Below, one piece after another: positions 1 through 31,164 of a DNA stretch of 31,164 bases. Where the stretch lies: IMG/VR virus record IMGVR_UViG_3300032116_000900, positions 1 through 31,164 of that record, one strand, 5' to 3'. Both the position numbers and the translations under genes were made by a program. This DNA comes from a virus. The notes under the pieces were generated by a model, which searched no databases, was not told the origin of the DNA, and was given only the letters and a program-made list of their open reading frames with translations. The first letter of the stretch is position 1. Each line of letters begins with the position of its first letter.

Positions 1-24
1 CCTCTGTGTTGTCTTGATATATTA

Positions 25-53
25 GTTATAGCAAAATGGGTAACCGAAGTCAA
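25..53 (-). promoter_or_regulatory. sigma70-type promoter
   Basis: On the minus strand TTGACT is followed by a 17-nt spacer and TATAAC. It lies just after the stop of the 73-aa gene and points out of the left edge, so it should drive a gene outside the window. Confidence 0.75.
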
Positions 54-61
54 CCAAAAAA

Positions 62-283
62 TCACCGTTTACGACGATTTCTTGTCTTTTTTGGCTTCCA
101 ATTGGGGTCAGTGACGTTGTTGCTGACACCTGCGTAACGCAGGCGAGCCTTAAGCTCCTCAACCTGCTGCTCAGGAGTACCCTTGAGGATCGCAGTTTCT
201 AGACCACTGATCCAAGTTTTCACGATTCGGGGACGCCATCCATTGAAATAGATGGTCCACTTATTAGTTGAAATAATAATCAT
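62..283 (-). CDS. hypothetical protein, 73 aa
   Basis: I do not recognise this protein. It begins with a hydrophobic, aromatic stretch (MIIISTNKWTIYFNGW) and ends in a very basic tail rich in Lys and Arg (KPKKTRNRRKR), which could contact nucleic acid. The ATG is preceded by AAGGAG at good spacing, and a consensus-like promoter lies about 25 bp upstream, so it is a real, independently expressed small gene. It is flanked by its own promoter and by the next promoter pointing left, a one-gene unit typical of phage early accessory genes. Confidence 0.7.
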   Translation of the reverse strand: MIIISTNKWTIYFNGWRPRIVKTWISGLETAILKGTPEQQVEELKARLRYAGVSNNVTDPNWKPKKTRNRRKR

Positions 284-308
284 GGCACTGTCTCCTTGCT
301 ATAGTCTT

Positions 309-337
309 GTTATAGCATTTTGGGTAATCTAAGTCAA
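309..337 (-). promoter_or_regulatory. sigma70-type promoter for the 73-aa gene
   Basis: Minus strand TTGACT, 17-nt spacer, TATAAC. The spacer contains TACCCAAAAT, which also occurs in the 3518 promoter and, as a near match, in the one at 25, suggesting copies of one promoter family. Confidence 0.8.
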
Positions 338-356
338 CCAAAAAGATGCCAGCCAT

Positions 357-393
357 AAAAAAAGGTAGAGCCGGTTAAGACTCTACCTTTTTT
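357..393 (-). terminator. rho-independent terminator, possibly bidirectional
   Basis: A 7-bp stem (GGTAGAG/CTCTACC) with a 10-nt loop is flanked by A-tracts and T-tracts on both sides, so it can work on either strand. On the minus strand it directly follows the SleB-like gene and separates it from the next promoter. Confidence 0.85.
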
Positions 394-398
394 GAATA

Positions 399-1058
399 TT
401 ATACGCCCTGCAATCCGCGAGGTTCGTAGAAGATGTGAAGACCGATTCTAGTCAATCTGTCTTTTCTGCTAGCCCAGTATGGGCGAACATATGTTGCGTG
501 ATAGAATAGAACATCGTCCATTCCCTTAATTCTCTTACCGTTTTCTAATACGTCACGAGCAATACGTTTGGCTTCTTCCCAACTTGCACCTCTCGGTGTT
601 GTCCAGCGTCTACCATGATAGTTTGCCCATGAAAACTGATAGGGTTCAAATACAACTGAACATACAGTATCCTTATACTTGGGTGACTTCATTCTGTTGA
701 TCGTAACCTGTGCTACAGCATACTTGCCGAGGGTAGGTTCTGAACCTGCTTCATGGTAAATATTCTTTGCCATGCAGAACAAATCATCCTTGTTGTAAGA
801 GATTCTTTCGTCAGTGCGAACCACTGCTAAAAACGGGGCAGCATGATAAATTTCTTCTAATGTAGGCTCTTTAGGCTTAGAAGGCTGTACTACTTTTGGA
901 GTAGCAACTTGCTGCTCGTTGTTGATTGCTAATATATTACTATTAGCTATTGCCTGTGTATTTAGATACTGCGACCCAAATGCTATAGAAAGTGCGACAA
1001 TCAATACTTTCCAGGTTCTTGCTACATCAACTGTAGCGGTTTTTTGAGAATATAACAT
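399..1058 (-). CDS. SleB-like cell wall hydrolase (candidate endolysin)
   Basis: This 219-aa protein resembles the SleB/CwlJ family (Hydrolase_2), which cleaves peptidoglycan. Family signatures are visible: MAKNIYHEAGSEP with the catalytic Glu, AVAQVTINR, the CSVVF-PYQFSW segment and VLFYHATYVRPYW. An uncharged stretch near residues 18-35 looks like a signal-anchor, so it may reach the periplasm without a separate holin signal. A Pro/Lys-rich linker (about 55-65) joins it to the catalytic domain. The start ATG is preceded by AAGGAA. A strong terminator follows and a 290-nt structured leader precedes it. A role in lysis is inferred; virion-associated hydrolase is the alternative. Confidence 0.8.
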   Translation of the reverse strand: MLYSQKTATVDVARTWKVLIVALSIAFGSQYLNTQAIANSNILAINNEQQVATPKVVQPSKPKEPTLEEIYHAAPFLAVVRTDERISYNKDDLFCMAKNIYHEAGSEPTLGKYAVAQVTINRMKSPKYKDTVCSVVFEPYQFSWANYHGRRWTTPRGASWEEAKRIARDVLENGKRIKGMDDVLFYHATYVRPYWASRKDRLTRIGLHIFYEPRGLQGV

Positions 1059-1348
1059 TATTTTTCCTTAATTGGGCCGCTTTATGATACAATAGGCTGT
1101 TTTATCAAGTCCTTCTAACGGGACACCTTATCTATCTACTAAAGTAGCACTTCCGGTATAGTCTTTAAAATAGGATGACCCTATCACCGATAGGGTCATG
1201 CATGTCCTTATTAAACACTATGTGGCAATTAACTGAAATAATCAGTCAATGTAAGCTTGACATTACATCAAGCCCTCTGTCAGAATTCTCACAACTGACA
1301 TATATACTTAGCCCCTGGGGGCCGGTATAAAATACTTATATAACTCTT
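1059..1348 (-). other. 290-nt non-coding leader with several hairpins
   Basis: No convincing ORF. It holds an 11-bp inverted repeat at 1175-1199, a 6-bp hairpin GCTTGA/TCAAGC near 1250, a TGTCAG/CTGACA hairpin near 1280 and the GC-rich palindrome GCCCCTGGGGGC at 1311-1322. It separates the 105-aa gene from the SleB-like gene and may act as a leader or operator region. Confidence 0.5.
1175..1199. repeat. perfect 11-bp inverted repeat, 3-nt loop
   Basis: ATGACCCTATC and its exact complement are separated by ACC. There is no T-tract on either side, so a protein operator or RNA hairpin is more likely than a terminator. Confidence 0.7.
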
Positions 1349-1666
1349 TTAATCGTCACTCATCGTGAAAGACACACGCTTCACCGCGTTAATCGTAAAA
1401 CTGCGCCAGCCCTGTGCATCAATATCATACACAGAAAGAACACTGTCATTCTGCTTACGAGGGGCCTTGTCTTCCTTGATTTCAACAACAGGAAGCATAT
1501 CACCACGAAGGGTGCAGTTCATTACACGTTCGGTACCATCCTTCTTAGTGAAGGTGATAGTAGCAGGCTGCACCGTGAGTACACCCTTGAGCCAACCGCG
1601 AAACACCTCAATGTCATTCTCAAGAGTGTTCTGATCGGGTTCATAAACGTTCATATTTTCAATCAT
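1349..1666 (-). CDS. WYL_2/DUF2693-like small protein, 105 aa
   Basis: The sequence FTKKDGTERVMNCTL followed later by SVYDIDAQGWRSFTINAVKRVSF resembles the small Sm/SH3-fold proteins annotated as WYL_2 (DUF2693) in T4-type phages. In that family the second motif carries a conserved GWRSF core. The function is unknown; nucleic-acid or ligand binding is only a guess from the fold. The ATG has AAAGGAT upstream. The gene follows the 110-aa gene by 16 nt and probably shares its transcript. Confidence 0.6.
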   Translation of the reverse strand: MIENMNVYEPDQNTLENDIEVFRGWLKGVLTVQPATITFTKKDGTERVMNCTLRGDMLPVVEIKEDKAPRKQNDSVLSVYDIDAQGWRSFTINAVKRVSFTMSDD

Positions 1667-1682
1667 TTCTTATCCTTTGTAA

Positions 1683-2015
1683 TTAAATTCTAGGTGCTGT
1701 GGGCTTGCGAATCTTTAGAATCTTGCGATCTTCTTCACTAAGACGGTCCCAAGCATTCTTCTTGATTTCGTAGATTCTCCAAGCTTCTCTACGCTTCTCA
1801 ACAGTAGTATTAGCTTGCTTTACGACCTTGCTCCACCAGTTGCGGCTTTCATCGTCACGAAGGAACAAAAAGGTAGCGTGACCTGACTTAACAAGAGAAA
1901 CCATAGTCTTGCGCAGAATGCGTTCATTCTGGTTGACATAGTTCTTCTTGTCAGTGTTACGAAGGATTTCTTCGTAAACTTCCGCATCAATCTGTAGTTC
2001 AGTATCTTCGTTCAT
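1683..2015 (-). CDS. hypothetical protein, 110 aa
   Basis: Not recognised. It is charged and mostly helical in appearance, with a WW-containing stretch (RNWWSKVVKQ, about 60-69) and a basic C-terminus (KIRKPTAPRI). Its start overlaps the stop of the upstream gene by 4 nt (ATGA), so translation is probably coupled. It sits in a run of small genes read in the same direction, which is typical of phage early regions. Confidence 0.65.
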   Translation of the reverse strand: MNEDTELQIDAEVYEEILRNTDKKNYVNQNERILRKTMVSLVKSGHATFLFLRDDESRNWWSKVVKQANTTVEKRREAWRIYEIKKNAWDRLSEEDRKILKIRKPTAPRI

Positions 2016-2431
2016 CGCTTGCTAGCCCTCTTTTTATTAATAAGACCAAATGCTTCAAGTTCTTCTTTAGAAAGTTTAGCCATAACTTCTTCTTTTTGTG
2101 CCTGTTCAATGGCTCGCTTTTCAGCAAGCTTTGCCTGACGCTGGCGTTCCTTTTCTCTCATCTGTTCAGCACGAATCTTTTCAGATTGAATTTGGCTCCA
2201 ATAGGTACGAACTTGCTTATTCTTGCTAAGCAGCGTATCAAACTCAACGCCCTTAGCGTATGCTTCAAGAACCGCAGTAGCAACTTCATCACCGCGGGTA
2301 TCCTTGTAGTAACCTCTAGAATATGAATAACCCATGTCTTTTGCCTCATCTATCCAAATACTATCCACAGATTTTCCATAGATACGCTGGGCGAAAATCT
2401 GTTTAATCCAACCGTAATCATCATCGTTCAT
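2012..2431 (-). CDS. hypothetical coiled-coil protein, 139 aa, probably leaderless
   Basis: Not recognised. The N-terminal half is globular (DDYGWIKQIFAQRIYGKS). From about residue 80 it becomes a Lys/Glu/Arg/Gln-rich coiled coil (REKERQRQAKLAEKRA) with a basic tail. I chose the ATG at 2429-2431 rather than a TTG 12 codons upstream because that TTG is part of the -35 box TTGACA. The -10 box TATAGT ends 7 nt before the ATG, so transcription should start at or next to it and no Shine-Dalgarno is present. The stop overlaps the next gene. Confidence 0.65.
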   Translation of the reverse strand: MNDDDYGWIKQIFAQRIYGKSVDSIWIDEAKDMGYSYSRGYYKDTRGDEVATAVLEAYAKGVEFDTLLSKNKQVRTYWSQIQSEKIRAEQMREKERQRQAKLAEKRAIEQAQKEEVMAKLSKEELEAFGLINKKRASKR

Positions 2432-2438
2432 AAGATTC

Positions 2439-2467
2439 ACTATACTATAGTAGGGGAGTGGTGTCAA
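2439..2467 (-). promoter_or_regulatory. sigma70-type promoter abutting a start codon
   Basis: Minus strand TTGACA, 17-nt spacer, TATAGT, with only 7 nt between the -10 box and the ATG. This geometry implies a leaderless mRNA. Confidence 0.7.
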
Positions 2468-2471
2468 CCGT

Positions 2472-2900
2472 TTATTGCAGTATGTTAGCCAAAAGTTGCT
2501 GTTCTCTGCTGGTTACATCAAGTTCCCAAGGAAGCTGGGTATACTCTTTGTATGACATTTTAGATTGATTCAGCTTGTATGTCTTTCCTTCCCACACACA
2601 GTCGCCAAATCTTGTCACTGATAGTTTACCCTCGTGTATCTGATTCAAGTGCAATAACTCGTGTACTAGGGGATATATCATTTCCTTTGCGGATAGTTGC
2701 AGGTTGATACGGACCTTGCTTTCCTTGTTGAATGTTAGGGTAGACTCACCATATGCATTATGGCCTAGGTCTACCAACTCAACTATGATACTATCTGGCA
2801 GGGCAATATATAAAGAGGCAGCCTGACATAAAGATGTAGCAACTTTGGCTTTCTCTATGTCAGGCTGTTGGTATTTAGGAAATCTAACAGTAACGTTCAT
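2472..2900 (-). CDS. putative small zinc metallopeptidase (HELLH)
   Basis: The 142-aa protein carries HELLH at residues 80-84 inside a helix-like context (IYPLVHELLHLNQIHEG), the zinc-binding signature HExxH of zincins. Glu90 or the acidic residues in LPWELD near the C-terminus could supply the third ligand. Size and layout recall SprT/WSS1-type or other single-domain phage zincins, but I cannot assign a family. It follows the phosphoesterase by 8 nt and has only a weak Shine-Dalgarno, so it likely depends on that transcript. Substrate unknown. Confidence 0.6.
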   Translation of the reverse strand: MNVTVRFPKYQQPDIEKAKVATSLCQAASLYIALPDSIIVELVDLGHNAYGESTLTFNKESKVRINLQLSAKEMIYPLVHELLHLNQIHEGKLSVTRFGDCVWEGKTYKLNQSKMSYKEYTQLPWELDVTSREQQLLANILQ

Positions 2901-2908
2901 TCAACTAT

Positions 2909-3496
2909 TTAATCAATGATTGGACCATTACCATTTCTAAAACCAATGTGACCTCCCTGATCCTTGATACGCTGGATTGCGTCTTCAAACAGGATGGGCC
3001 GGAAGTCTGTTTGTTCAACGCAAACACAGAAGTAGTCAGGGTCAATAACTTGCTTCTTGAAGGGCCAGATACCCGCAGTCTTCATAACACGATTGCCGTG
3101 AGTGTGACCGTGAATGTTAGTACCGAAACGAGCGATGCTACCCTTGCTCACAGGAATGTGACTAAGGATCATACCATCCAAAACGTGATAGCCACGAATG
3201 TCGCGGAAGTGCTTCACATAATCTTTTAAAGGAAAGATATCATGGTTGCCCTTAATCAGAACCTTATCACCGTTGAGACGGTTTAGTGTTGCTAACGCTC
3301 TGCGATTGATAACAACATCACCCAAGTGATAGACCTTATCCTTAGGACCTACAGTCTCATTCCAACGCTTCACCATCTCCTCATCCATCTCCTCAACAGA
3401 GTCCCATGGGCGAACAGGCGAGCCATCATAGTTTGTGAACTTGCAGATGTTGGCATGACCAAAGTGCGTGTCGCTGGTCAGAAAAACTGCTGGCAT
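2909..3496 (-). CDS. calcineurin-like metallophosphoesterase
   Basis: All metal-binding blocks of the calcineurin-like family are present in order: SDTHFGH (about 8-14), HLGDVV (about 57), KGNHD (about 82), SHIPVS and GHTHG (about 130). At 195 aa this is a single catalytic domain. Such phage enzymes act on phosphodiesters or phosphomonoesters; the substrate cannot be read from sequence. AAAGGA lies before the ATG and a good promoter is directly upstream, so it heads a unit with the zincin gene. Confidence 0.85.
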   Translation of the reverse strand: MPAVFLTSDTHFGHANICKFTNYDGSPVRPWDSVEEMDEEMVKRWNETVGPKDKVYHLGDVVINRRALATLNRLNGDKVLIKGNHDIFPLKDYVKHFRDIRGYHVLDGMILSHIPVSKGSIARFGTNIHGHTHGNRVMKTAGIWPFKKQVIDPDYFCVCVEQTDFRPILFEDAIQRIKDQGGHIGFRNGNGPIID

Positions 3497-3517
3497 GAGT
3501 AATTCCTTTCTATAGTT

Positions 3518-3546
3518 GTTATACGAGATTTTGGGTAGAATGTCAA
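3518..3546 (-). promoter_or_regulatory. sigma70-type promoter for the phosphoesterase gene
   Basis: Minus strand TTGACA, 17-nt spacer containing TACCCAAAAT, then TATAAC, about 20 nt before the ATG. Confidence 0.8.
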
Positions 3547-3549
3547 GTG

Positions 3550-4443
3550 TTAATTAATGACATAAGGGAGTTTGTTTAGGACGAAAGTGATACGCGGACA
3601 ACCAAACTTCTCCTCATACGGATAGCGGAACAACCAATCAAACGGTCTATGACTTGGTTTATTTTGCCAGCGTAGTCTAGCTTTTAAGTCCTTCAAGACA
3701 TAATCATGACTATCATAATGCTCTTTGTATTTTTCGAATCCGGTGAATTTGTCTTTTTGAGGTATAACCGGAAATCCGGTAACATTATACATGATGACTC
3801 TACTCATATAGGTAGATTGTTGCTCCGTTACCTTAACAACAGAATTGTTATTTCTTCTATAGTGTACAAAGCTGTATGCTAATTCGGGAGTATTTAAGAA
3901 AAAATAAGGTATTATAGTTTTGTCTTGAGATTCTTTGCTAAATCGGTACAATCCTAATATAGCATCAGTTAATTGTGCGCCCCTAAGACTTAAGAAATTC
4001 CCGGAGTATACACATGTGCCTTCGCTAAAGAAGCTTGACATTTTGATGTGCATAGATATCTGCGGACTGCTGCACTGATACTTATTTGCTATAGCATCAT
4101 ATTCTTCTTCTAAGAACTTGAAGTAGTCAATATCTATTATGGTATAAGGTATGTCTTCTTGTTCACAGAATACAAATAACGTTTCTATGTCATGAAAATT
4201 GTATGTTTGATTGTAAGAGAAGGTATATACATTGAATGGATGATTGGATTTCTTCCATGCATAAATCATAGCTTGACTATCTACTCCCCCGCTAGCAAAT
4301 AGGTTGTATGGCGGAGGACAATTTCTAACAATGTCGTTGACTGCCTCTATTGCAGCGTTCAAAGGATCATTGATCGTATTTTTAAATGAAGGAACTGTAA
4401 AATCAATTACAGTTCCTTCAACGTTTACCCAATCATTAAACAT
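3550..4443 (-). CDS. PP-loop ATPase, asparagine-synthetase-like
   Basis: The 297-aa protein has the PP-loop signature ASGGVDSQA (about residues 51-59), the adenylating motif of asparagine synthetases, QueC, ThiI and PAPS reductases. The following strand-helix pattern (FNVYTFSYN, YTIIDID) fits an N-type ATP pyrophosphatase fold. It lacks the QueC cysteine cluster and any glutaminase domain. It lies 6 nt after the protease gene and has no clear Shine-Dalgarno, so translation is probably coupled. Being third in a zinc ribbon-protease-PP-loop set suggests it adenylates a peptide or protein substrate in that pathway, which is inference. Confidence 0.65.
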   Translation of the reverse strand: MFNDWVNVEGTVIDFTVPSFKNTINDPLNAAIEAVNDIVRNCPPPYNLFASGGVDSQAMIYAWKKSNHPFNVYTFSYNQTYNFHDIETLFVFCEQEDIPYTIIDIDYFKFLEEEYDAIANKYQCSSPQISMHIKMSSFFSEGTCVYSGNFLSLRGAQLTDAILGLYRFSKESQDKTIIPYFFLNTPELAYSFVHYRRNNNSVVKVTEQQSTYMSRVIMYNVTGFPVIPQKDKFTGFEKYKEHYDSHDYVLKDLKARLRWQNKPSHRPFDWLFRYPYEEKFGCPRITFVLNKLPYVIN

Positions 4444-4449
4444 ATCATG

Positions 4450-6072
4450 TTAGATACATACGCATGTGCTGTTCTTACCGCATATGCAACTTCCGGGGAA
4501 ACATCCGCCCTTTGAACAAGTAGCGCCGCAGAAGTTAATTTGCTCACAGTTTGCATTCAATAGATACGGAACAACATAATTCGGGTCGGTACGATTTTCT
4601 ATCATTTGTGGATTTTCAATGATACGAATGTTCAGTGTATCATCATAGACATTACCTTCGTTGTCAGTTATGGTTACGGAAACTTGATATTCTTCCTTTT
4701 CACCCTGAATTTCTTCTACATAACCGCTCATCATTCCATGATCGTTCAAGACAAAGTTATAGGGTAATGGATCATTAACTGTAACCGAAGATACTCTTAG
4801 AGGATTAAACAGCATGTCTCTAAATACCATTTTAGTAGGAACTGCCATATTTAGTGGAACATTACCAAGACCAGCTAATTGATGGTAGGCATCAGTGAGA
4901 TCGGTGATTAGGTAGCTAGATAAATTTGGAGAGTTTTCATACTTTGGATCATCTAAGATTAGCAAATCTCTCTTGAGGAAGAATTTCATTCTGTTTATAG
5001 TAGAAGTGTTAAACAGTGAATTGATTTCCTCAGTGAACTTGAACACGGGTAATGTTAGATTGTATACTAAAATTGCCGAATGTATTGCAGCAGAAGCAGA
5101 CGTTCCTGATATGAAATTATATCCACCGTCAAGTGTAGCTACATAGATAAGTTCACCCGGAGCCCATCCAGACAACTTTCCACCATTTACCGTTCCGCCC
5201 GTAACACTAATTGCTTGAGCGCCCGTATAATCAGAGAAGTCACATGGCATAAGCGAGGGGTTATATGAACCTACTACTATTGCTTCGTCCATTGCTGCCG
5301 GAGTAACGTTTCCAACATCAGTGCCGGTATTTCCCGCTGCAACAGTGATTTGGGCTCCAGCAAGCCAAAGAGTTCTTAGCTTTGCTTCTACATACTCATT
5401 TCTTTCAATTTCCCAGCTACAGTTAATAACGCCGTATGCATTGACGCTAGAAAAATCAGTATAGATAGCATCTAACGCACCTAAGAAATCACTTAGCTTA
5501 GTAGGAACGTCTTTGTCAAATATTTTTACTACCTTAAGTGTAGCATTAGTAATTCCACAAGTCTTACCTACAATAAGACTGGCCAACGCAGTGCCGTGTC
5601 CTTTTCTATCCACGAAATCTTCATTGAGAGAATAGAGAAAATCAATATCAGCACCTTCAAAGTCAGGATGGTCCGCTTTAATACCACTATCCATGAGATA
5701 AACTCTGCCGCCTGTCCCACTAAGTGGTAACTGGAAGCTTTCTCCGTCTAAATCTACGATTGAACCACTATATACTTTCCACCAATCTTTTTGTTCGGCA
5801 GTAATAACAGTTTTAGCACCATCAGATGGGAGAGTAGGAAATTGAACAGGAACTGTAGTTAAAAGCTTAATATGATTGGCGTGATGGTTATCATCTTTAA
5901 TATGCTCTACCAGTTCGCTAGCAGGAGGTTCGGATGAGCATTCTACAAGGAATACCTTATCAAACGCACTAAATGTCTTGAGTACAGTTGCCCCGCATGC
6001 GGTTAGATACTGGTTGATATCGTCTTCGGTAGCACTATTAACAAAGTCAATAATATATTGTTGCATTAACAT
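4450..6072 (-). CDS. subtilisin-like (S8) protease with C-terminal cystine-knot-like tail
   Basis: At 540 aa, residues 1-75 look like an I9-type propeptide. The S8 core follows with a complete triad: Asp128 in MDSG, His159 in GHGT, Ser325 in GTSAS, and oxyanion Asn248 in AAGN. A beta-rich region (about 410-490) comes next. The last 32 residues contain eight cysteines (509, 515, 519, 524, 529, 531, 537, 539). From Cys515 the loops are 3-4-4-1-5, very close to the 3-4-4-1-4 of plant cyclotides and related knottins. No signal peptide is seen. The start (ATGTTAATG) overlaps the stop of the zinc-ribbon gene. A virion or processing protease whose tail is a knottin, or a protease that releases that tail as a peptide, are both open. 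Confidence 0.8.
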   Translation of the reverse strand: MLMQQYIIDFVNSATEDDINQYLTACGATVLKTFSAFDKVFLVECSSEPPASELVEHIKDDNHHANHIKLLTTVPVQFPTLPSDGAKTVITAEQKDWWKVYSGSIVDLDGESFQLPLSGTGGRVYLMDSGIKADHPDFEGADIDFLYSLNEDFVDRKGHGTALASLIVGKTCGITNATLKVVKIFDKDVPTKLSDFLGALDAIYTDFSSVNAYGVINCSWEIERNEYVEAKLRTLWLAGAQITVAAGNTGTDVGNVTPAAMDEAIVVGSYNPSLMPCDFSDYTGAQAISVTGGTVNGGKLSGWAPGELIYVATLDGGYNFISGTSASAAIHSAILVYNLTLPVFKFTEEINSLFNTSTINRMKFFLKRDLLILDDPKYENSPNLSSYLITDLTDAYHQLAGLGNVPLNMAVPTKMVFRDMLFNPLRVSSVTVNDPLPYNFVLNDHGMMSGYVEEIQGEKEEYQVSVTITDNEGNVYDDTLNIRIIENPQMIENRTDPNYVVPYLLNANCEQINFCGATCSKGGCFPGSCICGKNSTCVCI

Positions 6073-6311
6073 TAATCCTTTTTATCCTGATATTCTCTTA
6101 CAATCTTTCCCCATTTGCCAATGGGACATTCAGCAAATGGAAGAGCCGTTTTAAGTTTCATAATACAACCGCACTGTGTACATTGCGTGGTCAATGAAAT
6201 GTAATGATCACACGCTTTGCAGATTTCATATCTAACATTTTTTTCTTCCTCTGTCAGAGGTTTGGTAGATTCCTTCAAATGTTCAAGTCGGTGTTTAAGT
6301 TTCTCTAGCAT
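6072..6311 (-). CDS. small zinc-ribbon protein, 79 aa
   Basis: Cysteines in the order C-x2-C (CKACDHY), C-x2-C (CTQCGC) and a late CPIGKW motif make a zinc-ribbon-like small protein, similar in pattern to DUF6171-type phage proteins. The N-terminal 25 residues are a charged helix. A late-type box GATAAATA sits 5 nt before the ATG and no Shine-Dalgarno is present, so a leaderless late mRNA is likely. The stop overlaps the start of the protease gene, coupling the two. Its function is unknown. Confidence 0.65.
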   Translation of the reverse strand: MLEKLKHRLEHLKESTKPLTEEEKNVRYEICKACDHYISLTTQCTQCGCIMKLKTALPFAECPIGKWGKIVREYQDKKD

Positions 6312-6316
6312 ACTTC

Positions 6317-6324
6317 TATTTATC
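6317..6324 (-). promoter_or_regulatory. T4-type late promoter box (GATAAATA)
   Basis: Seven of eight bases match TATAAATA, and the box ends 5 nt before the ATG of the zinc-ribbon gene. A back-to-back late box for the GNAT gene lies 20 bp away. Confidence 0.55.
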
Positions 6325-6344
6325 TTTTATCTAAAGCAAGCTAT

Positions 6345-6352
6345 AATAAATA
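6345..6352 (+). promoter_or_regulatory. T4-type late promoter box (AATAAATA)
   Basis: It matches seven of eight bases of TATAAATA on the plus strand, 7 nt before the GNAT ATG. Confidence 0.5.
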
Positions 6353-6359
6353 GCACACG

Positions 6360-6803
6360 ATGCTCACACAGAAAATATCATTTGAGGAAATTCTTCCCAT
6401 ATGGAACAGCTATCTTTGGCCAGATAGAGTTAGTGATATTACTCCCACTAGTGCAATGAGTTTTATGGGTGGCTATGATCTACAAAACATGACTTCTACA
6501 CCAACCTTCTTTGCTTATATGATAGAAGGTGAAATAGCCGGTGTCAATAGCGGGCATATGTGCAAAGACAATGATTATCGCTCTAGAGGGTTATGTGTTT
6601 TTGAAAAGTTTAGGGGAAAGGGCATAGGAACTATTCTATTGAAGGCAACAATAGAACAGGCTAAAAAAGAAGAAGCAGCATTATGCTGGAGCTATCCAAA
6701 AGATACTAGTTGGAATACCTATGCTAAAGCAGGATTTATTTTAGTTAGTGATTGGGAAAAAGCCGAGAACGGAACTAACGCTTACTGTGTTATCAAGTTT
6801 TAG
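6360..6803 (+). CDS. GNAT-family N-acetyltransferase
   Basis: The 147-aa protein shows the acetyl-CoA binding motif A, RGLCVFEKFRGKGIGTILL, with R-G-K-G-I-G at residues 85-90, followed by the motif B region YAKAGFILV. It is the length of a single GNAT domain. The acceptor cannot be predicted. It is one of three plus-strand genes and is divergent from the zinc-ribbon/protease set, with a late-type box upstream. Its end overlaps the convergent GDPD-like gene by 4 nt. Confidence 0.8.
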   Translation: MLTQKISFEEILPIWNSYLWPDRVSDITPTSAMSFMGGYDLQNMTSTPTFFAYMIEGEIAGVNSGHMCKDNDYRSRGLCVFEKFRGKGIGTILLKATIEQAKKEEAALCWSYPKDTSWNTYAKAGFILVSDWEKAENGTNAYCVIKF

Positions 6804-7291
6804 TAGTAGTCGCCTTCGTTACGCATTCTACGAATGAATGTGCAGTATACGCTTGTTATGCCAAAGCAACGTAATTTCACTGTGCTGAATAATCCTCGGT
6901 CAACGATTTCAGGTAGATAGACGATGCTATTGTTGTTTATAGGAACATTTCCAGGAACGATAGTTTGACCACCTCTACTTGTTGTAGGAGTTGATTCTGT
7001 AGCAACATTGCTGAATATGAATACGTTTGGATACAACTTAGAAGGTTGTGCAATGAGATAATCATATGCGGCTTGATTCTGGCAGTTCAGCCAAAAGCGA
7101 ACACCTTGCAGATATCTATCTGTAACTTCTATCCAATCATTCTCTTGACCAAGATAGAGTTTGTTATCAAATCTCCATACATCTGCCATGACGGAAAACC
7201 CGTTATTGAAAGCTTTCGCTATCTGTCCCGGGGTGTTAGCAGACTCAAAGTTCTGCCCGTCATATATACCTTGATATGAAATAATCAGCAT
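6800..7291 (-). CDS. GDPD/PI-PLC-like domain protein, 163 aa
   Basis: The stretch NNGFSVMADVWRFDNKLYLGQEN resembles the metal-binding strand of glycerophosphodiester phosphodiesterase-like TIM barrels (usual form E-x-D-V-W-x-x-D-G-x-x-L-G-H-D). Here Glu is replaced by Ala in A-D-V-W and His by Gln in LGQE, so catalytic activity is doubtful. Only about half a barrel is present. A CATAAATA late box lies 4 nt before the ATG. It may be a structural or degenerate relative; confidence in the fold is moderate. Confidence 0.5.
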   Translation of the reverse strand: MLIISYQGIYDGQNFESANTPGQIAKAFNNGFSVMADVWRFDNKLYLGQENDWIEVTDRYLQGVRFWLNCQNQAAYDYLIAQPSKLYPNVFIFSNVATESTPTTSRGGQTIVPGNVPINNNSIVYLPEIVDRGLFSTVKLRCFGITSVYCTFIRRMRNEGDYY

Positions 7292-7295
7292 GATG

Positions 7296-7303
7296 TATTT
7301 ATG
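7296..7303 (-). promoter_or_regulatory. T4-type late promoter box (CATAAATA)
   Basis: It lies 4 nt before the ATG of the GDPD-like gene and fits the pattern of late boxes fused to start codons. Confidence 0.5.
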
Positions 7304-7308
7304 CTGAA

Positions 7309-7752
7309 TTACTTGTCAGTGGTTGGTTGCTTGTAAAAGTACTTGTCTATAAACGCAGGGTTACGAGATATGATTCGTTCTTTACCGTCCTTTTTATAAA
7401 CAATGCTGTCTATACTTCCTGCATTTACTGCGCTCACTGCCCAATCTAAGATTTCAAGTGATATCTCTTTTCCGGCTGGAACAATGTGGACAAAGGGCAT
7501 GTTGTCAACCTGATTCTCTATCATTATCATATCCACTAGATTAGGCTTGAATTCAAGCGGAACAGCAGGGTTAATCTTCCATATACACTTAAAGCCCTTA
7601 CACGGATCATGAGGTCTACTAGAATATATAGCACATCCGTTTTTTGTTACGAAATGACAGGGTTTTCCTGGTCCCATTTCATGACCGTATATTTTTGCAG
7701 TAAGATGACCATCACAGCATTTCGTGCAGCCATCGCAACTTCTATCCATCAT
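7309..7752 (-). CDS. CxxCxxCC (YkgJ-like) metal-cluster protein
   Basis: The N-terminus reads CDGCTKCCDGH, the C-x2-C-x2-CC signature of the YkgJ/FliB-like family. Further cysteines follow in GKPCHF, GCAIYSSRP-DPC and FKCIW, as in that family, which is thought to bind zinc or an Fe-S cluster. The C-terminal half is not recognised. The length of 147 aa is typical of these phage and bacterial proteins, whose function is not settled. AGGTGA precedes the ATG. The gene lies directly downstream of tRNA-Gly(GCC). Confidence 0.7.
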   Translation of the reverse strand: MMDRSCDGCTKCCDGHLTAKIYGHEMGPGKPCHFVTKNGCAIYSSRPHDPCKGFKCIWKINPAVPLEFKPNLVDMIMIENQVDNMPFVHIVPAGKEISLEILDWAVSAVNAGSIDSIVYKKDGKERIISRNPAFIDKYFYKQPTTDK

Positions 7753-7763
7753 TCACCTAATTT

Positions 7764-7838
7764 TGGAGCGGAAGAAGGGATTCGAACCCTCGACATTCAC
7801 CTTGGCAAGGTGACGCTCTACCCCTGAGCTACTCCCGC
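7764..7838 (-). tRNA. tRNA-Gly(GCC)
   Basis: Full cloverleaf, 75 nt with encoded CCA. Loop TTGCCAA in stem TCACC/GGTGA; T-loop TTCGAAT; acceptor GCGGGAG with one G.U pair. Confidence 0.95.
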
Positions 7839-7916
7839 ATTAACTTTTAGACACACTAGTCCTGCAACAGCCTGGGTCGGGCATTTATCGTCTTTGACAG
7901 CAGTTCGTAGTGTATG

Positions 7917-7978
7917 ACTTGCATAGCGCCCATATGATTTTGCCATTTGTGTTCGCTTGATTTCTCAAGTATGCAAGT
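7917..7978 (-). other. structured spacer between the two Gly tRNAs
   Basis: A perfect 9-bp inverted repeat (ACTTGCATA/TATGCAAGT) encloses a hairpin that on the minus strand is CTTGA-GAAA-TCAAG, a GNRA tetraloop. No ORF is present. Confidence 0.5.
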
Positions 7979-7988
7979 TATCTAACTT

Positions 7989-8062
7989 TGGAGCGGGATA
8001 CGGGAATCGAACCCGTCTAATCAGCTTGGAAGGCTGGAGCATTACCACTATGCTAATCCCGC
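7989..8062 (-). tRNA. tRNA-Gly(TCC)
   Basis: 74 nt with CCA; acceptor GCGGGAT, loop CTTCCAA. The outermost anticodon-stem pair is C.A. Confidence 0.95.
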
Positions 8063-8069
8063 ATTAATC

Positions 8070-8148
8070 TGGTTGCGGGGGTCGGATTTGAACCGACGAT
8101 TTCCGGCTTATGAGACCAGCGAGGACAACCTGACTCCTCTACCCCACG
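8070..8148 (-). tRNA. initiator tRNA-fMet(CAT)
   Basis: 79 nt with CCA. Position 1 is C and position 72 is A, the unpaired C1.A72 that marks bacterial initiator tRNA for formylation. Loop CTCATAA; two of the three initiator G-C pairs in the anticodon stem are kept and the third is T.G. D-loop 2 nt longer than in E. coli. Being first after the large structured RNA, it is probably processed from the same transcript. Confidence 0.9.
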
Positions 8149-8315
8149 AAAATAAACTATTTTGAAGAACACACTCAACATCTTGCCCTTGATTCACCTA
8201 AGCTACTAGGGGCACGTTCTAATGTATTCATCAAAATAGTCTAATATTATTTAGTCTATTTCTACAAAGCCTGAGATTACAGCCTTAAACGAGAGTCTTT
8301 GGTCATTACCGAATC

Positions 8316-8750
8316 CCTTGCGAGGACCGTTCTACCGTTATCCACTAGGGCTTTTTACAGTCACCTAGTAACTCTCAATGCTGCCTTTTTTAGAGTCTGG
8401 CGTTTGACTCGTCGCAACATGCTATTCGACCATCTATCCTTCGTCAGCCTTGCGGGCTGTTCGCAGTCGCTAAACCGCTACGCTTTCTTTCCGATCAATC
8501 AGTTCCGCCTTGCGGGCATCCCTGAACCTCATTCCCTTGCGAGTGAGGTATTAAGCACCTTTCACATGTTACCGGAGCAGTCTTTCGCTTTTGTTATACA
8601 AACCAGGAGTTGAACCTAGATCGACAGTTTAAGAGACTGTTGCCTTACCATTAGGCAATTTGCGAACCTACCAAGATGTGCTGCTCCAGTTGCTCCATAC
8701 CTTGTTAGATACAGAATACAACACACCTCATGTCTTTTGCCTTGCGGGCT
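8316..8750 (-). repeat. dispersed GCAA-tetraloop hairpin motif
   Basis: On the minus strand the motif C(T/C)CGCAAGG(G/C) recurs near 8316, 8449, 8509, 8535 and 8740, with related forms near 8812 and 9664. Most sit in small inverted repeats such as CAGCC/GGCTG. The motif appears confined to this stretch. Confidence 0.6.
8592..8665 (-). tRNA. tRNA-Lys(CTT)-like, weak acceptor, no CCA
   Basis: D-arm (GCCT/AGGC), anticodon arm (ACAGT-CTCTTAA-ACTGT) and T-arm (TTCAACT loop) are good. The acceptor has only four clear pairs plus mismatches at its end, and the 3' end reads ACA rather than CCA. It lies inside the large structured RNA, so it may be a structural tRNA-like domain or a decayed tRNA. Confidence 0.6.
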
Positions 8751-9120
8751 ACTCAACCATGCTTCAAGTCTCCCCTCATCGGTTCAACTTTTACATTGCT
8801 ACCTTGCCTTCCCCTGCGAGGTCAGACTTAGTAACTACCCGTTAACGTTCAGTATTCGTTAGTTTGGTTTGTTATAGTTCAGCCACCACAGCCTCTTAGA
8901 ACTCACCGACCGGCTCTGTTCCTATCCTTTCGGACTATAACCCTAACTTACTACCTACCGCCATTCTACTGACGGGGGTTGCTTTCGCATAAGCGAGTCA
9001 ACCCTAGTTCGGGCTTGCATAGATGGACTTGTATTGCTACAAGCGCAAGTTTATAGGAAACCTTGCTTTGACAGAGATTACTCCCTGCTACCCTAGTGAG
9101 GCTATGCCCCCAATCTTTAA

Positions 9121-9196
9121 ATACTCATTAGAAGAATACTGAATCTGCGTTTTTACCATCATAGGCCAGACCATTCAGTACTCATCTAATGAGTAT
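9121..9196 (-). repeat. 24-bp inverted repeat with 28-nt loop
   Basis: The arms 9121-9144 and 9173-9196 pair at 22 of 24 positions. It forms a long stem near the 5' end of the structured RNA transcript. Confidence 0.8.
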
Positions 9197-9208
9197 CGTT
9201 CCTAACAA

Positions 9209-9238
9209 TTTCAAAGAACAAAGACAATCTCTTGTCTT
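9209..9238 (-). promoter_or_regulatory. boxB-boxA (rRNA-type nut-like) element
   Basis: In transcript order there is a perfect 7-bp hairpin with a GAGA loop (9221-9238) followed at once by TGTTCTTTGAAA (9209-9220), which matches rRNA boxA. The order hairpin then boxA is that of rRNA antitermination leaders (NusB/NusE). It sits within about 10 nt of the predicted transcript start. Confidence 0.6.
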
Positions 9239-9247
9239 AATAAACTC

Positions 9248-9276
9248 ATTATATCAAAGTTCGTAACCGTTGTCAA
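9248..9276 (-). promoter_or_regulatory. perfect consensus sigma70 promoter for the structured RNA
   Basis: TTGACA, 17-nt spacer, TATAAT: identical to consensus. It drives the ~1.1 kb RNA and probably tRNA-fMet and the two Gly tRNAs. Confidence 0.9.
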
Positions 9277-9305
9277 GAACTTTTTTGCCTTATTTCAAAC
9301 TTTTT

Positions 9306-9524
9306 TTACTCGGCTTCTTCTCTTGCACCCACTACAAACTCGTTTAGCGCACGGGCCAGTTCACGAGCCTGATCTTCGGTCAATTGAATATACCGTTCAC
9401 CCCAAGCAGTGACACCAAACTCGGGGGTAAGCTGAACGCATCGTCCATTTTTCTTACCACCGTAGAACGAGGTCATGAAGATTTCTCCGTTAAGTGACTT
9501 GGTACCTTTTAGTTCCGTTGCCAT
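9306..9524 (-). CDS. hypothetical protein, 72 aa
   Basis: Not recognised. It reads as a small mixed alpha/beta protein with a Gly-Lys patch (FYGGKKNGRCVQL) and an acidic C-terminal helix (TEDQARELARALNEFVVGAREE). I start it at the ATG at 9522-9524, preceded by AAAGGA; an upstream in-frame extension of 40 codons would run across the promoter and lacks a ribosome site. A single-gene unit under its own promoter, located just upstream of the structured RNA promoter. Confidence 0.7.
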   Translation of the reverse strand: MATELKGTKSLNGEIFMTSFYGGKKNGRCVQLTPEFGVTAWGERYIQLTEDQARELARALNEFVVGAREEAE

Positions 9525-9557
9525 TTGAGAATCCTTTCTCTGCTCTTGATATATACT

Positions 9558-9586
9558 CTTATAACAAGATATCAGGCTAATGTCAA
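9558..9586 (-). promoter_or_regulatory. sigma70-type promoter for the 72-aa gene
   Basis: TTGACA, 17-nt spacer, TATAAG on the minus strand. Confidence 0.8.
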
Positions 9587-9888
9587 GAACTATTTTGCCT
9601 ATTTGCAAAAAAAGTTTGGAAGAGAAAGAGTAAGTGATAGACAATACAATTCACAGCGACCCGCCTTGCGGACAAAGTCTATAAACACTAAACACTAAAC
9701 AACTTGCAAAAATAACGTATACCTAAGCAGCAACTCACAAATCTGAATAAAGCTTAGTTCATGCTATTATAAGCGTTTCAAGCGCCTGCCATGTACAGTA
9801 TCTCCGATACCAGAGTGTCTACTCTCGTCTCTCTTTCTCTCCCTAGCAGCGTCCTCAAGATGGAGTCAAAAAGGACGCTACCAAACTC
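9587..9888. other. intergenic stretch without a gene
   Basis: About 300 nt without a credible ORF. It contains one CCGC-CTT-GCGG hairpin (9661-9671), an isolated TATAAT on the minus strand near 9760 without a good -35, and an 8-bp stem AGCGTCCT/AGGACGCT at 9848-9879 downstream of the 187-aa gene, with no T-tract. Confidence 0.5.
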
Positions 9889-10452
9889 TTAGATGATGTC
9901 CTCAGCCTTTAGAACTGCAACAGTGCCAGCAGCAAGTTCGATTGTAGTACGAACATTGGCTTCAAGCAACGCATCCTGGACAGCCTGCTTCTTCTTCTTA
10001 GCAAGTGAAACATTGTTTCGGAAATCTTCCAAATCACTATCAGTGAAGATAGAAGTGCTTACTTCGCTTGAATGGAAGCTGTAGCTTTCACCCTCACGAT
10101 TAGCAATCTTGTCAAGCTTGCCGCTGATGACCTTAAGGTCAGCCTGAACATTTGCCTTAGCAAACGGTGCAAAGAACACAAGGTCCTTTTCAATGCGGGC
10201 AAGATCGGCAAGAAGGTTGTCAATGTTGTTCTCTGCATTAGCAGCAGCAACCTTAGTGCGAATGTCATAGAGCGCGGAAATTAGATTCCAACGGCGCTGA
10301 ACATTGCGGTCAAACTTCTGCTTAGCAAGTTCAATTTCCTGTGCAGGATTTTGGAACTCGTTGACGCTAACATCAGCCTTAAACTCCAAACCCTTAAGAG
10401 CTTCGTTGATTAAAACTTGAAGTGCATTTGCCTTGCGTAGTGAAACTTGCAT
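9889..10452 (-). CDS. hypothetical alpha-helical protein, 187 aa
   Basis: Not firmly recognised. The protein is mostly helical with coiled-coil character: an N-terminal helix (LRKANALQVLINEAL), a charged middle (ELAKQKFDRNVQRRWNLISA) and a Lys-rich segment near 155 (AKKKKQAVQDALLEA). The pattern recalls the DIP1984/DUF6847-type family, but only weakly. I start at the ATG at 10450-10452, preceded by GAGGAAAG. A longer frame (27 codons more) would run into tRNA-Asp and is rejected. Probably co-transcribed with tRNA-Asp from the promoter at 10569. Confidence 0.65.
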   Translation of the reverse strand: MQVSLRKANALQVLINEALKGLEFKADVSVNEFQNPAQEIELAKQKFDRNVQRRWNLISALYDIRTKVAAANAENNIDNLLADLARIEKDLVFFAPFAKANVQADLKVISGKLDKIANREGESYSFHSSEVSTSIFTDSDLEDFRNNVSLAKKKKQAVQDALLEANVRTTIELAAGTVAVLKAEDII

Positions 10453-10471
10453 TTTTCTTTCCTCTATAAAA

Positions 10472-10548
10472 TGGCGACTCGTGCGGGGCTCGAACCCGTG
10501 ATTTCCAGCGTGACAGGCTGGCGTCTTGACCAACTCGACTAACGAGCC
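10472..10548 (-). tRNA. tRNA-Asp(GTC)
   Basis: 77 nt, CCA and discriminator G as expected for Asp. Anticodon arm CCAGC-CTGTCAC-GCTGG; T-loop TTCGAGC. It lies 19 nt upstream of the 187-aa gene in the same transcript. Confidence 0.95.
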
Positions 10549-10568
10549 ATTAAACTCTGTATATATTT

Positions 10569-10597
10569 CTTATAATGTATTCCAATACGATAGTCAA
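10569..10597 (-). promoter_or_regulatory. sigma70-type promoter for tRNA-Asp and the 187-aa gene
   Basis: TTGACT, 17-nt spacer, TATAAG. TACCCAAAAC is found just upstream of the -35. Confidence 0.75.
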
Positions 10598-10614
10598 TCG
10601 TTTTGGGTAAGCTT

Positions 10615-10689
10615 TGGTGACGCGGGGTAGAATTGAACTACCGACATGGAGCTTATGAGACTCCTGTTCTACCACTGAACTACCGCGCC
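10615..10689 (-). tRNA. tRNA with CAT anticodon (elongator Met or Ile2)
   Basis: 75 nt with CCA, G1-C72 paired, so not an initiator. Loop CTCATAA. Sequence alone does not separate elongator Met from lysidine-modified Ile. Its first 7 nt overlap the end of the HisRS-like frame. Confidence 0.9.
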
Positions 10690-11310
10690 ATTTGTTTCTC
10701 TAAAGCAAGTAGAAGTCTATCAACTCCTATCGCCCATCCACATCCTTGAGGATAAGTGCCTCCACCAGCGATTTGCTTTTGAGCGCCAAGTATATCACAC
10801 CTAGCTTCAAATCCATCGCGGGAATAATAACTCAATCCTCGCTTGACGTTTTCGTCAAACTCATATTCAACATTACTACCGTTCAAGCATAATGTCAAGA
10901 GATTTTTTGCCTCTTGTTCATAATCGCCTGGACCTAGAATCTCAATACCGAATTGAGTAAACTCGCGGTATCTACCTTCTTGCGGTCTTTCGTAACGATA
11001 GCAACGAGTGACGTAGAACAGTTTAATTGGTTTGGGTAGTGAGTTTCTCCAATTCTGTTCATACATCTGTTGAATCATTGCAGTAGCTTCTGGAATCAGT
11101 GTGACCTCACGATCACCTTTATCCTTAAAGTTCCACAACTGATTCTGTATCTCTGAACCTGAACGTTGAATCCAAGTATCAGTTTCCCATAATACGGGAA
11201 GAACTATTTCACTAAAGCCTGCATCAATGAAGACGGCTCCGTAGCGTGTCAATCATAGACACATAACGAGAAGCCTGTTCACCCATCAATACTCGTGTAC
11301 CCTTAATCAT
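10680..11310 (-). CDS. minimal histidyl-tRNA synthetase-like protein, +1 frameshift near 11240
   Basis: Downstream of the shift the 190-aa frame carries class II HisRS motifs: TLIPEATA (51-58), motif 2 RCYRYERPQEGRYREF-FGIEILG (83-107), the histidine-A motif RGLSYYS (138-144) and motif 3 GWAIGVDRLLLAL. The N-terminal block KGTRVLMGEQASRYVSMIDTL lies in another frame, starting at the ATG at 11308-11310 with AAGGAA before it. Removing one C in CGGAGCCGTC joins them as L-R-S-V-F-I-D-A-G-F, as expected for the family. About 210 aa total; the usual insertion and anticodon-binding domains are absent. It may be a programmed shift, a sequencing error or a decayed gene. The stop lies inside the CAT tRNA. 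Confidence 0.75.
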
Positions 11311-11340
11311 TTCTATTTCCTTTTAATATTTTACTACATT

Positions 11341-11371
11341 CTTGTTTGGTGTCCCCAACGAGGACACTCTA
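11341..11371 (-). other. hairpin in the leader of the HisRS-like gene
   Basis: GTGTCC/GGACAC stem with a 7-nt loop, bracketed by a longer-range TTGTT/AACAA pairing, lies 40 nt before the ATG. No T-tract follows, so it is not a standard terminator. Confidence 0.4.
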
Positions 11372-11374
11372 TTG

Positions 11375-11533
11375 TTAGAACAATTCAAGCTTAGTTAAAT
11401 CAAATGCCTTTGCAAAAGACATAACATGTTCCCATACCTCCGCTTGGGTAAGTCCTAATGGAATACTTGCAGAACATGAAACTGTTCGTTCTGAATTATG
11501 GACTTTGCCATATAAAGTGTATTTGTAGATCAT
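11375..11533 (-). CDS. hypothetical protein, 52 aa
   Basis: A short frame from ATG (11531-11533) to TAA, with AAAGGA eight nt upstream. The product begins MIYKYTLYGKVHNSERTVS and ends with an acidic, amphipathic helix (EVWEHVMSFAKAFDLTKLEL). Not recognised. It starts 11 nt after the Pth2 stop and is probably in the same operon as Pth2, the oxygenase and RtcB. Confidence 0.65.
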   Translation of the reverse strand: MIYKYTLYGKVHNSERTVSCSASIPLGLTQAEVWEHVMSFAKAFDLTKLELF

Positions 11534-11544
11534 TGGTTTTTCCT

Positions 11545-11913
11545 TTAACAAAATACTTTGATTGCTTTTAAATCGTCACCGATCATATCTTCGCTCAAAG
11601 GACCAATGCCTAGACAAGTCGTAGTAGGTTCCTTAAAGACCGTGAAGCCTTTATCAGTGATAAGTTGCGTAGCACATACATACTTATATGCTTCTTGAAG
11701 CTCCTGTAGCTGCTCTACAGTGTCTACAATCAAGGTAATCTTGAACGAATGCCCACTGTCTATATAAGCTGCTGCCAGTTCCGGAGTCTCTGCCATAGCA
11801 TTCATGAACGTATGTAGATAAGCATGTCCTGCTTGCGTACACATTTTGCCACGAACACCGTTGATTTTGTCAACGCTTTCTTTGGCGAAGACGCAATACA
11901 TCTTATGCTTCAT
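11545..11913 (-). CDS. peptidyl-tRNA hydrolase 2 (Pth2 family)
   Basis: 122 aa, the usual length of the archaeal/eukaryotic Pth2 domain. Family blocks are visible: RGKMCTQAGHAYL (catalytic Lys region), FKITLIVDTVEQLQELQ, and the C-terminal TDKG-TVFKEPTTTCLGIGP. Pth2 cleaves the ester between peptide and tRNA, recycling tRNAs lost from stalled ribosomes. Bacteria normally use the unrelated Pth1, so a phage Pth2 beside RtcB and many tRNAs makes sense as tRNA economy. It starts 4 nt after the oxygenase stop and has only a weak ribosome site, suggesting coupling. Confidence 0.85.
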   Translation of the reverse strand: MKHKMYCVFAKESVDKINGVRGKMCTQAGHAYLHTFMNAMAETPELAAAYIDSGHSFKITLIVDTVEQLQELQEAYKYVCATQLITDKGFTVFKEPTTTCLGIGPLSEDMIGDDLKAIKVFC

Positions 11914-11917
11914 TTTC

Positions 11918-12424
11918 TTAGCTTTCTGTTACTAAAAAGTCCTGTACAATAACTGCCCTAGGTTTCGTAGTCAATCCTGTACAATGCGATATTTGCGAAG
12001 AATTAAAAATTCTCAATAAGCCTGGGTAATCGCAAGACTTGTATTCTACACCATTGCATTCTGCGAAGAATATAGGTTCGGCTGTATTATTAAAACACAA
12101 TACTGCTGAAAGTATATCGTATCCACTTGACCCACCGTGTTTGTGTGGGATTTGATGACCATTCTTTTGATACTTCACCATCCAAGAAGACAGATTTTGA
12201 ACTACCTTTAGCTTAGAATTATTCTTAGCTAAAACTTCATCTACGAATGCTCTAATTTCATCCCGAAACTCAAAATACAACGGGTGTTCTTTATCGCTAA
12301 TGCGAATCTGCGCACCGTTATAAGTGGTCTTCGTTCCGCTTACATTAGTTCCTTCAATCTTAAGAAGAGGCTTGTATCTAAGATAGTTATCAAACTTGAC
12401 CTCAAATATACGTTCCTCGTTCAT
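11918..12424 (-). CDS. putative 2OG-Fe(II) oxygenase, 168 aa
   Basis: A double-stranded beta-helix pattern is suggested by HQIPHKHGGSSG (90-101), SAVLCFNN, then PGLLRIFNSSQISHCTG with His147 and PRAVIVQDFL with Arg156. This is the arrangement of 2-oxoglutarate/iron oxygenases of the phage-common 2OG-FeII_Oxy families. The first metal motif reads H-K-H rather than the usual H-x-D, so iron ligation needs checking. The start overlaps the stop of the upstream 53-aa gene (ATGA). Substrate unknown; a cupin-like binding protein is the alternative. Confidence 0.55.
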   Translation of the reverse strand: MNEERIFEVKFDNYLRYKPLLKIEGTNVSGTKTTYNGAQIRISDKEHPLYFEFRDEIRAFVDEVLAKNNSKLKVVQNLSSWMVKYQKNGHQIPHKHGGSSGYDILSAVLCFNNTAEPIFFAECNGVEYKSCDYPGLLRIFNSSQISHCTGLTTKPRAVIVQDFLVTES

Positions 12425-12582
12425 TTATATGGCTTTCTATTGCCGTGATGAATTTTCCACGCTTCGTCAGTGTAGGCAGGGCCCTGTCTACTCAAGAGAA
12501 GTTCTCTTTCTTGAGGATCCATCATGATCCACTCCTCGTGAGTATAACGCTTGCCCGACTTAGCTAATGTCATTGCTGGCAT
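12421..12582 (-). CDS. hypothetical protein, 53 aa
   Basis: A short frame with a very strong AAAGGAGG ahead of its ATG. The product starts MPAMTLAKSGKRYTHEEW and has a charged middle (DPQERELLLSRQGPAY), ending near KPYK. Not recognised. It lies between RtcB and the oxygenase and overlaps the latter by 4 nt, so it belongs to the RtcB operon. Confidence 0.7.
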   Translation of the reverse strand: MPAMTLAKSGKRYTHEEWIMMDPQERELLLSRQGPAYTDEAWKIHHGNRKPYK

Positions 12583-12605
12583 ATTATCCTCCTTTAATTA
12601 GTAAT

Positions 12606-12631
12606 GTGTCAAGGATTTTACCCCTTGACAC
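12606..12631 (-). other. 9-bp hairpin spanning the RtcB stop codon
   Basis: GTGTCAAGG and its complement are separated by 8 nt, with the TAA in the loop. No T-tract follows, so it may modulate expression of the downstream genes or protect the RNA rather than terminate. Confidence 0.5.
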
Positions 12632-13835
12632 AAACTACCTGCTTCAACGTATGAACGATTTCTACAAGGTCAAACTGTGCAGCCATAACTGCATCAATGT
12701 CCTTATACGCATTTGGCGTTTCGTCAATAACGTCTGCGTCCTTGCGACACTCAACCCCTGCCGTGGCAGCGATATGGTCCTCAATAGTGAAACGCTTCTT
12801 CGCTTCGGTACGGCTCATGGAGCGTCCTGCACCATGCGAACATGAACAGAACGATTCACGATTGCCCTTACCGCGAACGATGAATGACTTTGCACCCATT
12901 GAACCTGGGATGATTCCCATTTCGTCCTTCTTAGCTGACACTGCACCCTTACGAGTAAGCAGAATGTCCTCACCGAAGTGACGTTCATGCGATACATAGT
13001 TGTGGTGACAGTTAACTGCCATCATTTCACTATAGAACGGCTTCGTAATCACTGACTTGATAGCAGCAATAGTTGCTTCCATCATTACTTCACGGTTGCT
13101 ACGAGCAAAACGCTGTGCCCAAGACACTGCCTGCATGTAGTCGTTGAAGTGATCAGTGCCTTCTGGCAGATACGCAAGGTCCATGTCTGGCAGATTGATG
13201 AACCACTTACGCATATCTTGCTTTGCAAGTTCAATGAAGTAGGAACCGATACGATTGCCTACACCACGAGAACCTGAGTGCAACATGATCCAAACATAAT
13301 CATCTTCATCAAGACAAATCTCCACGAAGTGATTGCCGGAACCAAGCGTACCTAAGTGATACGGAGCCCGTTCAGCAGCCTGACTAATCTTAGGATGCTT
13401 TGCTACGATTTCTGAAAGCACAGGTAAATGTGCAACAAACTTAAGTGCAACTGCATCAGAATAATCACTGAATGCGCCGCGGTCATTCTTACCACCGTTG
13501 TCAGTACGACCATGCGGGACTCGTGCTTCAATTGCAGAGCGAATGCCAAACAGGTTGTCGGGCAAATCTTCTGCACGAAGATTGGTCTTGTGCGCCATCA
13601 TACCGCAACCGATATCAACACCGACTGCTGCCGGAATAATTGCGTTCTTAGTCGGAATAACCGAACCAACAGTCGCACCCATTCCCCAGTGAACGTCAGG
13701 CATAATTGCTACGTGCTTGTGAATGAAGGGCATGGAAGCAATATTGTCAAGCTGGGCACGAGCCTGATCTTCAACGGTCACACCGTCGATCCATGCCTTA
13801 ATAAGACCGCCCTTGTTTCCTTGAATAACTTGCAT
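12618..13835 (-). CDS. rtcB: RtcB RNA ligase
   Basis: 405 aa against 408 in E. coli. RtcB joins RNA 3'-phosphate or 2',3'-cyclic phosphate ends to 5'-OH ends using GTP and Mn2+. Diagnostic blocks are present: VGVDIGCGM (Mn-binding Cys), TLGSGNHFVE, HSGSRGVGN, NCHHNYVSHE, and SCSHGAGRSMSR with the guanylylated His. It is preceded by tRNA-Lys(CTT) in one transcript from the promoter at 14068. In the context of about 40 phage tRNAs, a Pth2, a cyclic-phosphate receiver and a SAK-type HAD protein, repair of anticodon-nuclease-cleaved tRNAs is the natural inference. Confidence 0.97.
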   Translation of the reverse strand: MQVIQGNKGGLIKAWIDGVTVEDQARAQLDNIASMPFIHKHVAIMPDVHWGMGATVGSVIPTKNAIIPAAVGVDIGCGMMAHKTNLRAEDLPDNLFGIRSAIEARVPHGRTDNGGKNDRGAFSDYSDAVALKFVAHLPVLSEIVAKHPKISQAAERAPYHLGTLGSGNHFVEICLDEDDYVWIMLHSGSRGVGNRIGSYFIELAKQDMRKWFINLPDMDLAYLPEGTDHFNDYMQAVSWAQRFARSNREVMMEATIAAIKSVITKPFYSEMMAVNCHHNYVSHERHFGEDILLTRKGAVSAKKDEMGIIPGSMGAKSFIVRGKGNRESFCSCSHGAGRSMSRTEAKKRFTIEDHIAATAGVECRKDADVIDETPNAYKDIDAVMAAQFDLVEIVHTLKQVVCVKG

Positions 13836-13897
13836 AACTACTTCCTTTAAAAATGGATGGGCAGTTTAACGTCTTACCCAGGACCCTACTTTAAAAA

Positions 13898-13973
13898 TGG
13901 TAGACGATGTAGGGTTCGAACCTACGACCTAGGGATTAAGAGTCCCGCGCTCTACCAACTGAGCTAATCGTCC
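13898..13973 (-). tRNA. tRNA-Lys(CTT)
   Basis: 76 nt with CCA; acceptor GGACGAT with one G.U pair, loop CTCTTAA. Outermost anticodon-stem pair is C.T. Located about 60 nt upstream of rtcB in the same transcript. Confidence 0.95.
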
Positions 13974-14067
13974 ATAAATATCGTTACAAGCAACAAGAAG
14001 CCAGGACACCTAGCAATTCAGCAATATACGAAATCCCACTCGGGGCTTCTCGTCACTTGATATACTA
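13974..14067 (-). other. structured leader of the tRNA-Lys/rtcB transcript
   Basis: The sequences ACAAGAAGCC near 13990 and GGGCTTCTCGT near 14050 pair over about 10 bp, enclosing a 40-nt loop. The ~90-nt leader has no ORF. Confidence 0.45.
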
Positions 14068-14096
14068 GATATACTACACTTCTTGTTGTGTGTCAA
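14068..14096 (-). promoter_or_regulatory. sigma70-type promoter for tRNA-Lys(CTT)/rtcB
   Basis: TTGACA, 17-nt spacer, TATATC on the minus strand. Confidence 0.65.
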
Positions 14097-14105
14097 CCGA
14101 TTTTT

Positions 14106-14606
14106 TTAGATTTTGAAAGTTTTTCTGATATGCTCAAAGGCTTCAAGATTGCCTTTAGCATCGTCTAATGGGTCGTGAGTGTGCTTCGTTTTACGAAACT
14201 TCTTCCATTTAGTATGGTTCTTGATATCACCCGTAAGACCTGCATACAAGTCACCAATGCGTCTTGCACTAAACCCAAAAGGATTGCCTAAGCCATTTGA
14301 ATGAAACAGCCAGTTAATCCACTGCCAATCAAACGCAGGGTTATCAGACCAAAAGACACAGCGGTCAAACTGGTCTAGCCATTCTTGAAACCTAGCTGCT
14401 TCGTCATTGAAGCTACCGGTGTAAGCAATATGTTCTGCACGAGTCAATCCTAGTGCATTATATGCGCCGGGGTCAAACTTATCAAACATCGGTGAAAACT
14501 TGTCGCTCGTAAATGAGCGACCATCTTCTGCAATTGCTGCGAATTCAATCAAGTCCCCGCATGTTGGGCAGGGACCTGATGCTTCACAATCTACGATAAT
14601 ATTCAT
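14106..14606 (-). CDS. DEDD-type 3'-5' exonuclease (RNase T/DnaQ-like)
   Basis: The three exonuclease blocks are present: Exo I VDCEASGP (D-x-E), Exo II WSDNPAFDWQWIN with Asp, and Exo III HTHDPLDDAKGNLEAF with H-x4-D-type spacing. At 166 aa it is a single DEDDh domain. An inserted CPTC after Exo I is unusual. Such enzymes trim DNA or RNA 3' ends; near tRNA and RNA-repair genes, RNA 3' trimming is plausible but unproven. AGGAAAC lies before the ATG and the start overlaps the upstream stop by 4 nt. Confidence 0.8.
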   Translation of the reverse strand: MNIIVDCEASGPCPTCGDLIEFAAIAEDGRSFTSDKFSPMFDKFDPGAYNALGLTRAEHIAYTGSFNDEAARFQEWLDQFDRCVFWSDNPAFDWQWINWLFHSNGLGNPFGFSARRIGDLYAGLTGDIKNHTKWKKFRKTKHTHDPLDDAKGNLEAFEHIRKTFKI

Positions 14607-14974
14607 ACTGTTTCCTTTCGGCAGTAGACCTCTTCGCTGTAGTAACCATTTGATTCACCAAGGAACCGAATCGTCACATAACCCTTATAAGTTGCGAAGT
14701 TATAGAACGTCCACGTATAGCTTTCGCTATTGCAGGTGCCGGGGTCTTCTGCGTTAGTATCTTCACGAGAAATCAACAGCGGAAGATTTTCTAAGTCTTC
14801 CAAATCACCGATGATTTCTTCTACGTACACAGATTCACAGCAATCGGTATCGTGATAAAGCACGTAACGTACTTCATCATTTTCAAACGTAACTGTATCG
14901 TGGTCTGAACGAACCGAGGTGAAGGTTTGGTTCAGCATTTCTTCAACGTCTACGTGATTATCATACCAGCCCAT
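14603..14974 (-). CDS. DUF7448-like protein, 123 aa
   Basis: The pattern TFTSVRSDHDTVTFEN, YVLYHDTDCCESVYVEEIIGDLEDL, SYTWTFYNFATYKGYVTIRFLGESNGYYSE is that of DUF7448, a family of small phage and bacterial proteins with no known function. The conserved DCCE and SNGYYSE motifs could bind a ligand or metal. Very strong AAAGGAG before the ATG. Overlaps the exonuclease gene by 4 nt, so the two are translated together. Confidence 0.7.
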   Translation of the reverse strand: MGWYDNHVDVEEMLNQTFTSVRSDHDTVTFENDEVRYVLYHDTDCCESVYVEEIIGDLEDLENLPLLISREDTNAEDPGTCNSESYTWTFYNFATYKGYVTIRFLGESNGYYSEEVYCRKETV

Positions 14975-14998
14975 AACCTTCTCCTTTCATTGTTTATA

Positions 14999-15472
14999 TC
15001 AGTTCATAGTCAATATGTCAAGAGCCGAATCAAAATGATGCTCTTTAATTCCTAGTCCATCTTCAATGTGAATTAGATTAGCAAGGTCGCTAAACTTTCT
15101 ATCATCAAAGCATACCCAACTTGTGTCACCGTGATGCTTAATCCAGTCCTCAATCGCAACTAATCTTCCGATGCCACGTACCGGGCTGTTGACCTTACTA
15201 TAGTCAATCATAGGAAAGATTGTTCGCCAGTTAGAATGAACAAACTTTTCATCAAGTCCCCATTCAACTAGGTCGTCTCTAAGATCGCCGCCCATCCAGT
15301 CTTCATAGTTGTGCATACTGTTAGTAACAACCTTAGCACCAGTCTCCTCGCACAACAAGTTCAAATATGCAATTGAGTTAGAACTATATGTAGTGCGGTA
15401 TACGCTTTCATATACCGGAACATCAATGGGAATTACTGGACCATCAATGTCTAAAAAAATTACCTTATTCAT
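14999..15472 (-). CDS. HAD-like phosphatase, SAK-type
   Basis: The N-terminus VIFLDIDGPVI carries the HAD nucleophile motif DxD. VVTNSMHN is a motif-2-like region, with HSNWRTIFP following, and WVCFDDRKF gives the acidic motif near the C-terminus. This layout matches the HAD domain found in Swiss Army Knife RNA repair proteins (HAD_SAK). In this gene set with RtcB and a cyclic-phosphate receiver, RNA-end dephosphorylation is a plausible role, by inference. Its start lies within the end of the ADP-ribosylglycohydrolase gene (8-nt overlap). Confidence 0.65.
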   Translation of the reverse strand: MNKVIFLDIDGPVIPIDVPVYESVYRTTYSSNSIAYLNLLCEETGAKVVTNSMHNYEDWMGGDLRDDLVEWGLDEKFVHSNWRTIFPMIDYSKVNSPVRGIGRLVAIEDWIKHHGDTSWVCFDDRKFSDLANLIHIEDGLGIKEHHFDSALDILTMN

Positions 15473-16349
15473 CTGTTAACTTATCTACCAATTCAATAAA
15501 ACGTGCTGTGTCGTACAGCTTATCAAGCCACATAATAGGGATACCTGACATACCGTAGAAAGCTCCTGCAATCTGCCCCGTAACTGCTGCTACAGTGTCA
15601 GCATCGTGACCGAGATTAGTAGCAAGCAAAATAGCATCACGGAAATTATCAGTGTTCTTGAAGCACCAAAGAGCAGCGTGAAGCGTATGAATGACATAGC
15701 CTGAACTCTTGACTTCACTACGAGTCACATCAAGGGTAGTGAGAATGTTCTTAACACTATCTGCCCAATGATCCTGAGGGTCAATGTTCAATACTGCGTT
15801 CTTATCATCAGTGACATATGCAGTCAACAGCACCCTAGCAAGCAAATCGCAACTGTCACAGGCTTCTACAGAGCCGTGTGTAGTTTCGCCCTGCATGATA
15901 GCAGTAGCAATTGCCATATCATTGTCAGTGTGATACTTGATCACCGCAGGGGCGAGGCGCATAATAGAACCATTACCTGCGTCCCAAGAACCAGTGTTGT
16001 TCAATACACTACCGGTAGTCTCCCAATTTACGATTGCAGAACTAGTAGTAGCACCAATATCAAAGCAGCGACCGGTCGGGCTATTCACTCCTTCACGATA
16101 CCACTTGCTAAAACGATTCAGTAAATCATTTCTATCAAGCTGAGGATGTTCAATCAGACTTTCAGCGAGACACAATGCCATGCTAGTATCATCTGTGAAA
16201 TATCCTGCGGGAAGATTGAACGGGCCCTTACCTACCATATCAGTTACAGGTTCAAATGTGTCGCGGGCACGGAACTCAACTGTAGTACCTACAGCATCAC
16301 CGATTGCGAGGCCCAAGAATGAACCTAAAAGCCTGTCTTTAACTTGCAT
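15465..16349 (-). CDS. ADP-ribosylglycohydrolase (DraG/ARH-like)
   Basis: The 294-aa protein begins DRLLGSFLGLAIGDAVGTTVEF, then shows the metal-binding YFTDDTSMALCLAESL, the GNGSIMRLAPA block and the C-terminal NLGHDADTVAAVTGQIAGAFYG, the complete ARH/DraG fold signature with two Mg2+/Mn2+ sites. These enzymes remove ADP-ribose from proteins or nucleic acids. Its neighbour across the promoter is a large ADP-ribosyltransferase-like protein, so the phage may both attach and remove ADP-ribose; a defence against host ADP-ribosylation is another option. Confidence 0.92.
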   Translation of the reverse strand: MQVKDRLLGSFLGLAIGDAVGTTVEFRARDTFEPVTDMVGKGPFNLPAGYFTDDTSMALCLAESLIEHPQLDRNDLLNRFSKWYREGVNSPTGRCFDIGATTSSAIVNWETTGSVLNNTGSWDAGNGSIMRLAPAVIKYHTDNDMAIATAIMQGETTHGSVEACDSCDLLARVLLTAYVTDDKNAVLNIDPQDHWADSVKNILTTLDVTRSEVKSSGYVIHTLHAALWCFKNTDNFRDAILLATNLGHDADTVAAVTGQIAGAFYGMSGIPIMWLDKLYDTARFIELVDKLTDE

Positions 16350-16370
16350 GTATAACTCCTTTAATTATAA

Positions 16371-16399
16371 GTTATACACGTTTAGATGGAGCTTGTCAA
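16371..16399 (-). promoter_or_regulatory. sigma70-type promoter overlapping the stop of the 932-aa gene
   Basis: TTGACA, 17-nt spacer, TATAAC. The TGA stop of the upstream gene is part of the -35 box. Confidence 0.8.
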
Positions 16400-19194
16400 C
16401 CTATTTTTTTGACGTTAGCTTTTTTTGCGAAGAATACATCGCCGGTTGTAGAATCCTGAATCACTAACATATTAACATCCATGTCAGTGACTTTGCCCTT
16501 CTGCCCATATGAAGCTAATTCGTCGTTGATAACTTCGACCATATCCCCTAAATGAAATTCAGTAGGATCGTTTGCATCAACCTTTTTAAGTGCGGATGTG
16601 GGGAATGAGCTTGCAGCCGTGTTGCCGTCAATTTGCACACTAACAAAATCAAAGTTAGGACTTACTTGTGTTATTGTCCCTTTCATTCCTATTAGGCTCG
16701 GGAACTGTGACTCAACTTCAACTCTGTCATTGACTTCAAATTTAGGAGCAACAGGTGCAGTAACTTCTGGTTGCGAAGGTCCTTCTGTTTTTGATAGATT
16801 AGATACATCGTAAGTCAAGATAGTATCCTCATCATCACTAATACGGACACCGACAAACTTACCATCGTCTGATACTGAGGTGATTGTTCCAGTATATCCA
16901 ATATATGAACTATTGTTATATGCGCTCGGGCCTGTAAGTTTAACAGTCTCGCCCTCAGTGAATGCTGGGCTAGCTTGTGTCGATGATGCTTTTTCTAACT
17001 GGTATGGTTGGTAATAGCCCCAATCGCCGTCTCCGAATATCACAGTAAAATCACCGTCTCCGTCAGGACCCTTCTGAATTTCACCAACTTCACCAGTTTT
17101 AGAATCTCCGCCCCCTATGACCTTTACAGCGTCACCGACATTGAATGTTTTCTCAGCGCCTTCAATCTTTTCCATTTGGAAAGCGGAAGTAAACAGAATC
17201 TTACCGTCAGTAGTAACTACTTTGTAGTCACCGTCACTATCTGGTCCCTTAATTACTGTAGCGGTGCTGCCATCAACGTCATAGCTTTTGTCTTTGATCT
17301 TCACTACATCATTAGCCTTGAAAGTTTGCTTAGGTTGGTCTACTTTCTCTACCCATGATGCAAATGTCTTGACGCCTGATGGGCTTTTAGCATTTTTAAA
17401 CTTGATAGTAGGTGTTCCATCAGGCGTTTGCCCAACTTCAATTACTTCTCCGATTTCGCCATAATATGATGATTCATCATTGATAATTTGGACAGTGTCA
17501 CCAACTTTCAACTCTGACTGATTTTCTGCTTCGGGTTCTGGCGCAGTCTTTAATAGTTCAGGTGGAGCATTTTTAGCCAATACTAATTGAGTAGGTGCAA
17601 AGTCTACATACATGCTTCTCTTTGGAAAATAGACTTCAACATTTCCACTAGAGTAAACGAAGTTTGCTCTTCCGCTTTCTCCGTAATAGTCACTATCAGG
17701 ATCACTAACAATAACTTGATCATGCTCGTTGATTTTGGGAGGTCTAGTTGCTAGATCCTGCTGTATTTCTTGTTCACGTTCAGGCGTATACTGTTCAATC
17801 TGATTCTTGTATACGGTTTGGTAATTACCTTTATCGTCAGAAATTTCTATCTTACCATTAGAGTATACAGAAGCAATTTGACCTACATTACCGTATAATC
17901 TACTCTGCGAGTCAGTAACAATGACTTTATCGTTCTTCTCGTAAATAGGAATAGATCCATCAGGTAGATAGTATAGTTCTACTTGATCTTTCGCTATAGT
18001 GGTATCACCGACTGTGTGAGACACGAATACTTCATACATGTCACTGTATGTGTAGGTGATCGTACCCAACTTACCTGCATGGCTACCACTTAATATTTTA
18101 ACAACGTCACCTTTATCAAGGATATCAGGAACTTCACCAAAGCTTTCTGGAAGTTCAACATTGTCAGTATTCATTTCTTCTAGAAATTTAAACAGTTCAT
18201 TACTATGCTCCACATTTACAGCATAGTAATCTCCTCTGATATAGATTTCCTTGTCAGACAATATTGCGTTAAATAAATTTTGATCAGTGAACTTAAAGTG
18301 ATCCTGTATACTATCATCTGTTATGAGAGTGTCTAACAATTTTTGTGCTTCATCGGGAAGCAAGCCCTGTTCAATTGCTCTAGATACCTTTGCACGGTGA
18401 TTGTCATAGTCATACCCGCTATAAAACAAATCATCTGGATCATATATAGGAAATTCAGATGGCTCTTTGCTTTTCGCTTTGGCGTTCTTTACCATCTCTC
18501 TAATCTTAGAGATTACTTCTTTGTCTAGCAGGTCTTGTCGTTTACTGCTATCAAGAACCAAATCTTTGACAGTCTGACTCCAAGTGAAGGTAAAACCATC
18601 AATTGGAAACATAATGTATAATGAGTTACCGTATCCACTGGCTTGGCCTCTATCACCGGTAACGAACATTGAGTTTTCTCGGTTAGCAGGAAGTCCTAAA
18701 TTGTTGATGGTACCATTGACCAACTCGTGTAAATCACGATTACTGTCTTTTGGTTTACGAGCATCAAATGGTTTACCGTATAGTGCATCATCACTTGACC
18801 TAATGCCTCTATACAAGAATCTACCTCTAGAGAAATCGTTTCTGTTGAGTTCCTTATAGACCTTGATAATCTCTTTGCAATTCTTAGCAAGAGCCTTGAA
18901 CAAGTTGTCCATCTTTACCGGTCTACCATTGACCTTAGAATTTTCATATTCTATCTGATATGCTTTATCAACCTTGTCAATTTCAGCATTCAACTTATCC
19001 TGCAACTGTTGCATTTCTTTTTGAAGTTCGCCCGGCAACTGAGCCATCTTCATATGACTCATTGAATTTTGATATTGGCGTAGCTTGTCAGAAATCTTTT
19101 CAAGCTTCTTTAGCTTAAAGGATATGCCTTTGCGTTCGCCTGGCTTTACCGGCGCTTCGTTTAATTGCATCAACTGTTCTAATAGGTCTTTCAT
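16396..19194 (-). CDS. ADP-ribosyltransferase-like protein with nine KOW/SH3-like repeats and a capsid-targeting N-terminus
   Basis: 932 aa. The start MKDLLEQLMQLNE-APV fits a T4-type capsid-targeting peptide with a prohead-protease site (L-x-E before A). After a coiled coil (30-85) an R-S-E-type transferase pattern follows: FLYRGIRS (about 128), SMFVTGDRGQASGYG (about 177) and DKEIYIRGDYYAV (about 318). From about 360 to the end there are nine repeats of the form GD-x-V-x-I-(12-18)-G-x-x-G-x-I, like KOW or SH3 modules. T4 Alt is the functional analogue suggested: a packaged, injected ART. I use the second in-frame ATG because the late box CATAAATA ends 5 nt before it and overlaps the first ATG. 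Confidence 0.65.
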   Translation of the reverse strand: MKDLLEQLMQLNEAPVKPGERKGISFKLKKLEKISDKLRQYQNSMSHMKMAQLPGELQKEMQQLQDKLNAEIDKVDKAYQIEYENSKVNGRPVKMDNLFKALAKNCKEIIKVYKELNRNDFSRGRFLYRGIRSSDDALYGKPFDARKPKDSNRDLHELVNGTINNLGLPANRENSMFVTGDRGQASGYGNSLYIMFPIDGFTFTWSQTVKDLVLDSSKRQDLLDKEVISKIREMVKNAKAKSKEPSEFPIYDPDDLFYSGYDYDNHRAKVSRAIEQGLLPDEAQKLLDTLITDDSIQDHFKFTDQNLFNAILSDKEIYIRGDYYAVNVEHSNELFKFLEEMNTDNVELPESFGEVPDILDKGDVVKILSGSHAGKLGTITYTYSDMYEVFVSHTVGDTTIAKDQVELYYLPDGSIPIYEKNDKVIVTDSQSRLYGNVGQIASVYSNGKIEISDDKGNYQTVYKNQIEQYTPEREQEIQQDLATRPPKINEHDQVIVSDPDSDYYGESGRANFVYSSGNVEVYFPKRSMYVDFAPTQLVLAKNAPPELLKTAPEPEAENQSELKVGDTVQIINDESSYYGEIGEVIEVGQTPDGTPTIKFKNAKSPSGVKTFASWVEKVDQPKQTFKANDVVKIKDKSYDVDGSTATVIKGPDSDGDYKVVTTDGKILFTSAFQMEKIEGAEKTFNVGDAVKVIGGGDSKTGEVGEIQKGPDGDGDFTVIFGDGDWGYYQPYQLEKASSTQASPAFTEGETVKLTGPSAYNNSSYIGYTGTITSVSDDGKFVGVRISDDEDTILTYDVSNLSKTEGPSQPEVTAPVAPKFEVNDRVEVESQFPSLIGMKGTITQVSPNFDFVSVQIDGNTAASSFPTSALKKVDANDPTEFHLGDMVEVINDELASYGQKGKVTDMDVNMLVIQDSTTGDVFFAKKANVKKIG

Positions 19195-19199
19195 TAACA

Positions 19200-19207
19200 T
19201 ATTTATG
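19200..19207 (-). promoter_or_regulatory. T4-type late promoter box (CATAAATA)
   Basis: It ends 5 nt before the chosen ATG of the ART-like gene. It abuts the plus-strand box at 19207-19214, so the two divergent genes share about 25 bp. Confidence 0.6.
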
Positions 19208-19214
19208 CTAAATA
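19207..19214 (+). promoter_or_regulatory. late-type promoter box (GCTAAATA), weak
   Basis: Six of eight bases match TATAAATA; it lies 4 nt before the ATG of the kinase gene. Confidence 0.4.
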
Positions 19215-19218
19215 CAAT

Positions 19219-19887
19219 ATGCGCTTCAATGAATTCTCTCAGCCTCTAGAAGAAGGCGTTTACGATCCACATATCTTTAAAGCTATCTTTATGGCAGGTA
19301 GTCCTGGCTCAGGTAAAACAACTATAGCTAACAAGTTGTTTGCTGGAACAGGTCTCAAGACCCTTAACGTAGATGATTTCTACAACTATCTAAGACAGTC
19401 AGAAAAGGCTACAGGTAATCCTGAACAAGACTATTCTACTGCGTGGGACAAGTACAGAACAAGAGAGCAAAACTATCTTGATGGTCGCTTAGGTCTAATC
19501 ATTGATGGCACTGGTAAAAACCCAGCAGTCATGGGTGACGTTAAAGCTAAGCTTGAAGAAATGGGATATGAGACTGCAATGGTCTTCGTCAACACTACAT
19601 TAGACACAAGCATTGAACGCACTACCCGCAGAGCAGACGCACCCGGTAAAGATTACGGTAGAAAAATTGATCCTAATTTCGTGAAGGATACTTGGCTTAG
19701 AGTGCAGAAAGGTCTCGGTCAATTGCAGAGCATTTTTGGAAATAGATTCTACATCATTGACAACAATCGCGGAGAGCCTGATATTCAATATGTTCAGAAG
19801 TCAATGGACAAATGGCTAGGAGCTCCTCCCCAATCACACATCGCTAAAGAGTGGATCAAGAACGAGCTTCAAGCTAAACAAAGATAA
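19219..19887 (+). CDS. zeta-toxin-like P-loop kinase with capsid-targeting N-termin
   Basis: 222 aa. Walker A is GSPGSGKTT (about 28-36), followed by LNVDDFYNYLR and LIIDGTGKNP, the layout of zeta-toxin/AAA_33-type small-molecule or nucleotide kinases. The N-terminus MRFNEFSQPLEE-GVYD contains L-x-E before G, the T4 prohead protease consensus, preceded by a short amphipathic peptide as in T4 internal proteins. It may therefore be packaged and injected with the ART-like protein encoded divergently 24 bp away. No Shine-Dalgarno; a late-type box lies just upstream. The substrate is unknown. Confidence 0.7.
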   Translation: MRFNEFSQPLEEGVYDPHIFKAIFMAGSPGSGKTTIANKLFAGTGLKTLNVDDFYNYLRQSEKATGNPEQDYSTAWDKYRTREQNYLDGRLGLIIDGTGKNPAVMGDVKAKLEEMGYETAMVFVNTTLDTSIERTTRRADAPGKDYGRKIDPNFVKDTWLRVQKGLGQLQSIFGNRFYIIDNNRGEPDIQYVQKSMDKWLGAPPQSHIAKEWIKNELQAKQR

Positions 19888-19888
19888 T

Positions 19889-19964
19889 TGGTGGACACTC
19901 TGGGGTTCGAACCCAGGACCTACAGGTTAAAAGCCCGTTGCTCTACCTACTGAGCTAAGTGTCC
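19889..19964 (-). tRNA. tRNA-Lys(TTT)
   Basis: 76 nt with CCA, perfect 7-bp acceptor, loop CTTTTAA. Confidence 0.96.
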
Positions 19965-19970
19965 GTTGTA

Positions 19971-20045
19971 TGGTGTGCATGGCAGGATTTGAACCTGCGA
20001 CCTACGCCTTATCAGGGCGGTGCTCTACCACTGAGCTACACGCAC
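19971..20045 (-). tRNA. tRNA-Ile(GAT)
   Basis: 75 nt with CCA, loop CTGATAA, acceptor GTGCGTG with one G.U pair. Six nt separate it from tRNA-Lys(TTT). Confidence 0.95.
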
Positions 20046-20053
20046 ATTAAATT

Positions 20054-20344
20054 TTAATTAGTTACAACAGAAACATCATTCTGTTCTACGGTAGTCTTAC
20101 CCTGCTGAACGCTGTGCGTTTCGCTGGTAGTTACTGCATTACCACAAACAGTGAAGAAAATACGAGAAGGATGTTTTTCAATAGTCCCTTCAACACGAAC
20201 TCTTCCTGCGTAATGCAGTGTACACCCTTCGGGAAGAGAACCCTGAACCTTCATCATATCTGCTGTTTGATCTTGATTATCAGCACGTTCAATGCAGCCT
20301 GTAAGAGCAAACATAGAAACAAGAACAATAGCAATCTTCTTCAT
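20054..20344 (-). CDS. small lipoprotein, 96 aa
   Basis: The N-terminus MKKIAIVLVSMFALTGC is a short signal peptide with lipobox L-T-G-C; the mature protein would start at Cys17 and be anchored in a membrane facing the periplasm. Two further cysteines (GCTLHY, TVCGN) could form a disulfide. Not otherwise recognised. AGGTGA precedes the ATG. Phage lipoproteins of this size may be spanins or exclude superinfecting phages, but no family feature supports either. Lies between tRNA-Cys and tRNA-Ile in the same transcript. Confidence 0.75.
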   Translation of the reverse strand: MKKIAIVLVSMFALTGCIERADNQDQTADMMKVQGSLPEGCTLHYAGRVRVEGTIEKHPSRIFFTVCGNAVTTSETHSVQQGKTTVEQNDVSVVTN

Positions 20345-20359
20345 ACTTCACCTATTAAT

Positions 20360-20441
20360 TGGAGCACCGGGTAGGAATCGAACCTACTCTACTTACGAAG
20401 CGGATTTGCAGTCCACCGCATTCCCAATCTGCCACCGGTGC
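20360..20441 (-). tRNA. tRNA-Cys(GCA) with enlarged variable loop
   Basis: 82 nt with CCA and discriminator T, as in Cys tRNAs; loop CTGCAAA, stem GTGGA/TCCGC. The region between anticodon and T stems is about 12 nt instead of the usual 5. Confidence 0.9.
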
Positions 20442-20459
20442 ATTAAACTTTATAGATTA

Positions 20460-20488
20460 GTTATATCAACATTCAGGATGAATGTCAA
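20460..20488 (-). promoter_or_regulatory. sigma70-type promoter for tRNA-Cys onward
   Basis: TTGACA, 17-nt spacer, TATAAC; tRNA-Cys begins about 19 nt after the -10 box. Probably drives tRNA-Cys, the lipoprotein, tRNA-Ile and tRNA-Lys. Confidence 0.8.
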
Positions 20489-20506
20489 CCTTTATTTTCA
20501 AAAACT

Positions 20507-20598
20507 TGGCGGAGAGTGAGGGATTCGAACCCTCGGTACCAGTTTCCCAGTACGCCTTCTTAGCAGGAAGATGGTTTCAGCCACTCACCCAACTCTCC
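20507..20598 (-). tRNA. tRNA-Ser(GCT)
   Basis: 92-nt class II tRNA with CCA and discriminator G; loop CTGCTAA, long variable arm with pairing GGTACC-like ends. Confidence 0.95.
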
Positions 20599-20608
20599 GT
20601 ATTCTTAT

Positions 20609-21337
20609 TTATTTCTCTACGAATGCCCTCTCAAGAACATAGTCACCGGGCTCTCGCAACGAACCCTCTTTCATTCCGTTATTCTTGCACCATTCTGCAA
20701 CTTCGTGATTGAAGTCAAGATTGCCGCAAATCATAATCTTGTCCTTAGTAGGGTCAATCTTTAATGTATCGCCTAACTGTGCTGTGATACGCTTGCCGCC
20801 TTCTCCTGTAACGATAGGTCTATAGTTAAGAACAGGCTTAACCATTTCTTCTAAATCGTCACCTGCGAATCCAGTTGACAGCAAATCATAATATGCTAAA
20901 TCATCACGGCTGCGAACACTGTGAACAATATGAATATTGTCCCAAGTCTCTAGCGTTTCAACATCACGAATCAAACTCATAAACGGAGCAAGACCAGTGC
21001 CAGTTGCTAACAGATACATATCGCCGCCCTTGTTAAGAGCATCGTTGCGTAGCGTACCAGTTGTCTTAGGATTCAATACTACTTCGTCACCTACTTGAAT
21101 GTGTTGTAGTTTGCTTGTAAGCTGACCATCTGGAATTTTGATGCTTAAGAATTCAAGTTCATCCGCCCAGGGAGGACTGACTACGCTGTATGCTCTCAAT
21201 ACATTCTTACCATCAATATTAAGTCCACACATAGCAAACTCACCTGCGTTAAACTTGAAAGTTTGACTGCGAGTAGTCTTAAAACTAAAGGTTCTATCGC
21301 TCCAATGATGGACTGAAATAACTTTTTCGGTGATCAT
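20609..21337 (-). CDS. ferredoxin-NADP+ reductase-like flavoprotein
   Basis: 242 aa, the length of bacterial Fpr. The FAD motif RAYSVVSPP (48-56) and the NADP-binding GTGLAPFMSLIRD (113-125) are intact. Further blocks are DKIMICGNLDFNHEV and a C-terminal VLERAFVEK, typical of subclass I bacterial FNRs. It would move electrons between NADPH and ferredoxin or flavodoxin; in a phage this could support ribonucleotide reduction or other Fe-S enzymes. Starts 1 nt after the receiver gene, so the two are translated together. Confidence 0.9.
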   Translation of the reverse strand: MITEKVISVHHWSDRTFSFKTTRSQTFKFNAGEFAMCGLNIDGKNVLRAYSVVSPPWADELEFLSIKIPDGQLTSKLQHIQVGDEVVLNPKTTGTLRNDALNKGGDMYLLATGTGLAPFMSLIRDVETLETWDNIHIVHSVRSRDDLAYYDLLSTGFAGDDLEEMVKPVLNYRPIVTGEGGKRITAQLGDTLKIDPTKDKIMICGNLDFNHEVAEWCKNNGMKEGSLREPGDYVLERAFVEK

Positions 21338-21338
21338 A

Positions 21339-21722
21339 TTAAATGTTCAAATGCTTCTTTGCGTTCTCAATGTAACTGTCAATACGCTCTTTGCCTACAG
21401 GATTCATAGAGTGAACTACATGTCTAGGAAACTTGAATCCGTTGTCAGCGCAATAATCTACAAGCCATTTAGCAGCGTCATATCCGGTCTTTTCAGGACC
21501 GTAATCTGCTTCTTTGCCCTCTGCTTCTGCAAGCATAGCGACATAATGCTGGTCAGCAAGATCATGGTCAAAGCACACGAACATAGGAACACCATATGTT
21601 AGAACTTGCCTAACAAAACCTTCGTAAGTACGGATGATATAAATCGTCTCGTACCGGGGGAACTGAACCCAATCAACTTTGTCGGGCATTCGTTCATCAT
21701 CTAAAAACAGTACGTAAGACAT
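21339..21722 (-). CDS. cyclic-phosphate processing receiver-domain protein
   Basis: 127 aa. A receiver-like fold is indicated by VLFLDDERMPD with the acidic D-D-E triad (8-10), MFVCFDHDLAD and HVVHSMNPVGKERI. This is the cREC_REC arrangement (cyclic-phosphate processing receiver), which differs from signalling receivers by the conserved HSMNP and FDHDL motifs and is linked to RNA 2',3'-cyclic phosphate processing and RNA repair loci. That fits with RtcB and a SAK-type HAD protein in this window. AGGA precedes the ATG. Confidence 0.75.
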   Translation of the reverse strand: MSYVLFLDDERMPDKVDWVQFPRYETIYIIRTYEGFVRQVLTYGVPMFVCFDHDLADQHYVAMLAEAEGKEADYGPEKTGYDAAKWLVDYCADNGFKFPRHVVHSMNPVGKERIDSYIENAKKHLNI

Positions 21723-21738
21723 TTATATTCCTAATAGT

Positions 21739-21826
21739 TGGCGGAAGCGGTGAGATTCGAACTCACGGTACCTTTCAGTACGACGGTTTTCAAGACCGTT
21801 GCTTTAAACCACTCAGCCACGCTTCC
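21739..21826 (-). tRNA. tRNA-Ser(TGA)
   Basis: 88-nt class II tRNA with CCA; stem ACGGT/ACCGT, loop CTTGAAA. Confidence 0.95.
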
Positions 21827-21866
21827 TTATTAGTATTTAAGCCCGTTTAGGGCTGTGGTTAAAAAA

Positions 21867-21941
21867 TGGTGCTCCCGGCAGGACTCGAACCCACAACCTA
21901 GCCGTTATGAGCGGCCAGCTCTACCTTTGAGCTACAAGAGC
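21867..21941 (-). tRNA. tRNA with CAT anticodon (Met or Ile2)
   Basis: 75 nt with CCA, acceptor GCTCTTG paired at position 1, loop CTCATAA. With the one at 10615 this probably forms an elongator-Met/Ile2 pair, but which is which is not decided. Confidence 0.9.
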
Positions 21942-21949
21942 ATTTGAAA

Positions 21950-22035
21950 TGGTGCGCAGGGCTGGATTCGAACCAGCGTAGCGTTGCCGCGGCAGATTTA
22001 CAGTCTGCTGGTATTAACCTCTCACCCACCTACGC
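21950..22035 (-). tRNA. tRNA-Tyr(GTA)
   Basis: 86-nt class II tRNA with CCA; stem GCAGA/TCTGC, loop CTGTAAA, long variable arm as in bacterial Tyr tRNAs. Confidence 0.95.
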
Positions 22036-22043
22036 ATAAAACT

Positions 22044-22274
22044 TTATAGAAATTGATGGAGCCAACCATCAGCGAATGTTTTTACCTCATCATCTGCGGC
22101 AAAATATGCATCTACGTTGTTGATTGCGTCAATGGTTTCAAGAATGTCTTCATCATCAACACCTTGTTCACGCAAACTGTCTAGATAAGCAGTGAGACTA
22201 GGCGGAATTTCCTGCACTCCCTGTTGTTCTACAACGTTCTTCTTACCAAACTCAACTTGAATCACATTGCCCAT
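22044..22274 (-). CDS. hypothetical acidic protein, 76 aa
   Basis: Not recognised. Begins MGNVIQVEFGKKN and continues as an acidic, helical protein (YLDSLREQGVDDEDILETI, DAYFAADDEVKTF). AGGAG is well placed before the ATG. It lies between the alanine-rich lipoprotein and tRNA-Tyr, in the same direction. Confidence 0.65.
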   Translation of the reverse strand: MGNVIQVEFGKKNVVEQQGVQEIPPSLTAYLDSLREQGVDDEDILETIDAINNVDAYFAADDEVKTFADGWLHQFL

Positions 22275-22293
22275 GATTGGCTCCTAATTTAGA

Positions 22294-22491
22294 TTACTGT
22301 GCGGCTGGAGCAGCGGCAGCATCTACTGCTGGTGCAGCTTCTTCAAGAGCAGCAGCTTCTTCTGTTGCAGCAGGTGTTGCTTCAACAGCAGCTTCTTCTG
22401 TTGCGACTGCTTCTGCCGGTACTTCTGCTTCGCCGCAAGCAGCGAGGGTAGTTAGTGCTGCGACAGCAGCAATAGTAGCAATTTTCTTCAT
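22294..22491 (-). CDS. Ala/Glu/Pro-rich small lipoprotein, 65 aa
   Basis: The signal peptide MKKIATIAAVAALTTLAAC ends in the lipobox L-A-A-C. The mature part is low-complexity, made almost only of Ala, Glu, Pro, Val and Thr (for example VEATPAATEEAAALEEA), an extended periplasmic spacer. This recalls entericidin-like or Rz1-like short lipoproteins by composition only. AAGGAA precedes the ATG. The GCA/GCT-rich codons make its base composition differ from its neighbours. Confidence 0.75.
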   Translation of the reverse strand: MKKIATIAAVAALTTLAACGEAEVPAEAVATEEAAVEATPAATEEAAALEEAAPAVDAAAAPAAQ

Positions 22492-22543
22492 ATTTTATTT
22501 TCCTTATGTTTTTTAGATCCTAATTTGGATCATAGTATTTATC

Positions 22544-22619
22544 TGGTGACCCCTACGGGATTCGAACCCGTGTCGTCGCCGTGAAAGGGCGGTGTCCTAG
22601 GCCTCTAGACGAAGGGGCC
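22544..22619 (-). tRNA. tRNA-Glu(TTC), copy 1
   Basis: 76 nt with CCA; loop CTTTCAC, T-loop TTCGAAT. Differs from the second Glu(TTC) at 28131. Confidence 0.95.
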
Positions 22620-22694
22620 AGACAATAAAAGTGATTGAGGAGCTAACCGTGACCCCTCACGTGCCTATTAGGTAGCAACCCCATATCGTAAACT
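22620..22694 (-). other. structured 75-nt spacer between tRNA-Leu(TAA) and tRNA-Glu
   Basis: Contains TGC-(TA)-CCT/AGG-GCA and TGAGG/CCTCA hairpins. No ORF and no CCA-ending tRNA-like element found. Confidence 0.35.
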
Positions 22695-22780
22695 TGGTAC
22701 GAGTAGCCGGACTCGAACCGGCACGTCCAAAGGACACAAGATTTTAAGTCTCGGGCGTCTACCTATTCCGCCATACTCGC
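22695..22780 (-). tRNA. tRNA-Leu(TAA)
   Basis: 86-nt class II tRNA with CCA; loop CTTAAAA; G1.U72 wobble at the acceptor end. Confidence 0.95.
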
Positions 22781-22800
22781 ACAAAATCAAAAACCAACTA

Positions 22801-22827
22801 TGTCAAAGAGCAGTCAATTGCTTGACT
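22801..22827 (-). promoter_or_regulatory. boxB-boxA (rRNA-type nut-like) element
   Basis: In transcript order: AGTCAA-GCAA-TTGACT hairpin (22812-22827) then TGCTCTTTGACA (22801-22812), a close match to rRNA boxA. Located directly after the promoter at 22836 and before tRNA-Leu(TAA). Confidence 0.6.
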
Positions 22828-22835
22828 ATGTTCTG

Positions 22836-22864
22836 AATATACGACAAGTTAGGCTGAATGTCAA
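22836..22864 (-). promoter_or_regulatory. sigma70-type promoter for tRNA-Leu(TAA) onward
   Basis: TTGACA, 17-nt spacer, TATATT. Confidence 0.75.
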
Positions 22865-22883
22865 GAACTATTTTCAGAAAGTT

Positions 22884-22958
22884 TGGCACAGGTGCTAGGA
22901 TTTGAACCCAGACGAACGGTTTTGGAGACCGTCATGCTACCGTTAACATCACACCTGC
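22884..22958 (-). tRNA. tRNA-Trp(CCA), copy 1
   Basis: 75 nt with CCA and discriminator G; loop CTCCAAA, stem ACGGT/ACCGT; G1.U72 where Trp tRNAs usually have A1-U72. Confidence 0.95.
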
Positions 22959-22966
22959 ACGAAATT

Positions 22967-23368
22967 TTAAAAGTGAATTACGCCTGAGTCAATGACCGGA
23001 TGCTCATCATCAGTACGATCAACTACCGTATACGTAATCTTAGTTGTACCGAACTCCTTGAGCATTTCAGCAACATCTTCTAACTGAAAATCTTTACAAC
23101 TGTAAAGGTCGAACTTATAGAAAGCTGGCTTATCGTCCTCACTTCCCCAAAAATGTATACTACTATGACTAGTAGTGATTCCTACCATTCCAGTAACGCC
23201 TTCGTTACCTTCATCATCACACCAAACGCAAATAGGATCAATTAGCACCTTCATATCAACTGCTTCTACCAAACGGCGAAACCAATCGTGAAGTGCGGGG
23301 ACGAATGCAGGGCCTGGCGCCTCTGCTAGGTATCCTGTGATAAGGACATGCTTGTTAATTTGAGCCAA
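22967..23368 (-). CDS. SpeD-like pyruvoyl decarboxylase (AdoMet decarboxylase family)
   Basis: 133 aa, the size of bacterial class 1B SpeD. The core GVTGMVGITTSHSSIHFW aligns with the family pattern around the self-cleavage site, with Ser67 as pyruvoyl precursor, His72 and, in FDLYSCKDF, Cys91 conserved. The residue before the serine is Thr rather than the usual Glu, so self-processing or substrate may be altered. SpeD makes decarboxylated AdoMet for spermidine; phage relatives may use other amino-acid substrates. Start codon is TTG with AAAGG upstream. Confidence 0.8.
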   Translation of the reverse strand: MAQINKHVLITGYLAEAPGPAFVPALHDWFRRLVEAVDMKVLIDPICVWCDDEGNEGVTGMVGITTSHSSIHFWGSEDDKPAFYKFDLYSCKDFQLEDVAEMLKEFGTTKITYTVVDRTDDEHPVIDSGVIHF

Positions 23369-23430
23369 CTCATAAAACCTTTCGTTTCAATTTTACTGTC
23401 AGACAGCGAAATAATATTTATCACAAAAGG

Positions 23431-23462
23431 AAAAACTACAGATATTTACATCTGTAGTTTTT
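23431..23462 (-). terminator. rho-independent terminator, bidirectional
   Basis: 13-bp stem AAAAACTACAGAT/ATCTGTAGTTTTT with a 6-nt loop; the T-tract on the minus strand lies after tRNA-Val(TAC) and before the SpeD-like gene. Confidence 0.85.
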
Positions 23463-23470
23463 CTTGAATA

Positions 23471-23545
23471 TGGTACCTGGTGACGGGATTGAACCGCCGA
23501 CCGCCTCGGTGTAAACGAGATGCTCTACCGCTGAGCTAACCAGGC
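23471..23545 (-). tRNA. tRNA-Val(TAC)
   Basis: 75 nt with CCA; loop TTTACAC, T-loop TTCAATC; acceptor with one G.U at position 1. Confidence 0.95.
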
Positions 23546-23553
23546 TCTATATA

Positions 23554-23630
<77 letters not shown>

Positions 23631-23645
23631 AAAACTTTAATTACT

Positions 23646-23849
23646 TTACTTTGAATCTGCTTGAATGGCAGAACCAGTAGCATCTACCTTTTCGCCAAGA
23701 ACAACTACTTCTCCCTTTTCACATTCAACAGTTACATCACCACGTTGAATGGCAGTTGCGAAACCGTAACCAGTTAACCCGCCAGCAATTAAAAGTCCGA
23801 TAACTACACCGGCTGCAAACTTAGCTGCATCAATTAAAAATTTCTTCAT
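23646..23849 (-). CDS. small single-pass membrane protein, 67 aa
   Basis: Not recognised. One hydrophobic, Gly-rich segment (AAKFAAGVVIGLLIAGGL, about 8-25) follows a Lys-containing N-terminus, then a polar C-terminal part with VTVECEKGEVVVLGEKV that reads as beta strands. Probably inserted in the inner membrane with the C-terminal part outside or in the periplasm. AGGATA precedes the ATG. Placed between tRNA-Ala and tRNA-Pro genes in the same direction. Confidence 0.7.
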   Translation of the reverse strand: MKKFLIDAAKFAAGVVIGLLIAGGLTGYGFATAIQRGDVTVECEKGEVVVLGEKVDATGSAIQADSK

Positions 23850-23878
23850 ATTCTACATTATCCTATATGCTTGTTATT

Positions 23879-23954
23879 TGGTGGAGAATAGCGGGATCGA
23901 ACCGCTGACCTCCTGAATGCAAATCAGGCGCTCTCCCATCTGAGCTAATTCCCC
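23879..23954 (-). tRNA. tRNA-Ala(TGC)
   Basis: 76 nt with CCA; loop TTTGCAT. Acceptor GGGGAAT lacks the G3.U70 identity pair: position 3 is G opposite C70, with G.U one step further in at 4-69. Confidence 0.92.
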
Positions 23955-23997
23955 ATGAAACTATTTATAACTTACTCGTATCCTCAAACAAAAAGAA

Positions 23998-24074
23998 TGG
24001 CGACCCCGGCAGGGCTCGAACCTGCAACCCCAAGTTTAGAAGACTCGTACTCTATCCAGTTGAGCTACGGGGCC
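23998..24074 (-). tRNA. tRNA-Arg(TCT)
   Basis: 77 nt with CCA, discriminator G; loop CTTCTAA. Confidence 0.95.
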
Positions 24075-24094
24075 AATCTCTTATTTACTTTGCT

Positions 24095-24123
24095 AATATA
24101 GTACGTCTTAAAGGAAAAGTCAA
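24095..24123 (-). promoter_or_regulatory. sigma70-type promoter for tRNA-Arg(TCT) onward
   Basis: TTGACT, 17-nt spacer, TATATT. The -35 box is the last part of the hairpin at 24117-24143. Confidence 0.7.
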
Positions 24124-24143
24124 CAGTTTTTTGCTGTTGACTT
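24117..24143 (-). terminator. terminator-like hairpin overlapping the next -35 box
   Basis: Perfect 10-bp stem AAGTCAACAG/CTGTTGACTT with a 7-nt A-rich loop, followed on the minus strand by TTCCTTT. It can end the tRNA-Thr transcript and at the same time carries the TTGACT of the following promoter. Confidence 0.6.
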
Positions 24144-24156
24144 GACCCTTTTTATC

Positions 24157-24232
24157 TGGTGCCCCCTGCAGGATTCGAACCCGCCACCTACTGATTACAA
24201 ATCAGTTGCTCTACCAAATGAGCTAAGAGGGC
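24157..24232 (-). tRNA. tRNA-Thr(TGT)
   Basis: 76 nt with CCA; stem ACTGA/TCAGT, loop TTTGTAA. Confidence 0.95.
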
Positions 24233-24239
24233 ATTTAAC

Positions 24240-24314
24240 TGGCTCCCTAAGATGGATTCGAACCACCGACCAATTGATTAACAGTCAACTGCGCTACCGC
24301 TGCGCCATTAGGGA
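24240..24314 (-). tRNA. tRNA-Asn(GTT), copy 1
   Basis: 75 nt with CCA, discriminator G, perfect acceptor TCCCTAA, loop CTGTTAA. Confidence 0.95.
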
Positions 24315-24349
24315 ATAAACTCTATAAAACTATTTACTCTGCTTTAGCA

Positions 24350-24370
24350 GCTTGACAAAAAAAGTCAAGC
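24350..24370 (-). other. 7-bp hairpin at the end of the 64-aa gene
   Basis: GCTTGAC/GTCAAGC with a homopolymer loop of seven T (minus strand). No T-tract after the stem, so termination is uncertain; the gene's stop lies in the stem. Confidence 0.5.
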
Positions 24371-24559
24371 AGATAATTGCTCTACGCAATAATACCTAAC
24401 CTCTATGTTTATAGAGGCTTCAAGCGCATACTTGTACTTTTCACCGGTCACCTTACATGCTTCAATAGACTCTTGTGGCACATTTTCTTGCCACAAGAGT
24501 TCTACCTTCTTTGTATGAGGGTTCATGTAAAATACATAAGCGATCAGTAGTATTTTCAT
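24365..24559 (-). CDS. hypothetical protein, 64 aa
   Basis: Not recognised. The N-terminus MKILLIAYVFYMNPHTKK is hydrophobic and could be a short signal or anchor, followed by an acidic region and CKVTGEKYKYALEASINIEVRYYC. Two cysteines 22 residues apart could pair if exported. A weak promoter lies just upstream and the ribosome site is poor. Length and position fit a small accessory gene. Confidence 0.55.
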   Translation of the reverse strand: MKILLIAYVFYMNPHTKKVELLWQENVPQESIEACKVTGEKYKYALEASINIEVRYYCVEQLSA

Positions 24560-24565
24560 ATACTA

Positions 24566-24594
24566 CTTTTAACATAGTATTAACTATATGTCAA
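24566..24594 (-). promoter_or_regulatory. possible sigma70-type promoter, weak -10
   Basis: TTGACA, 17-nt spacer, TAAAAG ahead of the 64-aa gene. It overlaps the stop of the HNH gene. Confidence 0.45.
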
Positions 24595-25157
24595 GCCGCT
24601 AATTGCAGAATTCTACTGTGCTTAGGGACACCTGAAATCAAGTAATCCATTTGATCAGCAAGAATGTTGCGATTCTGCAAAATCAAACTCTCATAGTGAT
24701 TCGGTGCATAAGGAACATATTTCAATTCCATACCCGATTCCTTAAGAGACTTACAGCCCTTCTTTTGGTTACAGCTAATGCAAGCAGTAACTACGTTCAT
24801 CCACGTATCCTCACCACCGTGGTAACGAGGAACAATGTGATCACGACTCAAATCATGCCGACTTACGAAGTGCTTGCCGCAGTAGCCACATATGTGACGG
24901 TCACGAGCGAACAGCGTATGGTTAGTCAAAATGACCTTGTTGTGCTTCTTGAAATCGAAACCATTGCCTTTTACAGCAATGATGCTGGGTGTTTCGATGT
25001 AACTACGTGTACCGTTACTTTGGACGCCGCCGCGATATCTAGCAATTACATCACCTAGAGTCCATGCTACCAGGTTCTTTGCGTGATACGAAATTGCTTC
25101 GTCGTGGGAGACCCACGTTCGCGGGATACCCGATATGTCTAAGGCTAGTACTGCCAT
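24591..25157 (-). CDS. HNH endonuclease
   Basis: 188 aa. The zinc/HNH core lies in the middle: CGYCGKHF (Cys90, Cys93), RDHIVPRYHGGEDTWMNVV (Asp106-His107, Asn121) and ACISCNQKKG (Cys126, Cys129). The N-terminal 85 residues carry LDISGIPRTWVSHDEAISYHAKN, common in the long HNH proteins of tailed phages. It could be free-standing DNA-cutting, homing or packaging-associated; position in a tRNA cluster suits a homing-type mobile gene, by inference. AGGAG precedes the ATG. Confidence 0.9.
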   Translation of the reverse strand: MAVLALDISGIPRTWVSHDEAISYHAKNLVAWTLGDVIARYRGGVQSNGTRSYIETPSIIAVKGNGFDFKKHNKVILTNHTLFARDRHICGYCGKHFVSRHDLSRDHIVPRYHGGEDTWMNVVTACISCNQKKGCKSLKESGMELKYVPYAPNHYESLILQNRNILADQMDYLISGVPKHSRILQLAA

Positions 25158-25195
25158 GTTATGCTCCTGTCTGTAAAAATATTTAGACTGTCTAT

Positions 25196-25201
25196 ATTAT
25201 A
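25196..25201 (-). promoter_or_regulatory. possible -10 box (TATAAT) for the HNH gene
   Basis: Perfect -10 hexamer about 40 nt before the HNH ATG; the best -35 (TTGCAT) is 19 nt away. Confidence 0.35.
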
Positions 25202-25266
25202 TACACTATGATTGGACTTAATGCAACCAAATTCTATAAATATATACTCAGCCTTGTAAAAAACTT

Positions 25267-25352
25267 TGGTGCCCAAGAAAAGACTCGAACTTTCACGGGC
25301 TTTCGCCCACAACGACCTCAACGTTGCGTGTCTACCATTCCACCACCTGGGC
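25267..25352 (-). tRNA. tRNA-Leu(GAG)
   Basis: 86-nt class II tRNA with CCA; stem CAACG/CGTTG, loop TTGAGGT; variable arm GGGC-GAAA-GCCC. Confidence 0.95.
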
Positions 25353-25360
25353 ATTCTAAT

Positions 25361-25451
25361 TGGTGCACCCACCAGGATTCGAACCTGGACAAGCCGCTAA
25401 TCTGGCGCTACGGGATATAAGTCCGCTGTTCTACCGTTAAACTATAGGTGC
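25361..25451 (-). tRNA. class II-like tRNA with TAT anticodon (Ile?)
   Basis: 91 nt with CCA. Acceptor, D- and T-arms are good (T stem CCAGG/CCTGG). Loop CTTATAT gives anticodon TAT, but the stem GCGGA/CCCGT has a mismatch next to the loop. Between anticodon and T arms there are about 21 nt that can form an AGCGC/GCG-G-CT arm. Ile tRNAs are normally class I, so isotype is uncertain. Confidence 0.75.
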
Positions 25452-25452
25452 A

Positions 25453-26109
25453 TTAGATTTTAAATGTGAATGCAAAAGAAAGCGTATTGTCTTCACGCCA
25501 ATCTTTTGTGTACAAGTCTTGAATTGAGAAACTTGTTTTCTCGCTTAACTTGTATTTGAGTTCTGCTCTGTTCTGAATAAAGGTTCTTGAACCCTGCTCA
25601 ATCATAAACTGATTACTTACTGTAAGCTTGCTGCTTAGTTTGTGACTAATCCATAAGCTTTCTCTAACTACAACATCACTGAATCCTGCTGTACCGTGCT
25701 TGTAGCCGATACTCAACTCATTAGATATTCTAGTTTTATCATTCTTTAGAATTCTAAAACCATGCCCAATGCTGTAAACTACTTGATCTTCTGCAAAGCT
25801 TCTAGGGTCGTGTCTATATCTAACAGCAGCCTGTAGATAGTGTTTAGGATGAATGTCCTGATTGATTTTAGCGAATGCGTTAATTTGCTCTCTTGTCGTT
25901 ACGCTGTTAGCACTCTTGTATAGAATGTCACTCTCAAATGAGTACTCTCTAGGACCAGTATCAGTAACATGCTTGAATGCTCCAGTCAGTACGATGTTAT
26001 CATCATTGATAACGGTACCACCTAATGAACCTGTTGTTTCTCTCTCAACCTGTGCATACGCAGGGAAAGAAAATAGTAATGCTGCTGATAGTATAAGTGT
26101 TCTAAACAT
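25453..26109 (-). CDS. outer-membrane beta-barrel protein (DUF2490-like)
   Basis: 218 aa. A clear signal peptide MFRTLILSAALLFSFPAYA is followed by A-Q. The rest is a run of amphipathic beta strands with alternating residues, for example HYLQAAVRYRHDP, SNELSIGYKHGTA, SKLTVSNQFMIEQGS and TSFSIQDLYTKDW, ending in LSFAFTFKI. This suits an 8-12-strand outer-membrane barrel such as DUF2490/YaiO-like proteins. Start chosen at the ATG with GGAG upstream; a longer frame runs through tRNA-Thr(CGT). Blocking superinfection by masking a receptor is one possible role. Confidence 0.75.
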   Translation of the reverse strand: MFRTLILSAALLFSFPAYAQVERETTGSLGGTVINDDNIVLTGAFKHVTDTGPREYSFESDILYKSANSVTTREQINAFAKINQDIHPKHYLQAAVRYRHDPRSFAEDQVVYSIGHGFRILKNDKTRISNELSIGYKHGTAGFSDVVVRESLWISHKLSSKLTVSNQFMIEQGSRTFIQNRAELKYKLSEKTSFSIQDLYTKDWREDNTLSFAFTFKI

Positions 26110-26138
26110 AGTAATCTCCAAACTACTATTTAGCAGTT

Positions 26139-26213
26139 TGGTGCCTCGTGAGGGACTTGAACCCCCGACCTTCACTTTACGAAAGTGTTGCACTACCGCT
26201 GTGCTAACGAGGC
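26139..26213 (-). tRNA. tRNA-Thr(CGT)
   Basis: 75 nt with CCA, perfect acceptor GCCTCGT, loop TTCGTAA. Confidence 0.95.
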
Positions 26214-26217
26214 TAAT

Positions 26218-26835
26218 CTATTTGATGTTCTGAAAAACAGTGATGCTGTATCTACCCGTCATTGGAGTATCATCCAGCATCTTGATTGGAGTTACTGCAT
26301 GATTCAGCACTGACGGGAATACTATCATTTTATTTGCATCGCACGGAATAGTATAATCATATTCGTCAAATACTAAATCCCCACCTGTGAAGTTCTTAGG
26401 TTCTTTAAACAAGAATAAGGTGTTTGTGAATATAGAGGCGTCTCTATGAGATTTGTAGCCATCATCATTTTCGTAGTATTGTACGTGAAAGTAGAAAGTT
26501 CTGGCTTTAGTATAGAGACGATAATAGTTTTCTAAATCCTGAGTTGGCAATTTTACTATTTCATCACTGTGAAACAGATTAACCAAATACTGTATAATAT
26601 AGGAAATGTTGTTTTGATAGTTGTACAAGTCATTCAGACTTAGTGATTTGTTGCTTTTTAGCGGGTTTCCCGCATCGTCTTTAGCAGAACCTCCAGCAAA
26701 ACCGTTCTCTCCTACTCGTAGCAATCTAGGATGCAAAAAGTCAAGTTCAGCCCAAACATGTTGCAATTGCTGGGTATCAAATACATCGTGTATGATAATA
26801 TGGTCAAACGGCTCTGTTACTACTTCAAGTCTCAT
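26218..26835 (-). CDS. 2OG-Fe(II) oxygenase (prolyl-hydroxylase-like)
   Basis: 205 aa. The iron ligands are visible: His130 and Asp132 in YKSHRDAS, His179 in FPSVLNHAVTPI, and the 2-oxoglutarate-binding Arg195 in GRYSITVF; FTGGDLVFDEYDY completes the pattern of prolyl-4-hydroxylase-like phage enzymes. Substrate unknown (protein, nucleic acid or lipid). A perfect T4 late box TATAAATA ends 5 nt before the ATG with no Shine-Dalgarno, indicating a leaderless late mRNA. The gene ends 5 nt before tRNA-Thr(CGT). Confidence 0.88.
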   Translation of the reverse strand: MRLEVVTEPFDHIIIHDVFDTQQLQHVWAELDFLHPRLLRVGENGFAGGSAKDDAGNPLKSNKSLSLNDLYNYQNNISYIIQYLVNLFHSDEIVKLPTQDLENYYRLYTKARTFYFHVQYYENDDGYKSHRDASIFTNTLFLFKEPKNFTGGDLVFDEYDYTIPCDANKMIVFPSVLNHAVTPIKMLDDTPMTGRYSITVFQNIK

Positions 26836-26840
26836 AGTAA

Positions 26841-26848
26841 TATTTATA
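26841..26848 (-). promoter_or_regulatory. perfect T4-type late promoter (TATAAATA)
   Basis: All eight bases match. It ends 5 nt before the oxygenase ATG. Confidence 0.75.
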
Positions 26849-26873
26849 GAAGTCAGTGACGCTAAATTATTAA

Positions 26874-26970
26874 TGCAACGTTGGGAATCGAACCCAACTC
26901 CTGGCCTCTTGATGCCTACCCATCCTTCCGGACTCTCGGACTTCCTGTGCTACCATTACACCACGCTGCA
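26874..26970 (-). tRNA. tRNA-like gene with abnormal anticodon region, no CCA
   Basis: 97 nt. Acceptor TGCAGCG/CGTTGCA, D-arm GTGT/GCAC and T-arm TTGGG-TTCGATT-CCCAA are sound, but the 48 nt between D- and T-arms do not form a normal anticodon arm. Candidate hairpins are TCCG/CGGA, GATG/CATC and GGC-(ATCAAGAG)-GCC, the last containing CAA. No CCA is encoded. Isotype not assigned. Confidence 0.6.
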
Positions 26971-26974
26971 AACT

Positions 26975-27058
26975 TGGTACCCTAAGCCGGACTCGAACCA
27001 GCACGCCGTAAAGCACCTGATTTTGAGTCAGGCGTGTCTACCATTCCACCATTAGGGC
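26975..27058 (-). tRNA. tRNA-Leu(CAA)
   Basis: 84-nt class II tRNA with CCA; stem CCTGA/TCAGG, loop CTCAAAA; G1.U72. Confidence 0.95.
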
Positions 27059-27199
27059 AAGAAACTAGGCCCGGGATATTTAGACAGCATACGGGCGGCG
27101 CTGTATCGGTTCAGCAGTTCGGGTTCTATGTTGAGTGACCCTCATAGTGTGCCTTGAAGCATCGTTCTAGACCAATGACTTCTTCCGATTTCTGAAACT
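27059..27199 (-). other. 141-nt structured spacer between Leu tRNAs
   Basis: No ORF. Hairpins ACAGC/GCTGT (near 27085-27105) and CTATG/CATAG (near 27126-27147) and a CCCGGG palindrome at 27070. Could be a small RNA or decayed tRNA matter. Confidence 0.35.
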
Positions 27200-27284
27200 T
27201 GGTACGGATGAAGGGACTCGAACCCCCACGATGTGAATCGCCAGGACCTAAACCTGGTGCGTCTACCAATTCCGCCACATCCGC
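27200..27284 (-). tRNA. tRNA-Leu(TAG)
   Basis: 85-nt class II tRNA with CCA; stem CCAGG/CCTGG, loop TTTAGGT. Confidence 0.95.
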
Positions 27285-27302
27285 ATGGTATAAATGTATT
27301 TA

Positions 27303-27322
27303 CTCTGCTAATACCAGCAGAG
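27303..27322 (-). other. 7-bp hairpin after tRNA-Phe
   Basis: CTCTGCT/AGCAGAG with a 6-nt loop directly downstream of tRNA-Phe, no T-tract; a processing or weak termination site. Confidence 0.4.
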
Positions 27323-27329
27323 AAAATTA

Positions 27330-27405
27330 TGGTGCTCCCAGACGGGTTCGAACCGCCGACACCCTGATCTTCAATCAGGTGCTCTACCAACTGAGCTACA
27401 GGAGC
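27330..27405 (-). tRNA. tRNA-Phe(GAA)
   Basis: 76 nt with CCA; stem CCTGA/TCAGG, loop TTGAAGA. Confidence 0.95.
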
Positions 27406-27417
27406 AAAAACTAACTA

Positions 27418-27429
27418 TGTCAAAGAACA
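27418..27429 (-). promoter_or_regulatory. boxA-like element (TGTTCTTTGACA)
   Basis: Close match to rRNA boxA, placed between the promoter at 27435 and tRNA-Phe. An AAAGAA/TTCTTT hairpin overlaps its 5' side. Confidence 0.55.
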
Positions 27430-27434
27430 TATTC

Positions 27435-27463
27435 TTTATAGCAAACGACGATGCCGTTGTCAA
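27435..27463 (-). promoter_or_regulatory. sigma70-type promoter for tRNA-Phe onward
   Basis: TTGACA, 17-nt spacer, TATAAA. Confidence 0.8.
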
Positions 27464-27466
27464 CCT

Positions 27467-28093
27467 TTATTTTATGCCTGGGTCAACCAAACCTAATTGA
27501 CTGAACGCCCAAGCTCTTTCATTGCATCTATTACATTTATTGCATCTACCAGCTATGTCATAGACGCAGCTATGTGTCAACACAAAAAGTTGTTCAATGT
27601 TCAATTTAGCTACAATATCAACTATGTGTACCTTTGTCAAATCTTTAAACGGATTCTTAGTATTCTCGTGGTCAAAAGGGACATGTGGTGTCGGTACACC
27701 ATGTAACGCATGTTCAGGTAATATTTTTATGTGTCCCATATATAATATGTTGATAGGTTCTTTTAGAACTAACCTCATACCTTCTGCTACTTGCAGATTG
27801 CTATCTTTAGCTGTTATAGGTATATAGTTAGTAGTTAATCTATCAACCCCCAACATATCATGCACATAGTCTATTATCATCTGCGCATGATTTTTAGATC
27901 CATCTTGTCGCTCTAATGTATACGGGGTAACAACATAACTATCATCTTCCAATGAAAGTTTTTTCACGAGATAATAGAGCAGTGCGCTATCTAGACCACC
28001 GCTGACTAATACTGCAATTCTTCTTCTAAGTAAAGACAGTTGCAGTTTAAAAGCAGTGTTGTCATGCAGCAACAATTCTAATTTAGGAGTCAT
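27467..28093 (-). CDS. queC: QueC-like 7-cyano-7-deazaguanine synthase
   Basis: 208 aa, near the QueC length. PP-loop SGGLDSALLYYL at 31-42; the zinc cluster Cys176, 184, 187, 190 (SC, CNKCNRC), then ERAWAFSQLGLVDP, the QueC C-terminal signature. QueC converts 7-carboxy-7-deazaguanine to preQ0 with ATP and ammonia. In phages such genes supply 7-deazaguanine DNA modifications that resist restriction, or queuosine for tRNA. QueD, QueE, FolE or DpdA are not in the window. A TGTAAATA late-like box lies 5 nt before the ATG, with no Shine-Dalgarno. Confidence 0.8.
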   Translation of the reverse strand: MTPKLELLLHDNTAFKLQLSLLRRRIAVLVSGGLDSALLYYLVKKLSLEDDSYVVTPYTLERQDGSKNHAQMIIDYVHDMLGVDRLTTNYIPITAKDSNLQVAEGMRLVLKEPINILYMGHIKILPEHALHGVPTPHVPFDHENTKNPFKDLTKVHIVDIVAKLNIEQLFVLTHSCVYDIAGRCNKCNRCNERAWAFSQLGLVDPGIK

Positions 28094-28098
28094 ACATC

Positions 28099-28106
28099 TA
28101 TTTACA
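28099..28106 (-). promoter_or_regulatory. late-type promoter box (TGTAAATA)
   Basis: Six of eight bases match TATAAATA; it ends 5 nt before the QueC-like ATG. A TTGACA also lies upstream near 28118 but at poor spacing. Confidence 0.45.
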
Positions 28107-28130
28107 TGTAGAAACTTCTGTCAATATTAT

Positions 28131-28205
28131 TGGTAGCCCCGAGCGGTTTCGATCCGCCTTCTTCTGGATGAAAGCCAGAGATCCTAGCCATTAGACGACG
28201 GGGCC
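28131..28205 (-). tRNA. tRNA-Glu(TTC), copy 2
   Basis: 75 nt with CCA; stem TCTGG/CCAGA, loop CTTTCAT. The T-loop is ATCGAAA, with A instead of the nearly universal T54, and the end pair is G1.U72. Confidence 0.9.
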
Positions 28206-28211
28206 ATGTAT

Positions 28212-28287
28212 TGGTGGAGCCTAGCGGGATCGAACCGCTGACCTACACACTGCCAGTGTGTCGCTCTCCCGGCTGAGCTAAGGCCCC
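28212..28287 (-). tRNA. tRNA-Ala(GGC)
   Basis: 76 nt with CCA; stem ACACA/TGTGT, loop CTGGCAG. Confidence 0.95.
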
Positions 28288-28356
28288 AAATTTTAAATCT
28301 TAGGTATTTTTCAGTGCATGATTGTATCATGTAAATATCATATAACGGAGAAGTTA

Positions 28357-29094
28357 ATGAAAATTGCAGTAGTAAGCACCGGCAGAAGTAGATGTACATT
28401 AGTAGCATTTTATCTACACACGTTGCACAATGATCTAGAATTCTGTAGGGAATTTTATACCGAAGCCAGCTGGGAGAATAAACATGATTTAGTAAGTCTC
28501 ACTGATGAACTTATGGATAAAGAAAATTTTATCGTCAAGATAATGGCATTGAATCTTTATGAAGAATATGATCCTTCTGTTTTCAAGTTTGAAAATTATG
28601 ACGAAATACATTTAGTTGAGCGTTATGACTTTTTTGAACAGTGCTGTAGCTGGTATACTGCCCGCATTAACGGTGTCTATCATTATAGAAACGATATGGA
28701 AAATCGTGGAGAAAAAGAGTTTGGCTACATAAGAAAGCAACAAAATAAAATAAAATTAGAGAACATTAAAGAATATGCAGAATACGTTGATACCTACATT
28801 AGATTTAAGCGTTACATACTAGATAATAATCTAAAGTTTACTTTGCATACTTACGAAAGCGCCAAAGAATTTGACAAAAAGCAGAGCATATCAGAAGATA
28901 GCAATCTTAACTACAGTGAAATCATTACCAATTATCATTTGAAGGATGACATTAATGCATTGTTTAATGAATGCTTTTCGTATGACAACCTAACAAGCGA
29001 TCTAGAATCGTTCAATAAAAGAGTTGGTGATATCAAAGGTCTTCGCTCGTTACAGAGTTTTGCTGACAAAATGAAAGAAAAATGGGCTAAGTGA
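28357..29094 (+). CDS. sulfotransferase-like P-loop protein, 245 aa
   Basis: The N-terminus KIAVVSTGRSRCTLVAFYLH resembles the 5'-phosphosulfate-binding loop of sulfotransferases (G-R-S-x-x-T). EIHLVERYDFFEQCCSWY resembles the conserved R-D-x2-E/Q region. The rest is helical and not recognised. Phages of this type often carry such genes; the acceptor is unknown. I start at ATG 28357 because GGAG lies 7 nt upstream; an in-frame ATG 13 codons earlier has no ribosome site. It is on the plus strand and converges with the minus-strand Pro tRNAs. Confidence 0.6.
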   Translation: MKIAVVSTGRSRCTLVAFYLHTLHNDLEFCREFYTEASWENKHDLVSLTDELMDKENFIVKIMALNLYEEYDPSVFKFENYDEIHLVERYDFFEQCCSWYTARINGVYHYRNDMENRGEKEFGYIRKQQNKIKLENIKEYAEYVDTYIRFKRYILDNNLKFTLHTYESAKEFDKKQSISEDSNLNYSEIITNYHLKDDINALFNECFSYDNLTSDLESFNKRVGDIKGLRSLQSFADKMKEKWAK

Positions 29095-29166
29095 GGGTTT
29101 GTCCAGTCACGATCACGCAACAGCGAAAAATTACAGCCTACCCACAATGCTCTAACCACTATAAAC
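29095..29166 (-). other. 72-nt spacer with tRNA-like remnants
   Basis: Holds a D-arm-like AGTGGTTAGAGC and a CCAGT/ACTGG long-range pairing, but no T-loop or anticodon arm. Too incomplete to call a tRNA. Confidence 0.3.
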
Positions 29167-29242
29167 TGGTCGGGAAGACAGGGATTGAACCTGCGACCTC
29201 GGCGTCCCGAACGCCGCGCTCTCCCACCTGAGCTACTTCCCG
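29167..29242 (-). tRNA. tRNA-Pro(CGG)
   Basis: 76 nt with CCA; C1-G72; stem CGGCG/CGCCG, loop TTCGGGA. Confidence 0.95.
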
Positions 29243-29248
29243 TTGAAT

Positions 29249-29325
29249 TGGTCGGGGTAGCCGGATTTGAACCGACGACCACTTGTCCCCCAGACAAGTG
29301 CGCTACCAGGCTGCGCTATACCCCG
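29249..29325 (-). tRNA. tRNA-Pro(GGG)
   Basis: 77 nt with CCA; stem CTTGT/ACAAG, loop CTGGGGG. Third Pro isoacceptor in the window. Confidence 0.95.
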
Positions 29326-29343
29326 TTATAAATTATGCAGTTT

Positions 29344-29430
29344 AGGTCGGGCAGGATTCGAACCTGCAAATGCCCGTAAGCAAAGTCCGGCTCATCACCA
29401 GATGTGTATACCAATTTCCACCACCGGTAA
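29344..29430 (-). tRNA. degenerate Leu-like class II tRNA
   Basis: T-arm GCAGG-TTCGAAT-CCTGC, a Leu-type D-arm and a long variable region are kept. The acceptor pairs at only three positions, no CCA follows, and the anticodon loop TGATGAG has G at position 33 where T is universal. Probably a pseudo-tRNA. Confidence 0.65.
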
Positions 29431-29453
29431 CATTCGTCTATACTGCATATCTC

Positions 29454-29543
29454 TGGCGGAGTCGGTGAGATTCGAACTCACGGTACCCTTGCAGGTACAA
29501 CACCTTTCCAGGGTGTCACAATCGGCCACTCTGTCACGACTCC
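29454..29543 (-). tRNA. tRNA-Ser(GGA)
   Basis: 90-nt class II tRNA with CCA; stem ACACC/GGTGT, loop CTGGAAA. Confidence 0.95.
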
Positions 29544-29544
29544 G

Positions 29545-29667
29545 TTAATTATTTTTCATTAGTTCCTTGAGCCTATTATCAAATGCATCATAATTGTATT
29601 TGCTTGGAATATGACTAAGGTAAGTTTCAATTAGCTGTTTAATCATTTCTTGTGTGATGGGCTTCAT
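29545..29667 (-). CDS. hypothetical protein, 40 aa
   Basis: A short frame with AGGAG six nt before its ATG. The product begins MKPITQEMIKQLIETYLSH and ends KELMKNN; it is helical and charged, and not recognised. It lies between tRNA-Ser(GGA) and the two mini tRNA-like elements, in the same direction, so it is part of the same RNA. Confidence 0.6.
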   Translation of the reverse strand: MKPITQEMIKQLIETYLSHIPSKYNYDAFDNRLKELMKNN

Positions 29668-29683
29668 AATAGACTCCTAAAGT

Positions 29684-29748
29684 TGGCGCGGCCACTCATT
29701 TTCTATGTCGCTGCCTACTTTCGGAAGGTAGAACGTACATGTGGCCGC
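29684..29748 (-). ncRNA. mini tRNA-like element B (65 nt, CCA-ended)
   Basis: A perfect 7-bp acceptor GCGGCCA/TGGCCGC is followed by G-CCA. Inside are ATGT/ACAT and a CTAC/GTAG stem presenting TTCCGAA, a normal-looking 7-nt anticodon loop (CCG, Arg). There is no D-arm and no T-loop consensus. Confidence 0.6.
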
Positions 29749-29755
29749 ATAAGAA

Positions 29756-29811
29756 TGGAGCCAGCGGCGACGGTGTTTTCGTCACTATTGTAGTGGGTAT
29801 CACTCGCCGGC
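29756..29811 (-). ncRNA. mini tRNA-like element A (56 nt, CCA-ended)
   Basis: Acceptor GCCGGCG/CGCTGGC (7 bp, one G.U) plus T-CCA. A 4-bp hairpin AGTG/CACT sits in the D-arm position, and a 6-bp stem GTGACG/CGTCGC with a 7-nt loop abuts the acceptor as a T-arm would. No anticodon arm. It starts 5 nt after the stop of the 63-aa gene. Confidence 0.6.
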
Positions 29812-29816
29812 ATAAG

Positions 29817-30008
29817 TTAAATTCCGAGAAACTGCATTACAAGCTTGAAGGGCCAGACATGTTCCCAGAGAAAGTGTTCTAACGGATAGCTGATAGTTAC
29901 GCCAATCCAAAATCTATAATCAGTAATCAAATTTGAACACGAATTCATACACCGAACTAACAGTCCAGTCTTCTTATCTTCGTGATAATGTGGTTCTTGC
30001 AATGGCAT
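29817..30008 (-). CDS. small membrane-associated protein, 63 aa
   Basis: Not recognised. The first 30 residues are polar with two cysteines (VRCMNSCSNL). The second half is aromatic and hydrophobic (FWIGVTISYPLEHFLWEHVWPFKL), suggestive of one membrane helix interrupted by charged residues. AAAGGA is well placed before the ATG. It lies between tRNA-Val(GAC) and mini element A. Confidence 0.6.
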   Translation of the reverse strand: MPLQEPHYHEDKKTGLLVRCMNSCSNLITDYRFWIGVTISYPLEHFLWEHVWPFKLVMQFLGI

Positions 30009-30024
30009 AAATTATCCTTTAAAA

Positions 30025-30099
30025 TGGTACACCCTGCTGGGTTTGAACCAGCGACCTTTTCCATGTCAAGGAAATGCTCTACCGCTGAGCTAAGGGTGC
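30025..30099 (-). tRNA. tRNA-Val(GAC)
   Basis: 75 nt with CCA; stem TTTCC/GGAAA, loop TTGACAT. Confidence 0.95.
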
Positions 30100-30106
30100 A
30101 TGAAAC

Positions 30107-30182
30107 TGGGGTGAAGGAGGAGGATCGAACTCCCGACATGCGGTACCACAAACCGCCGCTCTACCACTGAGCTACCGACACC
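30107..30182 (-). tRNA. tRNA-His(GTG) with mismatched acceptor
   Basis: 76 nt including the extra G at -1 opposite C73, the His identity pair, and CCA. Stem GCGGT/ACCGC, loop TTGTGGT. The acceptor GTGTCGG/CCTTCAC has two adjacent mismatches at 4-69 and 5-68. Confidence 0.92.
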
Positions 30183-30187
30183 ATAAT

Positions 30188-30261
30188 TGGCATACCCTGT
30201 AGGAGTCGAACCCACGCTGCCTGGGTTGGAACCAGGAGTGCTACCGTAACACTTAGGGCAT
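30188..30261 (-). tRNA. tRNA-Trp(CCA), copy 2
   Basis: 74 nt with CCA, A1-U72 and discriminator G as in canonical Trp tRNAs; stem CCTGG/CCAGG, loop TTCCAAC. Confidence 0.85.
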
Positions 30262-30347
30262 ATGAATGGCTGTAACGCAAGTATGGGCCATTAAACAAGT
30301 AATGAAGCATTGGTTACAATTTAAACGGGACACGTACCAAAAGAAAC
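30262..30347 (-). other. 86-nt structured spacer
   Basis: Two hairpins: AATGGC/GCCATT near 30265-30292 and TTGGT-AC/GT-ACCAA near 30310-30340. No ORF. Confidence 0.35.
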
Positions 30348-30422
30348 TGGCTGACTAAGTAGGACTCGAACCTACATAACCTTCGTTAACAGCGAAGTGC
30401 ATTGCCATTATGCTATTAGCCA
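30348..30422 (-). tRNA. tRNA-Asn(GTT), copy 2
   Basis: 75 nt with CCA; stem CTTCG/CGAAG, loop CTGTTAA; sequence clearly different from copy 1 at 24240. Confidence 0.95.
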
Positions 30423-30429
30423 ATGAAAC

Positions 30430-30506
30430 TGGTGCAACCAAAAGGACTTGAACCTTTAACCTTCGGTTTCGTAGACCGATGCTCTATCCAGTTGAGCTAT
30501 GGCTGC
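30430..30506 (-). tRNA. tRNA-Arg(ACG)
   Basis: 77 nt with CCA; loop CTACGAA. A34 implies use of the host adenosine deaminase TadA. Confidence 0.95.
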
Positions 30507-30514
30507 ATGATATT

Positions 30515-30591
30515 TGGTGGTCCCTGAGGGATTCGAACCCCCGACATTCTGTTTCGAAGACAGACGCTCTATCCAGCTGAACTAAGGAACC
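30515..30591 (-). tRNA. tRNA-Arg(TCG)
   Basis: 77 nt with CCA; stem TCTGT/ACAGA, loop CTTCGAA. Confidence 0.95.
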
Positions 30592-30601
30592 AAATAAGAA
30601 A

Positions 30602-30677
30602 TGGTGCTGACGGAGAGGATTGAACTCTCGACCTCTTCATTACCAATGAAGTGCTACTACCACTGAGCTACGTCAGC
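30602..30677 (-). tRNA. tRNA-Thr(GGT)
   Basis: 76 nt with CCA, perfect acceptor GCTGACG, stem CTTCA/TGAAG, loop TTGGTAA. Confidence 0.95.
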
Positions 30678-30684
30678 ATTGATT

Positions 30685-30758
30685 TGGATGCCCCTCTAGG
30701 ACTCGAACCTAGGTTGACGGATTCAAAGTCCGCTCTCTTACCACTAGAGGAAGGGGCA
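30685..30758 (-). tRNA. tRNA-Gln(TTG)
   Basis: 74 nt with CCA; T1-A72 end pair typical of Gln; loop CTTTGAA. Confidence 0.95.
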
Positions 30759-30774
30759 GCATCAATATGTTTGT

Positions 30775-30803
30775 ATTATATATGCTTGCTGTAGCATTGT
30801 CAA
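30775..30803 (-). promoter_or_regulatory. perfect consensus sigma70 promoter for the distal tRNA cluster
   Basis: TTGACA, 17-nt spacer, TATAAT. It reads into tRNA-Gln(TTG) and the dense tRNA run to its left. Confidence 0.9.
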
Positions 30804-30809
30804 ATATTT

Positions 30810-30885
30810 TGGATGCCCGACTAGGGTTCGAACCTAGAACCTACTGAGTCAGAGTCAGTCGATCTGCCAATTGATCTATCGGGCA
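30810..30885 (-). tRNA. tRNA-Gln(CTG)
   Basis: 76 nt with CCA; acceptor TGCCCGA, stem ACTGA/TCAGT, loop CTCTGAC. Confidence 0.95.
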
Positions 30886-30889
30886 ATAT

Positions 30890-31164
30890 ATCATTCATTA
30901 TTAGAGGACACTCAAAGGTGCCAGTCGGTTTACAAAGCCGGTGCATTTTTTAACAGTGAATGTTCTCAAATAATGAATGTGTATAGCAAGATGTGTGGTC
31001 TTCACGGGCACCCTCCAAAGAGTGTCGGCACTGTATTTAAATCTTGATATAGGTTAGCCTTTTGTTGATAAGCGATCTATGTTGTCTGGCATTTCAGACT
31101 TGACCGCTTATAGAGGATCACTATGTCCTCTACTGAAAGTTTTTACTCTCTGCGTTCTCTCCGC
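30890..31164. ncRNA. structured non-coding stretch at the right edge
   Basis: No ORF. A long imperfect stem joins 30890-30912 to 30954-30979 (ATTCATTATT/AATAATGAAT plus GAGGACA/TGTTCTC) around a TGC-CGG/CCG-GCA hairpin. Further right, ATAAGCG/CGCTTAT encloses GTCTG/CAGAC, followed by TAGAGGA/TCCTCTA. Strand unknown; the minus strand would read into tRNA-Gln(CTG). It may continue beyond the window. Confidence 0.5.

What the first reader, a model, noticed from the sequence alone, without database searches (positions are those of the whole stretch)
8150..9280. Candidate giant structured RNA (GOLLD/ROOL type) in a phage tRNA region
Seen: a perfect TTGACA-17-TATAAT promoter reads into about 1.1 kb with no credible ORF, full of hairpins capped by GNRA loops, with a 24-bp long stem and an embedded tRNA-Lys-like element, ending at tRNA-fMet. 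Known: GOLLD and ROOL are very large phage/prophage RNAs usually found beside tRNAs, and as I recall some GOLLD RNAs contain a tRNA. Inference: this is a member or a new class of that size.
Basis: partly seen in the sequence, partly recalled or inferred. Interest (0 to 1): 0.88.

Follow-up and report, generated by a model that had tools for sequence, protein, structure and literature searches.

The report
Phage GOLLD RNA with tRNA mimic
This is a bona fide GOLLD RNA, one of the giant RNAs known to build hollow cages, encoded in a virus's tRNA cluster; the 'tRNA' inside it looks like a tRNA-shaped mimic rather than a working tRNA, and the gene starts with a leader resembling that of ribosomal RNA.

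Summary
Rfam's GOLLD model (RF02032) matches window 8268-8729(-) over its whole length at 213 bits (cut-off 150). The perfect promoter (9276-9248), the roughly 24-bp hairpin and the tRNA-Lys-like element are present. The 5' half, which Rfam does not model, covaries strongly in 20 relatives (68 of 92 pairs with compensatory changes). It is a new member of a known kind.

Three family-level findings go further. I found none described in the papers held here.

(1) The linker 'tRNA' is a conserved tRNA-like domain. In 124 unique copies the D, anticodon and T arms and the elbow bases are intact. The outer acceptor pairs are at or near chance and CCA is absent (2%, against 98% of 1,754 free tRNAs in the same DNA). 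Anticodons change at least 56 times on the tree, sometimes between GOLLDs about 99% identical.

(2) GOLLD leaders often carry promoter, hairpin and boxA, the layout of rRNA antitermination leaders; so do tRNA operons in these viruses.

(3) One relative (L042) holds a circularly permuted tRNA in the linker.

What the cage does remains unknown. My preferred but weak hypothesis is a decoy or sensor for tRNA-cutting host enzymes.

The parts
9248..9276 (-). sigma-70 promoter TTGACA-N17-TATAAT of the GOLLD gene
   Evidence: relatives carry near-consensus promoters upstream of GOLLD
9221..9238 (-). leader hairpin AAGACAA-GAGA-TTGTCTT (7 bp, GNRA loop), in the boxB position of an rrn-type leader
   Evidence: sequence shown; relatives have different stem sequences with GAAA/GAGA/GCAA loops at the same place
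9209..9220 (-). boxA-like motif TGTTCTTTGAAA (rRNA-type antitermination signal)
   Evidence: not covered by most relatives
8730..9128 (-). GOLLD 5' domain (cap domain by homology), not modelled by Rfam
   Evidence: alignment A1; 92 consensus pairs, 68 with compensatory changes
8268..8729 (-). GOLLD 3' domain, RF02032 positions 1-416
   Evidence: 213.4 bits
8593..8666 (-). tRNA-like domain in the GOLLD linker (anticodon-position CTT; acceptor pairs 1-72 and 2-71 mismatched, no CCA)
   Evidence: family pattern
8070..8148 (-). downstream tRNA-Met (CAT, probably initiator), a likely source of a processed 3' boundary
   Evidence: C1/A72 mismatch seen in the sequence

Best explanation
SHOWN BY COMPUTATION: the region encodes a complete GOLLD RNA of about 975 nt (TSS near 9241 to about 8268, minus strand) inside a viral tRNA array. 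Its 5' and 3' domains are both supported by conserved structure. Its linker carries a tRNA-like domain that keeps the tRNA fold but lacks what a translating tRNA needs (outer acceptor pairs, encoded CCA, fixed anticodon). Its leader has the promoter, hairpin and boxA layout of rRNA operons. INFERRED FROM FAMILY KNOWLEDGE: it is transcribed by host RNA polymerase fitted with Nus factors, which would suppress Rho termination on a long untranslated RNA. Processing at the downstream tRNA could set the 3' end. Subunits would assemble into the 14-mer cage seen for GOLLD env-38, with the linkers, and so up to 14 tRNA mimics, facing the interior. PROPOSED FUNCTION (about 0.25): the mimic engages tRNA-recognising host factors, most plausibly anticodon nucleases used against phages, either soaking them up or being cut as a trigger that separates the 5' and 3' domains. 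The stunted acceptor would keep RNase P and RNase Z from cutting the RNA. The confidence given is for identity, mimic and leader taken together, not for the proposed function.
For: Identity. Fold of the 5' half. Mimic: 124 unique embedded elements against 1,754 free tRNAs in the same loci. CCA 2% vs 98%; full 7-bp acceptor 10% vs 84%; pairs 1-72 and 2-71 at shuffled chance (0.48 vs 0.45; 0.35 vs 0.37), pair 3-70 weak (0.61 vs 0.44), pairs 4-7 at 95-97% with covariation; D, anticodon and T stems perfect in 97, 97 and 94%; T-loop perfect in 99%. The same holds in 30 elements found with a pattern independent of the linker flank. U8, A14, G18, G19, U33, T54, T55, C56, A58 and the two inner T-stem pairs show 0-2 changes on the tree; anticodon identity changes at least 56 times. 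121 of 124 elements are nearest to another embedded element, not to a free tRNA. Anticodon loop replaced with almost nothing else changed: CcrKarma vs phiCbK, L004 vs L015, L086 vs L106. boxA: upstream of 49 of 109 and 19 of 49 GOLLDs against 0 of 68 and 0 of 33 in downstream control stretches. Of 183 boxA motifs, 133 precede GOLLD or a tRNA; 78 of 102 before GOLLD follow a promoter of at least 10/12, against 84 of 4,000 random positions. Cage and interior linker: Kretsch 2025, PMC12286853. Phage tRNA anticodon-loop changes as evasion of host nucleases: PMC10264068.
Against: No expression, binding or structural data exist for this RNA, and the window is a 31-kb fragment of an uncultured virus. 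A closed cage would hide the mimic from nucleases, which weakens the decoy idea unless cages open or the mimic acts before closure. Several clade members have lost the mimic and another GOLLD clade has only short AU-rich linkers, so it is not needed for GOLLD as such. 39 of the 50 loop sequences never occur among the free tRNAs, which fits escape better than mimicry of one tRNA. Fast loop change also fits plain lack of constraint: parsimony rates at 34-36 (0.41, 0.28, 0.21) resemble other free positions such as 59 (0.43). The close-pair comparison kept unique linkers only, which inflates differences. The boxA motif was found within the searched distance in only 45% of the clade.
Confidence: 0.8

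Rival explanations
1. The embedded element is a passive, lineage-specific linker insert: a tRNA captured long ago, kept because a compact self-folding domain is a harmless or convenient spacer inside the cage. The anticodon drifts because nothing reads it.
For: The linker is disordered and variable in the known structure (PMC12286853). Many GOLLDs have no tRNA-like insert. Anticodon positions change at rates like other free positions. The RNA without the element persists in clade members.
Against: The tertiary elbow (G18, G19, T54, T55, C56, A58) and U33 hardly change across 116 elements while stems covary; a mere spacer would not need the D-loop/T-loop contact or a U-turn. Stems of embedded elements are at least as perfect as those of working tRNAs.
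Confidence: 0.35
2. The element is a structural lock: its tRNA fold, with a 4-5 bp acceptor stem, separates or orients the two domains, or helps them fold, during transcription. The anticodon arm is incidental.
For: Acceptor pairs 4-7 are kept at 95-97% while outer pairs are free; elbow conserved.
Against: Clade members without it still have both domains. U33 and the 7-nt loop would not need conserving.
Confidence: 0.2
3. It is a working tRNA-Lys released from the GOLLD transcript by RNase P and RNase Z.
For: tRNA score of 52.5 bits, within the range of this window's other tRNAs; loop CTCTTAA equals that of free tRNA-Lys. Rare relatives (L245, L258) carry near-complete tRNAs.
Against: No CCA, two mismatched outer acceptor pairs. 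The window already has tRNA-Lys(CTT) and tRNA-Lys(TTT) elsewhere. Orthologous elements carry other anticodons or 8-nt loops. A pseudo-tRNA inside mycobacterial GOLLD gave no detectable product (PMC6582537).
Confidence: 0.05
4. The TGTTCTTTGAAA motif is not an antitermination signal but another promoter-proximal element of these viruses that resembles boxA.
For: No functional test was possible. The motif is absent within the searched distance in more than half of relatives.
Against: It matches the rrn boxA idea in sequence and order (hairpin then boxA), lies just after the promoter, and marks stable-RNA units specifically, including two tRNA operons in this window.
Confidence: 0.25

Closest known systems
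GOLLD RNA (Rfam RF02032), including the env-38 14-mer cage (Kretsch et al. 2025, PMC12286853)
   Same: Full-length 3' domain match, two-domain plan with variable linker between, location in a viral tRNA cluster, size around 1 kb; tRNAs in the linker are already reported as sometimes present.
   Different: Shows a conserved acceptor-less tRNA-like domain rather than a working tRNA, and a promoter-hairpin-boxA leader that I did not find described; cage formation untested here.
Mycobacterial GOLLD with internal pseudo-tRNA (PMC6582537, 2019)
   Same: GOLLD in a tRNA cluster with a pseudo-tRNA inside that gives no detectable product.
   Different: There noted in a few genomes; here shown to be a maintained fold in 124 unique elements.
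ROOL RNA
   Same: Very large viral RNA beside tRNAs, forms a cage.
   Different: No Rfam match here.
rRNA operon leader (boxB-boxA, Nus-factor antitermination)
   Same: Strong sigma-70 promoter, hairpin, then boxA-like TGTTCTTTGAAA before a long untranslated structured RNA.
   Different: No boxC or other leader parts tested; drives a viral RNA.

Membership tests
GOLLD (RF02032) | Score above Rfam's gathering cut-off over the full model | tested here: met
   213.4 bits vs 150, positions 1-416
GOLLD (RF02032) | Structured, less conserved 5' domain before the 3' domain | tested here: met
   20-sequence covariation, 97.6% of cells paired, 68 of 92 pairs with double changes
GOLLD (RF02032) | Phage or prophage location near tRNAs | tested here: met
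   virus record with 43 tRNA-like genes and an endolysin match
GOLLD (RF02032) | Homo-oligomeric 14-mer cage with intermolecular kissing loops | not testable with these tools
   needs cryo-EM or mass photometry; bridge loops were not mapped to env-38 numbering
GOLLD (RF02032) | Expression rising in lytic growth | not testable with these tools
   no RNA data
ROOL | Rfam match | tested here: not met
   no match
Functional tRNA (tRNA-Lys) | 7-bp acceptor stem and CCA as in the virus's other tRNAs | tested here: not met
   pairs 1-72 and 2-71 mismatched, no CCA; free tRNAs of the loci have CCA in 98%
Functional tRNA (tRNA-Lys) | Cloverleaf with D-loop GG and T-loop TTCRA | tested here: met
rRNA-type antitermination leader | boxA motif just downstream of the promoter | tested here: met
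   9220-9209(-)
rRNA-type antitermination leader | NusB/NusE dependence | not testable with these tools
   experiment needed

The most novel reading that the evidence does not exclude
In one large viral GOLLD clade the cage RNA carries a dedicated, non-translating tRNA mimic whose anticodon loop is replaced repeatedly while the rest is preserved, made from an rRNA-like Nus-antiterminated transcript. It acts as a decoy or cleavable sensor for anticodon-cutting host defences.
Probability: 0.2. Interest if true: 0.88.

Novelty: new member of a known kind. Interest (0 to 1): 0.6.

Why it matters
GOLLD's function is a long-open question. The comparison gives handles that can be tested: the interior linker of a cage-forming RNA carries a maintained tRNA fold without the features for translation, its anticodon loop changes between RNAs that are otherwise nearly identical, and the transcript starts like a ribosomal RNA. 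It also shows that some tRNA-Lys, tRNA-Gly, tRNA-Arg and tRNA-Leu genes annotated in GenBank phages (for example CcrKarma, phiCbK, MD18, Cp1R7A-A1) are parts of GOLLD RNAs, which matters for counts of phage tRNAs.

Tried and rejected
ROOL: no match. Working tRNA-Lys: rejected on acceptor, CCA and anticodon turnover. Loop pairing with the rest of its own GOLLD: longest complement 5.61 for own vs 5.59 for other GOLLDs, no signal. Protein frame: no family match. An internal terminator-like hit at 8619-8603 is just the T-arm of the mimic. The weak mir-95 hit is chance from the long hairpin. A second permuted tRNA was sought in the viral collection with a flank-anchored pattern: only L042 matched. 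Whole-loop swaps can be overstated: CTCTTAA to CATCCTA can be explained by about three events with indels rather than five substitutions. A few pattern hits (L035, L054, L075, L099, L103, L105) look unrelated to GOLLD and were left out or failed to parse. Attempts to search bacterial genomes around the Bradyrhizobium locus L281, for GOLLD and for a host rrn boxA, failed, so boxA was compared with the rrn consensus from general knowledge.

Full report
WHAT IS THERE. The window is a 31,164-base virus record with 43 tRNA-like genes. On the minus strand a perfect TTGACA-17-TATAAT promoter lies at 9276-9248; two such sites exist in the window against 0.03 expected. Rfam's GOLLD model matches 8268-8729(-) from its first to its last position with 213.4 bits, cut-off 150. 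ROOL does not match. The stretch folds better than shuffles (z -5.9) and holds no ORF with a known family.

THE 5' HALF. Rfam models only the 3' domain. I aligned the window's 8730-9128 with 19 relatives from viral contigs (63-84% identical, alignment A1). RNAalifold gives 92 pairs, 68 of them with changes on both sides. Counting on the named structure: 97.6% of cells paired against 79.4% in shuffles, covariation score 0.576 against 0.218, and slid controls at or below 0.09. The 5' domain is a real structured domain. The long hairpin at 9120-9197 belongs to the leader and is missing from most relatives.

THE EMBEDDED tRNA. The element at 8593-8666 sits in the GOLLD linker, the part that is disordered and faces the cage interior in the env-38 structure (PMC12286853). 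That paper already notes that tRNAs are sometimes present there, and a pseudo-tRNA is reported inside a mycobacterial GOLLD (PMC6582537). I collected GOLLD loci from IMG/VR with sequence patterns plus isolated phages. Of 146 unique linkers of this clade, 124 parse as a cloverleaf. Compared with 1,754 free tRNAs in the same DNA: CCA 2% vs 98%; complete acceptor 10% vs 84%; D, anticodon and T stems perfect in 97, 97 and 94%; 8-nt anticodon loops 10% vs 1%. Acceptor pairs 1-72 and 2-71 form no more often than shuffled columns, pair 3-70 weakly, and pairs 4-7 in 95-97% with strong covariation. A subset of 30 found without using the linker flank gives the same picture. The window's own element has mismatches at 1-72 and 2-71 and no CCA.

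HOW IT EVOLVES. Embedded elements resemble each other (median best identity 0.91) more than any free tRNA (0.74), so most descend from one another rather than from repeated capture. On a tree of the surrounding RNA, U8, A14, G18, G19, U33, the two inner T-stem pairs, T54, T55, C56 and A58 show 0-2 changes across 116 elements, while anticodon identity needs at least 56 changes. Among close relatives the loop can be replaced alone: L004 and L015 differ at 5 of 7 loop positions, at none elsewhere in the linker and at 6 of 700 positions upstream. Ten sequenced Caulobacter phages fall into two loop types, CTCTTAA and C[G/A]TCCTA, with otherwise identical elements. GenBank calls these tRNA-Lys and tRNA-Gly. 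Cautions: I kept unique linkers only, indels reduce the number of events, and per-site rates at the anticodon are like those of other free positions, so positive selection is not proven.

LEADER. Between promoter and 5' domain the window has a 7-bp GAGA-loop hairpin (9238-9221) and TGTTCTTTGAAA (9220-9209), which has the sequence and order of an rRNA leader's boxB hairpin and boxA (rrn consensus from general knowledge). boxA-like motifs occur upstream of 49 of 109 GOLLDs of this clade and 19 of 49 others, against 0 of 101 downstream control stretches and 2 of 158 antisense ones. Of 183 such motifs in all loci, 102 lie before GOLLD and 31 within 150 nt before a tRNA, where random positions give 3.7% and 4.9%. 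In this window two tRNA operons (boxA at 27429 and 22812, minus strand) have promoter plus boxA, one of them with a GCAA-loop hairpin. I infer Nus-factor antitermination for the virus's stable RNAs.

A PERMUTED tRNA. In relative L042 the linker holds T-arm, acceptor 3' strand and CCA, then 8 nt, then acceptor 5' strand, D-arm and anticodon arm. ARAGORN finds nothing in the native order but a complete tRNA with CCA after rotation. L042 is otherwise a full GOLLD (188.5 bits). It is a single metagenomic contig and needs read-level support.

MECHANISM AND NOVELTY. Identity as GOLLD is about 0.98 sure; that the element is not a translating tRNA about 0.85; rRNA-type antitermination about 0.7; cage formation about 0.75 by homology; a decoy or sensor role against anticodon nucleases about 0.25. 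The last draws on the proposal that phage tRNAs change their anticodon loops to evade host nucleases (PMC10264068); the window also encodes RtcB, an RNA ligase. The window itself is a new member of a known kind; the family-level patterns are what may be new.

Noticed in passing
L042:7593-7720(+): Circularly permuted tRNA with CCA in the linker of a GOLLD RNA; rotation restores a complete tRNA (Ile, GAT by ARAGORN). Single contig.
   Followed up: partly
window 27429(-), 22812(-): Promoter plus boxA-like motif (one with a GNRA hairpin) just upstream of tRNA operons, the same leader layout as the GOLLD gene.
   Followed up: partly
L118, L121, L291, L292, L119, L120, L283: Phage-encoded permuted tmRNA (RF04321, in some also RF01849) next to GOLLD in roseophages and Caulobacter phages.
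   Followed up: no
L119, L120, L118, L123 and related GenBank records: GenBank tRNA-Lys, tRNA-Gly, tRNA-Arg and tRNA-Leu annotations inside GOLLD RNAs are parts of the GOLLD linker.
   Followed up: yes
window 12618-13835(-): RtcB RNA ligase encoded in the tRNA region; could repair cut tRNAs.
   Followed up: no
window 15465-16349(-) and 19219-19887(+): ADP-ribosylglycohydrolase and zeta-toxin-like kinase genes between tRNAs.
   Followed up: no
window 30775-30803(-): Second perfect TTGACA-17-TATAAT promoter, reading into the long tRNA cluster.
   Followed up: no
L245:7827-7900(+): A complete tRNA-Ile(TAT) with a full acceptor stem in the linker position, apparently a recent replacement.
   Followed up: no
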